Assembly: GCA_938035945.1 (NCBI GenBank)
Contig: CALHOU010000099.1
Coordinates: 1-64,000 of the forward strand
Direction of reading: 5' to 3'
Source: an uncultured Granulosicoccaceae bacterium
Lineage (GTDB): Bacteria; Pseudomonadota; Gammaproteobacteria; Granulosicoccales; Granulosicoccaceae
Length of the DNA stretch: 64,000 bases
The position numbers were made by a program, and so were the translations under genes. The notes under the pieces were generated by a model that had not been told where the DNA came from, did no database searches, and was given only the letters and a program-made list of their open reading frames with translations. Shown piece by piece: positions 1 to 64,000 of the stretch. How positions within the stretch are numbered: the first letter of the stretch is position 1; every line of letters starts with the position of its first letter.

Positions 1-224
1 CGAAAATTACTTTCGACAGGCGATAATTTTCATCTGCTTATACAATGATAGTTGATTTCAGCATACTCAATTGCTGACGTTCGTGAGGTTTGGCAAAACG
101 CGTACTTTGTCCCCGCTGCAGACGGACACAAACTCATTAACCTAGCTTGTTATCTGGAGTTTCCCAGGCTCTCATCTAACTAGCGGTAATTGTCTGCTCC
201 ATATTTTAACGGTATGATTGAAGG
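1..224. other. 5' flank without a recognisable gene
   Basis: No supported open reading frame, RNA gene or clear promoter was found in the first 224 bases. A 9-base stretch (tactcaatt) resembles part of the 63-bp repeat found downstream, but it is too short to call a copy. Confidence 0.5.
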
Positions 225-719
225 ATGGAAATACGTCGAGAACGTCCTGAGGATCGGCAAGCGATCCATCAGTTAACAACTGATGCCTTTGCACCAATGT
301 CGTACAGTGATGGAACAGAACCTGCCATTATTGATGACCTCCGTGCAGCTGGTAATTTAACGCTTTCCCTGGTCACTATTAAGGACGACATGTTAGTTGC
401 GCATGTTGCCTTTTCCCCAGTTACTATCGGTAACAACACTAATTCTTGGTATGGCCTTGGACCTGTTTCTGTGCATCCGAATCTGCAGCGTAGTGGTATC
501 GGCACCGCTTTGATCAACGAAGGACTTCGGGTTCTTGAAGGAATGAATGCAGATGGGTGTGCGTTAATAGGCAATCCAAAATTTTATCGCAGATTTGGTT
601 TTGTATCCAACGGGAGTATCCAATATCCAGGAGTGTCTGATGAGATTGTTCAGTGGAAAAGCTTTGGCAAGCAGCGTCCAGAAGGGTTGCTCGTCTTCAG
701 TCCTGAATTTGGAAGTTGA
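225..719 (+). CDS. GNAT family N-acetyltransferase (YhbS-like)
   Basis: A 164-residue acetyltransferase of the GNAT superfamily, expected to transfer an acetyl group from acetyl-CoA to an amine; the substrate is unknown. The acetyl-CoA binding core is visible as SVHPNLQRSGIGTAL around residues 80-95 (the Q/RxxGxG/A loop), followed by an AlIGnpkFYrRFGF segment typical of the YhbS-like branch. Length is normal for a single GNAT domain. It reads away from the minus-strand ASCH and VOC genes, and a 63-bp repeat begins about 26 bases after its stop. An AAGG lies directly against the ATG, so the Shine-Dalgarno sequence is poor. Confidence 0.85.
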   Translation: MEIRRERPEDRQAIHQLTTDAFAPMSYSDGTEPAIIDDLRAAGNLTLSLVTIKDDMLVAHVAFSPVTIGNNTNSWYGLGPVSVHPNLQRSGIGTALINEGLRVLEGMNADGCALIGNPKFYRRFGFVSNGSIQYPGVSDEIVQWKSFGKQRPEGLLVFSPEFGS

Positions 720-745
720 TTCCCCCCAGTTCTTGTAAAACCGGT

Positions 746-808
746 ATGGGCCGATATTTGCCGTCCAATTGAGTATAGCCGAACGGCAAAAAAGTCCCCA
801 AAGCGGAA
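746..808. repeat. 63-bp dispersed repeat, copy A
   Basis: Direct repeat matching 1601-1663 at 60 of 63 positions. It holds a short inverted pair, TGCCGT...ACGGCA. It lies between the GNAT stop and the ASCH stop, starting two bases beyond the latter. Its wording (gggccga...agtccccaa.gcgga) resembles the dispersed 'cgg-cccattgcagacatt' type repeats I know from other proteobacterial intergenic regions; that resemblance is from memory. Confidence 0.9.
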
Positions 809-810
809 TA

Positions 811-1104
811 TCAGCTAGTACTTTTTCCTGACCCAATGTACGTAAAAGAAACCAGAAATACTCTCTCGCCCTTTCCATGCTTTGCAACTTTTAGAAGATC
901 AACAAGACCCTGAAAGCCAGACTCTTTGGCCATGCTAGGCGTTACATCCCCAAGCGCTATTTCCTTTACTGTGTTAATTTCAATCCAGCCTTCGTCCAAC
1001 CGGTATCTCTTTCCTTCTCGTACACGTTGTCTGATCCAAATGCGGATACTGGTTGTGATCTCACCACTTTTAATTCGTGGTCTTAATGATTTAGCAAACT
1101 GCAT
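811..1104 (-). CDS. ASCH-domain-like small protein
   Basis: A 97-residue protein that resembles small ASCH/PUA-fold proteins of proteobacteria. The visible pattern is a short basic N-terminus, RIKSGEITTSIRIW, then RYRLDEGWIEIN, then DVTPSMAKESGF and a closing LLKVAKHGKGERVFLVSF. ASCH domains are predicted RNA-binding or base-modification folds; no catalytic activity is claimed here. It is transcribed with the VOC gene upstream (17 bases apart), so the two may be co-expressed. Its stop is almost flush with repeat copy A. Family assignment is by recall of the sequence pattern. Confidence 0.7.
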   Translation of the reverse strand: MQFAKSLRPRIKSGEITTSIRIWIRQRVREGKRYRLDEGWIEINTVKEIALGDVTPSMAKESGFQGLVDLLKVAKHGKGERVFLVSFTYIGSGKSTS

Positions 1105-1121
1105 GTTTCAAATGCACGAAA

Positions 1122-1538
1122 CTATGATTCGGGTGGGGAAGCAATACCTACGACATATCCGTCGGGATCTTGCAGCCAGAATTCACGATGATGCGCGTAC
1201 GGATTCTCGCTTGGTTCCTCGAGGAAGTGAGCATCTATTTCACGTGCTCGATTGACTGCCTCGTCAAAATCATCGACTTCAAACCACAGAACGACGCCGT
1301 GGCCTACTGGGGTATTCTTTTTGCTCATCATATTTGGGTGGTCCTCGACGTCCCAACCGTGAAGTTGCAAGATGATCTGTTTTCCTTTTAAAAGTCGATT
1401 GTACGAATTGCCGTGTGTTTCTTCAGCAGTATTGCCGTGCGGTTTGATGTTTAGAATCATGGCGTACCAAGCACTGCTTGCAAGCACATCTTTGACCGCT
1501 ATTAGCGGCTGCGATCTAGGAGCTTTAGCCTTGGACAT
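1122..1538 (-). CDS. VOC family (glyoxalase/bleomycin-resistance-like) protein
   Basis: A 138-residue vicinal oxygen chelate protein with the usual two beta-alpha-beta-beta-beta modules. The first module starts at PLIAVKDVLASSAWYAMIL, and the second contains VVLWFEVDDFDEAVNRA and ends in EFWLQDPDGYVVGIA, the classic 'F.DPdGy' finish of the family. The superfamily includes glyoxalases, dioxygenases and antibiotic-sequestering proteins; the substrate cannot be told from sequence. It reads on the minus strand ahead of the ASCH-like gene, and repeat copy B lies 62 bases upstream of the start. Confidence 0.88.
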   Translation of the reverse strand: MSKAKAPRSQPLIAVKDVLASSAWYAMILNIKPHGNTAEETHGNSYNRLLKGKQIILQLHGWDVEDHPNMMSKKNTPVGHGVVLWFEVDDFDEAVNRAREIDAHFLEEPSENPYAHHREFWLQDPDGYVVGIASPPES

Positions 1539-1600
1539 CTACAATCCTCTTTTTCAGCTTCTGTTCATCGTAACTCTTGATTCTTCGACTAATGTCTGCA

Positions 1601-1663
1601 ATGGGCCGAAATTTTCCGTCCAATTGAGTATAGCCGAACGGCAAAAAAGTCCCCAATGCGGAA
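1601..1663. repeat. 63-bp dispersed repeat, copy B
   Basis: Second copy of the repeat at 746-808, same orientation, three substitutions. It sits between the stop of the cupin gene and the start of the VOC gene. Immediately beside it is ctaatgtctg, which together with one end of the repeat also appears at 2811-2833 on the other strand. Confidence 0.9.
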
Positions 1664-1749
1664 GTACACCAGTGAAATCGACCGGCAGCTTCGCCAAAGG
1701 ATTCATTCGTCTCAACTGCGAGAATCAAGTTATCAGAACGACTGATCGA

Positions 1750-2124
1750 CTACTCCAAAGCGATAACAACTGCATTCGCTTCACCGTTTAATGGCCTGGC
1801 TCCGTGGCCTTTCCCAGTAGTGTCCTCCATTAACACGCAATCTCCTGCGCAAAAGATCCTTTTTTCACCTTTGCTAGTCCAACCTTCCACTTCACCTGAG
1901 AGTACAATGAATAACTGACGCCGTGGCGATGGATGTGCAGCATCATTCCAATCAGCGGGGAATCGAAACCAGGAGAATCGAGTTGCACTTACGGGTTCTG
2001 AAAGGTGTACCGCAGGCGCAGGTGGTGCGTACTGAATCGCGCTCATTGGAAATTTGATATCTTCGAAACAAGATTCACCAAACTCATCTGCATACAAACG
2101 GACACAACTTATCGGGGCTTCCAT
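1750..2124 (-). CDS. Cupin-like protein
   Basis: The 209-aa track ORF is best started internally at 2124 (124 aa), where ATG is preceded at the proper distance by GGGAAG; the longer N-terminus is low-complexity and antisense to the neighbouring start. The protein has a cupin-type barrel core: RRQLFIVLSGEVEGWTSKGE, then a turn with CAGDCVLMEDTTGKGHGA, matching the usual 'l.G...v..g.....GD....p....H' order. Cupins of this size are often sensors, isomerases or dioxygenases. Function is unknown. It forms a minus-strand set with the VOC and ASCH genes, separated from them by repeat copy B. Confidence 0.75.
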   Translation of the reverse strand: MEAPISCVRLYADEFGESCFEDIKFPMSAIQYAPPAPAVHLSEPVSATRFSWFRFPADWNDAAHPSPRRQLFIVLSGEVEGWTSKGEKRIFCAGDCVLMEDTTGKGHGARPLNGEANAVVIALE

Positions 2125-2245
2125 ACGCGTTCTTCCCGGTGATAATGAAGCCTCACTATACTGGTGTATGAGCACACCAACAACTGTTCGCACTGACAAC
2201 GGGCGGCGGAACACTTTGGTCCGGTCAAAAAAATAAGGAATCTCT

Positions 2246-2740
2246 ATGAATTGGGAAGCTATCGGGGCGATCGGCAACGTTGTTGGTGCTGTCGCAGTGA
2301 CGGTTACGCTTGTATATTTAATTATCCAAATAAAACAAAATAATAAGTTACTGCGGTTAAACACGGCCAATGTCGTCACAGAGGAATTGCAAGCGATGTT
2401 CAGTTTGCTGGCCGCGGATAAGGATCTCAGTGAGATTTTTATCGAAGCAGGGAAACGTGAGGTTCTCGAAGGAGTTAATCGAGTTCGCTACTATACGTTC
2501 ACAAATAATGTAATGCGCATCTATGAAAACGCATATCTTCAAAGACAGGAGAGGTCAATTCCTGAGGCTCATTGGGTGGGATTGACGCGGCTCATGATCG
2601 ACTACACCGATATGCCCGCATTCGCCTCATACTGGTTTGATCGGAAGCACTGGGGCTCGGATGAGTTTATCGAATATATGGAATCGGAAATCATATCATC
2701 GCCTGCCAAGCGTGACATACGTCAACCGGGCGCCATCTAA
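2246..2740 (+). CDS. Hypothetical protein with one N-terminal membrane helix
   Basis: A 164-residue protein with an N-terminal hydrophobic helix (about residues 5-27, GAIGNVVGAVAVTVTLVYLI) followed by a charged, helical soluble part. Similar small proteins, 'helix plus about 130-residue alpha domain', are scattered through marine proteobacteria, usually as hypothetical proteins. No catalytic motif is visible. The start is preceded by AAGGAATCTCT, which places a ribosome binding site at a normal distance. It is divergent from the cupin gene. No function is proposed. Confidence 0.75.
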   Translation: MNWEAIGAIGNVVGAVAVTVTLVYLIIQIKQNNKLLRLNTANVVTEELQAMFSLLAADKDLSEIFIEAGKREVLEGVNRVRYYTFTNNVMRIYENAYLQRQERSIPEAHWVGLTRLMIDYTDMPAFASYWFDRKHWGSDEFIEYMESEIISSPAKRDIRQPGAI

Positions 2741-2810
2741 CAGTATAATGAGTAAATGTAATCTTCCTGCGATCAAAAGCTATCGTTCATGATTTATTCT
2801 GGGAGTCAGG

Positions 2811-2833
2811 ATTGGGGACTTTTCAGACATTAG
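2811..2833. repeat. Deleted relic of the 63-bp repeat
   Basis: The string attggggactttt joined directly to cagacattag equals, on the opposite strand, the two ends of the extended repeat at 1589-1663 with the middle about 50 bases missing. Only 23 bases match, so this is a tentative call. Confidence 0.4.
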
Positions 2834-2885
2834 AGTCCAGATCATTTCGCACACTTTATATCAGATTAAGTCCCAGCATTTAAAA

Positions 2886-3446
2886 CTATTCAATCGGAAT
2901 ATTGAGTTGTGTGCAATTAACATGATCGGAGGAACGCCGATTAACACAACCTCTTGTTAATGGATTTTCCACAGCCCAACCGAACGGCTCAACCGATTCC
3001 CATTTACCATTACCGTCTACATCTATAAACGCACCAATAAAGTTCACATCAAATCGACGCTTTTCACCCGGTCCGTAAATATTGCTTAGCTTAAAGCGAT
3101 ATTCGTTTTGTCCGTTTATAACCGTATCGTTAGGATTAGCCTCTAATACCGCCGTGTTATCTTCTTGCACAATGAATGACACATCAATACTCTGAATGAC
3201 CACACTGCATGTTTGGCCAAGCGATTCACAAATGTCACCACCATCCATCGCGGTATTCTCGCTTTGTTCTTCTGCCTTTATTGCCCAGACACCCAGCATT
3301 TTTTTGCCTTCATGAATTTCTGACAAAGAACCTTTTAGGCTAATCGTGCCTTCGGCTTTCAAAAACGTATCGCAAGCAGCACCTACGAACAACCAGCCGG
3401 TTACGAGCACAAAAAGCAGCTTTAACCTTAGATTGCGATTAGTCAT
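2886..3446 (-). CDS. Putative lipoprotein of unknown function
   Basis: A 186-residue exported protein. The N-terminus has basic residues, a hydrophobic stretch and VGAAC at about residues 21-25, which fits a lipobox with Cys25 as the lipidated residue. The mature part is beta-rich and has DVDGNGKWESVEPFGWA near the C-terminus, which resembles a short calcium-binding or 'DxDGNG' type loop. Paired cysteines (CESLGQTC, RGC...NC) suggest disulfides in the periplasm. The ATG overlaps by four bases (ATGA) the stop of a broken upstream reading frame, as in a former operon. No known family was recognised. Confidence 0.72.
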   Translation of the reverse strand: MTNRNLRLKLLFVLVTGWLFVGAACDTFLKAEGTISLKGSLSEIHEGKKMLGVWAIKAEEQSENTAMDGGDICESLGQTCSVVIQSIDVSFIVQEDNTAVLEANPNDTVINGQNEYRFKLSNIYGPGEKRRFDVNFIGAFIDVDGNGKWESVEPFGWAVENPLTRGCVNRRSSDHVNCTQLNIPIE

Positions 3447-3729
3447 ACAGGCTCTGCCAATTTTTCAACAAGGTATTCTGCCAGCCGCTTACCCCAGACA
3501 TCGGGATTCATCGACTCCTCCTCACCTATGTACGGCGGGAACTTGTTACTCTTAAATTCTACGGAAGTCTTCAATTATGTTGCCTCTGTCTTGCACTTGT
3601 ACAAGCAGAATTTCTGCTCTGTCATCTGGATTCGCCAAATACTGTCCGATAGCGTGCGCAGTAACTTAGAGCCCAATCACACTCCATGCTTTCGATCGCA
3701 TGGGAATACGTATAGCACTTCACAAACAC
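3443..3729 (-). pseudogene. Frame-broken gene remnant
   Basis: Protein-like segments continue through three minus-strand frames: about 3729-3666 (IESMECDWAL), 3665-3564 (IGQYLANPDDRAEILLV) and 3563-3443 (KFPPYIGEEESMNPDVWG, then RLAEYLVEKLAE). Joined through two single-base shifts they give one plausible polypeptide of about 95 residues. Its stop overlaps the lipoprotein start as ATGA, which argues that it was once a translated upstream partner. The last segment is hydrophilic and helical; no family is claimed. Sequencing error is an alternative explanation for the shifts. Confidence 0.4.
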
Positions 3730-3911
3730 AATGTTAACGGGTGCTGATATTCAACACAATTTGTTGCCCAGAACCCAAATTGCTCTAGTGCGGTAATTAA
3801 TTTTCACAATAGGCCGAAAACAAGTAGGAGGAGAACGACGCAAGCTCTACCCATATTGCGGAAGTACTCGAGAAAACAATAAATCGCGAATCCAACGAAG
3901 AGACGGACAAT

Positions 3912-4592
3912 ATGAACTTTGTAAAAACTACGATAATCGCAACCGCCGCCTTAGTCACTGTAGGTTGTGCCACGGACGACCCTAATCGACGTGCTAAAAC
4001 AGGTGCCGCTATAGGCGCAATCGCTGGTGGCATCATCGGCAACCAAACTAGCAGCAAAAACGGTAAATTTGTAGGTGCCGCAGTCGGTGCGTTAACAGGT
4101 GCAGCAGTTGGTAATTACATGGACAAGCAACAGCGTCGCATGGAACAACAGTTAGCAGCAGAACAAGCTAACCAGGAAATTACAATCACTCGCATTGACG
4201 AAGAAACCTTGAAAGTAAACGTCAGCAGCGAAGTGTCTTTCGATGTTAACCAAGCTTCAATCAAAAGCAGCTTCCGCGACAGCCTGGAAAAGGTAGCTGC
4301 GGTTGTTTCTGAATACGACAAAACAGCGATACACGTTATCGGCCACACAGACAGCACTGGTTCAAACAGCTATAACCAACAGCTTTCTGAAAAGCGTGCA
4401 AGTTCAGTTGCTCGTTACTTGAGTCAGAACGGTGTTCAGCGTGACCGCATGCGTATGAAAGGTAAAGGCGAGAACATGCCTGTTGCTGACAACGGTAGCA
4501 GCGCGGGTCGTAGTCAGAACCGTCGTGTTGAAATCTACTTAAAGCCATTTGTTGAAGGTCGCGAGAACGATGCGTTCCGTTCGCCAGTTTAA
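3912..4592 (+). CDS. OmpA-family lipoprotein with glycine-zipper region (YiaD-like)
   Basis: A 226-residue outer-membrane lipoprotein. Residues 1-19 form a signal peptide with VTVGC as lipobox. Residues about 30-75 are a glycine zipper (GAAIGAIAGGIIGN, then GAAVGALTGAAVGNYMD), followed by a charged coil and a C-terminal OmpA-like domain (about 105-215). The peptidoglycan-binding signature is clear: VIGHTDSTGSNSYNQQLSEK, then NRRVEIYL at the end, including the Asp and Arg that bind meso-diaminopimelate in this family. The organisation matches E. coli YiaD. It likely tethers the outer membrane to the cell wall. It is monocistronic, with its own terminator. Confidence 0.92.
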   Translation: MNFVKTTIIATAALVTVGCATDDPNRRAKTGAAIGAIAGGIIGNQTSSKNGKFVGAAVGALTGAAVGNYMDKQQRRMEQQLAAEQANQEITITRIDEETLKVNVSSEVSFDVNQASIKSSFRDSLEKVAAVVSEYDKTAIHVIGHTDSTGSNSYNQQLSEKRASSVARYLSQNGVQRDRMRMKGKGENMPVADNGSSAGRSQNRRVEIYLKPFVEGRENDAFRSPV

Positions 4593-4620
4593 GCAATAGC
4601 TTTTAGGAAATTTAAGAAGA

Positions 4621-4647
4621 GGCCGCTTTTTTTAGCGGCCCTTTTTT
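4621..4647 (+). terminator. Intrinsic terminator after the OmpA lipoprotein gene
   Basis: GGCCGCT...AGCGGCC stem with a T-rich loop, followed by seven T residues, 28 bases after the stop codon. It also lies just beyond the stop of the minus-strand aldolase gene. Confidence 0.85.
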
Positions 4648-4652
4648 ATGCC

Positions 4653-5465
4653 CTATGCACTTTGTCGCCATTGAGGGTCTAAACGATCAAGCATGCGCAA
4701 ATAAGCTGGCCACTCTGGCAACGCCACCTCAGCACCCGCTTGCGCAGCTCCGCTTTCAAACTGCTCTCGTGTTTTAAGCACTACTTCTGGACGCGGTTTT
4801 TTCAAGGTTCCACCACCAGCTACAGCAGCCATGGCTTTTAACTGTACACCTGCACAATCTTCAAAATGATATAAGCGCGTAAACGCTTGCGCAATGCTTT
4901 GACCGCAAATCAGTATGCCGTGGTTGTACAACAGCATCGTGTGTTTGTCTTTACCTAAATCCTTGACGATGGTTTCGCGCTCTGCCAAGTCTAAGGCTAT
5001 ACCTTCAAATTCATGGGTACCGATGCGCTCATGAAACATGCAGCCCATTTGTGTTAGCGGAATAAACCCCTCTTCCAAACAACAAATGGCGGTCGCGTTT
5101 TGCGAGTGCGTATGTAGTACGCACTGTAAATCTGGCCGCGCCGCATGAATGGCAGAATGAATGGTGTAGCCTGCAGCGTTTATTGGGAATGGATTGTCGT
5201 CAAGCTTATTTCCGTCGATGTCTATCTTGACTAAGTTGTCTGGGCGAATCTCGTCATAGCCATGGCCAAACGGATTGATAAGTAAATGCTCAGTGCCGGG
5301 AATACGCGCTGTGATGTGATTGTAAACCTGAGAAGTCCAGCCATGATGATGTACCAGTCGATAGGCCGCAGCCAAGTCAACACGGGTTTGCCACTCGGTC
5401 TCACTACAATCTGCTTGGCGCGTATTGAGCTGGTGGATATTGGATGCAAGCGTTGGCTTGGACAT
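4653..5465 (-). CDS. Class II aldolase/adducin family protein
   Basis: A 270-residue member of the class II aldolase/adducin family. Members with this architecture include zinc-dependent aldolases and sugar-acid or hydroxy-acid decarboxylases. Zinc ligands are visible in VLHTHSQNAT (two His) and in LLYNHGILICG (third His), and the phosphate-loop-like GSxxxR region is replaced by YNHITARIPGTEHLLINPFG. The C-terminal helical extension (GGGTLKKPRPEVVLKTREQFE) is typical of the longer bacterial paralogues that are annotated only to family level. It is divergent from the ketopantoate reductase gene. The substrate is not predictable. Confidence 0.88.
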   Translation of the reverse strand: MSKPTLASNIHQLNTRQADCSETEWQTRVDLAAAYRLVHHHGWTSQVYNHITARIPGTEHLLINPFGHGYDEIRPDNLVKIDIDGNKLDDNPFPINAAGYTIHSAIHAARPDLQCVLHTHSQNATAICCLEEGFIPLTQMGCMFHERIGTHEFEGIALDLAERETIVKDLGKDKHTMLLYNHGILICGQSIAQAFTRLYHFEDCAGVQLKAMAAVAGGGTLKKPRPEVVLKTREQFESGAAQAGAEVALPEWPAYLRMLDRLDPQWRQSA

Positions 5466-5544
5466 TGTGATCTCCGAACGGCATGAGTAGCCATACTAGC
5501 CAATTTCCAGTTACCCTGTAAAGATGATCGATGAGGATACAAAC

Positions 5545-6474
5545 ATGCGGATTGCCATATTAGGCGCAGGTGCCATGGGTTCTTGGTTTGGTGGGCTACT
5601 GGCGCTTCAAGGCCAGTCGGTGCAACTACTAACAACCAATGAAGATCATCGCACCGCAATTAAGCAAAATGGGCTTCTACTGAAAGCGCCAGAGGGTGAC
5701 ACAACCGTCAGTATCGATGTACATGCGCCCAATGAAATGACGGGCTCGGTTGATCTGGTGATGCTCATGACAAAAACGTTCCAAACAACACAAGCCTTGG
5801 CGAGCATTACCCATAATATTGACGACAATACTCACATTCTGAGTTTGCAAAACGGCCTTGGCAATGCGGAAAACATTGAACAGTTTGTAGCCCTGGACAG
5901 GGTGTGGGTAGGCGTATCGATGATGCCAATCGATAAAGTGGCCCCAGGCGTAGTAGCAGGTAAAGGACAGGGCAGCAGTTATTTTGGCAATGCGACGCAT
6001 GCAAGTAAAACCAGTATGGCCACCGCTATTGAATCTACGTTCAATAGCGCAGGTATCGAACTACACCATGATGAGAACATCCATCAACGCATCTGGGAGA
6101 AAGTGGCATTTAACTCTGGCATGAATGCATTAAGTGCGCTCACCAACGGCAGGCCAGGAACGATAGGCCGTTACCAAGAGGCGAAAACGCTTGCCATAAA
6201 TGTAGCAAAGGAAGTCGTTGAAGTTGCTTTAGCTTGTGACATCACTCTGGATTTTTCACGCATCAAAGAAATGATCGAGCTCTCGGTTTCAAAACATGCA
6301 GAACATATACCGTCAATGTTGCAAGACATGCATGCCAATAGACAAACAGAGGTAGATGCACTTAGTGGAGCGGTTACGCGAATGGCAAGCAAATCAGGTA
6401 TTGCAACCCCTCTTAATCACACGCTAACGACATTGATTAAGCTAAAGGAGCTGTCTAACGAAGAATATGCATAA
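5545..6474 (+). CDS. 2-dehydropantoate 2-reductase family protein
   Basis: Ketopantoate reductase fold, NADPH-dependent; the canonical reaction reduces 2-dehydropantoate to pantoate in coenzyme A synthesis. The start at 5545 (309 aa) is chosen over 5524 because MRIAILGAGAMGSWFGGLLA is the standard N-terminus (GxGxxG Rossmann motif) and GAGGA lies about nine bases upstream. The hallmark catalytic segment WEKVAFNSGMNALSALTNG, carrying the Lys and the substrate-binding Asn residues, is present, and a C-terminal helical domain follows. Paralogues with other 2-oxo acid substrates are common, so a PanE symbol is withheld. Confidence 0.88.
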   Translation: MRIAILGAGAMGSWFGGLLALQGQSVQLLTTNEDHRTAIKQNGLLLKAPEGDTTVSIDVHAPNEMTGSVDLVMLMTKTFQTTQALASITHNIDDNTHILSLQNGLGNAENIEQFVALDRVWVGVSMMPIDKVAPGVVAGKGQGSSYFGNATHASKTSMATAIESTFNSAGIELHHDENIHQRIWEKVAFNSGMNALSALTNGRPGTIGRYQEAKTLAINVAKEVVEVALACDITLDFSRIKEMIELSVSKHAEHIPSMLQDMHANRQTEVDALSGAVTRMASKSGIATPLNHTLTTLIKLKELSNEEYA

Positions 6475-6555
6475 CGACTTAGCAATGCGCAAATGGTCCC
6501 GTATATTTTCCGACCCGAGGATCTTGCACATATAGCGCTTTAGTGTTCGTTAAAA

Positions 6556-8346
6556 CTACAAAGGCCAGAAAAACAAAATCAAAGGCACACTAATAGCCAC
6601 GATAATAATTTCCAGCGGCAAGCCCATGCGCCAGTAGTCGTTAAATTTATATCCACCCGGCCCCATAACCAGGGTATTACATTGATGCCCTATCGGTGTT
6701 AAAAACGCACAAGATGCACCCACAGCCACGCACATCAAAAACGGATCGGCATTGACATTAAGCGCGGTTGCCATCGCAATACCCAGTGGCGCCATCACCA
6801 AAGCGGTGGCGGCGTTGTTAATCACATCCGATAACAACATAGTCACAACTAGCAACAGGGTTAACACAACCGGTATAGGAAACCCGCTGGTCCATTGAAT
6901 TAGCGAATCAGCCACCAACTGCGTTGTACCAGTGGTTGTTAATGCGTTGCCCACTGGAATCATAGCCGCAAGCAACACGATAACAGGCCAATCAATATCA
7001 TCGTATATTTGTCTGGGCGATAAAATACCGAACAACACATACGCCATAATCGCCAGCAAGAAAGCCGTGGTTAGTGATGTTACCCCAATGATGCCTAATC
7101 CAATTGCCGCTGCGAAAATAGCGGAGGCGGTAAGCACGCGCTTGGTTCGGTTCAAATCTATAGGGCGCTTCGCAAGCGGCCACATACCCAGTTTTCGAAA
7201 ATGTTCATCAATTGATTCAGCATCGCCTTTTAATAGCAACACGTCGCCGGCTCTAAATATTTGCTGACGCAAACGCTGTGTTACTGACCGGCCGTTTCTG
7301 GCCAAACCAACCAATGCTACGGTTCTACCGGTTTCGGCACGAATAAAATCCACGCCCTGCTCGATCAATGGCGATACGTTTTTAACAACACCTTCAACCA
7401 TGACTTCGTTATCTGGGTCTGGTTGTACAAAAGCCGGTGTGGCAGAGCTGAGCAACTCAAGCGAGTGTTTTTCTAAAAATTCGCGCAGCTCATCCGGGGC
7501 TGCACGCATGATCAAGATGTCTTCTTCGGCAATCACATAGCTTGCGCGTACCGCGCGGGCGAATCGACGCTTACCGGCAACACCAATAATCTCTACGCCT
7601 GTTCTCTCGCCATCGGCGTCACCCAAATCGGTTTCACCTAAAGTTTTGCCAACCAAGGGGGAATCTTTAGGCACTTTAGCTTCTGTTAAATATTGCCCAA
7701 CTTCAAACAGTTTGTTGGCCGTGTTGTTTTGCATGCGCTCGCGCGGTATCAATCGCCACCCGATAAATGTGATGAACAAACCACCGATGATTGCAATGGG
7801 TAAGCCCACCGGTGTGAAAGAAAACATACCGAATGCCTCACCAGTATGATCAGCACGAATGGAGGCGACGATGATATTCGGCGGCGTACCGATCAAGGTC
7901 ATCATGCCACCGAGCAAACTACCAAACGCCAATGGCATCAAGATTAATGCGGGCGATCGATTGCGTTCATCGCAAGTGGATAAAGCGATGGGAAGCAGCA
8001 AAGCCAATGCGCCAACGTTATTCATAAAAGCTGACGCCACAGTGATAACAGCCGTTAATGCAGCGATGTGCATGATCGGTGTTTCGGTTAGATGGCTGAT
8101 ACGGCTCGCTATCTCATCAACAACACCTGCATTTTTTAAGGCGCTACTAATAATGAGTACGGCAGCAACGGTAATTACCGCTGGGTGACCAAAGCCCAGA
8201 AACGCTTTGTCGGTTTCAACCAGGCCAAGCAACACACACGCAATCAGCGCCGACATGGCGACCAGGTCGTAGCGCCAGCGGCCCCAGCCAAACATAAGCA
8301 TGGCTAAGCCCAATATCGCACTGATCAGAATCTGTTCTGTTGTCAT
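6556..8346 (-). CDS. SLC13-family permease with TrkA-C domains
   Basis: A 596-residue inner-membrane transporter of the divalent anion:Na+ symporter superfamily. Transmembrane blocks occupy about residues 5-205 and 400-596 and flank two cytoplasmic RCK-C (TrkA-C) domains at about 210-385, visible as PLVGKTLGETDL...DILIMRAAPDEL and RQQIFRAGDVLLLKGD. The helical hairpin signatures NNVGALALLLPIAL...LIGTPPNIIVAS and SDVINNAATALVMAPLG...TPIGHQCNTLV carry the paired Asn/Thr-Pro motifs that bind substrate and sodium. Related proteins move sulfate, thiosulfate or dicarboxylates; the substrate is not assigned. It lies tail to tail with the ketopantoate reductase gene. Confidence 0.9.
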   Translation of the reverse strand: MTTEQILISAILGLAMLMFGWGRWRYDLVAMSALIACVLLGLVETDKAFLGFGHPAVITVAAVLIISSALKNAGVVDEIASRISHLTETPIMHIAALTAVITVASAFMNNVGALALLLPIALSTCDERNRSPALILMPLAFGSLLGGMMTLIGTPPNIIVASIRADHTGEAFGMFSFTPVGLPIAIIGGLFITFIGWRLIPRERMQNNTANKLFEVGQYLTEAKVPKDSPLVGKTLGETDLGDADGERTGVEIIGVAGKRRFARAVRASYVIAEEDILIMRAAPDELREFLEKHSLELLSSATPAFVQPDPDNEVMVEGVVKNVSPLIEQGVDFIRAETGRTVALVGLARNGRSVTQRLRQQIFRAGDVLLLKGDAESIDEHFRKLGMWPLAKRPIDLNRTKRVLTASAIFAAAIGLGIIGVTSLTTAFLLAIMAYVLFGILSPRQIYDDIDWPVIVLLAAMIPVGNALTTTGTTQLVADSLIQWTSGFPIPVVLTLLLVVTMLLSDVINNAATALVMAPLGIAMATALNVNADPFLMCVAVGASCAFLTPIGHQCNTLVMGPGGYKFNDYWRMGLPLEIIIVAISVPLILFFWPL

Positions 8347-8477
8347 GGTTTTAGTTTAATTCGCCCAGCTCTTTGCTGCCGCAACGGTTGCACGGCTTTT
8401 GCATTCTACTAGGGAGCGCCCGTCGGTTCAGGCACAAGGTCTAATCGACCCGTAAAACAGGATATATAGTTCATCTT

Positions 8478-9488
8478 ATGAAAGCAGCCACCCTACAAAT
8501 GAGATGTGCTGGCAGCACCATTGACATCAGTGTAGAAGGCAAGCAGCACGGTCATTTAAGCCTCCCTTGCGCTACCGCCCGATCAGCCCTGGGCACCGTG
8601 CAAATACCGGTGTGCGTCATACGCAATGGCGAAGGCCCAATCGTGACCCTGCTTGCGGGCGCAAGAGGCGACGAGTTCGATGGGCAAATTGCCCTGCATG
8701 AATTTATAAGCACTCTAAAAGTTGAAGACATTCGGGGTAGTTTAATTATTGTTCCAACCATGAACCCAATCGCGGCCCGCGAACGCATGCGCTTATCGCC
8801 TGTTGATTATAAAAACCTGGACGAATGTTTCCCCGGTGATGAAACAGGTTCTATCAGCGAGCAAATGGCTGCACTGATTTTTAAAACTGTTGTGGAACCG
8901 GCCGACCTAACCATTGAGTTGCAATCCGGCGGCAGAACAAGCGTGATCACAGCCCTAGCCGCTGTGCATTTTAATGAGCAAAATTCTGCGCTACAAAAGC
9001 GCAATGAAGAGCACATGATCGCATTCGGCGCACCTTACAGCGCGCGACTATTGCCACCACATGTGGGCAGCCTGGCGAACGCTGTTAACACACTTGAAAA
9101 AGAATTCATTGCGGTACAACTCGGGGGCGGCGGCAGCGCAAATACGCGCAGTATCGAAATTGCACAAACCGGCTGTAAAAACGTGTTAGTGCAACGGGGC
9201 ATGCTCAGCAACGAACTAATACTTCGCTCTACCCGTATGCTGGAAGTCACTAGCGAAAAAAATTACGTCACCGCGCCAAGCACCGGTTTGCTAGAAATGT
9301 GCAAAGACGTTGGTGATGAAGTGTATATGGGCAGCCCAGTCGCAAAGATCATCGAACCAGGCCACACCGGCACCGCAGCGGTCGTCTTAAAAGCCGATCG
9401 CAACGGTATCTTGATGGCCCGCCATCATGGCGGGCACATTGAACAAGGTGATTGCGTTGCTATCGTTGCTGATGAGGTGCAGCGATAA
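8478..9488 (+). CDS. Succinylglutamate desuccinylase/aspartoacylase-family protein lacking zinc histidines
   Basis: A 336-residue M14-like carboxypeptidase-fold protein resembling the DoeB branch (deacylation of N-acyl diamino acids). The family's zinc site needs the His and Glu of HGDE and the His of DLHSGG. Here the first motif reads ARGDE (Arg63, Glu66) and the second ELQSGG (Gln149), so two of three ligands are changed while surrounding residues (RLSP.D.KN, GGGGSAN, LVQRGML) remain family-like. The C-terminus has a lipoyl-like beta domain (GLLEMCKDVGDEVYMGSPVAKI). It may be catalytically inactive or regulatory. The reading frame is intact. Confidence 0.85.
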   Translation: MKAATLQMRCAGSTIDISVEGKQHGHLSLPCATARSALGTVQIPVCVIRNGEGPIVTLLAGARGDEFDGQIALHEFISTLKVEDIRGSLIIVPTMNPIAARERMRLSPVDYKNLDECFPGDETGSISEQMAALIFKTVVEPADLTIELQSGGRTSVITALAAVHFNEQNSALQKRNEEHMIAFGAPYSARLLPPHVGSLANAVNTLEKEFIAVQLGGGGSANTRSIEIAQTGCKNVLVQRGMLSNELILRSTRMLEVTSEKNYVTAPSTGLLEMCKDVGDEVYMGSPVAKIIEPGHTGTAAVVLKADRNGILMARHHGGHIEQGDCVAIVADEVQR

Positions 9489-9492
9489 AAAA

Positions 9493-10179
9493 CTAAGATA
9501 CCGACGATTCAAGTTCGCTAGCCAAGGCCGCATCAAGTTTCAAACCTTGAGCCAAGTCATCCATATACTTTCTCTCGTCGGCCTTATCTAAGTCGATCAC
9601 CATCGCGGAGGCCAAATATATCTCTGCCGCCGCCTCTGGCGAATCAGCCGATGCGACAACGTCAGCAACATCGAGCGGTTTATTCAATTCCTTCATTAAA
9701 AAGGAGGTAATGTCTTGCTCCAAACCTAAGCTTTCAATTTTTGCTGTAATCAACTTTTGCTCATTGTCATCCACATGGCCATCTGATTTGGCCGCGCTAA
9801 TCATGGCTTTCACAATCGCCTCACTGCGCACATTGGCTTCTGCGTCCGCCAACAGATCGATGGGGGTGCCCGTGTCTTGAATGGTTACGTTTTGATTCTG
9901 CTGCCAATCAGTAAAAGCCTTATAAGCCAGTCCACCCACAGCGGCCACACCGCCTACTTTCAATGCAGTTCCTGTGAGCTGTCGGCCACCTTTAGTGCCC
10001 AGCAGCAGCGCCACAGCACCAGCGGCTAATGCCCCCTTACCCAGCCCGTCGAGCATGGCATCTCTTTGTTCGCCTTCAGCCGGCAAGCCGATTTTATCCT
10101 CGGCCATTTCCAGACCTTTTTTGGTCGCTGTTTGCGAGGTTTCTAATAGGTTATCGAGTATCTTTTTCGCGTCCATCAT
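9493..10179 (-). CDS. DUF533 / TerB-like protein
   Basis: A 228-residue protein if started at 10179, where AAGGAAG lies just upstream of tandem ATG codons; the track start is 15 codons longer. The N-terminal part is a membrane-associated glycine/alanine-rich segment (GKGALAAGAVALLLGTKGGRQL, about 45-85). The C-terminal half is a TerB-like helical domain with the acidic SAAKSDGHVDDNEQKLI motif, which in the TerB superfamily binds metal. This is the DUF533 (YebE-like) family, envelope-associated and of unknown biochemical role. Its stop is four bases from the stop of the convergent desuccinylase-like gene. Confidence 0.85.
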   Translation of the reverse strand: MMDAKKILDNLLETSQTATKKGLEMAEDKIGLPAEGEQRDAMLDGLGKGALAAGAVALLLGTKGGRQLTGTALKVGGVAAVGGLAYKAFTDWQQNQNVTIQDTGTPIDLLADAEANVRSEAIVKAMISAAKSDGHVDDNEQKLITAKIESLGLEQDITSFLMKELNKPLDVADVVASADSPEAAAEIYLASAMVIDLDKADERKYMDDLAQGLKLDAALASELESSVS

Positions 10180-10294
10180 GTCTTCCTTCATATTCAGTCG
10201 ATTTAGCGATAGTATGAGCCCCAATCGACTTTTTCACTAGCATCACGCGCGCACGAGCTTAATACACCTTGTTTAACCAAACATTTACACCACC

Positions 10295-11122
10295 GTGCAA
10301 GCACCTGTAAGCGTCATTATTCCAACCCATAACCGATGCGCGTCCGTTTGCTTGGCGATTGATTCGGTGTTGGCTCAAACGCTAGCACCAACGCAAGTGA
10401 TCGTTGTGGACGATGGCTCGTCTGACGACACTTGCGCCGTTATAAGGCAACGCTTCCCTAGGGTTGAGCTTATCCAACAACAAAACCACGGTGTGTCGCA
10501 TGCACGCAATCGCGCGATAGAAATCGCAAGTTCAGACTGGGTGGCCTTTCTGGATTCAGATGATCTTTGGTTTGAAAACAAACTGCAGGTGCAAATGCAT
10601 CATATAAACGCGCACCCAGAATATAGTTTATGTCATTGTGATGAGCATTGGATTCGTAATGGTAAGCGGGTTAACCCAATGAATAAACATCAAAAGCGTG
10701 GTGGCTATATTTTTGAACACTGCTTACCACTATGTGCCATCTCACCATCGGCAACCCTTATACATAAAAAACTCTTTGACGAGATAGGCGTATTCGACGA
10801 ATCACTTCCCGCTTGCGAAGACTACGACCTGTGGCTACGCATTTGTGCGAAGCATCCAGTGTTGTATGTTGATCAGGCCTTACTTGCCAAAACCGGTGGG
10901 CATGAAGATCAGCTTTCACGAAAACATTGGGGCATGGATAGGTTCAGACTCCAAGCCTTAGCTAAACTATTGCGCAGCCAAACGCTCACCGATGAGCAAT
11001 CAACATTAGCCACTCAAACGTTTAAACATAAATACGGCATCGTGCTCAATGGCGCGATCAAGCGTGGCAACACATCATTCGTTCAAGAGCTGGAAATGCA
11101 CTACGCCGAACTTGCGCAATAG
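10295..11122 (+). CDS. Family 2 glycosyltransferase
   Basis: A 275-residue GT-A fold transferase. Motifs in order: VSVIIPTHNRC at the N-terminus, VIVVDDGSSDDT (nucleotide binding), WVAFLDSDDLWF (the DxD-like metal site) and CEDYDLWLRI (the ED of the acceptor/catalytic region). It uses a nucleotide-sugar donor; donor and acceptor are unknown. It starts at GTG with no strong Shine-Dalgarno sequence. There is no membrane helix and no neighbouring polysaccharide locus, so it may act in lipopolysaccharide core or glycoconjugate decoration. DUF6164 follows after 66 bases. Confidence 0.9.
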   Translation: MQAPVSVIIPTHNRCASVCLAIDSVLAQTLAPTQVIVVDDGSSDDTCAVIRQRFPRVELIQQQNHGVSHARNRAIEIASSDWVAFLDSDDLWFENKLQVQMHHINAHPEYSLCHCDEHWIRNGKRVNPMNKHQKRGGYIFEHCLPLCAISPSATLIHKKLFDEIGVFDESLPACEDYDLWLRICAKHPVLYVDQALLAKTGGHEDQLSRKHWGMDRFRLQALAKLLRSQTLTDEQSTLATQTFKHKYGIVLNGAIKRGNTSFVQELEMHYAELAQ

Positions 11123-11188
11123 CATCAGTATAAAACCTGCGCGCATCTCGTATACTGCACCCAATAGCAACCCAAATTCGAGCCCACC

Positions 11189-11560
11189 ATGTCGGCACTA
11201 CTGTTTAGATTACGCAACGTTCCCGAGGACGAGGCAGATGATATTCGAGAATTAATGCAGCAACACCACATTGAAATCTATGAAACCAACGCAGGCAACT
11301 GGGGCATATCCATGCCCGGTATTTGGGTGCAAGATGAAACCGACCTGCCACGAGCTAAAGAGCTAGTCGCGCAATACCAGAAAGAACGGGCAATAGATGC
11401 GCGCAATGCCTACGAGGAAAACCGACGCCAAGGCACCGCGCCTAGTCTTATGCAAACCCTTAAACAGCGCCCATTGGCCATCGCCGGAATTTTTCTATTT
11501 TGCTTATTTGTGCTGTACGTGATGATCAGTCCGTTTGTAAAGCTTGCGATGAACGCGTAA
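11189..11560 (+). CDS. DUF6164 family membrane protein
   Basis: A 123-residue protein matching the DUF6164 pattern: an N-terminal soluble region, SALLFRLRNVPEDEADDIRELM, with ANxGxWGISMPGIWV, then a charged linker and a single C-terminal transmembrane helix (about 96-118, LAIAGIFLFCLFVLYVMI). The N-terminal fold resembles the signal-transducing DUF2007 type. It is a widely conserved gammaproteobacterial protein of unknown function. It is probably anchored to the inner membrane with the soluble part in the cytoplasm. Confidence 0.85.
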   Translation: MSALLFRLRNVPEDEADDIRELMQQHHIEIYETNAGNWGISMPGIWVQDETDLPRAKELVAQYQKERAIDARNAYEENRRQGTAPSLMQTLKQRPLAIAGIFLFCLFVLYVMISPFVKLAMNA

Positions 11561-11667
11561 TCCAGCTGCTAACAACCTTAGGTCACGCCAGAGCTACACA
11601 CCTGTAAGTCAATCAATTACACTGTGTATAAAGTACTAATCGCCCATTGAGAGTGTAGCGCCACAAT

Positions 11668-12651
11668 ATGAAAGCCATTCAAGTAGATAAAAACGACGAC
11701 GGAAAAGTGAGTGCGGCCCTGGTTGATCTGGACCCTTCTAGTTTGCCTGACGGTGATGTGACCGTAGCCGTTGACTATTCCACTCTCAATTATAAGGACG
11801 GGCTTGTACTTAGTGGCTTGGGTGGTTTGGTTCGAAACTATCCACACATTCCAGGTATTGATTTCGCCGGCTCTGTTATCGAGAGTCAAAACGATGCTTA
11901 TAAAGCAGGTGACAAAGTAGTTCTAACCGGTTGGCGTGTGGGTGAAACACATTGGGGTGGTTATGCTGAACAAGCGCGAGTGAACGCAGATTGGTTAACG
12001 CCATTGCCTGCTGGACTCGACCCACGTCAAGCCATGGCAATTGGCACAGCAGGCGTCGCTGCCATGCTTGGGGTGATGGCGCTCGAAGACGCCGGTATGA
12101 ACAAAGACCAAGGACCCGTATTAGTCACCGGCGCCGCGGGTGGTGTTGGCTCAATCGCTTGTGCATTGCTTGCGGCAACGGGTTACGAAGTTGAAGCGGT
12201 GACGGGCCGAGAATCCAGTGCCGAACACCTGCGCTCTCTTGGGGTTGCTACCATCACATCCAGAGCAGATGTAGAAACGCCGAACGGCAAACCGTTGAAC
12301 AAAGAACGCTGGGCAGGGTGTGTTGATTCGGTCGGTGGCGGTATGTTGGCAAACGTGCTCACGCAAATGAAATACGGCTCTTCGGTGGCAGCAATTGGTC
12401 TTGCCGGTGGTGCGGGATTGGACACTACCGTGATTCCGTTCCTTTTAAGAGGCGTTAATTTGCTAGGTATCGATTCTGTCATGTGCCCCGCACCTAGGCG
12501 TGCCATTGCATGGCAACGACTGGCATCTGAGCTGCCCATAAATAAGCTAGAGGCCATGGTTGATGAGGTTGCGTTGGCCGACCTACCGAGCTTGGCGTCG
12601 GCTATATTGGCAGGGCAAATACAAGGTAGAACGGTGGTTCGAGTGAGTTGA
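11668..12651 (+). CDS. acuI: Acrylyl-CoA reductase (AcuI/YhdH-type MDR)
   Basis: A 327-residue zinc-free medium-chain dehydrogenase/reductase. AcuI/YhdH enzymes reduce acrylyl-CoA to propionyl-CoA with NADPH, detoxifying acrylate, for example from DMSP breakdown in marine bacteria. Visible signs: STLNYKDGL near residue 40 (family signature), HIPGIDFAGSV, the cofactor motif VLVTGAAGGVGSIACALLA, and the closing GRTVVRVS. The YhdH-specific LNYKD and GWRVGETHWGG strings are present. No DMSP lyase is nearby, so acrylate could come from other sources. It appears monocistronic. Confidence 0.87.
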   Translation: MKAIQVDKNDDGKVSAALVDLDPSSLPDGDVTVAVDYSTLNYKDGLVLSGLGGLVRNYPHIPGIDFAGSVIESQNDAYKAGDKVVLTGWRVGETHWGGYAEQARVNADWLTPLPAGLDPRQAMAIGTAGVAAMLGVMALEDAGMNKDQGPVLVTGAAGGVGSIACALLAATGYEVEAVTGRESSAEHLRSLGVATITSRADVETPNGKPLNKERWAGCVDSVGGGMLANVLTQMKYGSSVAAIGLAGGAGLDTTVIPFLLRGVNLLGIDSVMCPAPRRAIAWQRLASELPINKLEAMVDEVALADLPSLASAILAGQIQGRTVVRVS

Positions 12652-12962
12652 GCGGCCTCGCTTTGCAATCGCGTAACCAAATCTTCGGCTCAGGATTCTG
12701 CAATAGGTCCGATTCTAGCTATAACTCCAGCGTGTCACATTGAGTAACACATGAGCTAATGCTAGGGGTTAGTAATAGGTGGTTTGACGCCCCTATTCCT
12801 ACGAAATGATTCACAAAATTAAGGTTTGTTTAAGGTTGTCAAGCTACAGTACTTTGATGTGATGCACTTGTAAATTTTCGTGCCAACACATTTTTAGCTC
12901 CTTGGTAGCTGTAGCGGAGCTCGCTGACTGACAACCGGCTTCAATATCTTCTAGAGAAAATA
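12652..12962. other. Intergenic region ahead of the GH16 gene
   Basis: About 310 bases with no supported ORF. AGCTCC/GGAGCT arms (12896-12921) could form a hairpin in the 5' leader of the GH16 gene. TTGTCA near 12836 could serve as a -35 element but no convincing -10 is paired with it. Nothing else was recognised. Confidence 0.4.
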
Positions 12963-14429
12963 ATGCGAACAACATTCATCGGCCTGTTTCTTCTGTCCAT
13001 CGCGGCTATGCCGGTTGCAGCTGATAACCAGAAACCTACCGCTGTAAACGGCGTATCTGCCACAGCGATATCAAGTAGCTCCATCCGAGTGACATGGAAC
13101 AAGCCCTGGGACAACGTCGGTATTCGTGGCTACAACGTTTACCGAAACGGCGCTTACTACGCCACCGTATTCGATACCAACTTTGTAGACACAAAAGTGT
13201 CCGCGAACAACACATACCGTTATGGCATTGTTGCTTTCGATGAAGCGAGAAATTTCAACAGCGTATCGCAAGAGTCATCAGCAACGCCCAGCGGTGGTTC
13301 AAACGATGATCAAGGCAGCGCACCTCCACCCCCGGCACCCAGCAACGGCGCTGTTAACAGCCCCGATGGTTTGTATGCCGAAGTGCAAGGTGGCAATAAA
13401 GCCAAAATTAAATGGCGTGCTCCAAGCGGTAACATCCGTGCGTATAACGTTTATAAAAACGACAGTTATATCGCAACCGTGTTTACACCTGAGTACATTG
13501 CCGACAACCTGACGTGGGGTCAGGACTATACGTTTTTCGTCACCGCCATCTCTCACGATAAACGTTTTTCACAGAAGTCAGAAAGACTAACAGTTAACAC
13601 AGCCAACGGCTCTTCGCAGCCGCAGGTCAGGCTAAACGACCAGCCGCAAAATGATCAGCCTGCTGACGATCAGTCGGTTAACAACAGCAGCTCGGTGCCT
13701 GATGGCTATAAGCTGGTGTTCTCTGACGAATTTAATAATTACAGCCTTGACTCATCTAAGTGGAATTCAAAATACCGCTGGGGACCAGGCTGGACGATAA
13801 ACGGTGAAAAACAATACTACGTTGACCGTATCAACAACCCAGACTTTGGTCATTCACCGTTTGAGTTTGATGGCAATCATATGACCATCACAGCGGTTAA
13901 AACACCTGAGCATTTACGCTCAAGTGCGAACTGGAAGCCTTATCTTTCCGGTGCGCTAACCACGTATAACAAATTTAAGATGAAGTACGGCTATGTTGAA
14001 ATGCGGGCCAAATTACCAAAGGGTCGTGGCTTGTGGTCTGCATTTTGGTTGTTACACCAGAAAGACAACGACCGTCGTCCTGAAATCGATGTAGTGGAAT
14101 ACATTGGTAGTAAGCCCGATCGTGTTTACAACACGTATCACCACTATGAAAATTGGAATTTAAAATCAACGCCGTCGTTTGAAGCGAAGGGCCCAGACTA
14201 CTCACAAGACTTCCACACCTACGCAGTAAAATGGGAGCCTGGCAAAATCACCTGGTATGTTGATGGCAAAGAACGTAACTCACACAGCAATGGCAATGTG
14301 TCATGGGAAGACATGTATTTGCTAGTGAATCTGGCGGTTGGCGGCTGGTGGCCGGGTGACCCCGATGGCAATACCAATTTTCCGGCTCGATTCAAAATCG
14401 ACTACATACGGGCCTATCAGAAGAACTAG
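12963..14429 (+). CDS. Secreted GH16 beta-glucanase with two Fn3-like modules
   Basis: A 488-residue secreted enzyme. Signal peptide 1-20 (FLLSIAAMPVAA), then two fibronectin type III-like modules (about 22-108 and 130-215) that share the string YNVYxN.xYxATVF, Pro/Asn/Gln-rich linkers (about 110-130 and 215-245), and a C-terminal GH16 domain (about 247-488). The catalytic motif is PEIDVVEYIG, the EIDxxE type of laminarinases and related beta-1,3-glucanases, with GRGLWSAFWLL before it. It likely hydrolyses algal or microbial beta-glucans outside the cell. It has its own terminator and no TonB or PUL genes beside it. Confidence 0.92.
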   Translation: MRTTFIGLFLLSIAAMPVAADNQKPTAVNGVSATAISSSSIRVTWNKPWDNVGIRGYNVYRNGAYYATVFDTNFVDTKVSANNTYRYGIVAFDEARNFNSVSQESSATPSGGSNDDQGSAPPPPAPSNGAVNSPDGLYAEVQGGNKAKIKWRAPSGNIRAYNVYKNDSYIATVFTPEYIADNLTWGQDYTFFVTAISHDKRFSQKSERLTVNTANGSSQPQVRLNDQPQNDQPADDQSVNNSSSVPDGYKLVFSDEFNNYSLDSSKWNSKYRWGPGWTINGEKQYYVDRINNPDFGHSPFEFDGNHMTITAVKTPEHLRSSANWKPYLSGALTTYNKFKMKYGYVEMRAKLPKGRGLWSAFWLLHQKDNDRRPEIDVVEYIGSKPDRVYNTYHHYENWNLKSTPSFEAKGPDYSQDFHTYAVKWEPGKITWYVDGKERNSHSNGNVSWEDMYLLVNLAVGGWWPGDPDGNTNFPARFKIDYIRAYQKN

Positions 14430-14460
14430 GCACGGTAGCCTTATCTAAAGTAAACCTACG

Positions 14461-14487
14461 GGCGGCTCACGAAGCCGCCTTTTTTTT
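14461..14487 (+). terminator. Intrinsic terminator after the GH16 gene
   Basis: GGCGGCT-CACGA-AGCCGCC hairpin followed by eight T residues, 31 bases past the stop. Confidence 0.88.
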
Positions 14488-14564
14488 GGCCGACTGCCCA
14501 ACACTTTGGCCCTAAGCCACTCCCCGCAGCATCTTTAGCTCGGTAGACTGCAAGGCATTACTTA

Positions 14565-16100
14565 TTGCCACGCGGCCGAGCCATGCCACAGTCAACAACC
14601 GCAGTATCCGCCACTCAGAACCCGTTTGGGGCCTCTGTGAAGGCTTATCGCGCGGGTATCGCCAGCTTGGCTCTTATCGTCCTTCTAGGCTGCCAAAGCC
14701 CTTCAACACCAAACAGTTTGGTGGTTGCATCCGACCCACTACCCATTGTTGTGACGAAGTACGCATCTTACGGTGGTGCGGCTGATTTGGATTGGAACGT
14801 GCGCATGCCAGAGCTGTTTGTCCGTGCTCGCACATTGGTACAACAACATACCGGTGTTGATCTTTCTGATGTAACTTTGAACATCGCGAGCGACGATGTC
14901 ATTACTAAAGAAGTGGCGCATGAAACAGGGCGCTTGGTGCACAATCAATTTAGTAACCGCGAATTCGCCAGCCGCTTTTTAGATTCGGTTGTTAACCAAC
15001 AAAGCGGAACCTATGCAGCGGTTTACGCGGTGCGCAAGAATGAAGTCATGGTCAGTTCCACCGTGATGGAAGCGTATCGGCGATCATTACCTACGGAATT
15101 AGCTACTCAAGAAGCGGCTATTCTAACCTTGCTTATCCACGAACTCGTCCACGCCGCTGACGACAAGCGTTATAACATTCATAAAAATCGCGACTTGAAT
15201 TTTCGCGCATCATTCGCACAATCTGCCGCATTCGAAGGTCACGCCCAGTTTGTTACGCGAAAAATATGTGCACAAGCAGGCTGCTTACCCGGATTAGCCG
15301 CACTTGAACATTTTATGTTTGGCGATAGAAACCCACCAAACGATCTAACGCAAAGCGTACAAGCGATCAGTCGAAACGTGCTTGAATATTCTTACATAGA
15401 AGGCGAACGTTTTATTTCCGAACTCGCAAAGCGCAACAACGGGCAGCAACTGATAGCGCAGCTACTTCACAGCCCACCAAAGGACCCCATCCAGATTATC
15501 GATCCGGATAGTTACCCCAACACTCAGCGCGAACGCCGCAACCAACAACTGATTGCCGCGAGCAATAGTTTTGATCACCCTTGGTTAAAAGTGCCATGGA
15601 CAACCGTGCAAACCTCGCCGCTAAAAGGGGTGAACTTAAGAACAGACCCAAGCCGTCGCAACGCAGCGGTAGAAGGTTTTACAAAACTGATTACATCCAT
15701 GGTTGCGCTGCAAATCTATAACGAAGCACAACCGAGTTTAATGCCCATTGAATTAACGCTAATGCGAGCAAAATCTGATGACATGGCAAAATTCATGGCC
15801 AGAACCCTACACGACAATTTACAGGCCCAAGGCACGCAAACCACGAACGACGGTAAGTTAGCCAAGGTGAACGGCGATGTGAATAGACAACCGGCATTGT
15901 TATACGTCACGCGAGAAGCCAGGCCGAACAACGAGACCTATTACACATTGGTTGGTGTAAGCGGGATGAGCGTAGTACAAATTGCGGGTGCTGGAAACTC
16001 AGACAACGAGGGCTTGTTTGTTGACTATATTGACCAAATTCTACTGAGTTTAAGTGGCTTACCGATTGAACCGCTTGCGAAAGTAAACTACCAGCGCTAA
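14565..16100 (+). CDS. Lipoprotein with HExxH...E zinc-peptidase signature
   Basis: A 511-residue predicted lipoprotein of unknown family. The lipobox VLLGC places the lipidated Cys at residue 43; the 24 residues before the signal helix are unusual, and GTG at 14637 (VKAYRAG) is a better secretory start. Residues 192-196 are HELVH (LLIHELVHAADDKR) and Glu224 lies in AFEGHAQFV. This order, HELxHA.DD ... EGxA, matches gluzincin-like metallopeptidases. The rest has no recognised domain; a C-terminal beta/alpha part ends near residue 505. It is convergent with the HNH gene, the stops overlapping by four bases. Proteolytic activity is inferred, not known. Confidence 0.75.
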   Translation: MPRGRAMPQSTTAVSATQNPFGASVKAYRAGIASLALIVLLGCQSPSTPNSLVVASDPLPIVVTKYASYGGAADLDWNVRMPELFVRARTLVQQHTGVDLSDVTLNIASDDVITKEVAHETGRLVHNQFSNREFASRFLDSVVNQQSGTYAAVYAVRKNEVMVSSTVMEAYRRSLPTELATQEAAILTLLIHELVHAADDKRYNIHKNRDLNFRASFAQSAAFEGHAQFVTRKICAQAGCLPGLAALEHFMFGDRNPPNDLTQSVQAISRNVLEYSYIEGERFISELAKRNNGQQLIAQLLHSPPKDPIQIIDPDSYPNTQRERRNQQLIAASNSFDHPWLKVPWTTVQTSPLKGVNLRTDPSRRNAAVEGFTKLITSMVALQIYNEAQPSLMPIELTLMRAKSDDMAKFMARTLHDNLQAQGTQTTNDGKLAKVNGDVNRQPALLYVTREARPNNETYYTLVGVSGMSVVQIAGAGNSDNEGLFVDYIDQILLSLSGLPIEPLAKVNYQR

Positions 16101-16648
16101 CACCAGCTCACGCGTTTGGAAAATCGCGTTTTTAGAAAGTCCATTTGATCAGCCAACACATCGCGGTTGGACAAATAGAAGAACTCGTATCGGTTTGGAG
16201 CGAACGGTATGGCAAGTAGTTCCATGTTTGCTTCTTCCGGCGTTTTGCTGCCCTTTCGATTATTGCAACGACGACAGGCCGTCACGCAATTAGTCCATCG
16301 ATCACGGCCACCTCTGGAAGTTGGTATAACGTGATCGCGCGATAAATCACGCATCGGAAAATCGACACCGCAATACATGCAAACTTGTTGATCGCGCGCA
16401 AACAATAAAGAATTGGTTAAAGGTGGCGTGAAGGTTGTGGCATCAACCCGCCCGTCGCAGGCGATGATGCTCGGTAGTTCGAGAACAGAACGAGCCCCGA
16501 CACTATTGTAGCCACCGCGTATGGTATGGATAGTTTCACCGAGACTCCAGATCACTTGATCTTTGACCATAAGCGTTGCAGTTTCCTGCCAGGTCAGCCA
16601 AGCGATTGGTGTACCGGCCTTATTCAGACGTAGTACTTTGGCATTCAT
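16097..16648 (-). CDS. HNH endonuclease family protein
   Basis: A protein of about 183 residues with a C-terminal HNH nuclease module. A zinc knuckle pair CMYCG...CRRCN encloses the HNH core DHVIPTSRGGRDRWTN, with the conserved DH and N of the beta-beta-alpha metal motif. The N-terminal MNAKVLRLNKAGTPIAWLTW matches the widespread stand-alone bacterial HNH proteins found near housekeeping genes. The start is uncertain: ATG 16648 fits homologues, GTG 16675 has GAGGAGG very close by, and the track start is at 16699. Cellular role unknown; no restriction or phage genes are adjacent. Confidence 0.85.
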   Translation of the reverse strand: MNAKVLRLNKAGTPIAWLTWQETATLMVKDQVIWSLGETIHTIRGGYNSVGARSVLELPSIIACDGRVDATTFTPPLTNSLLFARDQQVCMYCGVDFPMRDLSRDHVIPTSRGGRDRWTNCVTACRRCNNRKGSKTPEEANMELLAIPFAPNRYEFFYLSNRDVLADQMDFLKTRFSKRVSWC

Positions 16649-16748
16649 GACTTGTTCTTTTTGCTTGTAATACACAGCCTCCTCACCCATGTATAACACA
16701 TAAAACCGGTAACGTTAACCAGCAAAGCAATAACAAGATGTAAAACAG

Positions 16749-17804
16749 TTAGAAAAGTGCCTGCTCCCAATGCTTGCGAACTCCACGTATTAAGTTGGTC
16801 GCAGCAAGGTCCGCCGAAATCGCAATTTTGCGGAATCTACGCCATGGATGATGGGCTTCCATATGGCGACGCTCCTGTAACAACCAAGCCAAGGACTCAC
16901 CAACGGTATCGAACATGACCTCAGGCGCATAAGCCGTTTCCCATGCACAGCGAGCGGCTTTTCCTCGATCGGCAGACTCATCAGAGATTGAACGCAGAAT
17001 CGATGGTATGGATTTGATATCACGCTCATCGACTCGCACCGCGAAATCCCAATTGACATGCGGCGTTGGTACCCACTGATTGGCGATAATTACTGGTGCA
17101 ACACCTGCCTCCATGGTCTCAAACAGTCGATAAGATGATGTACCTATCCCGCGTGGGCAAAGCATGAAATGACTCTCTGCCATGGTTTTCGCAAAGTTAG
17201 CGCCTTGTGCCGCTTTCGTATCAACCGTGCAATCCCACACATTGAATTCAGATGTATCTTGAACACCCTTGCTGGCATCCATCAACGCCATCACATCACG
17301 ACGACAACGATGACTAGCTGAACCCACAAAAGAAAACAACCAACGTTTTTCAAGGTTCCATGTGTGCACGTCTTTTATAAAGTCGTTTGGTGTTTCGAGG
17401 TATGGAAAAGCCACTTGCTTAGTGTGTTGAAAAAAACGTCGAGGCATTGAACAATACAAACCTGGTAAAGCCGACCAAGGCTTATCTGATTCGTTATACA
17501 TGAACGTTTTTTCGGGGTATTGCAAAGTCAGTGGGTGCTGACGAACTTTTTTATATAAGTAGTCATCAAAGTGTGTGTTCTCTACAAACACTATGATGTC
17601 CGCTTCTTCAGCAGAATCACACAAGCTATGGTTGCCCAACTGATCCATGGCAGCCATGCTGCACAAGGCATCGAGCATCTCGTGTGTTTCGTATGCAGAT
17701 GTCGCCAGAATTTTCATAACAACAGGACGTCCCGTTTGTGAATGTCGATGAACACTAAGCTCACCTTCCTTAACTGAAGTTATCGTCCAATAAGTAGACT
17801 TCAA
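16749..17804 (-). CDS. Exostosin-like glycosyltransferase
   Basis: A 351-residue protein resembling the bacterial members of the exostosin (GT47-type) family. The diagnostic region is FMLCPRGIGTSSYRLFETME, followed by GVAPVII, which matches the family's 'CPrG.g..s.R..eal..G.iPVi' donor-binding block. EEADIIVFVENTH and LFSFVGSASHRCRRD are further conserved pieces. The track start is a TTG; ATG 17717 (MKILATSAYETHE) is an alternative start that begins at the first beta strand. No polysaccharide cluster is adjacent apart from the ABC exporter, which is transcribed in the same direction upstream. Confidence 0.75.
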   Translation of the reverse strand: MKSTYWTITSVKEGELSVHRHSQTGRPVVMKILATSAYETHEMLDALCSMAAMDQLGNHSLCDSAEEADIIVFVENTHFDDYLYKKVRQHPLTLQYPEKTFMYNESDKPWSALPGLYCSMPRRFFQHTKQVAFPYLETPNDFIKDVHTWNLEKRWLFSFVGSASHRCRRDVMALMDASKGVQDTSEFNVWDCTVDTKAAQGANFAKTMAESHFMLCPRGIGTSSYRLFETMEAGVAPVIIANQWVPTPHVNWDFAVRVDERDIKSIPSILRSISDESADRGKAARCAWETAYAPEVMFDTVGESLAWLLQERRHMEAHHPWRRFRKIAISADLAATNLIRGVRKHWEQALF

Positions 17805-17895
17805 CAGGCAATGAAAGTGCCGTAGTGAAACACCTCACACTCTTTATAGCAGGAGGCCTTAAGCCGTGTGAAATGAACGGGAAAATTACCCAAAA

Positions 17896-17911
17896 GGGTG
17901 TGTTTACACCC
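17896..17911 (-). terminator. Possible terminator at the end of the ABC exporter gene
   Basis: On the minus strand GGGTGT-AAAC-ACACCC is followed by TTTT. The stem is only six base pairs and contains the stop codon, so termination would be weak. Confidence 0.4.
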
Positions 17912-19775
17912 CCAGAAAACCGCCTGACTGGCGCTCCCAGAGCTTTGCATACAAACCATCGCTACTCAGTAAATCTGTATGACTTCCAGTCTCAACGATT
18001 TTTCCACCGTCTAAAACCACCAATCTATCCAGCGCAGCAATGGTTGATAGCCTGTGTGCAACCGCTAACACCGTTTTATTCTGCATAAGGTTTTTGAGTT
18101 GCTCTTGTATTGCAGACTCTACTTCCGAATCCAGTGCCGAGGTCGCTTCATCGAGAATTAATATGGGCGCATCCTTAAGAATCACGCGCGCGATCGCTAT
18201 ACGCTGCCTTTGCCCGCCAGAGAGCTTTACACCGCGTTCTCCAACCGTTGCATCTAATCCTGCACGACCCTGCAAATCGACCAATTCAGGAATAAATTGC
18301 ATGGCCTCGGCGCGTTGTGCAGCTTGAATAATCTCTTCATCGCTTGCATCGGCTTTACCGTAGCGAATGTTGTCGCGAACGCTGCGGTGTAACAAGGAGG
18401 TGTCTTGCGTCACCACTGCAATGTTCCGACGCAAACTCTCTTGTGTGATTTTACTAATGTCTTGTCCATCAATCGTTACGCTGCCGTGTTCAATATCATG
18501 AAAACGCATTAAAAGATTGATAAGCGTCGACTTACCCGCACCCGAGCGTCCGACCAAACCGATTTTTTCGCCAGCCTCTATGGTTAAACTGCACTGATCC
18601 AGTATCGGCAAAGCTACTCCGGTAGTGCTTTCTGCGCCAGCGACTTCCACCTCTTTGTCATAATTAAAAGACACGTTGTTAAAGCTGATCAATCCACGAC
18701 TAACGTTCAATTCGGGCGCGGCTGATTCATCAATAATCGATGTTGACTGACTAATGGTTTCAATACCGTTTTCAACCGTTCCGATGTGTTCAAACAAAGA
18801 CGTAATAGTTCTAAGTATCCAGCCCGACATTTGATTGATACGCAGGATTAACCCATTGGCAATGGCAACTTCACCCACGCTTACACTGCCCTGCATCCAT
18901 AACCAGACAGACAAGGCAGCCGTGCTAAACATAAGGGCGGTATTCATCACCGACATGGTGATTGTCATGTTCATGATTGCGCCCATCAAAGCGATAAAAG
19001 CGCGAAAGTGTTTCCTTATTGCATCTGCGGCGAACTGTTCCTCGAGCTCATTGTGAGCGAACAACTTCACAGATTGAATGTTGGTATAGCTATCAACAAC
19101 TCTACCAGTGATGGCCGACGTCGCCTCTGACACACGAGCCGACTTTAATCGGACCGGTGGCACCATAAACAAAATGACACAGGTGTAGCTCACCAACCAG
19201 ATCATGAGCGGAACGAGCAAGATCGGTTTTATATCAATCAGTAAAATCGAAATACCAAAAACATAGATGACTAACAACCACAAACCATCGAGCACATTGA
19301 CCACAACTTCGCGCACAGAGTGTCCGGTTTGCATTACTTTTTGTGCAACACGACCGGCAAAATCGTTTTGAAAAAAGTTCATACTTTGACGCAAAACATA
19401 TCGATGGTTTTGCCATCGTGTAGCGGCAACCAAACCAGGCGAGATGGTGAAATTGAGCAAACAGCGGGTTGCTATCGTTGCAATTGGCCGAATGATGAAG
19501 GCCACCAGAATCATGCCGAGGATGGCCCATTTATGCGTCGCCCAGAACACGCTCGGCTCAGTGGTGTTCATCCAATCGACTATATGGCCGATGAACACGA
19601 ACAGGGATATTTCACACAGAGCGGTAATCCCTGAAACGATTAACGTGATCAACACTATTTTTTGAATCGGCTTGACGTAATGCCAAATGAAACGCAAGGG
19701 ACGCAATGGTGGGCGCGCGACCGGGTTTTCCGGCAATGGCTCGACAAGCTTTTCAAAGAATGAGTACAGGGACAT
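17904..19775 (-). CDS. ABC exporter, fused membrane and ATPase domains (MsbA-like)
   Basis: A half-transporter of about 623 residues from the chosen start MSLYSFFEKL (the track ORF is 21 codons longer). Six transmembrane helices span about residues 30-330, followed by a nucleotide-binding domain: Walker A GLVGRSGAGKSTLI, Q-loop VVTQDTSLLH, signature LSGGQRQRIAIAR, Walker B ILILDEATSALDSE and H-loop VLAVAHRLST. It should work as a homodimer in the inner membrane, exporting lipid, peptide or drug-like substrates. The DNA upstream is shared with the divergent LysR gene. Confidence 0.92.
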   Translation of the reverse strand: MSLYSFFEKLVEPLPENPVARPPLRPLRFIWHYVKPIQKIVLITLIVSGITALCEISLFVFIGHIVDWMNTTEPSVFWATHKWAILGMILVAFIIRPIATIATRCLLNFTISPGLVAATRWQNHRYVLRQSMNFFQNDFAGRVAQKVMQTGHSVREVVVNVLDGLWLLVIYVFGISILLIDIKPILLVPLMIWLVSYTCVILFMVPPVRLKSARVSEATSAITGRVVDSYTNIQSVKLFAHNELEEQFAADAIRKHFRAFIALMGAIMNMTITMSVMNTALMFSTAALSVWLWMQGSVSVGEVAIANGLILRINQMSGWILRTITSLFEHIGTVENGIETISQSTSIIDESAAPELNVSRGLISFNNVSFNYDKEVEVAGAESTTGVALPILDQCSLTIEAGEKIGLVGRSGAGKSTLINLLMRFHDIEHGSVTIDGQDISKITQESLRRNIAVVTQDTSLLHRSVRDNIRYGKADASDEEIIQAAQRAEAMQFIPELVDLQGRAGLDATVGERGVKLSGGQRQRIAIARVILKDAPILILDEATSALDSEVESAIQEQLKNLMQNKTVLAVAHRLSTIAALDRLVVLDGGKIVETGSHTDLLSSDGLYAKLWERQSGGFLGV

Positions 19776-19949
19776 TATTCGCCGGTGCCAGGGTGTTTGC
19801 GGTGAAAACGCTGAATTTTCATGATTCCGACCCAGCATATAACGCTATAACCCAAGTTTGTGAGATAGATCTGTTATTTATATTTGTTATTCTTAAGCTC
19901 ATAATATATGCTCTCCCACCATAAATAGTGAAAGTACAGCACTAATACG

Positions 19950-20858
19950 ATGGACAAATACACAGAAATGCTGGTGTTCTCGAAAGCGGCCGACATGGGC
20001 AGTTTTTCAGCCGCCGCGCGCGATCTCGATTTAACACCCTCAGCGGTCAGCAAATTGATCACCCGCCTCGAAGACCGGCTGGGTGCTCGCTTGTTTCAAC
20101 GCACAACACGAAAACTAAGCTTGACTGCGGAAGGTCATGCGTTTCAGGACCGCTGCGGCGCCATTTTGCAAGAAATCCAGCAAGCTGAAGACGCCGTTAT
20201 GGCTTTGCACGACCGCGTTACCGGTACGTTGCGCATTACCACCATTTCAGCATTTGCGCGTATTCAAATGATTAAGCTCATGCCTGAATTTATGGCCAAT
20301 TTTCCTGAACTGCGGGTGGAGCTTGAATTAAGCGAACGCGAAGTGGATTTGGTTGGCGAAGGTGTCGACGTTGCGATTGTACTTAGCGATGGGTTAACGG
20401 ATGAGTCATTGGTTGCTCGGCGCTTAGCGGTGAACAAACGAGTGATATGTGCATCTCCTGAATATTTATCGACACACGGTACGCCAAAGTTGCCAGAAGA
20501 CTTGATGAACCACAACTGCTTAACGCATTCGTCGATTCAGCATTTTAATGACTGGGAGTTTCAAACCCCGGACGGCATCCGTGCCCAGCGTGTAAAAGGA
20601 AACTTCCATACAAACAGTGCTTCTGCGCTGCACGAGGCCGTTAAGTCAGGGATTGGTATTGCCAGATTGGCAAGTTATGTGGTTCAACCCTCTTTGGAAA
20701 AAGGCCTGGTTGTACCCCTGTTGCAAGAACATGCGGTAGATAGTTCGTCTATCCAATTGGTGTATCCGCACCGCAGACACTTGAGCAACAAGGTGCGTGT
20801 GTTCACCGACTTTATGGTTAGCAAGTTCACGCCTCATCCACCTTGGGAAGTGAACTAA
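19950..20858 (+). CDS. LysR-family transcriptional regulator
   Basis: A 302-residue LTTR. The N-terminal winged helix-turn-helix is plain (FSKAADMGSFSAAARDLDLTPSAVSKLITRLE, then LGARLFQRTTRKLSLT), and the C-terminal effector-binding domain follows from about residue 90. It belongs to the group that includes many single-gene redox or aromatic-acid regulators. It lies divergent from the ABC exporter across about 175 bases, the classical arrangement for a LysR and its target; that the exporter is its target is an inference. It converges on glnK. Confidence 0.93.
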   Translation: MDKYTEMLVFSKAADMGSFSAAARDLDLTPSAVSKLITRLEDRLGARLFQRTTRKLSLTAEGHAFQDRCGAILQEIQQAEDAVMALHDRVTGTLRITTISAFARIQMIKLMPEFMANFPELRVELELSEREVDLVGEGVDVAIVLSDGLTDESLVARRLAVNKRVICASPEYLSTHGTPKLPEDLMNHNCLTHSSIQHFNDWEFQTPDGIRAQRVKGNFHTNSASALHEAVKSGIGIARLASYVVQPSLEKGLVVPLLQEHAVDSSSIQLVYPHRRHLSNKVRVFTDFMVSKFTPHPPWEVN

Positions 20859-20864
20859 CACTTG

Positions 20865-22435
<1,571 letters not shown>

Positions 22436-22635
22436 AGATTCCTACCTGATGATCAGTTCTGGTTAAACAAGCTGTTTTTAGAAAGTTGACACAAACAGCT
22501 TTTGATAACGACTTGTTATGTCGGACCTGATACTAACAAAGTAAAAACGCAGATTACAGCCTGTCAATTCACAGCTGAATTATTTTAGGAAAAATCGATG
22601 AAAATGCGCTAATTCGCGCTGCATGATGGGGCAGA

Positions 22636-22652
22636 CGCACCAGTTCGGTGCA
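22636..22652 (-). promoter_or_regulatory. NtrC-type operator upstream of amtB
   Basis: On the minus strand TGCACC-GAACT-GGTGCG, matching the NtrC consensus TGCAC-N7-GTGCA except for the last base. It is about 200 bases from the amtB start, a usual enhancer distance. No convincing sigma-54 element (GG-N10-GC) was found below it; TTGACA with an 18-base spacer to TACTTT is a possible sigma-70 alternative. Confidence 0.6.
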
Positions 22653-22672
22653 TCTTTTAATGCGTTTTTTAT

Positions 22673-23893
22673 TTAATCAGGTTCAAGGTCTTGCTCGATG
22701 GTTTGCGAGACAAACGTTCGCGACACTTCAAGACCATCAGCAATGTCATTCAACACATTATATTCAATATCTGCAACATCGCCATCGGCCATGGCTATAA
22801 CGCACAGGTCTCGAACCACCTGCATACGTTGTGTATCGGTACAGTTATCATTGGCGCGTTGAATACGTTGAGGCAGCTGTTCTTCAATCCGTTCAGGGTT
22901 TAACTTGTCGCTAAACTCACCTTTTTCAAAGTACTTTTCAAAGGCTTCGATTTCTTTTGCTGAAATGCCATTGGCTGCATTCGCAACAACGATTGACCCT
23001 GCGAACAACAGCTGTCGCATGGCATTCGCCGCATCGGTTTTAGCATCAAGATAGCTCGGCTCCATCAAGCTCATGATGCGCCCTACACCAACATCCAGTT
23101 CATCAAGCGACGTGCCGTTTTTATCCATTAGATTCGATGCGAAAAACAAACGTAAAGCTTTAACACGCAAAGGACTAAACGGATGGGTTGAAAACCAATC
23201 GCCCTCCGGCGCACCCTGACCTGGCTCTTCATCAACAGCCTGCATATCGTCTACTTGTTGCAAGAATTCTTCTAAATCGAACTTTACGGTGTCACCGGTT
23301 AAACCCGATGCGAGCTTAAACAAGGCACTGGCTACGCTTTGTAAGTCTTGTGCGCAATAGGCGCCAGCTCGGTCAGCTGATATCTCAGCATTGCGAGACC
23401 ACGCAAACAATCGCAGTGCCAATTTTGGATCGGGTCGCTGACGGCCTTTCACGATATAACCTATGGGTATAGCGTGATGGTTATACACATGGTGGCCAAA
23501 CTCGTGCCCCATGACAAATTGCAGCTCTTTTGGCGTGAAGCTCTCAAGCAGCGCCGAAGAAAACATGACAAACAGGCGCCCTTCCTCAGGTTTAAAGCAC
23601 ATCGCATTGAATTGCGGGCTTGCGTAGACATAGAGCTCCAACGGGATGTTCATCGACAAACGTTCAACACATTCATCCGATAACGCATAGATATCTGGCG
23701 CCATCTTGCGACTCAAGCGAACGGATGTGGACAGCAACCGCCGCCTTAAACCAGTTGGTCCATCAGCTTCGTGCTCGGCCAATGCCTCGTTAACGCGCTT
23801 AACTGTTTTTTCCTCCAGCAGGGCATCAGACTGGTCTTTGTCGTTCCGGTAGCGAAGATCGTCAGCGTGCACGTTAATTCCTCTATTGTTCAA
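22673..23893 (-). CDS. M48-type zinc metallopeptidase with TerB-like C-terminus
   Basis: A 406-residue cytosolic-looking protein with no signal peptide or membrane helix. The peptidase core has ELQFVMGHEFGHHVYNHH (HExxH) and the downstream Glu in RNAEISADRAGAYC, the M48 third-ligand motif. After about residue 290 comes a helical domain with VVRDLCVIAMADGDVADIEYNVL, resembling the metal-binding acidic motif of TerB-like domains. Similar two-domain proteins are annotated as M48 peptidases of unknown substrate. It lies downstream of the EAL gene, about 90 bases away, on the same strand. Confidence 0.87.
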   Translation of the reverse strand: MNNRGINVHADDLRYRNDKDQSDALLEEKTVKRVNEALAEHEADGPTGLRRRLLSTSVRLSRKMAPDIYALSDECVERLSMNIPLELYVYASPQFNAMCFKPEEGRLFVMFSSALLESFTPKELQFVMGHEFGHHVYNHHAIPIGYIVKGRQRPDPKLALRLFAWSRNAEISADRAGAYCAQDLQSVASALFKLASGLTGDTVKFDLEEFLQQVDDMQAVDEEPGQGAPEGDWFSTHPFSPLRVKALRLFFASNLMDKNGTSLDELDVGVGRIMSLMEPSYLDAKTDAANAMRQLLFAGSIVVANAANGISAKEIEAFEKYFEKGEFSDKLNPERIEEQLPQRIQRANDNCTDTQRMQVVRDLCVIAMADGDVADIEYNVLNDIADGLEVSRTFVSQTIEQDLEPD

Positions 23894-23982
23894 TATTGAA
23901 TGGGGTGCGCAATTTCAGCGAGTTAGTACGTAGTTTAGCCAAACTAGTTCCCTCGGGCACTGCGCTTTTTAGCGCCGTACGA

Positions 23983-25161
23983 TCAGGCGTTCTGCTTGAG
24001 TAAAAGCGCGCTTTCCAGTGCGTGCAATAAGGATACAACTTGATTTACCAATGAGTCCATACGCGACAAGGCTGCAGCCTGCATTTGTACCGCATTGTGT
24101 ACAGACTCGCGGTGCAAAATTTCCTGACTAAGCTTATGTAGCTCTCGTATAGGTTGCTCCAAAGAATCAAACGGCACCATGCCACTAAGCTGTTGCCCCA
24201 CACCAAAATACCAGCCGCCTAGTCGCGAATTTTCCAATGAATCTGTGATAGCGGGATTCACCACTGATGGCAAACACGCTTTAGCCCCAACGTGATCGCA
24301 ATACACGACGTCGAACAGACATTTACGGTGATACAGCACATTGTGCACCGTCTGGTGTACATGCCCAATGTGAGAGCCACCAAATTGATTCTCTGCATTA
24401 GCGAAGCTAACAAGATCGTGCAAGGCCAGCGGGTGGGAAATATAAAAGCCCTGTGCCTCTTCACAGCCATTCGCCATTAAAAAGTGATAAGTGGCACTGG
24501 ATTCAATACCTTCTGCAACCGATGTCATACGCAGTTCGCGCGCCATGGAAATCGATGCCTTAACCACATTCAGGTTTTGTTCACTGGTGCCCATGCGTCT
24601 GACGACACCCTGATCTAACTTAAGCGCTGTAAATGGCAATTGACTCAGCCGATCGATGGATGAATACCCAGTACCAAAATCATCCATAAGCACATGAATC
24701 CCCAATTCAGTTAGTCTGATAATGTCTTCACGTATTTGTTCAAAGTTACCCATCACCGCACTTTCGGTAATTTCGATTTGCAAATCTTGCGGGCGGATTG
24801 CGTTCTTGGAAAGATAGAGTTCAATACGCTGACTAATCGTTTGTGATTGCAAATCATTGGGCGCAACATTCATCGACAAGGCCAAATCAATATCCATGTT
24901 TCTTAATTGATTTGAAGCATCCACTACTTGATCGAGCAGACGAATGGTGATGTCGTGCAGTAGCCCACTGCTCTCTGCCAATGGAATAAACACGCTGGGT
25001 GGGATGATGTCGCCTTCTCCGACGTTCCAACGAACCAAAGCTTCAGCGCCGATAACATCGCCACTGAGCAAACTCACCTTAGGCTGGTAATAGAGAATGA
25101 GCTCATCGTTCTCAATAGCACGTTCCAGCGCTTGTTGAGTCAATCCGGTTTGCATAGACAT
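23983..25161 (-). CDS. EAL-domain c-di-GMP phosphodiesterase with degenerate CZB-like C-terminus
   Basis: A 392-residue protein. Residues 8-250 form an EAL domain with all catalytic motifs intact: EALVRW (Glu40), NVAPNDL, EITESA, DDFGTGYSS, the LKLD lysine, AEGIES and the EAQGF glutamine. It should hydrolyse c-di-GMP to pGpG. Residues about 265-350 resemble a CZB (chemoreceptor zinc-binding) domain: the core SRLGGWYFGVGQQLSG, then FDSLEQPIRELHKLSQEIL. The zinc cysteine of the usual CxLGxW is Ser312 here. The gene starts two bases after the stop of the DUF349 gene, so the two are translationally close. Confidence 0.85.
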   Translation of the reverse strand: MSMQTGLTQQALERAIENDELILYYQPKVSLLSGDVIGAEALVRWNVGEGDIIPPSVFIPLAESSGLLHDITIRLLDQVVDASNQLRNMDIDLALSMNVAPNDLQSQTISQRIELYLSKNAIRPQDLQIEITESAVMGNFEQIREDIIRLTELGIHVLMDDFGTGYSSIDRLSQLPFTALKLDQGVVRRMGTSEQNLNVVKASISMARELRMTSVAEGIESSATYHFLMANGCEEAQGFYISHPLALHDLVSFANAENQFGGSHIGHVHQTVHNVLYHRKCLFDVVYCDHVGAKACLPSVVNPAITDSLENSRLGGWYFGVGQQLSGMVPFDSLEQPIRELHKLSQEILHRESVHNAVQMQAAALSRMDSLVNQVVSLLHALESALLLKQNA

Positions 25162-25163
25162 AA

Positions 25164-27974
25164 CTACTGATTAGTTACAGTGAGATAACGTGAATGCAAC
25201 GAATCCTTCACACGCTGGCTAGCAGGTGCCATTGCGTGCCACTGAGCAACCAACTTCTTAAGTTCAGCCCGCTTATCCACCACAGCAGATGAGGTCATAC
25301 CTTCGCGTAAATTCTCTAACTGATATTGCATACGCAAAGCCTTGTCCTCAGCCGGCGTGTCTTTGTCAGCAAGTATTTCCATCTGAATAAGCAACTGACG
25401 ACGTTGAGCTTCGTTTTTGTCGTAGTCGTATTTCGTGCCCGCGTCTAAATGCTTTAAAGCAGCGTCACGACGTTTAATCAAATGACTTAATGTCTCTTTT
25501 GCTACGCTTGCTTGTGAATTTTCCCAAGCATGCGCAACATCATCTCGCAAAGTCGCACTCGCCGCATCAGGAGACTCAACTGCCACCTCCAGTTGATCAC
25601 ACAAATCGACAAGCCGACCAATTTCGCTCACTTCTGCCTGCGCGCGTTTTTTAGAGGCGGTCTCTTGCATTTTTGAGCACGCATCCAGCGCACCACGAAA
25701 ATCGCGCAGTAAAAACTTTTTGTCTTTATCCGGAAAGTCTTCAAGCGCTTGGAATTCGGTTTGTAAGGCTTGTACCTGTACTTCGTCCTGCTCGCCACTT
25801 TTCGAAATTTTACGCAAGGTTTTTATAATCTCACGCGCCCGGAATACATGGCTCATGCTGGCCTGGTACTTTTCCCTTTGAGCTTCATGTTGATGTTTAT
25901 AAATAACTTTCGCGTGTGCATTAAATTCTTCCCACAAGGCTTGATCGTCTTTGCGACGAACAATCCCAACCTGCTTCCACGCACTTTGTAAACGTTTTGC
26001 CTGATTCGCGGAGTGCTGATTGATTTCACCTTCTGCAAGCTTCTGAATTTTTTCTATCAGATCGCGTTTCTCAAGAACGTTGGCATCGTACTGCTCAGCT
26101 AACTTTGCTTCGATGGGTTTGAGTGCATCGGAGAAACGGTTCTCAACAGCTCGATCTGGTTTTCTATCCGTTACACGATTGCGCCCCCACTCTCGCTTGG
26201 CATTATTAACGCTGCGTTGAATGGTTTTCCAATCTGGCTCTTCCCAGTTGGTGTCTTTGAATTGTTGCTCGAGATCGCTAACGAGTTTAATTTTTGCTTC
26301 TTGCTTGGCTACACGCTCTTCTTGCTTTTGCGCAAAAAACGCCTTACAGGGCTCGTATGCTGTGTCACCCGCTGTTTTAAACCGAGTCCATAATTCGTTC
26401 GATGCGCGGCTTGCACCCAGTGCTTTCCATTGTGCCTGCATCGACTTAATTTCTTTAGCTAAGCTTTCAGGCTTTAACTCTTGCTCAGGCAAGGCTTCCA
26501 TAGATACACACAAGGCTTCAAGCTTTGGCCTGGCGGCAAAGTCTTGCCAGTCCGCCATTTCCGCAAGCTGCTTTTCAGCTCGCGTCATTTTCTCGTTAAA
26601 TTGATTTCGCTCCGCTGGCTCCATCGCATCAACTTTCTTTTGTAATCGACGGAACATGCTGCTGGCCGGACCCCACTTGCCATCGGCAATGGTCGCTGCA
26701 AGTGCTCCAAATTGACGATGTGTTGCTTTGGCTCTATCCACCGACTCTTGTTTGGCTTTATCTAAACGCTGCGCAAGTGCGTCGGCATGTTCATTCAGTT
26801 CCGCCATATACGCACACTCTTTAACCGCGATACCGGGCAAAATCGATTCGGTATCCAGCAGCGCTTTAGTACGTTTAATGCGTTCGGTTATTGCACCAGG
26901 TCGACCCTTTGCAATATCGAACGGCGGGTTAAACAAAACGGCAATAGATTGTGCGTGCGCAATTAACTTTTCGCTATCAGAACCTGACTCCACATCATTG
27001 GGTTTATCGAATGCCTCGAGTTGCGCAATTGTGAGTGGCTTAAGCTTTTCGAGTAGCGCATCGCGTGCCGGGTCGTCTTTGGCAACAACAGTTTCAACGG
27101 CAGCGCTGGTCTGTTCTTCTATCGACCGCTCTTTAGGTTGCTCACTACTGACTTGTACACGCTGCACAGTCGCTGCTTCATCAGCTATTTTTTTATCGTG
27201 CTCGTCTACCGTTATCGAAGCGGCACTGCATGCAGCATCGAATGCAGTTTGCGAATCTGCCCGCATTGATGAGTCGATGGAATCCCACTTCGCTTTCAAG
27301 GCTGCCAAGCGAGCCGCATATTGCGGTGACCACACGCTTTCGCTTAATGCCTGCATAGCACTGAGTGTGCTAGACACCGCTTCTTCTTGTGCTTGCGCTT
27401 TGGCTTGATCAGCTGCTTTTTCATCTACACGCGATTGCAATAGCTTGGCAACAACTTTGTCGCGCGATCGACATGCACTCAAGGCCAACTTCACATTGTC
27501 ATCGGTGGTGATTCGATTCGCACAAGCCAGACGCACATCGTGAAAACGCGATTGTTCAAGTACGTTAACCAGTAAGGATTCATTTTCGATTTTTTCTAAT
27601 GCCGAAAGTCGAATGGTTTCGTTGGCACAGTTAATCGCTAACAACGGAGCATAGGTTGCGGCTTGTGTTGTTAAAAGTGCGTTCGCTTCGTCTTCAGAAA
27701 CGTCATTATCTGATAACAATTGCACGATACGGTTTTCAACCGACTTAGCCACTGCCAGGTTATTCGACTGATCACCGATAACTCGTTGCAACACAGTCAC
27801 GCTCGCGACTTTGTCTACGGCGGCTACACGCACAGCCTCATCTTCATCAGATGTGGCCATGCGTTCTATGACCTGCTGATTTTCGGGTGTGCTGACATCC
27901 ATGGAATCCAGGCTTGCAATTCTGACTTGTGGATCTTTATGGGTGTGCCGATCGGGCTTAAGAAAGTTTTTCAC
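25164..27974 (-). CDS. Large DUF349-repeat protein
   Basis: A 936-residue, highly charged, alpha-helical protein. The N-terminus (to about 180) has HEAT-like repeats (VRIASLDSMD, VRVAAVDKVAS, IRLSALEKIE). From about 430 there are several DUF349 modules, recognisable by WKALGASRASNELWTRFK and WKQVGIVRRKDDQALWEEF. It is predicted to be coiled-coil and cytosolic. DUF349 proteins of this size are conserved in many gammaproteobacteria without a settled function. It is the first gene of an operon with the EAL phosphodiesterase. No signal peptide or membrane helix. Confidence 0.9.
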   Translation of the reverse strand: MKNFLKPDRHTHKDPQVRIASLDSMDVSTPENQQVIERMATSDEDEAVRVAAVDKVASVTVLQRVIGDQSNNLAVAKSVENRIVQLLSDNDVSEDEANALLTTQAATYAPLLAINCANETIRLSALEKIENESLLVNVLEQSRFHDVRLACANRITTDDNVKLALSACRSRDKVVAKLLQSRVDEKAADQAKAQAQEEAVSSTLSAMQALSESVWSPQYAARLAALKAKWDSIDSSMRADSQTAFDAACSAASITVDEHDKKIADEAATVQRVQVSSEQPKERSIEEQTSAAVETVVAKDDPARDALLEKLKPLTIAQLEAFDKPNDVESGSDSEKLIAHAQSIAVLFNPPFDIAKGRPGAITERIKRTKALLDTESILPGIAVKECAYMAELNEHADALAQRLDKAKQESVDRAKATHRQFGALAATIADGKWGPASSMFRRLQKKVDAMEPAERNQFNEKMTRAEKQLAEMADWQDFAARPKLEALCVSMEALPEQELKPESLAKEIKSMQAQWKALGASRASNELWTRFKTAGDTAYEPCKAFFAQKQEERVAKQEAKIKLVSDLEQQFKDTNWEEPDWKTIQRSVNNAKREWGRNRVTDRKPDRAVENRFSDALKPIEAKLAEQYDANVLEKRDLIEKIQKLAEGEINQHSANQAKRLQSAWKQVGIVRRKDDQALWEEFNAHAKVIYKHQHEAQREKYQASMSHVFRAREIIKTLRKISKSGEQDEVQVQALQTEFQALEDFPDKDKKFLLRDFRGALDACSKMQETASKKRAQAEVSEIGRLVDLCDQLEVAVESPDAASATLRDDVAHAWENSQASVAKETLSHLIKRRDAALKHLDAGTKYDYDKNEAQRRQLLIQMEILADKDTPAEDKALRMQYQLENLREGMTSSAVVDKRAELKKLVAQWHAMAPASQRVKDSLHSRYLTVTNQ

Positions 27975-28043
27975 GCTGATAGGACTGGCAAACTGAGGAC
28001 TCTAGAAGTCTCACAGTATAACAACTGCTCTGCACAGGTTTCG

Positions 28044-30101
28044 TTAAACAGGCCTCGTGTGGCGCAAAATTGGCACTATCAGAGCCAAAAACAGCAGTAC
28101 AGCTAAAAATAAATGTGTGACAGAACCGCCACCTGTCCGTACCGGACCAGTACCAAGCGCTGGAGTCGTGCCAGGTGGCGAAGCTGTGATTGGCTCAATT
28201 GGCTCCGGACTCGCTGGCACTGTGGGGGTTTGCGGTGGATTTGACGTGGGTGGCTCCACCCCAGTACCGCCAGTGAAAACGCCGGTATTGCTGTCGTTGT
28301 ATACCAAAGTATAGTTGGAACGGGTTGTTCCATTTACGCTTAAATGCACTTGTGTTCCCAAGGGCACATCAACCTCGCAAACCGCCGCAGCTAAACGTGA
28401 TACCTGCGCTGTGCACAGTATGCCTGTCTGATTTGCAGAGCGAACAGGGGTTTGCGCTGAGACATATAACGCGGTGGAACTAACACCGCTTAACTCGATT
28501 CGCAAACGGCCATTGGCCGGACTGGTGACGTAGGTGTCCCATACACCCGCTTCATTCGTAGACTTAACCAACTGATCAGACGCAAGCAGTGGTTGCCCCA
28601 ACTTTACCATCGCACTTTCAGAAGGCACACCATCACTATCAACAACAAACAACATGTAGTGACCCGGAGGCGCAACGTTTCTCGATGCAGGCATGATGAT
28701 GTCTAAGGTGCTTGAGGTTTGCGTAAACGCCACTGGCACTAAGCGTTGATCTTGATTTTGCGCGTGTGTGACAGAACCTAATTTTATTAAATGTGCTTTT
28801 TCAATCGGCTTATCATGGATCACATTCACCACCACTCGCTCAGCGTAATTAATATCAGTTTCAAGCGAACCTAACTGCGGACGTTGCGCGAAGGAGCCGT
28901 CTTCATTAAATAGATACGGTGGTGCAAACAACTCACCGCTGCGCTCTTCATAACCGAGCCGATAACAGTCACCACAAATGCCACCACCGGCTGATAGCAC
29001 TTGACCATCAGGCAACAACAAAGCAATAGAATGGTATTGCCGATCGGTTGGCATGATATTTTGCTCTGTCCATAAGCCAGTTTGCGGGTCCCAAATTTCA
29101 GGTGTTAACACCTTTGCGGTAGGGCTATAGTATTGCGAGCCATCGTCATTACCACCCGTTGCCAACACTGTACCGTCTGCAAGTATCGTTAGATTGCCCT
29201 GTCTACGCCCGTGATTTAGCGGCGCTGTGTCGGTTGTCTGGTGCGTTGCTGTATCGATGATCACAGACGACGTCAATCCAACTGCACCACCTGCGACGAG
29301 GATCTTTCCAACGTCATACATGGCATAGCTACCATAGTCGCGCTCTTCGATGTCGTCGCGCGCGGTTTGCGGTGTAAACACACCTAAGCCTTTGGTATCG
29401 ATATCAAGCAATAAATTTGAAGGGCCAAATGAAATAACACTGCCTTCAGGTGTTTGCTGCAACCATTGATAATCAATCGTGAGATCGATCGGATACGTAC
29501 TGACCAGCGCTCGCCAAGTTTGATCAAACTGAAACACTTCACCTAGGGGTGAGGGTTCATAACGACCACCCAGTGTAAGCATTTCACCGTTAGATAATGC
29601 TGCTACCGATGAATACCAACGCGGCGCATTCATGTTTTCGGTGCGGTGCCAAGTGTTTGATACAGGATTATAAATATTGCTATTAGCCAACGGGCCATTT
29701 GCGCCAGCGCGAGCACCATCACCACCGGCAAATACGATTCGCCCATCCCATAAATGCGCAGAGCCTGCGCAAAATAAATCCGTATCGGTATCGTTGTTAG
29801 TTTCTACATGAATGTCCGTAACTGGATCCCACAGCGTGACGCGGGTGGTGTAATTATCTGTGGTATGCGGGTCATCATCGGCATCATCAGGCGTTGCATC
29901 CCACGCCAATACTTTTCCGTTAGGCAACAGGGCCGCATGTATGGCTACCAGCGGCCAATCATAGACATCGCCCCACTTACCGCCCACGGCAGGATTGATC
30001 AGTGGCTCTGGTGCCGTGCGAACCACATCGGCATGGCTTGGCGTTAAACCAAAGACACATAACGCAAGTGGCGCCAAGCTAGGTAGTTTCTTAAAAGTCA
30101 T
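28044..30101 (-). CDS. Galactose-oxidase-like (kelch, DUF1929) surface protein with GlyGly-CTERM-like tail
   Basis: A 685-residue exported protein with a signal peptide at 1-24. Kelch-type beta-propeller repeats run to about residue 430 (WDGRIVFAGGDGA, GEMLTLGGRYE, ILVAGGAVG, VLSAGGG), followed by a DUF1929-like Ig-fold domain (about 430-535) as in galactose/glyoxal oxidases, a second beta domain, and a Pro/Thr/Ser linker. The end is TGGGSVTHLFLAVLLFLAL plus IVPILRHTRPV: glycines, one membrane helix and basic residues, like the GlyGly-CTERM signal cut by rhombosortase. Copper-radical oxidase activity is possible but ligand residues were not verified. Confidence 0.82.
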   Translation of the reverse strand: MTFKKLPSLAPLALCVFGLTPSHADVVRTAPEPLINPAVGGKWGDVYDWPLVAIHAALLPNGKVLAWDATPDDADDDPHTTDNYTTRVTLWDPVTDIHVETNNDTDTDLFCAGSAHLWDGRIVFAGGDGARAGANGPLANSNIYNPVSNTWHRTENMNAPRWYSSVAALSNGEMLTLGGRYEPSPLGEVFQFDQTWRALVSTYPIDLTIDYQWLQQTPEGSVISFGPSNLLLDIDTKGLGVFTPQTARDDIEERDYGSYAMYDVGKILVAGGAVGLTSSVIIDTATHQTTDTAPLNHGRRQGNLTILADGTVLATGGNDDGSQYYSPTAKVLTPEIWDPQTGLWTEQNIMPTDRQYHSIALLLPDGQVLSAGGGICGDCYRLGYEERSGELFAPPYLFNEDGSFAQRPQLGSLETDINYAERVVVNVIHDKPIEKAHLIKLGSVTHAQNQDQRLVPVAFTQTSSTLDIIMPASRNVAPPGHYMLFVVDSDGVPSESAMVKLGQPLLASDQLVKSTNEAGVWDTYVTSPANGRLRIELSGVSSTALYVSAQTPVRSANQTGILCTAQVSRLAAAVCEVDVPLGTQVHLSVNGTTRSNYTLVYNDSNTGVFTGGTGVEPPTSNPPQTPTVPASPEPIEPITASPPGTTPALGTGPVRTGGGSVTHLFLAVLLFLALIVPILRHTRPV

Positions 30102-30351
30102 TAATTTTGAGAACCATGTCCGATATTAAACAAGTACAGGCTGGTCGCGCAGGCGATAGCTTAACCCGAGACGCCTGTTTAGCTGCGTTCTATTGATAGG
30201 TATCGACTGCATTGACACAAGGTTTTGCGCAACTGTCCACAAAGCCAATAAGCGTAAAACATCGAGCTTGTGTCTAAGTACGTTTGCGGCGTTAGCGTAG
30301 CCAGAATTGGCCGATAAACCCTGTAAGCGACATCACCTATTATTGGCTAAT
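30102..30351. other. Divergent promoter region between the oxidase-like and MoxR genes
   Basis: About 250 bases with no ORF. CAGGCG and CGCCTG arms near 30157-30180 could pair in an RNA. No promoter could be assigned with confidence. Confidence 0.4.
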
Positions 30352-31281
30352 ATGATCAACACAGCACAAACGCTTCCCGTGGATAACCAGGGCGACATTT
30401 CATTGGTTTTGGCGCAGTTGGAAACCATTTTAATGGGCAAGCGCGAGCAGTTGGAACTTTCTGTTGCCTGTATGTTAGCCAAAGGCCATTTATTAATTGA
30501 AGATGTGCCCGGTACCGGCAAAACCACCCTGGCCCAAGCCTTGGGTGTCAGCATGGGGCTAAAATGGAATCGCGTGCAGTTTACCAGCGACTTACTCCCT
30601 GCCGACATTGTTGGCGTGTCGATATTTAATTCACAGACGCAAGCATTTGATTTTCGCGAAGGGCCTATTTTTACATCGGTACTGTTGGCTGATGAAATTA
30701 ATCGCGCACCTCCAAAAGCACAAAGTGCTTTGCTTGAAGCAATGGAAGAACGGCAAATCTCGGTCGATGGTCATACCTATGACTTACCCCAAGAGTTCTT
30801 CGTTATTGCAACCCAGAATCCGGTTGAACAACTCGGCGCCTACCCACTACCAGAATCACAGCTTGATCGTTTTTTGGTAGGAATTGCCCTAGGTTATCCT
30901 GACCCTGCAACCGAACGCGCCTTAATGCAAGCCGGTGATAAACGTTCTTTAATCAGCAAACTAAAGCCTGTAGCCAGCGCTGAACAAATTGAACAATGGA
31001 GTGCTGATTCCCAGCAAACACATATATCGGATTCAATCTACGACTACATTCAAGCACTGCTGTTACGTTCACGTGAGGGTGGTTCGGGTTTAAGCTCACG
31101 TGCCGGTTTAAGCCTTGTGCGATTGAGTAAATCGATCGCTTATATTGACAACCGAAACCATGTGCTCCCAGATGATGTTCAACGTGCTTTCCCCGCTCTG
31201 GCAGGCCATCGCCTAACCGGACGCGTTAGTACAGGCAATGCAGCCGCAATGGAAATCCTAAACAGCGTTCCATCGCCTTAA
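30352..31281 (+). CDS. MoxR-family AAA+ ATPase
   Basis: A protein of about 309 residues (start at ATG 30352; the track TTG start adds 15 residues with no homologue-like features). AAA+ features in order: Walker A IEDVPGTGKTTLAQAL, Walker B LLADEINRAPPKAQSALLEAMEE, sensor 1 FFVIATQNP and the arginine-bearing LPESQLDRFLV segment. MoxR ATPases act as chaperones that mature partner proteins, typically with DUF58 and VWA partners encoded next door. Here it heads an operon with a DUF58 protein and a TgpA-type transglutaminase; no VWA gene is present in this operon. Confidence 0.93.
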   Translation: MINTAQTLPVDNQGDISLVLAQLETILMGKREQLELSVACMLAKGHLLIEDVPGTGKTTLAQALGVSMGLKWNRVQFTSDLLPADIVGVSIFNSQTQAFDFREGPIFTSVLLADEINRAPPKAQSALLEAMEERQISVDGHTYDLPQEFFVIATQNPVEQLGAYPLPESQLDRFLVGIALGYPDPATERALMQAGDKRSLISKLKPVASAEQIEQWSADSQQTHISDSIYDYIQALLLRSREGGSGLSSRAGLSLVRLSKSIAYIDNRNHVLPDDVQRAFPALAGHRLTGRVSTGNAAAMEILNSVPSP

Positions 31282-31316
31282 GAGCTGCTATAGCCACACG
31301 GACGCGACACTCAAAC

Positions 31317-32285
31317 ATGAGCACTATAAGCGCAACGCCGCAACCTTCATCGTTCAAGCAACGATTGTTTCGCACGCGCCCAGAAGATATTCTACCGCTG
31401 GATATCGAACATCAGCGTATTTATATACTGCCCACCAGACGTGGACTGGCGTTTATATGTTCGCTGCTCATTATGCTTATCGCGTCGGTAAACTATGCAT
31501 TAAGCTTAGGCTATGCCTTGTGCTTCTTATTGACCGGCTTATTTGCCGCATCGCTGTTGCACACGTATCGAAACGTTGCTGGTATTACTTGCGCAAAGAT
31601 TAGCTCTGAAAATGCATTTGCCGGTGAGCGCGTGCATTTTAATGTGTCGGTTAAGAACAATTCAAAGCTTGATCGCGTCGGCATATTGCTTAAAGCGAAC
31701 GATGCATCAGATGTTGTAGATGTAAAGTCCGGTGAAAGCACGCAAGCCTTGCTGATTAAATCCACAGCAGAGCGTGGCTGGCGAAAGCTTGGACGCATCA
31801 CGATCACATCCACTTACCCACTCGGATTATGGCGTACGTGGTGTTATGTGCACAGTGGTGAACAAGCGATCGTGTACCCCAAACCTGAAAGCTCACCACC
31901 GCCATTACCATCAAGAAGCATGGATGCACCTGGAGAGAACGTCCATAAATCAAATCAAGGTGATATCTCGGGCGTGCGCGAATACCATGCTGGGGATTCG
32001 ATTTCATCTATCGCATGGAAAGCTGCCGCTCGCGGGCAAGGTTTGTACGTCAAAACATTTGAAGATGAGAACGCCGGTGGTGAAACCCACTTCAGTTTAA
32101 GCCAAACCGGACTGCAGGAAACCGAGCAGCAGCTTTCCAGACTTACCGCTTGGGTCATGCTGGCAGAGAAAACTGGTGCGGATTACTCGTTCGATTTAGA
32201 AACAACACAATTGGAACTGGGTTCAGGCCCAACCCATAAGCAACGCGCGCTTATTGCTTTGGGTCAATACGGGCTAAGCTCGTGA
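31317..32285 (+). CDS. DUF58 domain protein
   Basis: A 322-residue membrane protein. Two transmembrane helices at about 45-80 (GLAFICSLLIMLIASVNYALSLGYALCFLL) are followed by a beta-rich segment and the DUF58 signature GDISGVREYHAGDSISSIAWKAAARG near residues 215-240. DUF58 proteins are the usual partner of MoxR ATPases; the domain is a degenerate VWA relative. It is 35 bases from moxR and overlaps the TgpA gene by four bases (GTGA), so the three are one operon. Confidence 0.92.
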   Translation: MSTISATPQPSSFKQRLFRTRPEDILPLDIEHQRIYILPTRRGLAFICSLLIMLIASVNYALSLGYALCFLLTGLFAASLLHTYRNVAGITCAKISSENAFAGERVHFNVSVKNNSKLDRVGILLKANDASDVVDVKSGESTQALLIKSTAERGWRKLGRITITSTYPLGLWRTWCYVHSGEQAIVYPKPESSPPPLPSRSMDAPGENVHKSNQGDISGVREYHAGDSISSIAWKAAARGQGLYVKTFEDENAGGETHFSLSQTGLQETEQQLSRLTAWVMLAEKTGADYSFDLETTQLELGSGPTHKQRALIALGQYGLSS

Positions 32286-34324
32286 GAAAGTTGTGGCAAA
32301 AACGCCAGAAAGACAATATACCCGTACGTTTGGACAAGCGCGCTTTGTATGCATTGGCCGCTTTGCTATTCCTTTCGCAACTGCCACACGTGTTGCATTT
32401 ACCGATCTGGGTCAGCGCAATAGGCGTTGGTATAGTTGCCTTAAAACTGGTTGCGCACCATAAAAATTCAGCCGCCATTAATGCTGTGTTATCACCCATC
32501 GGCATGACCGCCATTGCACTCGGTGGTGCCATATTGGTACGCATGCACTACGGCTATTTTCTTGGTCGAGATCCGTGCGTTGCGTTTTTGTTTATCTTGG
32601 TATCAGCCAAATTCGCCGAAGTAAGGAAATCATCCGATTCAACTTTATTGTTATGCCTGGCAGGATTTCTGTTACTAACGCAGTACTTTTACTCGCAGTC
32701 TATTCTGTCTGCTTTAATCACACTGCCTGCGGTATTAGCCTTGGGCAATGCACTGGCCGTGATTCGCGACTCGACTAACGCACCGAGCACGAAAAACAAT
32801 ATCCGCATGGTTGGAAAATTACTGTTACAAGGTGCACCGCTGGCGGCATTGTTGTTTGTTGTGTTTCCTCGACTACCGGGTCCGTTGTGGTCTTTACCCG
32901 ATGATGCGGCTGGCACAACAGGATTATCGGATTCAATGGCGCCGGGGTCGATCGGAAACTTATCGCGATCAGACGCCGTGGCATTTCGTGTTGAATTCAA
33001 CGGGCCACCTCCACCGGCTGCAGAACGCTATTGGCGCGGACCGGTGATGAGTCAATTCGACGGCCGCGAATGGACTATCGAAAAACACTCAAGAAAAATT
33101 CGTGTCTCTAACACCTTTGCCAAAGAGGATATCCACTACACGGTGATGATGCAGCCAACACAACAGCGTTGGTTATTTGCGCTTGATCATCCTGCATCTT
33201 TACCCATGTCCGATACCGCAGACCCAGCAGATGGCCGAACGCTTGCGCACCTAACTTACGATTTACAGTTAAAAAGCGCAGAGCCGGTTACGCAGGTCAT
33301 GCGATACGTTCAAAAATCATCGCTATCGCGTGAGTTTGAACCACCAAGCCGACCCAGCGCCAAGCTGACACTACTCAGCGGCAAAAACCCACAAACCGTT
33401 GCGTTTGCAACCAAACTTCGAGCAAATTCGCGTAGCAACAAAGACTACGCCGATGCGGTACTACGGCACTTTAACAAAGAGAATTTCCACTATACCTTGC
33501 AACCAAGTTTACTCGGTGACAATCCGGTCGATGAGTTTTTATTCTCAACACGAAACGGCTTTTGCGAACACTACGCATCGGCCTATGTCGTGTTGCTACG
33601 TGCCGCCGGAATCCCTGCACGTGTTGTAACAGGCTACCTTGGTGGTGAAATGAATGGCAACTATATGATTGTTCGCCAATCCGATGCGCATGCCTGGGCC
33701 GAAGCGTATTTAAATGGCCGCTGGGTGCGTTACGACCCAACCGGCGCGGTAGCACCTGCCAGAGTAGATACAAATATGGCAGCAGCCTTAGGCGCTGGCG
33801 AGCCCATACCACTGATGGCGCGTCAGGGTAACGCCTGGTTGAAGCGGCTCAAGCTCAGCATTGATGAAATGAACCACGACTGGCAACGACTGGTGGTTAA
33901 CTTTAACAACGAGTCGCAATATAAAATCTGGGAAAAGCTGGGTTTGCCAAAATTAAAACTGTGGCAAATTACCATTGCCGTATTATTTATAACCGCACTT
34001 TGGTGCCTAGCGGTTCTTGGCTTTCCGCTCGTTGGCAGCGGTGCGAAAACACTGGAAGATAAACTGTGGTACCGCTACGTAAAAATGCTTGGCCGCTTAG
34101 GTGTGAGCCGTAAGCCTACCGAAACACCTAATGAGTTTATTGATCGCGCATCGATACAGCTGGCTCATGTGCCTATGATTCGCACACTCGGTGATGACCT
34201 GGTTCGCCTGCGCTTTGAAAAACCCGATAAAAAAACATCGGGTTTAATCAGCGTGATAAAACGCGGACTGCATAAGTTGTATTTCTACAGCATGATGCAT
34301 CGCTATAGCGCATCACGACCTTAG
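32282..34324 (+). CDS. TgpA-type membrane transglutaminase-like protein (DUF3488)
   Basis: A 680-residue protein with a GTG start overlapping the DUF58 stop. Five to six N-terminal membrane helices (about 15-200, DUF3488) precede a periplasmic transglutaminase-like domain with the full triad: Cys in RNGFCEHYASAYVVLLR, His in SDAHAWAEAYL and Asp in RYDPTG. A further helix at about 565-590 and a cytoplasmic C-terminal DUF4129-like tail follow. Pseudomonas TgpA is essential and envelope-related. Substrate unknown. A tandem repeat sits just after the stop. Confidence 0.93.
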   Translation: MRKLWQKRQKDNIPVRLDKRALYALAALLFLSQLPHVLHLPIWVSAIGVGIVALKLVAHHKNSAAINAVLSPIGMTAIALGGAILVRMHYGYFLGRDPCVAFLFILVSAKFAEVRKSSDSTLLLCLAGFLLLTQYFYSQSILSALITLPAVLALGNALAVIRDSTNAPSTKNNIRMVGKLLLQGAPLAALLFVVFPRLPGPLWSLPDDAAGTTGLSDSMAPGSIGNLSRSDAVAFRVEFNGPPPPAAERYWRGPVMSQFDGREWTIEKHSRKIRVSNTFAKEDIHYTVMMQPTQQRWLFALDHPASLPMSDTADPADGRTLAHLTYDLQLKSAEPVTQVMRYVQKSSLSREFEPPSRPSAKLTLLSGKNPQTVAFATKLRANSRSNKDYADAVLRHFNKENFHYTLQPSLLGDNPVDEFLFSTRNGFCEHYASAYVVLLRAAGIPARVVTGYLGGEMNGNYMIVRQSDAHAWAEAYLNGRWVRYDPTGAVAPARVDTNMAAALGAGEPIPLMARQGNAWLKRLKLSIDEMNHDWQRLVVNFNNESQYKIWEKLGLPKLKLWQITIAVLFITALWCLAVLGFPLVGSGAKTLEDKLWYRYVKMLGRLGVSRKPTETPNEFIDRASIQLAHVPMIRTLGDDLVRLRFEKPDKKTSGLISVIKRGLHKLYFYSMMHRYSASRP

Positions 34325-34335
34325 TGGACTTTCTA

Positions 34336-34377
34336 AGCGTTTAAGGCCTTAGCGTTTAAGGCCTAAGCATTCAAGGC
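34336..34377. repeat. Three-copy imperfect tandem repeat, unit about 15 bp
   Basis: AGCGTTTAAGGCCTT, AGCGTTTAAGGCCT and AGCATTCAAGGC follow each other between the convergent tgpA and enolase-superfamily genes; the third copy contains the stop of the latter. AGGCCTTA and TAAGGCCT can pair as a hairpin, so it may serve as a bidirectional terminator, though no T run follows. Confidence 0.7.
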
Positions 34378-35561
34378 AAAATCGGCTCTTCTGCCATATT
34401 CAAATGCAATTTCGTTCCGGTATAGGGATGAGCTAGAGCTACGTCAATATTAAGTTCTGCACCTATACCAGGCTCGGTCGATGGAATCACATAGCCCTCT
34501 TCCCACTGCATGGGTGAGCGCAGAATCTTTGCATGAAATCCACCCCAGCGTTCGATGCTTTCCAATATCAAAAAGTTGGGCGTGCAGGTTGCGAGCTGAG
34601 CATTGGCTGCTCCTTCTATCGGTCCACAATAAAGATGAGGTGCTATCAGTGCATGATAGGTCTCTGCCATACTGGCGATTTTCTTCCCTTCAAGTAAACC
34701 ACCAACACGGCCTAATGCCATTTGCAGGATGGATGCTGCCTCATTCTCCAGCACACGAGCAAATTCATACTTGGTGGTTAAGCGCTCGCCCGTTGCGATT
34801 GGTATCGAGGTTTGTCGCGCTACGCGTGCCATCTCCTTCGGGTTATCAGGCGGTATTGGCTCTTCAAACCATAAAGGGTCACTGCTTTCTAAACGCTTAG
34901 CTAAACGAATGGCTCCGGATGCAGTAAATTGACCGTGCGTGCCAAACAAAAGATCGGCCCGAGTACCTACCGCCTTACGCAAGGTTTTGATAAAACGCTC
35001 TGAACGGTCAAGCTCAGTTAAGGAAGGTTGCCGACCATCGTATACAGAGTATGGTCCGGCCGGGTCAAACTTCAATGCGGTAAAACCCATTTCTATATAT
35101 TCTAAAGCGCGTTCAGCTGCCAGATCAGGATCGCTATAAACGGATTCATCTTCACCTTCACGTGGATAGATGTATGTGTAGCTGCGCAGTCGATCATGGA
35201 CCTTACCTCCCAACAATTCATACACTGGTTTATTAACCGACTTACCGACAATATCCCAGCACGCTGTTTCCAAACCACTAAGCACACTTATTAACGATAT
35301 ATCTGGCCTTAGCGTATAGCCACGACCATACACACGGCGCCATAGACGTTCGATATGGAACGGGTCTGCATCAAGAAAATGATGCTCAAACACATCACGA
35401 ATCATCGATTCCACAACTTGAGGACTAAACGTTGCCGTGTAGACTTCGCCAAACCCCTCAATACCATCATCGGTCACTAAGCGCACGAAGATAAAATACT
35501 GCCCACCATAGTGCGGTGGTGGATTACCCACGACATATGTATCGAGCGATTGGATTTTCAT
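34371..35561 (-). CDS. Enolase-superfamily (mandelate racemase/muconate lactonizing) enzyme
   Basis: A 396-residue protein with the capping domain at 1-125 and a modified TIM barrel after it. The general layout resembles sugar-acid dehydratases. Metal-ligand positions: PLWFEEPIPPDN carries the second ligand (Glu) and IPIATGERLTTKYEF the third (Glu). The first, normally an Asp in DxHG, reads FGTHGQ here; from memory a branch of the family has this form, so it may be a subfamily trait. It is 20 bases downstream of the GH31 gene on the same strand, so it probably processes a sugar acid from the same substrate. Exact reaction unknown. Confidence 0.86.
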   Translation of the reverse strand: MKIQSLDTYVVGNPPPHYGGQYFIFVRLVTDDGIEGFGEVYTATFSPQVVESMIRDVFEHHFLDADPFHIERLWRRVYGRGYTLRPDISLISVLSGLETACWDIVGKSVNKPVYELLGGKVHDRLRSYTYIYPREGEDESVYSDPDLAAERALEYIEMGFTALKFDPAGPYSVYDGRQPSLTELDRSERFIKTLRKAVGTRADLLFGTHGQFTASGAIRLAKRLESSDPLWFEEPIPPDNPKEMARVARQTSIPIATGERLTTKYEFARVLENEAASILQMALGRVGGLLEGKKIASMAETYHALIAPHLYCGPIEGAANAQLATCTPNFLILESIERWGGFHAKILRSPMQWEEGYVIPSTEPGIGAELNIDVALAHPYTGTKLHLNMAEEPILP

Positions 35562-35581
35562 AGTGTTATTCCATGTAACGG

Positions 35582-37936
35582 TTAAGGCAGGTTGACGCTA
35601 ACAGCTCGATCACCGAGTCCAATCACGGACACGCAGAGTTCTGGTCGCGACGCACCCGACCAAGTCTCACTGACATCCACGCTAACGTTTTTTTGATCGG
35701 TGTTCACGACCAATTGCAACAGAGACGCATCTTGCGACTGATAAGCCCATGACTCGCCATCGTCATAGAATAATTGGGACGAAAGCATATTACTTGTTTC
35801 ATCTAAAAACGCGGTGAGTTCAATCTGTTTTGCATCGTGTGGCGATAACGCATCCCATGTTTTGGCCATTGGAAGAATGGAACCGGCTCTTACAAACAGT
35901 GGGAACCGTCCCAATGGCGCATCAACATGAACTGTTTGTGCACCCAGGTAGTGTGAAGCTTTACCCGTATGCGCATCGTATTCGTACCAACCACCATCGA
36001 CGTGCGGCAAATAAACATCACGACTCAGCGCACCTTGTTCGGTAATTGGTGCAACCAATACTTGTTTGCCGAGCATAAACTGCGTGTGATCATTAATACA
36101 CGCCTCATCTTTAAAATACAACATCATCGGCGCGATGCAGGCTTCAGCATTTGCATGCGAGCACCAACTGAGGTGATACAACCAAGGCAAAAAGCGATAA
36201 CGCAAATTAAGCACATCGATAATATGTTGCTCTACGGCCTCATGCATCCACGGCAAGGTTGCCGGGTTGATCTCTTCTGGCTTCCATGAATTCATCACAG
36301 CGCGAGGGTGTAGGCACATCATCTCTACCCAACGACACAACAATTCAGCTGAGGGTTTCGGGCCATCAAACCCACCAATGTCATGGCCAACAAAGGGCAA
36401 ACCTGACAAAGTCATCGACAATCCATTCGCTAGATTCCAATGCAGGGTATGCCACGAAGTGTAGTTATCACCACTCCAAGTTTGTGCATAGCGAGCAATA
36501 CCCACAGGACCTGCTCTTGAAATCGTATAGGGTCGTTTTGCAGGCGCAAGCTTGAGCGCTGCTTCAAAGCTTGCGCGTAACATAAGTAGAGCATGCACCG
36601 GTCGCACGTCCATCGCTTTTATCGGTTTACCAAACCCATGAACCGTGGCTTGCTCGTCCCAGATTTCACACTCGTTATTGTCGTTCCATGTTGAACTGAA
36701 TCCAGCTTTTAAGACTTGTTCAGTCACTCCGGCTTGCCACCAGGCAACAGTTTGAGGATTGGTAAAATCCAAGCTTGCGCCCAAGCCACCCCAAAACATT
36801 TCGATGGCGGGTTGCGCGTTTGCGTCTTTTATAAAGCCACCAAACTGTGCCACCTCATCAAACAGTGGGTGTTCCTTGAGTAAAACTGGTTTAATGTTTG
36901 CGCAAGTGTGCAGGCCGGCTTTTTCTATCGCATCAAAAAATGCATCACGATCGGGAAACTTTTTCGTGTTCCAGGTAAACACATAACGTCGTCCATCATC
37001 GCGCGTGGTGTAACCAGACCCTGAGTGCAGAGCACTCAGCGGTACCGAGCGCTGTTGGCACTGATCAACAAAATTCAACATGGCCGCCTGCGCATCGTCT
37101 GCATCAGCTAAATGCATGGAGGTGTGAGCAAAACCCATTGACCAACGCGGCTGCAAATGGGGCTTACCGACTAACAACTGAAAACGACGGGTTAGTTCTT
37201 CTAAAGAAGGGCCATCGACAAGGTAATACACTAATGCGTTTTCGAACACTTCTACATGGCGATAGTGTTTGTGGTAGTTCGAGTGTTCGGCTCCTAGATC
37301 TATATTCAGTTCAGCAAACGAATCATAGAAAATACCACAGTAGCCTTTTTCATTGTTGCCAGTGATTACCCACGGAACATGCTTGTATAGAGGGTCGGAG
37401 TCTTGCGCGTTATACCCAAGCGCATCGGTTTGCAGCACACGAAAGCGTTTTCCGGTTCGATCTAAATTACCCGCCTTGTCCCCAAGCCCAAGATGCAAGC
37501 TATCAAGCTCTCTGGTTTGCGCATGTTGAATCAAACCTCGACCACTGAGCATGCGGTAAGCGGCAATGGGCCGATCATGCGCCAGAGCTTGTATGCTCTC
37601 ACCATGGCGACGGTCGATATTAATCGCAAAAGGTGTGGCTTGCACATGAATGTTGAAGCTCTCGCTACGAAGGCACAGCTCATCGGCGCAGAGCGACACG
37701 TCGGGGCAACCAAAACCATCAGTAGCGAGCCGACGCCTACCTTCCCATGCAAACTCGTGATCAGGCGGACCAATCATCCACGTGTTGGGTAGAAATTTTT
37801 CTGTGGCAGGCGTAATCGCCACCCTGCACAACCAAGGCTCTAATACGTCGATCTGCAAGTGATAGTCGTTACTCAGATCAGCTTTAAGGCCAGTACCAGT
37901 TTGATGTAAAGCAGAACTGAGTTGCAACACACTCAT
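35582..37936 (-). CDS. GH31 family alpha-glucosidase-like enzyme
   Basis: A 784-residue glycoside hydrolase of family 31, with an N-terminal beta-sandwich domain (to about 220), a (beta/alpha)8 barrel, and C-terminal beta domains. The nucleophile region is FSSTWNDNNECEIWD with Asp419, and the acid/base is Asp490 in WSGDNYTSWH, followed by LPFVGHDIGGF. This version (WNDNNE) occurs in cytosolic alpha-glucosidases and alpha-xylosidases. There is no signal peptide. It is expected to release alpha-linked sugars inside the cell. It forms a two-gene unit with the enolase-superfamily enzyme and is divergent from nudC. Confidence 0.92.
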   Translation of the reverse strand: MSVLQLSSALHQTGTGLKADLSNDYHLQIDVLEPWLCRVAITPATEKFLPNTWMIGPPDHEFAWEGRRRLATDGFGCPDVSLCADELCLRSESFNIHVQATPFAINIDRRHGESIQALAHDRPIAAYRMLSGRGLIQHAQTRELDSLHLGLGDKAGNLDRTGKRFRVLQTDALGYNAQDSDPLYKHVPWVITGNNEKGYCGIFYDSFAELNIDLGAEHSNYHKHYRHVEVFENALVYYLVDGPSLEELTRRFQLLVGKPHLQPRWSMGFAHTSMHLADADDAQAAMLNFVDQCQQRSVPLSALHSGSGYTTRDDGRRYVFTWNTKKFPDRDAFFDAIEKAGLHTCANIKPVLLKEHPLFDEVAQFGGFIKDANAQPAIEMFWGGLGASLDFTNPQTVAWWQAGVTEQVLKAGFSSTWNDNNECEIWDEQATVHGFGKPIKAMDVRPVHALLMLRASFEAALKLAPAKRPYTISRAGPVGIARYAQTWSGDNYTSWHTLHWNLANGLSMTLSGLPFVGHDIGGFDGPKPSAELLCRWVEMMCLHPRAVMNSWKPEEINPATLPWMHEAVEQHIIDVLNLRYRFLPWLYHLSWCSHANAEACIAPMMLYFKDEACINDHTQFMLGKQVLVAPITEQGALSRDVYLPHVDGGWYEYDAHTGKASHYLGAQTVHVDAPLGRFPLFVRAGSILPMAKTWDALSPHDAKQIELTAFLDETSNMLSSQLFYDDGESWAYQSQDASLLQLVVNTDQKNVSVDVSETWSGASRPELCVSVIGLGDRAVSVNLP

Positions 37937-38046
37937 AGTTTATACAGTCGGTTGTTAAGAAATTGGCAACGCTTTTGCCGATAGGGCAAATAGTGCCTCA
38001 ATTCATCGTTATACTGCAATGGACGAAGCTTAAATAATAACGACAC

Positions 38047-39003
38047 ATGTTCTACACCCACGCCCAGCTTGACCGCGCCGACCACCTCAGAAAAGACCAG
38101 GCAAAGCAAAACGAGCTCTACGCGCAAAGCAATGCCCAATTACTACCGGTTTGGAATGGCAAACTGCTTGTGGGTGAAGGCCGTGACGCAATTCCGGAAA
38201 AATTAAGCATTCCAAGCTCACACAGCTTGACCGGCAAAGACAACACTATCTTTCTTGGCTTGATCGGTGAACAACCGTTTTTCGCCTTGAGCATTTCCTC
38301 AATTGATGAAAATGATCTAACGCAGTGGACGACGCTGGCACAAAGTATTTACCCCGAACACAACAATATCCGTTTCGACGACCTGCGCATTATCGGCCCC
38401 ACCCTGTTAGCCGATGAAGGCGCGTTAATGGCATACGCCAGAGGCATTGTGTATTGGCATGACACGGTTAAATTTTGCAGTAGCTGCTCACGACCTTTAC
38501 ACAGTATCAATGCCGGGCACATAAAAGTATGCGATAACGATAATTGTAAGCACCAAGCGTTTCCACGCACCGACCCAGCCGTGATTATGCTAGTGACACT
38601 GCCGGCAACAACAGATTCACCAGCGCTGTGCTTACTTGGTAGAAATCAAGCCTGGCCACCGGGTGTATTTTCAACCCTTGCAGGTTTTGTTGAAACAGGC
38701 GAAAGCCTTGAACAAGCGGTGCAACGTGAAGTTTTTGAGGAAGCGAATATTCGCACAGAAGATGTTCGCTACATTGCATCGCAACCTTGGCCATTCCCGC
38801 GCTCAATCATGTTAGGTTTTGAAGCGACAGCAACAACAAAGGATATAACGATCGATCCAGATGAGCTTGAAGACGCTCAATGGTTTAATGCCGAGCAGCT
38901 AAAAACGTTTGGCACCTGGGGAGATGAGAACTATGAATTTCAACTTCCGCGCCCGGATTCTATTGCGCGTTTTTTAATAGATCGATGGGTGAATGCGCAA
39001 TAA
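38047..39003 (+). CDS. nudC: NAD+ diphosphatase / RNA deNADding enzyme NudC
   Basis: A 318-residue Nudix hydrolase. The zinc ribbon is visible as CSSCSRPLHSINAGHIKVC...C (about residues 141-162), the Nudix box as GFVETGESLEQAVQREVFEE, and the NudC-specific SQPWPFPRS motif follows. It hydrolyses NAD(H) to NMN(H) and AMP and, as shown for E. coli NudC, removes NAD caps from RNA. The N-terminal domain (1-130) is present, so the protein is complete. It is divergent from the GH31 gene across about 110 bases. Confidence 0.95.
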   Translation: MFYTHAQLDRADHLRKDQAKQNELYAQSNAQLLPVWNGKLLVGEGRDAIPEKLSIPSSHSLTGKDNTIFLGLIGEQPFFALSISSIDENDLTQWTTLAQSIYPEHNNIRFDDLRIIGPTLLADEGALMAYARGIVYWHDTVKFCSSCSRPLHSINAGHIKVCDNDNCKHQAFPRTDPAVIMLVTLPATTDSPALCLLGRNQAWPPGVFSTLAGFVETGESLEQAVQREVFEEANIRTEDVRYIASQPWPFPRSIMLGFEATATTKDITIDPDELEDAQWFNAEQLKTFGTWGDENYEFQLPRPDSIARFLIDRWVNAQ

Positions 39004-39048
39004 TCCAAAGGGTGTATGTATTCGGGGTGTTAGGAAATCTTCGACGGG

Positions 39049-39900
39049 CTATTGACGTAACCAATCATTAAATGCATCAGGCAATTTCGTTAGCTCCCCC
39101 ATTTCCGACCAGCCATTGTGCAAAGCAAGGCTTTTTATCGCCGCCACACGATCTTTACTCAATGGGTGCGTGACCGATATACGTTCCAGCCAATCCGGCA
39201 CTGCATCACTATCAGCTTTAATATCACCAATCAGTTCAAACAACACTCCAGCGCCATTAACATGGCCGTAGAGTTGATTCACCGCTGAAAGCGCTGCTGT
39301 ATCGGCTGCACTCTCCATTTGCCGAGTGAATTGCATGCCTGCTAACAAGCTCGTTTGACTAAACGCCTGTTCGGCCATACCCGAACGCCCGGTAACCATG
39401 GCAACGCCAATCGCGCTGACCACACCACCGCCTAAACCGGAAATCGGATCCCGGTGATTAATGTGCGCCATTTCGTGTGCCATGACCATCGCCAATGCGT
39501 TTTCATGCGGCATTTGCCTTAACAATTCACGATAGAACAGCAAATTGCCACCAAGGGTTGCAAAGGCGTTAAACACATCCTCTTCGCGATAATGCACTTG
39601 CACGTCAAAATCATCAATCAAATCCAAACCCGGCGCCAGCCGGTCCGCCAGATCATTAAGGTAGGTGACGATTTCTTCTGGTGCATCAGGTGTGGAAAGT
39701 GCGATATCAAATTTTTGCGATAACTGGACTTCGTACTTGAATGGGATACGTTTGGCCACCGCGCTACCAGCAAACTGAAGCACCAAAACCAGAGCCAATA
39801 GTAGAGCGACAGACGCTATAACCAAGATAGCAAACTGTTTAAGTGGATGGACTTTAGAGACATTTATCCCTTCTGGCGCTTGTTTGTTTTCGTAGCGCAT
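39049..39900 (-). CDS. Membrane-anchored M48 zinc metallopeptidase
   Basis: A 283-residue protein with one membrane helix near residues 24-50 (FAILVIASVALLLALVLVLQF) and a periplasmic peptidase domain. The catalytic motif is AMVMAHEMAHINHRDP (HExxH), with the third ligand Glu in MESAADTAAL. It resembles the BepA/LoiP group of M48 proteases that look after outer-membrane protein assembly. It is the last gene of an operon with two YbjQ-family genes, six bases from the previous one. Confidence 0.9.
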   Translation of the reverse strand: MRYENKQAPEGINVSKVHPLKQFAILVIASVALLLALVLVLQFAGSAVAKRIPFKYEVQLSQKFDIALSTPDAPEEIVTYLNDLADRLAPGLDLIDDFDVQVHYREEDVFNAFATLGGNLLFYRELLRQMPHENALAMVMAHEMAHINHRDPISGLGGGVVSAIGVAMVTGRSGMAEQAFSQTSLLAGMQFTRQMESAADTAALSAVNQLYGHVNGAGVLFELIGDIKADSDAVPDWLERISVTHPLSKDRVAAIKSLALHNGWSEMGELTKLPDAFNDWLRQ

Positions 39901-39906
39901 AATCCG

Positions 39907-40392
39907 CTACGCTCCTGGAGTTGCTGAGGGTTGATCCTGCTCCGCAGAGATTGGGTTTATCGCTGGAATCATCGCCGTACCGTAAGCCAATACTTCAATG
40001 GCCCCTAGACGTCCGGTGGCGATTCGGCTGGTTTCCAGCTTTACATTAAATACATAATTCGCGTTGTGGGCTTGCGCGTTTTGTTTCATGCGCAAAATCG
40101 CTTCGCGTCGACCTCTATCCAACATCGATTCGAACGGTGTTACACGGCCACCAAAAACATTAATCAAACCAGCAACAAATGATTTGAAGTAATCGGATGC
40201 AATCACCACCCCTCCACTGACCAACTGCTGCTGATAGACCTGATCTTGCGGCGGGTACTTCGTGGCAATGGCTGGCAATTGATTAAATTGCTCTTCCCGT
40301 TTGATGATGCTTTTATAGTGTCGTTTTTCAAAATACTTACCGAACAAGTACCCAACGACAAGCAGCAGTACAAATCCGATTACATTAATCAT
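39907..40392 (-). CDS. Membrane-anchored YbjQ-family protein
   Basis: About 161 residues from ATG 40392, overlapping the upstream YbjQ gene by eight bases (the track start is a TTG at 40401). An N-terminal helix (INVIGFVLLLVVGYLFGKYF) leads to a YbjQ-like domain whose core is INVFGGRVTPFESMLDRGRREAILRM, then NANYVFNVKLETSRI and IEVLAYGTAM. YbjQ (UPF0145) proteins form pentameric rings and were once called heavy-metal-binding; the function is open. The C-terminus is a short Pro/Ser tail. The partnership with an M48 protease and a second YbjQ suggests one envelope task. Confidence 0.87.
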   Translation of the reverse strand: MINVIGFVLLLVVGYLFGKYFEKRHYKSIIKREEQFNQLPAIATKYPPQDQVYQQQLVSGGVVIASDYFKSFVAGLINVFGGRVTPFESMLDRGRREAILRMKQNAQAHNANYVFNVKLETSRIATGRLGAIEVLAYGTAMIPAINPISAEQDQPSATPGA

Positions 40393-40708
40393 CGGCGACA
40401 ATCTCTACAGCTGTGCCGTAAACGAATATCTCCGCTGCACCCGCGGCAATACTTGATGTGCTGTAACGTACATTCAACACCGCATTCGCGCCAATTTTTT
40501 GTGCTTGCGCAAGCAATCGTTCGGTAGCTTCCTCACGAGATTCTTGCAGCAACTCGGTATATCCCAACAATTCGCCACCGAAAATATTTTTCAACGAGGC
40601 CATGATGTCGCGCCCGACGTGTTTGGAGCGCACAGAACTGCCCTGCACCAGGCCCAAATGGCGCACGATGCGGTGATTAGGCAAAATTTCTAAATTACTG
40701 ATAAGCAT
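40385..40708 (-). CDS. YbjQ family (UPF0145) protein
   Basis: A 107-residue complete YbjQ protein: NHRIVRHLGLVQGSSVRSKHVG at the N-terminus, SLKNIFGGELLGYTELLQESRE, AQKIGANAVLNVRYSTS and a final EIFVYGTAVEI. It is soluble, and the fold assembles as a pentamer in homologues. It is the first gene of the three-gene operon YbjQ, membrane YbjQ, M48 peptidase; the second gene starts before this one stops. It is divergent from the nucleosidase gene across 75 bases. Confidence 0.93.
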   Translation of the reverse strand: MLISNLEILPNHRIVRHLGLVQGSSVRSKHVGRDIMASLKNIFGGELLGYTELLQESREEATERLLAQAQKIGANAVLNVRYSTSSIAAGAAEIFVYGTAVEIVADD

Positions 40709-40783
40709 GTTTAATGTCTTCCACGTTTGATTCTCACAGTGTAACGGTAACGCGCGCAGCCGCCAAACCGTTACAATAGCCGA

Positions 40784-41590
40784 ATGCCATCAATTTGTTT
40801 AATCACAGCGCTCCCAGCTGAAGCCCGTCCGCTAATTACCTACTTTGGTATGCGGGCCATTGGGCACTCGCATTTGCGGCTTCATCAGGGCGAATCTGCA
40901 TACCTACTGCAATGTGGCGTTGGCAAACTCAATGCCGCAGCACGCACCGCGGCCATGTTGCAAAGTTTGCCAGACGTTGTTGCAATCATTAACGTTGGCA
41001 TAGCCGGTAGTGACCGGACCTTGGGCGAGACGCTGCTTGCCCACGGGGTTCAGGACCAAGCTAGCGCTCAACAATGGTTCCCTCATTTGCCAGCGGTGAA
41101 CCGCTTGCCGGATGTGGCGTCAATTCAGGTGTGCACTGTCGACAAACCGTCTAGCAACTATACGCAAGAGCTTGCATTCGATATGGAAGCCTCCGGTATT
41201 TTCAACGCGGCTAGCAAAGTACTCGATTTAGCATTTGTGCACTGTGTAAAAGTGGTTTCAGATAATGCTGAATCGACGCTAGACACCATTACAGCCAAAA
41301 GCGCATCAGCCAGTATAAAAGAGGCAATTCCTACAGTGGAAAAGCTGATGCATGCTTTGCCTTTCGATGCATTGCCAAGCACAAGCGCTGTTGAGGCATT
41401 AAGCCACGCACTCACTAACCGAGTGCATTACACCGCTACCGAGCGCCATAGTCTCAAGCAACTGTTGCATCGATACAATGCCTTGTTTAACGAAGTACCA
41501 AATGCCCAAGCGTTGGAGAAATACAACAATGCGAAAGATATAAGAAAAATGTTGCTATCTAAAATAGACAGCGCAGCTGTGACTTACTAA
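40784..41590 (+). CDS. MTAN-like nucleosidase (PNP/UDP phosphorylase superfamily)
   Basis: A 268-residue protein whose first about 190 residues match the nucleoside phosphorylase/hydrolase fold: LITALPAEARPLI (Glu13 at the position of MTAN Glu12), IINVGIAGS, and ELAFDMEASGIF followed by VKVVSDNAES, which carry the catalytic Glu and Asp of 5'-methylthioadenosine/SAH nucleosidases. The C-terminal about 65 residues are an extra charged helical tail. MTANs also cleave 5'-deoxyadenosine, the by-product of radical SAM enzymes. The next gene, 26 bases on, is a radical SAM protein, so by-product removal is an attractive inference. Confidence 0.85.
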   Translation: MPSICLITALPAEARPLITYFGMRAIGHSHLRLHQGESAYLLQCGVGKLNAAARTAAMLQSLPDVVAIINVGIAGSDRTLGETLLAHGVQDQASAQQWFPHLPAVNRLPDVASIQVCTVDKPSSNYTQELAFDMEASGIFNAASKVLDLAFVHCVKVVSDNAESTLDTITAKSASASIKEAIPTVEKLMHALPFDALPSTSAVEALSHALTNRVHYTATERHSLKQLLHRYNALFNEVPNAQALEKYNNAKDIRKMLLSKIDSAAVTY

Positions 41591-41615
41591 CGGCGCAAGG
41601 ATAGCTCGCATACTA

Positions 41616-42608
41616 ATGGACACGATTTACATAGAGCGCGACGTACTTTCACTTTCCCGCACACAAAACATTCTGAGTCGCTATCCGAATGCACGACATG
41701 TGTTGGTTGATCGTTACACCGATGTGTTTAACGCGCCTGCACAAAACTTTAGAGTACAAAAAAGAAATCCTGCGTTAATACTTGCGCACAAACACGGCAA
41801 TCGAGTGATCGAAACGCCACCGGGTTATCACATTGGTGGTGAAAACAACTACTACTTTTCACACATGCTCAATTGCATCTATGACTGCCGTTATTGTTTT
41901 TTGCAAGGCATGTATCGCTCTGCAAACTACGTTGTGTTTGTTAACTACGACGACTTCTTCGAGGACATCAAACGCACAACCGATCTCAATTCATCGCCAA
42001 GCTGGTTTTTTTCAGGCTACGACTGCGACTCACTCGCACTGGAACCCATGACTCGATTCATCGAAACTTGCCTGGACAATTTCAGTATGACGCCCAAGGC
42101 CAATTTGGAAATTCGAACCAAAAGTACGCAAATTAGAAACTTGCTCGCACGACCCGCGCTAGACAACTGTGTTATTGCTTACAGCCTATCGCCAGAAGAA
42201 GTTGTGAGCGCCGAAGAACACAAAACGCCAAGCTTAGCGAAGCGAATTTCTGCGCTTAAATCCTTACAGGATCATGGTTGGCATATAGGCTTACGATTCG
42301 ACCCGTTATTAAAAGCTGACAACTACCAACAACTCTACAGTGACTTATTTGAGCAAGTATTTAAAGAACTCAACCGATCCGCCATCCACTCGGTTAGCCT
42401 AGGTCCGTTTCGATTACCGAAACAGTTTTTCAAAAAAATGATCAGGCTGTATCCAGAGTCAAAGTTGCTGGCGGCGAGCACTAACATGCGCGATAACATG
42501 TTGTCCTACGATGAACAAACCGAATCCAGCTTGTTAAATTTTTGCGAGACTCGGTTGCAAGACTACATAACCCCCGACCAGTACTTCCCCTGCGTTAGCG
42601 TGTCATGA
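41616..42608 (+). CDS. SplB-like (spore photoproduct lyase family) radical SAM protein
   Basis: A 330-residue radical SAM enzyme. The cluster-binding CxxxCxxC is LNCIYDCRYCFLQGMY, preceded by HIGGENNYYFSHM; the surroundings match the spore photoproduct lyase family rather than CxxxCxxC enzymes in general. KANLEIRTKSTQIRN and IAYSLSPEEVV agree. SplB reverses a thymine photoproduct in Bacillus spores; this organism type does not sporulate, so the substrate here is unknown, though DNA or nucleotide repair is conceivable. It overlaps the SDR gene by four bases (ATGA) and follows the nucleosidase by 26 bases. Confidence 0.9.
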   Translation: MDTIYIERDVLSLSRTQNILSRYPNARHVLVDRYTDVFNAPAQNFRVQKRNPALILAHKHGNRVIETPPGYHIGGENNYYFSHMLNCIYDCRYCFLQGMYRSANYVVFVNYDDFFEDIKRTTDLNSSPSWFFSGYDCDSLALEPMTRFIETCLDNFSMTPKANLEIRTKSTQIRNLLARPALDNCVIAYSLSPEEVVSAEEHKTPSLAKRISALKSLQDHGWHIGLRFDPLLKADNYQQLYSDLFEQVFKELNRSAIHSVSLGPFRLPKQFFKKMIRLYPESKLLAASTNMRDNMLSYDEQTESSLLNFCETRLQDYITPDQYFPCVSVS

Positions 42609-43315
42609 GAACGGTTCTTGTCACCGGACATTCGAAAGGCATAGGCTTGGCAGCCACAAAAACCTTACTCAGTGCAGGGCATAGCGTTATCGGCGTGTCA
42701 CGTTCACGCATCGATACGCAATCAAACCTGTATCAGCACAGTGCCGATCTATCAGAGCTCGCCACAACCAGCGATCTTGCAAAGCAAATGCAAACTGATT
42801 CAGCTTTGGCAGCACCTTTTGCCAAGCTCGATGCAGTTGTTTGCAATGCCGGTTCCGGTCAATTTGGCGCTTTGGAAAATTTCTCAGCCTTGCAAATTGA
42901 ACAAAGCATTCACCTTAACCTTATAAGCCCATTGATCCTGCTTAGGTCACTTATTCCATCGCTGCGCAAACAGGCCAGAAGCGACATCATTTTTATTGCA
43001 TCTGAATCCGCCGTGCAAGCCGGTCGATTCGGCAGCGTGTACAGCGCGGCCAAATTTGGACTACGTGGAGCCGCTCAGGCGCTACGTGCTGAGTGCGCCA
43101 GTGCTAATTGTCATGTTGGTATTATCAACCCTGGCATGGTCAGGACCGACTTTTTCAATGAGCTTGCGTTCGAACCAGGCAACGCTGAACAACACGCTCT
43201 GCAAGCAGACGATGTTGCCAACGCGGTTATGAGTATGTTGCATTCTCCTGATAACGCTGTGCTGGAAGAAATTAACCTCCGGCCACTGCAACATGTTGTA
43301 CAAAAGAAATCATGA
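42605..43315 (+). CDS. SDR-family NAD(P)-dependent oxidoreductase
   Basis: A 236-residue short-chain dehydrogenase. Cofactor motif TGHSKGIGLA near the N-terminus, structural CNAG, the catalytic Ser in IASESA and the Tyr/Lys pair in YSAAKFGLRG, then NPGMVRTDF. Complete and of standard length. The substrate is unknown. It starts inside the stop of the SplB-like gene (ATGA) and its own stop overlaps the start of the 58-aa ORF in the same way, so the three are translationally coupled and probably act in one pathway. Confidence 0.92.
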   Translation: MRTVLVTGHSKGIGLAATKTLLSAGHSVIGVSRSRIDTQSNLYQHSADLSELATTSDLAKQMQTDSALAAPFAKLDAVVCNAGSGQFGALENFSALQIEQSIHLNLISPLILLRSLIPSLRKQARSDIIFIASESAVQAGRFGSVYSAAKFGLRGAAQALRAECASANCHVGIINPGMVRTDFFNELAFEPGNAEQHALQADDVANAVMSMLHSPDNAVLEEINLRPLQHVVQKKS

Positions 43316-43488
43316 GCAATATCCTGCCGTTTAAAAAGAAGAAGCCGAGCGGCGGCAATATCATGTGCAAAAACAATCACCATAAATGGAAGATTATAAA
43401 AGAACAACAGTTCGATGTTAAGTTGGGACACCTAGTAACCGTGGAGCAATGCACACGGTGCAAAAAGAAACGTAATCGTTTGACTTAG
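43312..43488 (+). CDS. 58-aa basic protein with C..H..CxxC pattern (not in the ORF track)
   Basis: A small ORF whose ATG overlaps the SDR stop as ATGA. The sequence is strongly basic (KKKK near the start, CKKKRNR at the end) and has Cys19, His23, His24 and a CTRC pair at residues 47-50 separated by a beta-like stretch, suggesting a small zinc ribbon. The coupling to three upstream genes and the orderly cysteines argue that it is real. It might bind nucleic acid or serve as an accessory subunit; no family was recognised. Confidence 0.7.
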   Translation: MSNILPFKKKKPSGGNIMCKNNHHKWKIIKEQQFDVKLGHLVTVEQCTRCKKKRNRLT

Positions 43489-43543
43489 CCAACTGGCAAA
43501 AATACTACGTAACTGAGCACAACATTAATGAAAGGGAACTGAT

Positions 43544-44110
43544 TTGGGCATTCTAACAATAGAGCCATTTCCAACTCTCACAACCAACAGACTAGTGTTG
43601 CGCAAGGCAACACTCAAAGACGCAGCCGACTATCACAAAATTCTATCTTGCCCAGAAACATCACAGTACTCTGACGTACCGCACCAACCTACCGTAAAGC
43701 GCAGTGAACGTTTTGTTAGCTACATGTCAAAGTTGCACCCTCGTAAAACCGGTGTTGGCTGGATCATTACATCGCGTGAAGATCAATCCATTCTTGGCGG
43801 TATTCGTATAAACAGTATTGAAAAGAAAACCAAATGCGGTGTGATCGGCTATGAATTGCATCCTGATCACTGGAATAAAGGGTACGCCACTGACGCCCTG
43901 CACACTGTGGTTGATTATGCGCATAACGTACTGGCATTAAACCGATTAGAAGCTTGGGCAAACGAGGAAAATGTAGCGTCCGAAAAAGTGTTGTTAAAAA
44001 ACGGCTTTCAGCATGAAGGGACTCAGCGTGACAAAGTGTGGTTTAGAGATCAATTTTGGACGGTTCGGTTATATGGACGATTAGCCAGCGATGAAGTACC
44101 GAACCGCTAA
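43544..44110 (+). CDS. GNAT N-acetyltransferase (RimJ/RimL type)
   Basis: A 188-residue acetyltransferase of the acetyltransf_3 branch. N-terminal TLTTNRLVLRKATLKDAADYHKIL, then VIGYELHPDHWNKGYATDAL with the acetyl-CoA loop and NRLEAWANEENVASEKVLLKNGF plus the final F.HEG, matching ribosomal-protein N-terminal acetyltransferases and relatives. The start is TTG 43544, preceded by AAAGGGA at a good distance; there is no ATG near it. It follows the small CxxC ORF by 55 bases, so it may belong to the same transcript. Confidence 0.9.
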   Translation: MGILTIEPFPTLTTNRLVLRKATLKDAADYHKILSCPETSQYSDVPHQPTVKRSERFVSYMSKLHPRKTGVGWIITSREDQSILGGIRINSIEKKTKCGVIGYELHPDHWNKGYATDALHTVVDYAHNVLALNRLEAWANEENVASEKVLLKNGFQHEGTQRDKVWFRDQFWTVRLYGRLASDEVPNR

Positions 44111-44184
44111 GCGCGGCGCACCCTATAACGATGCAACTTACCCAAAACAGGTTGAATAAACAGCAATTAATATTATCTGTGCTC

Positions 44185-44203
44185 GATTTCGCATCTCGAA
44201 ATC
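44185..44203. other. Hairpin between the GNAT and CoA pyrophosphatase genes
   Basis: GATTTCG-CATCT-CGAAATC, seven perfect pairs with a five-base loop, in a 178-base gap. No T run follows on either strand, so a terminator call is not justified. Confidence 0.45.
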
Positions 44204-44288
44204 GGTACTATCATTGGAAAGGTCAGAAATGCACCTACATTGTGTATCACCCAACAGCGTTCCTATATATGACCCATTCTGAGCAGCG

Positions 44289-44924
44289 ATGACAGTTAAA
44301 GACTTACCTATATTGCAAGATGCCGACAAAAGTGGACTGCACCGCAACGCCGACGTAGAAGACGGCGCACAGGTGTTCGAACAGGGCAAGAAGCAGCGCG
44401 AGGCGGCGGTACTTTTGCCGCTTGTCAGAACAGACGATCAATGGCATTTGCTGTTTATTCGTCGCGCAACAAACGATCAAGACCGGCATAGCGGACAAGT
44501 TGCATTTCCGGGCGGTGCAAAAGAAGCGGGGGATGCGAGCGCCACAGCCACAGCACTCAGAGAGACCACCGAAGAGATTGGCGTATCGACTGAGCGTATA
44601 AAAATCATCGCAGAGCTTAATCCATATTTCACCATCAGCCATTACCGCGTAACGCCTGTGGTTGGCCTTATGCAATGGCCGTCAAATTTAAGCTTGGAAG
44701 AGTCTGAAGTGGCGCGCGCGTTTCTAATTCCAATTGCGTGGTTACGCGACTCCAATAACTACACAATGCGTGCGCGCAAAGATATCGATAAACAATCTGC
44801 GCTTAGGCACCCAATCATTGTCTACAACGAATATGACGGCGAAACTCTGTGGGGTGCGACCGCCAGAATGACCATGAATTTATTCAAAGCGCTAGATGAC
44901 AAAGAATTGCTGTTGCCCGTATAG
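44289..44924 (+). CDS. CoA pyrophosphatase (NudL-type Nudix hydrolase)
   Basis: A 211-residue Nudix protein of the CoA pyrophosphatase group, which splits CoA into 3',5'-ADP and 4'-phosphopantetheine. The CoA-specific string LFIRRATNDQDRHSGQVAFPGG precedes the Nudix box GGAKEAGDASATATALRETTEEIG. The N-terminal extension (about 40 residues) is typical of NudL/YeaB. Length is normal. It converges on the MalY-type gene. Confidence 0.92.
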   Translation: MTVKDLPILQDADKSGLHRNADVEDGAQVFEQGKKQREAAVLLPLVRTDDQWHLLFIRRATNDQDRHSGQVAFPGGAKEAGDASATATALRETTEEIGVSTERIKIIAELNPYFTISHYRVTPVVGLMQWPSNLSLEESEVARAFLIPIAWLRDSNNYTMRARKDIDKQSALRHPIIVYNEYDGETLWGATARMTMNLFKALDDKELLLPV

Positions 44925-44941
44925 ATTAAGCAACACACAGC

Positions 44942-46117
44942 TTATAAACTAGCAACCGCGTTACGAATTCGTGACAAACCGTCGCGCAGAACAGACGCCG
45001 GGCAAGCAAAATTCAAACGGACATAGTGCGGTTGACCAAACTGCTCACCGCTGGACAAACCAACACCATGTTGTTCAAAGTACTCGGCCGTATTTTTCAG
45101 GCCCAGCTCCGTAGCATCTATCCATGCAAGATAAGTCGCTTGCAATGGCTCTAATTTCAAGCCAGGAATGGATTCCAATTCTTCTTCGATGATCTTGTAG
45201 TTGTCGAGCAAGTATTCAAGCAAGGCCTTACGCCATGGACCACCCTGAGTTAATGCAGCTTCAGTTGCAACCATAGCAAGTGGTGGCGTGGGCGCCACAA
45301 TTGACTGAGCAGCCTGGGTAAACTTTTCTCTTAGCTCTGGATTCGATATAACCGCGAACGATGCGTTGAGCCCAGCCAGGTTCCAGGTTTTACTGGCGCT
45401 CATGAGAGTCACTATACGGTCAGCCTGTTCAGGACAGGCAACAGCGGTTGGTACGTGCTGTGATTTCCCGTCAATCACCAGGTCACAGTGAATTTCATCA
45501 GAAATGATGGTCATATTGTTCTGTGCACACATTTCGCCAACTTGAGCCAGTTCTTCTCGCGTAAATACCGTGCCAGTTGGGTTATGTGGCGTGCACATCA
45601 TGATCATGCTTAGGTCTTTACCGCACGCAGCCTTCATGCGTTCAAAGTCGTAAGTCCATCTTTCATCTACTTTATGTAAGGGCACCTTTGTTAGGCTCTG
45701 TCGCTTACCTTCATGCGAATCGTAAAAGTGATGGTAGATGGGGGGGTTAACCATCACCTTATCGTTGTCTTCACAAAAAGCGCGGCAACTAACAGCCAAC
45801 CCCGTAACAACACCCGGTATAAAGACAAGCCAATCCGCATCGATGGCCCAGTTATATTCTTTTTTTAGGTGGTCGCAAATAGCAGCTTTGAACGCATCGC
45901 TTTGCTTGGTGTAGCCAAAGATAGGATGCGCCAAACGTTCGACCAATGCTTTATGAATAGGTTCCGCTATAGCGAAATCCATGTCGGCCACCCACATAGG
46001 CAGGACGTCTTTACCCGCATACTTGTCCCATTTCAGGCTACCGGTATGTTCGCGCTCAATGACTTTATCAAAAATAGATTTGTCGATTGATTTTGATTGT
46101 GAAAGTGTATCGTTCAT
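44942..46117 (-). CDS. MalY/PatB-family cystathionine beta-lyase-like PLP enzyme
   Basis: A 391-residue fold-type I PLP enzyme from ATG 46117 (the track start adds 17 residues running into the promoter of dodecin). Near the N-terminus are WDKYAGKDVLPMWVADMDF, the MalY/PatB hallmark, then CTPHNPTGTVFT and the Schiff-base lysine in SASKTWNLAGL. The C-terminal ARG site is in YVRLNFACP. Such enzymes cleave cystathionine or cysteine to pyruvate, ammonia and a thiol; some also regulate genes. It is divergent from dodecin. Confidence 0.92.
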   Translation of the reverse strand: MNDTLSQSKSIDKSIFDKVIEREHTGSLKWDKYAGKDVLPMWVADMDFAIAEPIHKALVERLAHPIFGYTKQSDAFKAAICDHLKKEYNWAIDADWLVFIPGVVTGLAVSCRAFCEDNDKVMVNPPIYHHFYDSHEGKRQSLTKVPLHKVDERWTYDFERMKAACGKDLSMIMMCTPHNPTGTVFTREELAQVGEMCAQNNMTIISDEIHCDLVIDGKSQHVPTAVACPEQADRIVTLMSASKTWNLAGLNASFAVISNPELREKFTQAAQSIVAPTPPLAMVATEAALTQGGPWRKALLEYLLDNYKIIEEELESIPGLKLEPLQATYLAWIDATELGLKNTAEYFEQHGVGLSSGEQFGQPHYVRLNFACPASVLRDGLSRIRNAVASL

Positions 46118-46141
46118 GTTGCATTCTATTCCGTGGGTGCC

Positions 46142-46150
46142 TGATATAAT
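46142..46150 (+). promoter_or_regulatory. Extended -10 promoter for dodecin
   Basis: TGATATAAT is a perfect TGnTATAAT extended -10; a -35 box is not obvious, as is usual for this class. The start of transcription would fall near 46157, about 55 bases before the dodecin ATG. Confidence 0.6.
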
Positions 46151-46160
46151 TGAGAGCACG

Positions 46161-46177
46161 GGACACATACCGTGTCC
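46161..46177. promoter_or_regulatory. Inverted repeat at the dodecin transcription start
   Basis: GGACAC-ATACC-GTGTCC lies four bases beyond the predicted start site. It could be a repressor operator or a 5' hairpin. It lies between the divergent malY-type and dodecin genes. Confidence 0.5.
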
Positions 46178-46211
46178 TTACTTTAATTCATTTGTTATAG
46201 AGGATGTTGTT

Positions 46212-46415
46212 ATGTCAGTTGCTAAAGTCACCGAAATTATTGCTTCATCTACCAAAGGCTTCGATGACGCGGTAGAAGAAGGTGTTAAGCGTGCCGATAA
46301 AACCCTAAAGAATATTAAAAGTGTTTGGGTTAAAGACCAAAAAGCCATTGTTGACGGTGGCAAGATCAAAGAATACCGCGTCACTATGAAAGTATCTTTT
46401 GTATTAAAAGACTAG
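46212..46415 (+). CDS. Dodecin (flavin-storage protein)
   Basis: A 67-residue protein; the track ORF is longer because it runs upstream into the neighbouring gene. The start at 46212 (MSVAKVTEIIASSTKGFDDA) is preceded by AGAGGATG at the right distance. The family pattern is complete: SxKGFDDAVxxGVKRADKTL, IKSVWVKDQKAIVDGGKIKEYRV. Dodecins form hollow dodecamers that bind riboflavin or FMN and buffer free flavin. The tryptophan (Trp37) that stacks on the isoalloxazine ring is present. It has its own extended -10 promoter. Confidence 0.95.
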   Translation: MSVAKVTEIIASSTKGFDDAVEEGVKRADKTLKNIKSVWVKDQKAIVDGGKIKEYRVTMKVSFVLKD

Positions 46416-46480
46416 ACTTGCATTCCAACCGACTAGCACGGCTTACGCTAGTCGGTTGCTCACCCAGAGCATAAGACGAA

Positions 46481-47401
46481 CTAAATAGCACCTTCCCGCC
46501 CTGTTTTGAAAAATTGCGAAATTTGTCGCCCACCGATAACAGCAACATTTCCGATAACCACCAAACCAACACCAACTAACGCTAACGGTGTCCAGATAAA
46601 ACCTTCGAAAACCGTACTGATAAGTAGCGCAACAATAGGAAATAACACCATTGCATAAGCGGCTTTATCAGCACCAATTTGCCCGACCAAGCTTAAATAG
46701 GCACCGAACGCGATGATAGTGCCAAACACCGCCAGATACACCAACGACAAGGTATAAGGCATGGTCCATTCAATATTGAAATCGGCGCCTAAGAACAAAC
46801 CATAAATCAGCATAATCAAACATCCATACAAGGTACCAAAGGCGTTGGTTTGAATAACTGATAATCCTTTACTTTGATTTCTTGCGGATATGATATTTCC
46901 CAGTGATGCGCTGTAGGCCGCAGCCAGCACCAGTAACAAACCGATCACGACTTCGTTGGTGTTCGCATTTTCTTTTGCTGCAACAAATTCATCACCAAAC
47001 ACAAAAGTGATACCAAGCAACCCAATCACAGCACCCGCTAGCACGGTTCGCCTGACCGGACGTTTTAAAAATAACGCACCATTAAAGATATTCCAAATAG
47101 CTAAAGTCGAAAATGCGACGGCGACCAAACCGGATGAAATATAGGCAGTGCCATAGTAAATAAGCACATAGTTAAAGCAGAACAAACAAAAGCCTTGAAT
47201 AGCGACGAACAGATGATCAGACAGGCCCATGTGTAATTTGCGACGCGTGAGCAAACAAAAAACCAACAGGATTATAGAGGCCAACAGGAAGCGATAAAAA
47301 ACGGATACCGATTCGTTCACCACACCAATCTGAAACGTGATAACAAACCAGGATGAGCCCCAAATGAGAATGGTGGCAAGATAGAGCCCGATAAATTTCA
47401 T
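46481..47401 (-). CDS. EamA/DMT-superfamily membrane transporter
   Basis: About 306 residues from ATG 47401 (MKFIGLYLATILIWGSSWF); the track ORF adds 13 polar residues. Ten hydrophobic helices arranged as two EamA repeats, the second starting near VVIGLLLVLAAAYSASLGNI and ending with FEGFIWTPLALVGVGLVVIG. The N-terminal 'IWGssf' motif of the drug/metabolite transporter superfamily is present. Substrate unknown; family members export amino acids and other metabolites. It is divergent from the CAP-domain lipoprotein gene. Confidence 0.9.
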   Translation of the reverse strand: MKFIGLYLATILIWGSSWFVITFQIGVVNESVSVFYRFLLASIILLVFCLLTRRKLHMGLSDHLFVAIQGFCLFCFNYVLIYYGTAYISSGLVAVAFSTLAIWNIFNGALFLKRPVRRTVLAGAVIGLLGITFVFGDEFVAAKENANTNEVVIGLLLVLAAAYSASLGNIISARNQSKGLSVIQTNAFGTLYGCLIMLIYGLFLGADFNIEWTMPYTLSLVYLAVFGTIIAFGAYLSLVGQIGADKAAYAMVLFPIVALLISTVFEGFIWTPLALVGVGLVVIGNVAVIGGRQISQFFKTGREGAI

Positions 47402-47501
47402 ATGCGCATAGTGTCGAGTGTGTCGAACATTGTGTTGCATTTAAGACAAGTTGACACCTGCAATAATGCGATCTGTTGCAATCAAGGTTACACTATCAAT
47501 C

Positions 47502-48149
47502 ATGAAGCGAATCAGCTTTACAACGCGATGTCGCGGTTTCAACAAAGTCTGGGTTAGTTTGTTAGCTTGCTTTGTTCTAAGTGCCTGCCAAGGTGCGGTG
47601 CAGCTATGCGGCCAATATGTCTGTGTCGCTTACCGGAGCGACGACAATTGCTCAAACTCGTACAACTGCAACCGAGAACGTATTTGCGAATCCGCCAGCA
47701 GCATCCGTGATCGGGCTCCACGCATAATCGATGAGCTTCGCACGGCACGACGGGCCTGTGCGACCAGCATCAGCAACCCGCAAGCTTACAACCCAACGCC
47801 TCTAACGTGGGATCCACAATTGGCGAGTATCAGCGTCTCCCACGCACGCGATATGGCAAGAAATAGTTTCGAATCTTTTGTTGGTAGTGACGGCCTGTCA
47901 ACGAGCGATAGAATCATGGCCGCCAACATCAACTCTGACAAGGTTATCGAGAGCATCGGTGTTGGACCTCAAACCGCGGCCGAAATTATTAACTATTGGC
48001 TAGATATCGATACAGATTGTCAGCAGCTACTCAACCCCGAAACAACTCGCATCGGCATGGCTTGCGAGGTAGCTGACGAGGCGGGCAAAGGCCCCTACTG
48101 GTCATTGCTTCTCTCCAGCCCAGAACCCGAGAGTTTGCTCGCAGAATAA
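47502..48149 (+). CDS. CAP/SCP-domain (YkwD-like) lipoprotein with altered cavity residues
   Basis: About 215 residues from ATG 47502 (MKRISFTTRCRG), with signal helix and VLSAC lipobox; the track start is 17 codons upstream. A cysteine-rich stretch (CGQYVC...CSNSYNC) precedes the CAP domain: LTWDPQLASISVSHARDMA, SDGLSTSDRI, EIINYWLDIDTDCQQLLNP, then IGMACEV and YWSLLL. Bacterial CAP proteins usually read FxSHxGxDG and GHCxNxMNP; here ESFVGSDG and DTDCQQLLNP lack both histidines. It is therefore unlikely to bind metal at this site. Role unknown, probably envelope-associated. Confidence 0.8.
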   Translation: MKRISFTTRCRGFNKVWVSLLACFVLSACQGAVQLCGQYVCVAYRSDDNCSNSYNCNRERICESASSIRDRAPRIIDELRTARRACATSISNPQAYNPTPLTWDPQLASISVSHARDMARNSFESFVGSDGLSTSDRIMAANINSDKVIESIGVGPQTAAEIINYWLDIDTDCQQLLNPETTRIGMACEVADEAGKGPYWSLLLSSPEPESLLAE

Positions 48150-48210
48150 CCACAGAACTGAGCAAAACCGATAAACTAGCACCATCTTTTCCATTCAAAG
48201 TTCTAAGCCA

Positions 48211-49803
48211 GTGATCACTACTGCCAATCTCACCATTCAATTTGGTGCCAAGCCCTTATTTGAAAACGTTTCTATCAAATTCGGTGAAGGCAATCGTTAC
48301 GGCCTCATTGGCGCCAACGGTAGCGGTAAGTCCACCTTCATGAAGATTCTTGGCGGCGATCTTGAACCATCCCACGGCAACGTCGCCTTCGAACCCAACA
48401 CTCGCTATGCAACTTTGAAGCAAGATCAATTTGCGTTCGAAGATCAAACGGTGCTCGATACCGTCATCATGGGTTATGAAGAACTCTGGAAGATAAAGCA
48501 AGAACGGGAACGCATTTACTCCCTCCCAGAGATGAGCGAAGAAGAAGGCATGCAAGTGGCCGAATTGGAAGTTCAGTTTGCTGAATTGGACGGATATTCG
48601 GCTGAAGCTAAGGCTGGTGAATTATTGCTCGGCGCAGGAATTGAGTTGGGCTTGCACGCAGGCCCTATGAGCGAGGTAGCGCCGGGTGAAAAACTGCGTG
48701 TATTACTGGCACAGGCCCTATTCGCTGACCCAGACATACTGTTGCTCGATGAACCTACCAACAACCTCGATATCAATACCATTCGCTGGTTGGAAGATGT
48801 GCTGAACGAACGCAACAGCACGATGATTATCATTTCGCACGATCGGCACTTTCTTAATAGTGTGTGCACACACATGGCAGATTTGGATTACGGTGGCATT
48901 CAGGTATATCCAGGCAACTATGACGACTTTATGTTGGCCTCTACTCAAGCTCGCGAACGTCTATACGCTGACAACGCCAAGAAGAAAGCGCAAATTGGTG
49001 AACTGCAAGCATTCGTACAGCGCTTTAAAGCGAACAAGTCCAAAGCGCGCCAAGCTACATCGCGACAAAAACAAATAGAAAAACTACAGATAGAAAAGAT
49101 CAAACCATCGAGTCGGCAAAATCCGTACATTCGGTTTGAAGTGGGTAAGAAACTTTTTAGAAACGCGATTGAATTGGAGAATGTTAGCGCAGGCTACGGC
49201 GATGGCCTGGTGTTAAAAGATCTTAACCTGATGATAGAGGCTGGTGAAAAAGTTGGCATCATCGGGCCTAATGGAATTGGCAAAACCACTCTACTCAAAC
49301 TATTGGTTGGCGATTTAGATCCTAAATCTGGCAATGTGAAACTAACCGAGAACGCCAACACTGGATACTTCGCACAAGACCACGCGGAAGACTTCTCCAC
49401 GAATGTAACAATCATCGACTGGATGACGCGCTGGGGCAAAGAAGATCAAGATGAAGAAACCATACGGGGTATTTTGGGCCGGCTATTGTTCAACAAAGAC
49501 GACATTAAAAAGCCGGTCAACGTGGTTTCAGGCGGTGAGCAGGGGCGATTGTTGTTTGGCAAGCTCATGCTGCAATCGCCAAACATTATGATCCTCGACG
49601 AACCAACCAATCACTTGGATATGGAATCGATAGAATCGCTAAACTTGGCAATGGATATGTACGAAGGTACCGTTATATTCGTGAGCCACGATCGCGAATT
49701 CGTTAGCTCACTGGCAAACAGAATTGTGGAACTGAGTGAAGATAAATACACTGACTATCGCGGTAACTACGAAGACTATTTAGAAAGCCAGGGAATCGTG
49801 TAA
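48211..49803 (+). CDS. ybiT: ABC-F ATPase YbiT
   Basis: A 530-residue ABC-F protein, very close in pattern to E. coli YbiT. Two ATP-binding cassettes with Walker [13 protein letters not shown] and [12 protein letters not shown], Walker [13 protein letters not shown] and [12 protein letters not shown], and an ABC-F linker rich in charged residues ([19 protein letters not shown]). The first cassette's signature reads [15 protein letters not shown], also as in YbiT. ABC-F proteins bind the ribosomal E site and rescue stalled translation. It starts at GTG. No transmembrane domain. Confidence 0.95.
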
Positions 49804-49805
49804 TA

Positions 49806-49845
49806 CCCAACTCGGCTATTTGCAACTGACTACAACCGAGTTGGG
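49806..49845. terminator. Bidirectional terminator between ybiT and the pilin operon
   Basis: CCCAACTCGG and CCGAGTTGGG, a perfect ten-pair stem with a 20-base loop, between the stops of two convergent genes. No long T run is seen, so efficiency is uncertain. Confidence 0.6.
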
Positions 49846-49855
49846 CTAAGAAATA

Positions 49856-50293
49856 CTACCAACAACTCTCAGCTGTTGAGGTTCCACTGACTGTGCGTTG
49901 CGCTGACGAATTTAACGTAAAGTTTGCACACTCCACGTCCTTTAGCTGAGGACTACCCGCCATCGGCGCCGCTGTTGCTGAGTAACGACTGTTATTATCA
50001 GCAGTGGTTATAGTAACCGTATAAAAACCCTCATCTGACTCAGCTGTGTCTGCTGCGCCAAAGCCCAACTCAGACATTTTATCGCTATAGCGATTGTACT
50101 CCGAATAAAATCGTACCTGCTCACTGGCCACTTCAATTAAAAACGACGTTGCATCAACGCGACGCGATTGCAACATATAGCTGTTATAACTTGGTATAGC
50201 CACAGCCGCCAATAGGCCAATAATCGCTATAACAATGATGAGCTCGACGAGTGAAAATCCCTTAGTTCGTTTTGTGTGTTTTTTTAATATCAT
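49856..50293 (-). CDS. pilE: Type IV pilin-like protein (PilE type)
   Basis: About 145 residues from ATG 50293. A short basic leader (KKHTKRTKG) precedes FSLVELIIVIAIIGLLAAVAIPSY, the type III signal cut by prepilin peptidase between Gly and Phe, with Glu5 conserved. The globular part begins SYMLQSRRVDATSFLIEVASEQVRFYSEYN as in PilE-type minor pilins and ends with a Cys pair (VECANF...ESCW). It is the last gene of the minor pilin operon, 33 bases after pilX. Inferred to be a minor pilin of the pilus tip or shaft. Confidence 0.9.
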   Translation of the reverse strand: MILKKHTKRTKGFSLVELIIVIAIIGLLAAVAIPSYNSYMLQSRRVDATSFLIEVASEQVRFYSEYNRYSDKMSELGFGAADTAESDEGFYTVTITTADNNSRYSATAAPMAGSPQLKDVECANFTLNSSAQRTVSGTSTAESCW

Positions 50294-50350
50294 TATGTTT
50301 GTGCACCCATGCATCAAGACTTGTTTAACTTAGCTAAATTCAGGCTCAGC

Positions 50351-50896
50351 CTATGAACCTGGGGTTACGCATTTGCCAATTGAATAGAATCGTGGCGTGG
50401 AGCTGGACACACGCAAAACATGGTCAGCTCTGGCTTTACTGTTAGCGATGTTCGATACAGCGCGTATATCGTATTCTGCTCCGGTATTAGGATTACCACT
50501 TTCATCGGCTGTCATATCCGAACCAAATTTTGCTTTCTCTAAGCAGAATTGAATACTGGCTTCGGCACTCACATCAACAGATGTACCTAGTGTGTTTGTC
50601 TGGTCGAGTTGTGCATTTATCAAATCAGTTTCATCAGTAAATACAACCGGGTCGGGCTCTAAGTTAGTGGTACGTGAATCGAGCAACATCTGCTCGTAGT
50701 CGTCAGAAGAGGTAATACTATTGATAACCGACTCAGACGTTTCGAACACAATGGCTTTTTGCTGTGCATTGCTCGATACTTTTTCCGCCAATCGGGAGCT
50801 GTTTAAGGTCGCTACACCAAGAATTGTCATCGCCACTAACAGTATTAAACTGACAGCAAGCGCAGCTCCGTTTTGTTTTTTTATATTATTCATCAT
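50351..50896 (-). CDS. pilX: PilX-like minor pilin
   Basis: A 181-residue protein with KKQNGAALAVSLILLVAMTILGVATLN, the PilX type of prepilin start (glutamate at position five of the mature chain is absent, as in PilX/GspK-like subunits). The rest is a globular domain with two cysteines, ending in YSIGKCVTPGS. PilX is part of the minor-pilin priming complex. In most operons pilY1 follows, but here only 33 bases separate pilX from pilE. Confidence 0.88.
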   Translation of the reverse strand: MMNNIKKQNGAALAVSLILLVAMTILGVATLNSSRLAEKVSSNAQQKAIVFETSESVINSITSSDDYEQMLLDSRTTNLEPDPVVFTDETDLINAQLDQTNTLGTSVDVSAEASIQFCLEKAKFGSDMTADESGNPNTGAEYDIRAVSNIANSKARADHVLRVSSSTPRFYSIGKCVTPGS

Positions 50897-50926
50897 GACT
50901 TGGTTTCAATTGCAATTCGCTTGGGC

Positions 50927-51613
50927 TTATCTATTACGCAACATGACAGTATTGGTGAACACATTACGCGCAATCTTGTCGTCGGTTGTGACCTCTTGGT
51001 CAAACAGCACATGCTTTTCCTCGCCACGCCGAGAACGAATCGCATCACCTGAACTAACCAGTATTGCCACGCGCATGGCAACGACTTCATTTGCATCAAT
51101 GGTTGCGCTGTAAGGTATGTATTGTTCAGGGATTTCATCACCATCAGAATCTATGCCCCAAAGCATGGCCATTGCTTCAACACCTTCAACAATGGGCATC
51201 GCGGTGTTACCGATATTGCCTGTGCAAGTAATCGTGTCATTAACCGTATCGAGTGCGTAGGTGTTCTGAGCAATACCCCCAACCGGCGCAGTTGCCTGTC
51301 CATTGCAATCGTATAGTGCGGTCATGCGCACGACAAAACGCTCTGGACCACTGGCTGCAATATCAAACGGCTCTAGGTCACCATCGGGTGCGTAACCAGC
51401 GAGCCGAATCCCGCGTTGTAATGTTGAAATACCGTAGCGACCGTTCTCTTGCATTTGCTGCAAGCCTTGGCTAAACCTTGAAGATCGTGTTGACCCCACG
51501 TACGTGTTAAACACCGCACTGATAACTATCAATCCAAGTACCAGCGCAATCATCAATTCAACCATGGAAAAACCAGATTGCCGTGAGCGTCTGTAAGCTT
51601 TGTTCATGTTCAT
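50927..51613 (-). CDS. pilW: PilW-like minor pilin
   Basis: A 228-residue prepilin: RRSRQSGFSMVELMIALVLGLIVISAVFNTYVGSTR, with cleavage after Gly and Glu5 present, then LQQMQENGRYGISTLQRGIRLAGY, the PilW signature. It is shorter than many PilW proteins. Two cysteines (YDCNG, ITCTG) are in the globular part. Its ATG overlaps the pilV stop (ATGA), so the two are translationally coupled. PilW helps form the tip complex that starts pilus assembly. Confidence 0.92.
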   Translation of the reverse strand: MNMNKAYRRSRQSGFSMVELMIALVLGLIVISAVFNTYVGSTRSSRFSQGLQQMQENGRYGISTLQRGIRLAGYAPDGDLEPFDIAASGPERFVVRMTALYDCNGQATAPVGGIAQNTYALDTVNDTITCTGNIGNTAMPIVEGVEAMAMLWGIDSDGDEIPEQYIPYSATIDANEVVAMRVAILVSSGDAIRSRRGEEKHVLFDQEVTTDDKIARNVFTNTVMLRNR

Positions 51614-52182
51614 GGCTTCAACCTCACTTGAACGCGTCGCGACACCATTTCATCAGCATTGGTTCTAGCTCTACCTTCTGTCCAGGTCACTGATATTTGG
51701 TAGGTTGAGCCCGCAGGGCAATTAAGATCCATGCATGACACCGTAAGTTGGCCGTTCGGCAAAGTACCGATCACGCCCTTATTCGCACCTTGATCACCCA
51801 AGTCACCACATGACACAGTGAACATATCGAATGCAGCTAATTCGGTGGTGCTGCAGCTAGGTGTAGCGCTAACACCTTTACGCGCCTGACAATAAGTTGG
51901 TGGTGGAATATTGCAGTCAACGGCAGCGGAATCAAAACCTGCGTAATCTGCGTCGATAACGCCTTGCGTATTTAGCCGAATACGTGTTGCCGCGCTTTGC
52001 GCAAACAGTAAGGCTTTAGAACGATTAAAGCCACCCGAGCTATGCTTCATACCAGTTAGTTGCAAACTTGCCATCCCTAAAACACCAAAGGACACAACAA
52101 CCAGTGCAACCAGCACTTCAATTATTCCTACGCCGCCTTGCCTAGTGCGAGATACGCGATTAGATTTTCTATCTATGATCAT
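51610..52182 (-). CDS. pilV: PilV-like minor pilin
   Basis: A 190-residue prepilin: QGGVGIIEVLVALVVVSFGVLGMASLQ, the PilV start with Gly-Val at the cleavage position, followed by LQLTGMKHSSGGFNRSKALLFAQSAATRI. Several cysteines occur in the globular region (VDCNIPPPTYCQ, SCGD, CMDLNC), probably disulfide-bonded in the periplasm. It overlaps fimT and pilW by four bases each (ATGA), a fully coupled arrangement. Confidence 0.92.
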   Translation of the reverse strand: MIIDRKSNRVSRTRQGGVGIIEVLVALVVVSFGVLGMASLQLTGMKHSSGGFNRSKALLFAQSAATRIRLNTQGVIDADYAGFDSAAVDCNIPPPTYCQARKGVSATPSCSTTELAAFDMFTVSCGDLGDQGANKGVIGTLPNGQLTVSCMDLNCPAGSTYQISVTWTEGRARTNADEMVSRRVQVRLKP

Positions 52183-52724
52183 GGTGGTGTCACCGTTGTC
52201 ACTCTGCCATTGGCTGAAACAGTAATTTCTCTTACTTGCGTTCCATCGCCGTAGTCAATGCCCACTATTCCAGAAATCGGAATCTGAGCCACATTCACAC
52301 TAGCGCCTGAATCGTTGAAGTAAATTTGAGTGCCGAACACAGCTTCGGGTGTGAACTGAAATGCGGGACCAAGCGGCTCTACACGATGCAAAATATCTTC
52401 ACCTACATCAAGTGCACCGTTTCGATTCGAGTCCGCGTAGACCAACCAACCTTGGTTATAGTTTGTACCGGCCTGACAATCAGCATCATCTGCCATCGGG
52501 TCGTCAGATATGCACAAGCCAACAGGTTCCAAGCGTTCCATCGATGCCGACCTGGCTAGTTGCAGTGAATGAACCAACGCGTTATTCGCCTTGGTCATCT
52601 CACTGTGCGCCATAAAATCTTTGAACGAAGGTATGCCAACAGCGAGTAACACGCCAGCAATAGCCATCGCCACGAGCATCTCGATGAGTGAAAAACCACT
52701 CGATATTTTCAATTTACGGTGCAT
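52179..52724 (-). CDS. fimT: FimT/GspH-like pseudopilin
   Basis: A 181-residue prepilin, first gene of the operon. SSGFSLIEMLVAMAIAGVLLAVGIPSFKDFMAHSEMTKANNALVHSLQLARSASMERL is typical of FimT/GspH/FimU: cleavage after Gly, Glu5 present. The C-terminal globular domain has WLVYADSNRNGALDVGED and ends in ITVSANGRVTTVTPP, as in GspH. FimT-type minor pilins have been linked to DNA binding in natural transformation. It is preceded by a long leader with a terminator-like hairpin. Confidence 0.92.
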   Translation of the reverse strand: MHRKLKISSGFSLIEMLVAMAIAGVLLAVGIPSFKDFMAHSEMTKANNALVHSLQLARSASMERLEPVGLCISDDPMADDADCQAGTNYNQGWLVYADSNRNGALDVGEDILHRVEPLGPAFQFTPEAVFGTQIYFNDSGASVNVAQIPISGIVGIDYGDGTQVREITVSANGRVTTVTPP

Positions 52725-52835
52725 TGCCGATGAATTCCTGTTTCAGCCCCACGGATTATTCACGGGTGCTACCGTAGAAATATCGGCCGAGTAGTCGATG
52801 TGTTTAGTCTGACCAGCTTGAGAGGCTAAATCTAA

Positions 52836-52870
52836 AATAAAAAAAGTGGCTGTAGGAATAACCTACAGCC
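52836..52870 (-). terminator. Intrinsic terminator upstream of fimT
   Basis: On the minus strand GGCTGTAGG-TTATT-CCTACAGCC, nine perfect pairs, followed by ACTTTTTTATTTT. It lies more than 200 bases after the gor stop and more than 100 bases before the fimT start, so it ends either the gor transcript, a short RNA, or (as an attenuator) the pilin leader. Confidence 0.8.
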
Positions 52871-52954
52871 CATTATGTGAAGAGGCGAGTTTGGACCAAA
52901 CTGTGAATCTGTTCCTACACTCACTACCGTTGACGGCGTCTACACGAACCACTG
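52836..52954 (-). ncRNA. Candidate about 115-nt small RNA or attenuated leader of the pilin operon
   Basis: If transcription starts near 52954 from the CRP-site/TTTAAT promoter, the transcript would hold a short perfect hairpin at 52888-52902 and end at the terminator at 52870-52836. It would be either a stand-alone small RNA or a leader that must be read through to express fimT-pilE. No known RNA family was recognised. Confidence 0.35.
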
Positions 52955-52984
52955 AACGGTATTAAATCGAAATTGGATTAGAAG

Positions 52985-53000
52985 TGCGAATCTGATCACA
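52985..53000. promoter_or_regulatory. CRP/Vfr-like binding site upstream of the pilin operon
   Basis: Minus-strand TGTGA-TCAGAT-TCGCA, one mismatch from the TGTGA-N6-TCACA consensus. A TTTAAT -10 candidate follows about 19 bases later, which would place the site near -41, the class II activator position. Confidence 0.45.
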
Positions 53001-53081
53001 TTTTGTGAGTCAAAAAATGTCACAAGGACACCGCAGATTTTTCGGACAACCCAAATGCACTAAAAGCCCAAAAATGTGAAG

Positions 53082-54434
53082 TCAACGCATAGTGACAAGC
53101 TCTTCTGAACTGGTTGGATGAATGGCCACTGTATCGTCAAAGTCTTTCTTGGTGGCACCCATGCTGATCGCGACCGCGAAACCCTGCATCATTTCATCAA
53201 CTGCCAGCCCGATCATGTGGCAACCCACCACTCGCTCATCCTTTCCAACAACGACCAGCTTCATTGTCGTTTTAACCTTGTGCTCAGTGAATGCCATATA
53301 CATTGGATTAAAGCTGGCTTCATACGTATTTACATCATCACCGTATTGCTCTCTGGCCTGTGCTTCAGTCAAACCAATCGTAGCAATCGGTGGGTGACTA
53401 AACACCACGGTCGCAATATTTTCGTAGTTCAAATGCCGATCAGTTTGGTTGTTGTAAATTCGATCTGCCATACGACGCCCAGCGGCAATAGCGACTGGCG
53501 TGAGCTCTGCCTGACCAGTTACATCACCTAACGCGAATATATTCGGTACGTTAGTTTGCTGAAATTTATCGACCGGAATATAACCACGTTCATCTACTTC
53601 AACGCCGGCTTCCTGTAGTCCAATACCTTTGGTTAAAGGTGTGCGGCCGATGGCGAATATCACCTGATCAAAACCATCGAGTGTTTGCCCAGACTCGCCG
53701 TGAACACGAAGCTTGCCATTGTGCTGCTCAATTTTTGCAGCCGTAAACTCGGTATTAATAGTAACGCCATCAGCTTGCATGGCTTCGCTGAGTCGCTCTG
53801 AAAGCACGCTTTCAAATTCACGAAGAAAGGTTTTCTTGCGCACAGCTAGCGACACATCGGCACCCAGTGCTTGCAACATCCCGGCTAACTCCACCGCAAT
53901 ATAGCCTGCACCGAGTACCAATACTTTTTCCGGCAGGCTCTGCAATTCAAAAAAACCGTCTGAAGTAATGGCTAGTTCTTTACCTTCGATATTTGGCACG
54001 GTGGGGGTACCACCTGGCGCTAGGGCGATGCGTTCGGCGGTATATTGTTTACCGTTTACCTCAACTGTATTCTTATCCACAAGCTTGGCCAGCCCGTAGG
54101 CTGTGTCCACACCGTTCTTTTCGAAAGCACTAACGTAGTACTTATTGATGTTACTGATATAGTTTTCGCGTTTAGTAACAAATTCAGACCAATTAAACGG
54201 CGCATTGCGAGTGATGTCGTAGCCATAGCCGGGGGCATCACGCAGCGCGTGCGCCATGTCGGCGGCATACCACATGGCCTTTTTAGGTACACAGCCACGG
54301 TTCACGCAGGTACCACCCATCTCAGGATCTTTTTCAATGATTAAACAGCGTGCGCCATAGCTCGCCGCTCGGTTTGATAAGGCGATGCCGCCACTGCCGC
54401 CGCCAATTGCTATGAGATCGTAATCGTAAGCCAT
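53082..54434 (-). CDS. gor: Glutathione-disulfide reductase
   Basis: A 450-residue FAD- and NADPH-dependent reductase that regenerates glutathione in the cytosol. FAD motif [15 protein letters not shown] at the N-terminus; redox-active disulfide in [21 protein letters not shown] motif [19 protein letters not shown] with the arginine of AVRKKTFLR that prefers NADPH; the dimer-interface C-terminus [13 protein letters not shown] contains the catalytic His-Glu pair. Full length, no oddities. GGAAA precedes the ATG. It is divergent from ubiA. Confidence 0.95.
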
Positions 54435-54507
54435 TAAAAAATTTCCAATAATTTTGTGTTGTTAAACGCTACTATACCGAGGTCATGAAAATTACGCCGA
54501 GACCCTT

Positions 54508-55395
54508 TTGATCGCCTACCCTATACGCGAGAAACTGCCGCATATTATTGCCTTAACACGGCTTAATAGCCCTATCGGTATATACCTATTGCTGTGGCCG
54601 ATGCTGTGGGCCTTGTGGTTTGCTGCAGAGGGGATACCCGATCTGTCAAACCTGATTATATTCGTTCTGGGCACAATACTGACACGCTCAGCTGGGTGTG
54701 CAATCAATGACTATGCCGATCGCGACCTTGATGCCCATGTTGAGCGAACCAAAGCCCGACCTCTCGCCACCGGTGCGCTGTCACCAACGGATGCGCTCAT
54801 TATCACAGCCGTGCTCATGCTATTGGCGTTTTGTTTGGTTTTATTTACCAATCAACTCACCATCATGATGTCCTTTGTGGCTTTGGTGCTGGCCGTCATT
54901 TACCCGTTTACCAAACGCATTACCTATTGGCCTCAGGCTTTTCTGGGCCTGGCTTTTGCGTTTGCTGTACCTATGGCTTTTGCAGCACAAATCAATAGTG
55001 TGCCAAGCATCGCCTGGTTGATCTTTATCGCCGCTGTTATATTAGCGATCGCTTACGACACGCTTTACGCCGTCGCTGATCGAGAATTCGATATCAAAAT
55101 GGGCATGAAGTCCACGGCGATTTTGTTTGGCGATAAAGAGCTGATTATTGTAGCGTTCTTGCAATTGCTGGTGTTGACCATATTGTTCGTTGTTGGTGTG
55201 ATGGCCGAACGTGGATTGACCTATAACCTAACTCTACTTGCGTCTATCCTCTTTATTGTCTACCAAAACCGAATAACGCAAACGCGCGACCCAGAGCAAT
55301 GCATTAAAGCTTTCCTGAATAATCACTATTTGGGTATGACCATATTTGCAGGGATAGTACTTGATTACTTTATTAAACCAAGCGGTGTCGCATGA
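54508..55395 (+). CDS. ubiA: 4-hydroxybenzoate polyprenyltransferase UbiA
   Basis: A 295-residue inner-membrane prenyltransferase of ubiquinone synthesis, with about eight helices. Both aspartate-rich motifs that bind the Mg-prenyl-diphosphate are present: INDYADRDLDAHVERT and YDTLYAVADREFD. RLNSPIGIYLLLWPMLWAL is the usual first helix. The start is TTG 54508, with no in-frame ATG nearby. ubiC is not adjacent. Its stop overlaps the ATG of the first GTPase gene (ATGA), which couples ubiquinone synthesis to a gene of unknown role. Confidence 0.94.
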   Translation: MIAYPIREKLPHIIALTRLNSPIGIYLLLWPMLWALWFAAEGIPDLSNLIIFVLGTILTRSAGCAINDYADRDLDAHVERTKARPLATGALSPTDALIITAVLMLLAFCLVLFTNQLTIMMSFVALVLAVIYPFTKRITYWPQAFLGLAFAFAVPMAFAAQINSVPSIAWLIFIAAVILAIAYDTLYAVADREFDIKMGMKSTAILFGDKELIIVAFLQLLVLTILFVVGVMAERGLTYNLTLLASILFIVYQNRITQTRDPEQCIKAFLNNHYLGMTIFAGIVLDYFIKPSGVA

Positions 55396-57170
55396 ACCAG
55401 CAAATAGCTGATCTACTTGCGCGCTACGCTCGAGCAATCGCTGGTGATTCTCAACCCAGCGATGAGCTTGTAGATAGTTACAACACACTACGCTTAGCCG
55501 ACGCAGCCCTCGACAAGCAACGGCTAAATCGTGCGCACCCAGATCATCCGCTTCAAGTTGTGATCCTAGGTCCAACCCAAGCCGGTAAGAGCACCCTGTG
55601 CAACTTACTTCTCGACACCAACGCTGCAGGAATTAGCGCCTTGGCTGGCTATACCGTCCATGCACAGGGCTTTGCAAGTAATGTGAACGAGTCCGCCTTA
55701 GAACCACTTGAAGATTTAATGAGTCCATTAACGCGTGTTTCATTGAATCATTTGAATGCACAGATGCTCGATCACTATGTACTCGAATCAGTCATAGCTG
55801 GCCCGAACGCATTGGTAAGCCAAGGTGTAGTTTGGGATTCACCCGACTTCGACTCTATCGAATCCGGTGGGTATCGTGGTGCCGTTTTACAAGCCGTTGC
55901 CATGGCTGATGTACTGATTCTGATGGTCAGTAAGGATAAATACGCAGATAAAAGCGTTTGGGATATGCTGCAATTGGTGGGTCGCTTAGGCAAGCCACTG
56001 TTTGTGTGCATCAATAAGCTTGACGATCAAGATAAAGACACTGTCATTAGATCGTTTCAGCAGCGCCATCTAGAACAATTCAATAGCGAAGCACCCGACA
56101 TCATCGCCCTACCCTTCATACGCAATACCGATGCGAGTGCGTCTGATTCGGGCCATCAAATGGCAACGGATTACACCATTTCGATTGATCCAACTACGCG
56201 CGCAGCCTTCGCACAATTATTAGATAAAGTAAAAAGCCAAGTTGACCGCACGGGGCAAGATCAACACACGGACAACTACGTCAAACACCATTGGCCACAA
56301 TGGATGGAGCCATTGGAGCGCGAACAAAATGCGCTAAACAATTGGAACACCGCGGTTGAGGACGCCATAGCTGAGGCAAAAGAACGATATGCCACTCGCT
56401 ACTTAAACAACCCAGAAAAGTATGAGACGTTTAATAAAGCGATAGCCGAGTTACTTACGCTATTGGAAGTGCCTGGCCTTGCAGGTGCACTATCAAAAAC
56501 AAGAAACCTGGTCACATGGCCTGCACGCAAACTGTTTGGCATGGGTAAAAGCATCGCCCAACGCGATTCGCAACCGGCCGATCAGGAATTGGAAATTTTG
56601 GATCAAATCCTCGATCAAACGCTCACCAGCTTGCAAGGTCATGTATTAGTCGAACAACAAGAGGCAGATACAAACCAGGCTTATTGGCCAAGCTTGCAAG
56701 CCGCGTTGCTGGAACAAAAAACTGCGCTGCGCACGCGCTACAAAACACGTGCGCAAGAATTGCAAAACGAATTTGAACCCCGTATTGATGAAGCTGCTCA
56801 GCAACTCTACAGCCAACTGCAAGACCAACCGGCATTGCTAAACACACTGCGCGCAGCCCGCGTCACCACCGATGCAGCAGCGGTTGTATTAGCCGTAAAA
56901 TCAGGTGGGTTAGCGGCAGCCGATTTAGTTATAGCGCCAGCCATGTTGTCGCTAACCACGCTTCTAACAGAAAGCGCACTTGGTCAATATATGGAACGCT
57001 CCAAAAAACAATTAAAGCAAGAACAACAAGCGTTAATAGATGAACAGTTATTCGAACGAGAATTGGGTGATCGACTTAGCGCGCTTAGTGATGAGCTGAA
57101 CAACGAGCAACTACTGCTTGCAGGCTACGGACCACTACCTGAGCTATCGCGAAACAATTCATTAAGCTGA
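55392..57170 (+). CDS. Dynamin-like GTPase A
   Basis: A 592-residue GTPase. Walker A is [16 protein letters not shown] (Gly60-Ser67), G3 lies in [12 protein letters not shown] (DxPDF instead of DxxG), and G4 is INKLDD, so guanine specificity is likely. The rest is alpha-helical: [20 protein letters not shown], a hydrophobic patch near 490-520 ([26 protein letters not shown]) and a charged C-terminal coil. This fits a dynamin-like or bacterial membrane-associated GTPase. It starts inside the ubiA stop and its 3' end overlaps the convergent VWA gene by 46 bases. Role unknown; see GTPase B. Confidence 0.8.
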
Positions 57171-58993
57171 GCCAACATCGCTCGACCTAATTTTTTCACA
57201 TCATAAATAGTTATTGACCGATCGTAATAAACAGACACATCATGGCCAATACCAATAGCCACCAATTCCACTTGACCGGTTTGCTTTATATCACCAATCA
57301 CTTTATGCAAATGGGCAACCAGATAATTTTCTGGATTGGCTGACATCGTACTGGTATCGATAGGCTCTCCATCCGAAATCATCATAATGATTTTGCGCTG
57401 TTCAGGTCGCTTAACAATACGCGAATGCGCCCACATTAACGCCTCACCATCAATGTTCTGTTTTAGGATGTCACCACGTAACATCAAGCCCAAACCCTTA
57501 CGCGCGGAACGATACGGCATGTCGGCCGCTTTATAGATAATATGCCGCAGAGCGTTTAAACGACCGGGATTTGTAACGCCACCGTTCTTTTGCCATTGCT
57601 CCACTGAAGATCCGCCATGCAATTCGGTGGTGGTAAATCCTAAAATTTCTACCGTAACACCACAACGTTCTAAGGTTTGCGCTAACAAATCTGCACACGA
57701 TGCGGCAATGGTGATGGGCTTGCCCAGCATTGACTTGGAATTATCGAGCAACAACGTAATACTTGTGTCTTTAAACTTCAATTCGCTTTCAGCTTTAAAC
57801 GACAATGCCGACAATGGCTGGGTTACAACTCGGGTTAAACGTGATGTATCCAAATGCCCTTCATCCAAGTCGAATATCCAGTGCCTACGTTGTTCAGCCA
57901 TAAGCAATCGTTGCAATCGACCCGACAAACGCCCAACCAGGGAAGAGTGTCTTTCAATTTGTTGATCAAGCTTGCCACGCAGCTCCGTCAGTTCTTCATC
58001 GCAGCTTAAGTCTATTGCGTGTACCACTTCATCGAAGTCGGTTGAGAACACAGCGTAGCCACCAAGGCCTTGCGTTTCAATGTCGCCGTTGGATTCAGAA
58101 GCACCCTCTACCGGTGCGTCTTTTTGATCTTGTGATAAGGCCTGACTATCAGCATCATCAGCCGCGCTTTGAATGGCTTCTTCCTGCCGCTCAAGCTCTT
58201 CCTTCATGACATCAGCAGCCGCTTGCTCCATCATAGCTTCTTGTTCTTGATCAGGTGCCTCGCTTTGCACCGATTCTTCTTCTGATGCGCCCTCTTGCAC
58301 ATCGATCGGCTTGGCAGTAGCGCCGTCGTCCTCGCTGTTTTTTGCAACCAGAGATTCGATATCCAGGGTTTGAATAAGATCTAATGCGAGCTGCGCAAAT
58401 TTTTGCTGATCTTCTTGCACGCCAGCTAACTGGGCGAAACCACCGGATAAGCGACTTTCTATATTGGCTCGCCAGTGATTAACCAATGCGCGTAATGATG
58501 TTTGTGTGGGCTCTCCGGTTAATGCTTCCTGAGTAAGACAGCCAAGCACTAAGGAGAGTTGGTCGATTCCGCTATAGGTTTTAATCGCAGCACTCGAATG
58601 CGATTGAGCTTGCAGCCATGCAAGATTTTTGGCCACACCTTTGTAAGTATTAGCGCCCAACGCTTCGCAGCGCGTGCGCTCTAGCGCATTGAACAGTTGC
58701 TGCTCGTGCCGGCCACCGGGTAGCAGCTGCTGATGCAGTTGCGCATCATGATGCGCCCCGAGCAAAGCAATGGTATCGCCCACGCCACGTAGCACAGCCT
58801 GCTGCAAGTGCTGTTCTGGGCTATCAACGACCGGTGCAACGACACCAAGCTGCATGGCCACACTTGAATCGCTTAGCTCAATATCAAGCATGGCATCACT
58901 GGCAATAGATCGCATGCAAGCCGCGTTAGACGTTCGAAATACGTCGACCGACTTATCGTCTTGTTGTTCAGTGTTTGCATTCACATCACGCAT
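57125..58993 (-). CDS. CobT-like VWA-domain protein
   Basis: A 622-residue protein resembling the CobT subunit of aerobic cobaltochelatase. Helical N-terminal domain (about 1-215), a very acidic Glu/Gln/Asp-rich middle (220-310), and a C-terminal VWA domain whose MIDAS is [11 protein letters not shown] (Asp417-Ser419-Ser421), with [11 protein letters not shown] and [15 protein letters not shown] as further VWA pieces. No cobN or cobS lies nearby, so a cobalamin role is not supported; similar CobT-like VWA proteins occur with unrelated partners. It lies between two GTPase genes and overlaps the first convergently. Confidence 0.85.
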
Positions 58994-59058
58994 ACTTCTA
59001 TTATCCGTGTATCCTGACTAAATTGCTGCATCCCTTTTCACAACTGCAATAACGTACG

Positions 59059-60735
59059 ATGCCTGATCTGCTAAAACACCTGCAACAAGACTTGAAAAAC
59101 TGGGCCAATGAGGCGCACGACAAAGGCTGGTTAAACAAACGCGCAGCACACGCGATCGATGCCACTACCACTGCCACCCCCGGCTCCTTGTTCGACAAAC
59201 CCAATCGCCCATTGGTGGTTGGCTTCTTTGGTGGCACAGGTGTTGGTAAAAGCACGTTGATGAATCGTTTTGCTGGCGAGGCAGTTGCCCGCGCCAGTGC
59301 TGAGCGCCCTACTTCCAGGGAAATCACTTTGTACGTTCATGAATCGGTATCGGTTGCGAACCTACCGGATGAATTCCCGCTGCAACGTATGCGCACGCAA
59401 ACCCACCAGAACAATCAATACCGTTCCGTGCTGTGGATTGATATGCCTGATTTTGACAGCGTCGAACAATCCAACCGTGAATTGGTTGAGCACTGGCTCC
59501 CGCATATCGATGTGGTTATTTATGTGGTTAGCCCCGATCGTTATAAAGACGATCAGGGATGGCGATTGCTGCTCGATCATGGCACTCAACACGCGTGGTT
59601 ATTTGTGATCAACCATTGGGATAGAGGTGATGAACGTCAGCGTACTGATTTCGCAGCCATGCTGGCTGAGGCCGGGTTGAACAATCCGCATCTGTTCTGC
59701 ACCGACAGCAGCGACTCGACTAATAAAACCCGCGATGAGTTCGAACAGTTTCGTGAAACGGTCAATACGCTAGCCGATCAACAACTCATTGAACAATTGG
59801 AGTCGCGCGGCGTGGTACAACGAATCAAACAAATTCGCACGGTCACCGATGAATTGCGTGCGCAAATGAGCACACCTGAACAGCTGGCTGAGCTTAACCC
59901 TTTGTGGGAACACCATTGGCGCAATAGTACGAATGAAATAGAACAGTCGGTCGACTGGAAAGTGCCTACACTTGCCGCCCTTTACGCCGATCAAGAGCAA
60001 GGCTTGTTAAGTAGCTTTTATGCACGTATTCGCGGAAAAGAAGCTCTAGCACAAGAAACCATAGAGGCACGCGCAGGTGTGGATAACATGCTTGACGATG
60101 CTTTCTTTGATCGTATCGATGAATCGGTTGACGACTTTGCCCAACAAGCCACGAGTGCCGGAATTGCAATCACCGCAATACATGAACCTTTGAAGGCACT
60201 AAAACCTGAATGGCGTTCTCGCGCCAAAAGCGAGATGGAAAATGCGATACAACAATCCTTAGCACTGCCTGGAACAAAAACACAAAGATCCTTACACCGC
60301 TTTCTTGGTTGGCTATGTTGGTTGTTACCACTAGCAGCGATGGGTTGGATTGGTTACCGTGTCGTCAATGTGTTTAGACTTGGTGCTAATGACCCCGCTG
60401 CCTATTTGAGTGCAAACTTTGCCGTGCACAGCCTGTTATTGCTGGGCCTTGCCTGGTTAGTACCTACTTTTTTATATATCAAACTCAAACCATCCCGAGA
60501 AAAAGCCGCGGCGCGTGGTGTGCGCGCAGGCCTTGATCGAATCGCAAATGAAATCAGCCAACAAGTGCAAGGCAGCTTGGCGCAGCTAAGCCAAGATCGC
60601 TTAATGCGCGTTAATGAACTCGACTCGATTATGTCGTCTGGCGTGCAAATTGATGAAGGCCAGCTGCCCGAAGCATTGCAACGTATGCTGATTCAAGAAC
60701 CAGCAGTACTGCCCGTCATCAATGCCCAGTCATAG
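59059..60735 (+). CDS. Dynamin-like membrane GTPase B
   Basis: A 558-residue GTPase. Walker A GGTGVGKS (residues 58-65); G3 region WIDMPDFDSVEQSNRELVEH; G4-like VINHWDRGD in place of NKxD; a segment IDVVIYVVSPDRYKDDQGW between them. The middle is helical, and two hydrophobic stretches follow at about 415-440 (WLCWLLPLAAMGWIGY) and 455-475 (LLLLGLAWLVPTFLYI), so it is probably membrane-anchored. It shares the PDFDS motif with GTPase A, indicating a common ancestor. It is divergent from the VWA gene and convergent with comF. Confidence 0.82.
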   Translation: MPDLLKHLQQDLKNWANEAHDKGWLNKRAAHAIDATTTATPGSLFDKPNRPLVVGFFGGTGVGKSTLMNRFAGEAVARASAERPTSREITLYVHESVSVANLPDEFPLQRMRTQTHQNNQYRSVLWIDMPDFDSVEQSNRELVEHWLPHIDVVIYVVSPDRYKDDQGWRLLLDHGTQHAWLFVINHWDRGDERQRTDFAAMLAEAGLNNPHLFCTDSSDSTNKTRDEFEQFRETVNTLADQQLIEQLESRGVVQRIKQIRTVTDELRAQMSTPEQLAELNPLWEHHWRNSTNEIEQSVDWKVPTLAALYADQEQGLLSSFYARIRGKEALAQETIEARAGVDNMLDDAFFDRIDESVDDFAQQATSAGIAITAIHEPLKALKPEWRSRAKSEMENAIQQSLALPGTKTQRSLHRFLGWLCWLLPLAAMGWIGYRVVNVFRLGANDPAAYLSANFAVHSLLLLGLAWLVPTFLYIKLKPSREKAAARGVRAGLDRIANEISQQVQGSLAQLSQDRLMRVNELDSIMSSGVQIDEGQLPEALQRMLIQEPAVLPVINAQS

Positions 60736-60744
60736 CAATCGTCG

Positions 60745-61530
60745 CTAACCGGTTTTAACATCGTGCAATTTACCAGGCGTTCGCGCCAGCACCCACAACT
60801 GCACTTCTTCCACACCACTGTCCAACAACTCGGTGCTGAGCTCGCCTGCGGTCGCGCCCGTGGTCAACACATCATCAACAATGGCCACCCGACGTCCGCC
60901 TAAGCTTTCCTCGCAGCCAAACGCTCCGCGAATGCGCAAACCTCGCTCTGCACGCGAAAGTCCTACCAACGACTCCGTATCAAACCGTCGCATAGTCATG
61001 TCTGGCAATGATTCAATCCCGAGCGCCCGACCGCACCACTTGGCAATCTCGGCTGCATGGTTAAATCCACGTGATCGATAACGAGCCCTACTCAATGGAA
61101 CGGGTAATAGGCAATCCGGCAATTGGTCAATATTTATACGATTGCCGACCTCCTCTGCTAGCAGAGAACCCAATAAGCGACCAGTCGATAATTTTTCTTG
61201 GTACTTCAATCGATGAATTAAGCCATCGATGGGGAAATCGTAACGATATGGACAGATAATGCGCAGGATGCACGTCCGATGGTTGACGCAGTGTGCGCAG
61301 AGTTGTCGGTTATCATTGTCTGGCCAGTTAAAACCGCACCTCAAACACAGTGTTGAAGGCCCTTTTGGACCTGAACATTGACTGATCGTGGGTATATGGA
61401 CTCTGCAAAACTGACACAGATCGTACGCTGTGTTGGTTTTTTGGTGACAAAAACAACAAAATCGCGGCAATCGAGCTGAAAATCGACTCAACAGTTGCTG
61501 CAAATGGGGCCATCCGTGCCCGATTTCCAT
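60745..61530 (-). CDS. comF: ComF-family phosphoribosyltransferase-like protein
   Basis: A 261-residue ComF/GntX protein. An N-terminal zinc-ribbon region (RFCCFCHQKT, DLCQFC, LCLRCGF, LCAHC) precedes a phosphoribosyltransferase domain: RLKYQEKLSTGRLLGSLLA, PVPLSRARYRSRGFNHAAEIA and the PRPP loop VAIVDDVLTTGATAGE. ComF is needed for uptake of transforming DNA in several bacteria. Together with the minor pilins nearby, this fits but does not prove natural competence. It lies 10 bases from the GTPase B stop (convergent). Confidence 0.93.
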   Translation of the reverse strand: MEIGHGWPHLQQLLSRFSARLPRFCCFCHQKTNTAYDLCQFCRVHIPTISQCSGPKGPSTLCLRCGFNWPDNDNRQLCAHCVNHRTCILRIICPYRYDFPIDGLIHRLKYQEKLSTGRLLGSLLAEEVGNRINIDQLPDCLLPVPLSRARYRSRGFNHAAEIAKWCGRALGIESLPDMTMRRFDTESLVGLSRAERGLRIRGAFGCEESLGGRRVAIVDDVLTTGATAGELSTELLDSGVEEVQLWVLARTPGKLHDVKTG

Positions 61531-61866
61531 GGCTTTTCCTCTATTTTTCCTTCCTTTGACTGCAAGATAGCCTACACTTCATTCACGCAAAGCGCTTGTA
61601 TCCAATCTGGTCTTGTTGTATTTTTCACACACATATTGACCTGTTTGTGTTTACAATTCGTCTTACAGCAGCTATACAAGACAAAAATACAACAAGTTTC
61701 GGCCACCGATTCGGTATCCGAGACATGCGTGTCGATTGTCGGCAGCGGTGGGCGAGATCAGGTATCCGGTGGATGCAGCGTAACGTCGAGTGAATCAGCA
61801 ATAGCTGGTGAGCTCAAAGCAGGTCAGAATTAAATACGAAAATCTGTCAACTAGTGGGAGCTAGAG
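61531..61866. other. Intergenic region upstream of the second OmpA gene
   Basis: About 340 bases separating divergent comF and the OmpA gene. No coding potential is supported; the 112-aa plus-strand ORF of the track has no protein-like pattern. A promoter candidate is listed separately, which would leave a leader of about 180 bases. Confidence 0.5.
61650..61678 (+). promoter_or_regulatory. Candidate sigma-70 promoter of the OmpA gene
   Basis: TTTACA, a 17-base spacer, then TATACA: five of six and four of six consensus positions with the best spacing. Transcription would start near 61685. Confidence 0.4.
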
Positions 61867-62532
61867 ATGAATAAAAATGTCATAGTGGTCGGTTCAGTCG
61901 CAGCCTTGCTGTTGGGCAGCAGCGCCGTTTTTGCACACGAAAAAGCAATTGATGGTGATATTGCAATTGAAGGTGCAGCAGGTAATGGTCTAGCTACAGC
62001 TGGTGGTAACGCAATCCTTACCGGTTTAGGTGAGTGCCTGCAACTCGGTGGTTATTCCGAAGAAAACACAAACCTAGGTTGTGAAGGTAAGGACAGTGAG
62101 CCAGAGCCTGAGCCAGAGCCAACTGTAGAAGCAACACCAGAACCAGAGCCAGAGCCACCTAAAGAAATCGTATCTATTGCCACATTGGGTGGTAAAGCAC
62201 TATTTGATACGAATGCTGACACATTGAACGGTGAAGGTGAGCAAGCACTTGCTGATCTACTGGTTCAATTGGAGAAGTATCAAGAAATCACAGCCATGTA
62301 CGTAACAGGCCATACCGATAGCCGTGGTTCTGAAGCTTACAATCAGGCATTGTCAGAGCGTCGTGCTGCAACTGTTGCTGCATACCTCGAAGCTGCATAC
62401 CCAGACGTGAACGTAAGCTCACAGGGCATGGGTGAGTCAGTGCCTCGTGAAACAAACTCTACTGCGGAAGGCCGTCAAGCTAACCGTCGCGTAGAAGTTC
62501 AAGTTACAGCGAAAAGCGTAACTCAAAACTAA
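61867..62532 (+). CDS. OmpA-family outer-membrane protein with Glu-Pro repeat linker
   Basis: A 221-residue protein: signal peptide 1-23 (LLLGSSAVFA then HEKAIDG), a short N-terminal region with two cysteines, a linker of EP repeats (SEPEPEPEPTVEATPEPEPE, about 78-100), and an OmpA-like peptidoglycan-binding domain: TGHTDSRGSEAYNQALSERR and NRRVEVQV. The linker is reminiscent of the Pro-rich hinge between barrel and anchor in OprF/OmpA; no barrel is present here. GGGAGCTAGAG precedes the ATG. A terminator-like hairpin follows. Confidence 0.92.
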   Translation: MNKNVIVVGSVAALLLGSSAVFAHEKAIDGDIAIEGAAGNGLATAGGNAILTGLGECLQLGGYSEENTNLGCEGKDSEPEPEPEPTVEATPEPEPEPPKEIVSIATLGGKALFDTNADTLNGEGEQALADLLVQLEKYQEITAMYVTGHTDSRGSEAYNQALSERRAATVAAYLEAAYPDVNVSSQGMGESVPRETNSTAEGRQANRRVEVQVTAKSVTQN

Positions 62533-62540
62533 GTAGTATC

Positions 62541-62567
62541 CATCGGGGAGCATCACGCTCCCCGATG
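62541..62567 (+). terminator. Hairpin after the OmpA gene
   Basis: CATCGGGGAGC-ATCAC-GCTCCCCGATG, an 11-pair perfect stem, nine bases after the stop. The following T tract is weak (agtttgtagttcc), so it may mainly protect the 3' end. Confidence 0.7.
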
Positions 62568-62904
62568 AGTTTGTAGTTCCTCTCCTTGTAGTACCTCAGC
62601 AGTAACTTCCAAATAAATTTATAAACCCAATTGCGCGCACGCACATCAACAAGCTCAGACGCTACCACCCCGACTCATCCTCACACCACTTTTTATATTG
62701 CTTTATCCACAGAAGATCTCGCCATGTGGCCTGACCATCATCATCTATAGCGTTTGTTCAACCAAGCAAAATTGTGTCGCAGAATTCAGCATAAAACCAC
62801 TCTACAAGCCCAAAATATTCAGATGTTGCTTCGTAGTCTAATGTTTTTGTAGGCACAAATATCTATTCTGCCTTTCGTAAAAGGGAAGAACAGAAATTAT
62901 TCAA
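62568..62904. other. Gap between the OmpA gene and the AAA ATPase gene
   Basis: A low-complexity, AT-leaning stretch. It contains a stop-interrupted minus-strand reading frame (see the pseudogene entry) and the RBS of the ATPase gene; otherwise nothing was recognised. Confidence 0.5.
62662..62856 (-). pseudogene. Small gene remnant interrupted by an in-frame TGA
   Basis: From GTG 62856 the minus frame reads VPTKTLDYEATSEYFGLVEW and on to a TGA at 62760-62758, then continues in the same frame as TNAIDDDGQATWRDLLWIKQ until a TAG at 62662. Both halves are protein-like (charged, aromatic, no low-complexity), so a roughly 64-residue chain seems to have been broken by one stop. No family recognised. 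A selenocysteine reading is considered unlikely. Confidence 0.45.
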
Positions 62905-63651
62905 ATGGATACGCACTATTTATTACAGATGCAATTGCTGCGCGATAAGGTGGATTCATTTGATCGATACCCCTACTTGTTGCCGGTGATCAAAAACTTT
63001 GAGAGCATAAATTTTCATCCACAAGTTACCTTTATCGTCGGTGAAAACGGCTCTGGCAAATCAACCTTACTAGAGGCCGTTGCAAGCGCCTGGGGGTTTA
63101 ACCCTGAAGGTGGTACTCGTAATATTGAATTTTCCACAAGATCATCACACTCAGATCTTTGGCAAAACATTCGTTTATCCAGAAGTTTTCGACGACCGAA
63201 AGATGGTTTCTTTCTCAGAGCTGAGAGCTTTTATAACGTAGCCAGCCATATTGATGAATTAGATGAAGAACCGTTCGGTGGTCCACCAATAATTGATGCC
63301 TATGGCGGCACATCTTTACATCAACAATCTCATGGAGAATCTTTTTTCGCATTAATGATGAATAGATTCAGCGGTAAAGGCCTCTACATATTAGACGAGC
63401 CCGAGGCAGCGTTGTCACCAACACGACAAATGGCCATGGTTTCCCGTATAAGCGACCTTACTAAAGATGACTCTCAATTTATTGTTGCTACGCACTCGCC
63501 CATATTAATGTCATTTCCTAACGCCGAGAATTACGAAAAAGATGATGGGCGACTTAAATCTGTCGACTATGAAGAGACTGAACATTATCAAGTTACGAAA
63601 GATTATTTATGTAACTATCAAAGCTATTTGAAAACACTAATTGAAGACTAA
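62905..63651 (+). CDS. ABC/SMC-type AAA ATPase
   Basis: A 248-residue single-domain ATPase with Walker A FIVGENGSGKSTLLEAV, a signature-like SHGESFFALM, Walker B GLYILDEPEAALSP and a switch region FIVATHSPILMSF. This is the 'AAA_21/RecF-like' type seen as stand-alone ATPases in phage-resistance, retron and other mobile systems as well as in ordinary genomes. The N-terminal part is complete; no nuclease or membrane domain is fused. Neighbours are a broken ORF and a small ribbon-helix-helix ORF on the other strand. Function unknown. Confidence 0.85.
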   Translation: MDTHYLLQMQLLRDKVDSFDRYPYLLPVIKNFESINFHPQVTFIVGENGSGKSTLLEAVASAWGFNPEGGTRNIEFSTRSSHSDLWQNIRLSRSFRRPKDGFFLRAESFYNVASHIDELDEEPFGGPPIIDAYGGTSLHQQSHGESFFALMMNRFSGKGLYILDEPEAALSPTRQMAMVSRISDLTKDDSQFIVATHSPILMSFPNAENYEKDDGRLKSVDYEETEHYQVTKDYLCNYQSYLKTLIED

Positions 63652-63662
63652 GGAATTCTGCG

Positions 63663-63809
63663 TTATAACGAAAGGAACACTTTGTCAACAAACTCAGTAA
63701 GAGCTTCATAGATGACCCAGGCTTTTGAGCGCCTTAACCTTGCCGCTGTCTGTTCTGTTTCTAGTTGTTCTTGTAATTTATTTGCTAGTTGGACATTGAT
63801 CACACCCAT
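63663..63809 (-). CDS. 48-aa ribbon-helix-helix (CopG-like) protein, not in the ORF track
   Basis: GVINVQLANKLQEQLETEQ, then RLRRSKAWVIYEALTEFVDKV: a beta strand followed by two amphipathic helices, the pattern of RHH repressors and antitoxins. It begins at ATG 63809 and ends 11 bases from the stop of the convergent ATPase gene. A toxin partner would be expected downstream or upstream; none is recognisable in the window, so it is orphan here. Confidence 0.6.
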   Translation of the reverse strand: MGVINVQLANKLQEQLETEQTAARLRRSKAWVIYEALTEFVDKVFLSL

Positions 63810-63898
63810 TTCGGCCAAATTGAATTAAAGCCACCGAACTAATACTCACAACCTTGTCTAAACCCTAATGAATCGGCTTTTTTGGAAAATGCGCCACC

Positions 63899-64000
63899 AT
63901 GATCAAAATCCTGACCATTGCCTCCACACTGCTGTTCAGCAGCAGCCTTTTTGCCCTCTCCGAAGGCTTTCTTCCCAAAGGTGAGTTCCCAAAGACCGAC
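63899..64000 (+). CDS. Secreted protein, truncated by the window end
   Basis: ATG 63899 opens a frame that runs to the last base (34 codons): IKILTIASTLLFSSSLFALSEG is a typical signal peptide, followed by FLPKGEFPKTD. The protein continues beyond the window; no domain can be assigned. Confidence 0.6.
   Translation, partial: MIKILTIASTLLFSSSLFALSEGFLPKGEFPKTD

Follow-up and report, generated by a model that had tools for sequence, protein, structure and literature searches.

A nucleosidase and an SPL-like radical SAM enzyme at the core of a co-inherited gene set of Gammaproteobacteria

An operon of an uncultured Granulosicoccaceae bacterium places a radical SAM enzyme resembling SPL (SplB) among genes for a nucleosidase, an SDR and a small cysteine-containing protein. 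The question raised by this locus is whether these genes belong together and, if they do, whether their SPL-like product takes part in an undescribed DNA or nucleotide repair or modification pathway, as was originally predicted, or carries out some other chemistry.

The operon and its co-inherited partners

The open reading frame list and Pfam matches of the window (the whole 64-kb stretch of DNA analysed) confirm the four predicted genes, all on the + strand: a 268-aa nucleosidase of the PNP/MTAN superfamily (40784..41590; PF01048, PNP_UDP_1, 9e-8), a 330-aa SPL-like radical SAM enzyme (41616..42608; SPL PF20903 over cut-off, 2e-19), a 236-aa SDR (42605..43315; PF00106, adh_short, 8e-36) and a 58-aa Cys protein (43312..43488; no family above cut-off). 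The predicted ATGA overlaps are present at the junctions of genes 2/3 and 3/4, and the gap between the end of the nucleosidase gene and the SPL-like gene, predicted as 26 bases, measures 25. An RNA family search across the window returned no match. The 58-aa protein is zinc-ribbon-like (C19, C47xxC50) and had been counted as a member of the pathway; because its relatives are limited to five Granulosicoccaceae loci among the related loci compared (L002-L005 and L010), it is a local addition outside the conserved set. The fourth member of the conserved set, which the original prediction did not include, is a 275-aa GT2 glycosyltransferase (10295..11122, + strand; A4 profile match 3.9e-128; PF00535, 102.4 bits over a cut-off of 23.3), encoded about 30 kb from the operon and thus unlinked to it in the window genome.

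The genes for the nucleosidase, the SPL-like enzyme and the SDR keep the order seen here in the majority of 47 related loci, with the nucleosidase present in 39 and the SDR in 34, and this order recurs across Gammaproteobacteria, some Alphaproteobacteria and Waddliaceae. The GT2 gene lies directly upstream of the nucleosidase gene in many other genomes, giving the order GT2-nucleosidase-SPL-SDR in many lineages, and several lineages lack the SDR, GT2 or both. In profile searches of 369 gammaproteobacterial genomes, the SPL-like enzyme was found in 62, the nucleosidase in 58, GT2 in 59 and all three in 52 (pairwise Fisher p of 1e-54 to 1e-58, not corrected for kinship). The set is thus kept in about one-seventh of the genomes sampled. 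The window-type form of the SPL-like enzyme accounts for 49 of the 369 genomes (~13%), or 17% when two further SPL-like subtypes are added. No match to the nucleosidase profile was obtained in genomes of this sample that have neither the SPL-like enzyme nor GT2. Loci without the nucleosidase gene were followed up in 16 genomes, a number that includes controls, and 15 of these encode the enzyme at another site. In some genomes the set members are widely scattered, as on four contigs in G097.

Two rearrangements in one lineage reinforce these associations: three genomes carry a fusion of a nucleosidase-like domain with GT2 (real at the sequence level), and an aldo/keto reductase gene following the SPL gene replaces the SDR, so that what stays constant is the presence of a carbonyl reductase, either SDR or aldo/keto reductase. 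Distances between the families are also correlated (r of 0.75-0.89). The operon is thereby shown to be the core of a co-inherited enzyme set consisting of the nucleosidase and the SPL-like enzyme, usually with the SDR and GT2. A chance neighbourhood of genes with no common function, for which the distance to the GT2 gene in the window genome and the lack of conservation of the 58-aa protein might speak, has virtually no probability: gene order is conserved across lineages, unlinked copies co-occur, the fusion exists and divergence is correlated. This reading is already refuted by the co-occurrence data, a survey of which the original prediction had named as its refuting test; for three of the four predicted genes, the outcome is firmly at odds with chance. 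The pathway also appears to be undescribed, as predicted; a literature search mostly of sources outside the subscription journals found no paper joining SPL with a nucleosidase, GT2 and SDR, and none linking SPL to a specific tRNA modification. A vague annotation, that of an SPL-like protein in a non-sporulating bacterium, thus becomes a defined co-inherited set with testable chemistry.

Three further proposals about the history of these genes were rejected. Open frames whose length suggested nucleosidase-SPL fusions, in G145, G196 and G264, proved to be two genes in different frames. A likeness between the C-terminal domain of the nucleosidase and the N-terminal domain of type-2 SPL-like enzymes is a look-alike motif that is not significant (best HMMER E of 0.002 in a tiny set; hhalign P of 0.03). 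A phage origin was dismissed, as no viral relative was found in one scan of viral contigs with the SPL profile, a scan that works with short peptide patterns.

Catalytic features and the question of DNA repair

The SPL-like enzyme has the CxxxCxxC motif for a [4Fe-4S] cluster at C87/C91/C94, invariant in 23 sequences, and conserved Lys and Ser at the SAM-binding positions; its predicted structure matches SPL structures over the full length, with TM up to 0.85. Such a complete fold and motif might suit an enzyme that undoes UV or alkylation damage, in the manner of SplB in spores. In SPL, the hydrogen donor is Cys140 (Gt)/Cys141 (Bs) (PMC5368176). In the HMM alignment, Y135 occupies this place in the window protein; the position is Tyr in the window-type subfamily and Gln or Glu in the two other subfamilies. 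The radical-relay residue Tyr98 (Gt)/Tyr99 (Bs) is F95 in the window protein and mostly Phe or Ser in its relatives, with Tyr retained in a few, and the match to TIGR04070 (90.7 bits) is far below the 400-bit cut-off. One caveat in favour of repair is that almost every window-type protein has C137, two residues from the Cys140 position, and the hydrogen-donor Cys of Clostridium SPL is itself differently placed (PMC5368176). The gene partners likewise differ from those of SPL/SplB: no repair gene was found among the operonic neighbours at the SPL loci examined, and SPL repair has no role for GT2, SDR or a nucleosidase. Because the relatives do not keep Cys140, the predicted role in DNA repair is unsupported; with the frequent absence of Tyr98 and the gene partners also against it, it is highly improbable. 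A role in biosynthesis or modification agrees better with the presence of GT2 and a carbonyl reductase, and the set probably serves to make a modified molecule.

The nucleosidase shares with MTAN/Pfs its fold and its catalytic-type Glu/Glu/Asp residues: E13, E135 and D160, which we take to be the equivalents of Glu12, Glu174 and Asp197 of E. coli MTAN, are invariant in 22 sequences. Its AlphaFold model (pLDDT 91.7) resembles MTAN, futalosine hydrolase and CT263. Outside these three residues the protein is remodelled; it differs from MTAN/Pfs in its middle region, in a family-specific C-terminal helical domain (approximately residues 188-268) and in its association with the SPL-like enzyme and GT2. 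Matches to MTAN models (NF004079, 30.5 bits against a cut-off of 169; TIGR01704, 19.2 against 73.8) and to the best NCBIfam model, futalosine hydrolase TIGR03664 (39 bits against 124.7), all fall below the cut-offs, and HpnG (TIGR03468) did not appear even with E values up to 1 admitted. In the SDR (alignment A3), the tetrad N105-S133-Y146-K150 is invariant and G8, I13 and G14 of the glycine-rich cofactor motif are nearly so; because R33 is invariant, the residue pattern suggests that the cofactor may be NADPH.

Proposed adenosyl transfer and possible 5'-deoxyadenosine clearance

The preferred reading, with a probability of about 0.35, is by analogy that the set, in four successive steps, synthesizes or alters a molecule, beginning with adenosyl transfer to a non-hopanoid acceptor. 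The SPL-like enzyme would cleave SAM and add the 5'-deoxyadenosyl group to an unsaturated acceptor; the MTAN-like enzyme would take adenine off the adduct, so that a 5-substituted 5-deoxyribose remains; the SDR, or the aldo/keto reductase in one lineage, would reduce the exposed C1 carbonyl to an alditol; and GT2 would attach a sugar. The last two steps are not universal, because several lineages do without the SDR, GT2 or both. We know of no report of adenosyl transfer by an SPL-type enzyme; if the proposal is correct, these enzymes perform a second kind of radical chemistry, and the pathway is a convergent counterpart to hopanoid side-chain synthesis that works on a different acceptor. The conserved gene order, the co-occurrence, the fusion to GT2, the exchange of reductases, the absence of Cys140 and the correlated distances argue for adenosyl transfer, as does a nucleosidase that keeps E13/E135/D160 while being remodelled elsewhere and carrying an extra helical domain.

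The logic would be that of hopanoid synthesis, in which HpnH adds 5'-deoxyadenosyl, HpnG strips adenine and HpnI glycosylates, with reduction by an unknown reductase expected in between (PMC12583986). The two systems have in common a radical SAM enzyme, an enzyme of the nucleoside phosphorylase superfamily and a glycosyltransferase, whereas the radical SAM enzyme of the present set is SPL-type rather than HpnH-type, its nucleosidase has no HpnG match and the cyclase is mostly absent. Menaquinone synthesis by MqnE and futalosine hydrolase likewise pairs, in principle, an adenosylating radical SAM enzyme with an adenine-removing nucleosidase, but there the radical SAM family is another, the nucleosidase of the set is far below the futalosine hydrolase cut-off, and GT2 and SDR are extra. 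Hopene was rejected as the acceptor for most genomes, since squalene-hopene cyclase, unmatched in the 86% complete window genome, was over the cut-off in 13 of 70 genomes examined and not in the other 57. The SDR is absent from 11 of the 13 cyclase-positive genomes versus 14 of the 57 others (p of 1e-4, confounded by lineage). Methylococcales, which typically make hopanoids, carry the SDR at their loci.

A serious if still doubtful rival, which follows the role that the original prediction gave to the nucleosidase, is dedicated clearance: the SPL-like enzyme would use SAM as oxidant or catalyst, the MTAN-like enzyme would hydrolyse the inhibitory 5'-deoxyadenosine, and the SDR and GT2 would act independently on the main product. 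Nucleosidases are known to act on 5'-deoxyadenosine, an inhibitor of radical SAM enzymes (PMC6079011, PMC8102628). The window genome (86% complete) has an S-methylthioinosine phosphorylase and a 542-aa open reading frame resembling AMP nucleosidase by size, and a canonical MTAN was not identified in it, which speaks for such a role. In G051 and G295, moreover, only the C-terminal domain of the nucleosidase remains alongside GT2 and the SPL-like enzyme, its catalytic half having decayed; this loss is easier to bear under clearance and is hard to square with obligatory adenine removal unless another enzyme substitutes. Against clearance, approximately 300 sampled gammaproteobacterial genomes lack both the SPL-like enzyme and the operon-type nucleosidase, although genomes of this kind encode radical SAM enzymes of other types, LipA and BioB among them, and a fusion of a nucleosidase-like domain to GT2 makes little sense for waste disposal. 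SPL, in addition, regenerates SAM within its catalytic cycle (PMC5368176). Clusters for 5-deoxyribose salvage are similarly tied to radical SAM by-products (PMC6079011), but none of their kinase, isomerase and aldolase genes accompanies the SPL-like set.

Candidate acceptors

The set may instead serve small-molecule or glycoconjugate biosynthesis, a rather unlikely alternative. The SPL-like enzyme would then take as its substrate a nucleoside, a sugar nucleotide or a precursor bound to a lipid, and GT2 would either link the product to a polysaccharide of the cell surface or form a soluble glycoside. The PDB entries closest to GT2, chondroitin synthase and other polysaccharide transferases, are in keeping with this, and such pathways often include SDR and aldo/keto reductases. 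However, no recurrent polysaccharide locus, transporter or regulator adjoins the set genes in the neighbourhoods examined, and the scattering of the genes in some genomes is unlike a typical biosynthetic cluster. A housekeeping modification fits better than a secondary metabolite, because the genes are often scattered or operonic with housekeeping genes and lack a recurrent transporter or regulator.

With adenosyl transfer as the first step, an RNA nucleoside as the acceptor is a weakly supported guess. In the fuller form of this idea, which is clearly unlikely, the set would hypermodify RNA or another macromolecule in many gammaproteobacterial families: the SPL-type enzyme would graft 5'-deoxyadenosyl onto a nucleobase, after which the adduct would be cut back to a branch derived from ribose and then reduced and glycosylated. 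No RNA-binding part was recognized in the proteins of the set, and tRNA genes near the loci (three in 60) form no pattern. Genes for RNA-related proteins (TmcA-like, DusA, TrmO, RlmD, RNase PH and RsmI) lie directly beside genes of the set in six lineages, with a frequency of 6 in ~57 clusters, an enrichment noticed post hoc (p of ~0.003-0.007 at an assumed background of 2.5-3%). Dihydrouridine made by DusA (D20) was rejected as the substrate, since many near-complete genomes bearing the set have no DusA over the cut-off and in G153 the DusA model matches nothing at all; the idea had been prompted by a DusA gene that adjoins the set.

Gene order and co-occurrence

The predicted four-gene operon was borne out in its coordinates, its ATGA overlaps (42605-42608 and 43312-43315, read from the sequence) and the Pfam calls for its first three genes. 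On the forward strand, a nucleosidase of the PNP/MTAN superfamily (40784-41590; 268 codons; PNP_UDP_1) is followed after a 25-base gap by a radical SAM enzyme resembling spore photoproduct lyase (SPL; 41616-42608; 330 codons; Pfam SPL), an SDR (42605-43315; 236 codons; adh_short), and a 58-codon ORF (43312-43488) with no Pfam match above cut-off. A family-2 glycosyltransferase (GT2) of the same conserved set lies apart from the operon at 10295-11122; directly 3' of it is a DUF6164 protein gene (11189-11560, forward strand), a neighbour kept in 11 GT2-listed loci, some of which overlap.

Genome contigs scanned with the window's radical SAM protein yielded 47 loci (37-78% identity) in Granulosicoccaceae, other Gammaproteobacteria including Methylococcales, marine Alphaproteobacteria, a Waddliaceae bin and a Clostridiales bin. 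The SPL-like gene is adjoined by the nucleosidase gene in 39 of these and by the SDR gene in 34, in the same order as in the window; GT2 directly upstream of the nucleosidase is common to 18 loci, and the fullest arrangement is GT2-nucleosidase-SPL-SDR. The 58-residue protein is present in only five of the 47 loci, all of Granulosicoccaceae. A GNAT acetyltransferase gene 3' of it (43544-44110, forward strand) is also found in loci L002-L005, and was not seen beside the gene set outside Granulosicoccaceae. On the other side of the operon, genes encoding two YbjQ-like proteins and an M48 peptidase run divergently (39049-40708, reverse strand); they are kept in many Granulosicoccaceae.

The nucleosidase, SPL-like and GT2 genes form a coherent set. 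Among 369 gammaproteobacterial genomes, the SPL profile (E <= 1e-20) matches 62, of which 49 (E < 1e-130) have the window type and 13 (1e-33 to 1e-49) other subtypes. Matches to the nucleosidase profile occur in 58 genomes, and to that of GT2 in 59. The pairwise overlaps are 56, 57 and 54 genomes, with all three in 52 (pairwise Fisher p 1e-54 to 1e-58, uncorrected for relatedness of the genomes). Nucleosidase and GT2 occur without an SPL match in two genomes, both of them fragmented assemblies (580 and 670 contigs). For SPL loci that lack the nucleosidase, the gene was sought elsewhere in 16 genomes, the window genome and two controls among them, and found in 15. Between the families, pairwise distances correlate (r 0.75-0.89), exceeding all 500 permutations. 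Among Alphaproteobacteria, just five of 240 genomes have a match. The protein superfamilies are already known one by one; no description of the gene set was found in the literature searched.

Protein features and the SPL-like active site

The radical SAM protein and its partner nucleosidase are assigned to superfamilies only, and not to SPL or MTAN, because both lack some of the features tested as defining for those enzymes. The predicted nucleosidase structure (pLDDT 91.7) matches those of MTAN, futalosine hydrolase and chlamydial CT263, and residues E13, E135 and D160 are invariant in the alignment. The SDR tetrad is likewise present in its alignment, and the nearest PDB structure to GT2 is chondroitin synthase.

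The predicted SPL-like structure (pLDDT 90.9) matches SPL structures from end to end of the latter; other radical SAM structures gave no comparable match. In the HMM alignment (SPL residue numbers assigned by us from the aligned letters), the cluster cysteines correspond to C87/C91/C94, the H-atom donor Cys140 to Tyr135, Ser142 to C137, and Tyr98 to F95; the roles of Cys140/141 and of the tyrosines in SPL have been described (PMC5368176). For 97 distinct relatives, a motif scan found (Y/H)DxD, QxSD or ELGD at the Cys140 position in all but three (L005, L031 and L194), which are mis-hits of the pattern on an upstream motif; L005 and L031 read YDCDSL in the alignment of SPL-like proteins. The loss of Cys140 speaks against SPL activity without disproving it, because the cysteine is placed elsewhere in Clostridium SPL (PMC5368176) and C137 could be an alternative H-donor. 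A Cys-Cys-Asn motif located 12-10 residues N-terminal of the first cluster cysteine is conserved in types 2 and 3, the two other SPL-like subtypes (L171, L173, L175 and L157-L169), and absent from window-type proteins; by analogy with the differently placed cysteine of Clostridium SPL, it might supply the H-donor in those subtypes.

Gene fusion, gene decay and the proposed chemistry

The nucleosidase that accompanies type 2 SPL-like proteins (411-476 residues) is short (about 200 residues) and has no C-terminal domain. Type 3 proteins (373-396 residues) were found in three genomes, all of one family, whose GT2 carries a nucleosidase-like domain (approximately residues 1-215) fused to its N-terminus (L172:5728-7209, L174:5278-6762 and L176:2564-4066, reverse strand); this domain contains DMEA and MISDE/MISDD motifs and matches PNP_UDP_1 weakly, just under the cut-off. 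The SDR of this set was not found in the three type 3 genomes, all of which have an aldo/keto reductase gene after the SPL-like gene. Because two unrelated carbonyl reductases occupy the same place, carbonyl reduction is suggested to belong to the pathway.

In hopanoid side-chain synthesis, HpnH attaches a 5'-deoxyadenosyl group to diploptene and HpnG strips off the adenine; the resulting ribosylhopane is converted by an unknown enzyme to bacteriohopanetetrol, to which HpnI then adds N-acetylglucosamine (PMC12583986). The gene set has the same logic: a radical SAM enzyme, a purine nucleosidase, a carbonyl reductase and a glycosyltransferase. By this analogy we infer every chemical step, which would follow the order of HpnH-HpnG-HpnI but with an acceptor other than hopene. 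The main rival explanation, that the nucleosidase merely clears 5'-deoxyadenosine, is supported by two genomes of another genus in which the nucleosidase gene, located between GT2 and the SPL-like gene (L177:5253-5906 and L178:4896-5558, forward strand), has lost its catalytic half; the fusion of a nucleosidase-like domain to GT2 and the confinement of the nucleosidase to genomes with the gene set count against it. The decayed copies keep the C-terminal helical domain, which therefore is suggested to have a role of its own.

Candidate acceptors

Hopene was rejected as the general acceptor, as 57 of 70 genomes examined have no hopene cyclase over the cut-off. Dihydrouridine made by DusA was also rejected as the substrate, at least ten near-complete genomes having the set without DusA over the cut-off. 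The set's SDR tends to be missing where squalene-hopene cyclase is encoded (from 11 of 13 such genomes, against 14 of 57 others; G011, G066, G119, G196, G198, G235, G302, G380, G392, G393 and G394); the as yet unknown ribosylhopane reductase could stand in, or common ancestry could account for the pattern.

When the immediate neighbours on the same strand were clustered, six of about 57 clusters, in separate lineages, proved to be genes of RNA modification or processing: TmcA-like (below cut-off), DusA, TrmO, RlmD, RNase PH and RsmI (p 0.003-0.007 at an assumed background of 2.5-3%, for a category picked after looking). The TmcA-like proteins (600-617 residues; L177:2585-4420, L178:2268-4070 and L179:2081-3934), below the cut-off of the NCBIfam model of (halophile) TmcA, are encoded directly upstream of GT2, including in both genomes with decayed nucleosidases. 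RNA as the acceptor is a weak lead. No recurrent transporters, regulators or polysaccharide genes were found among the immediate neighbours of the set, and in some genomes its genes are dispersed (on four contigs in genome G097); a housekeeping-type modification or cofactor therefore appears more likely than a secondary metabolite.
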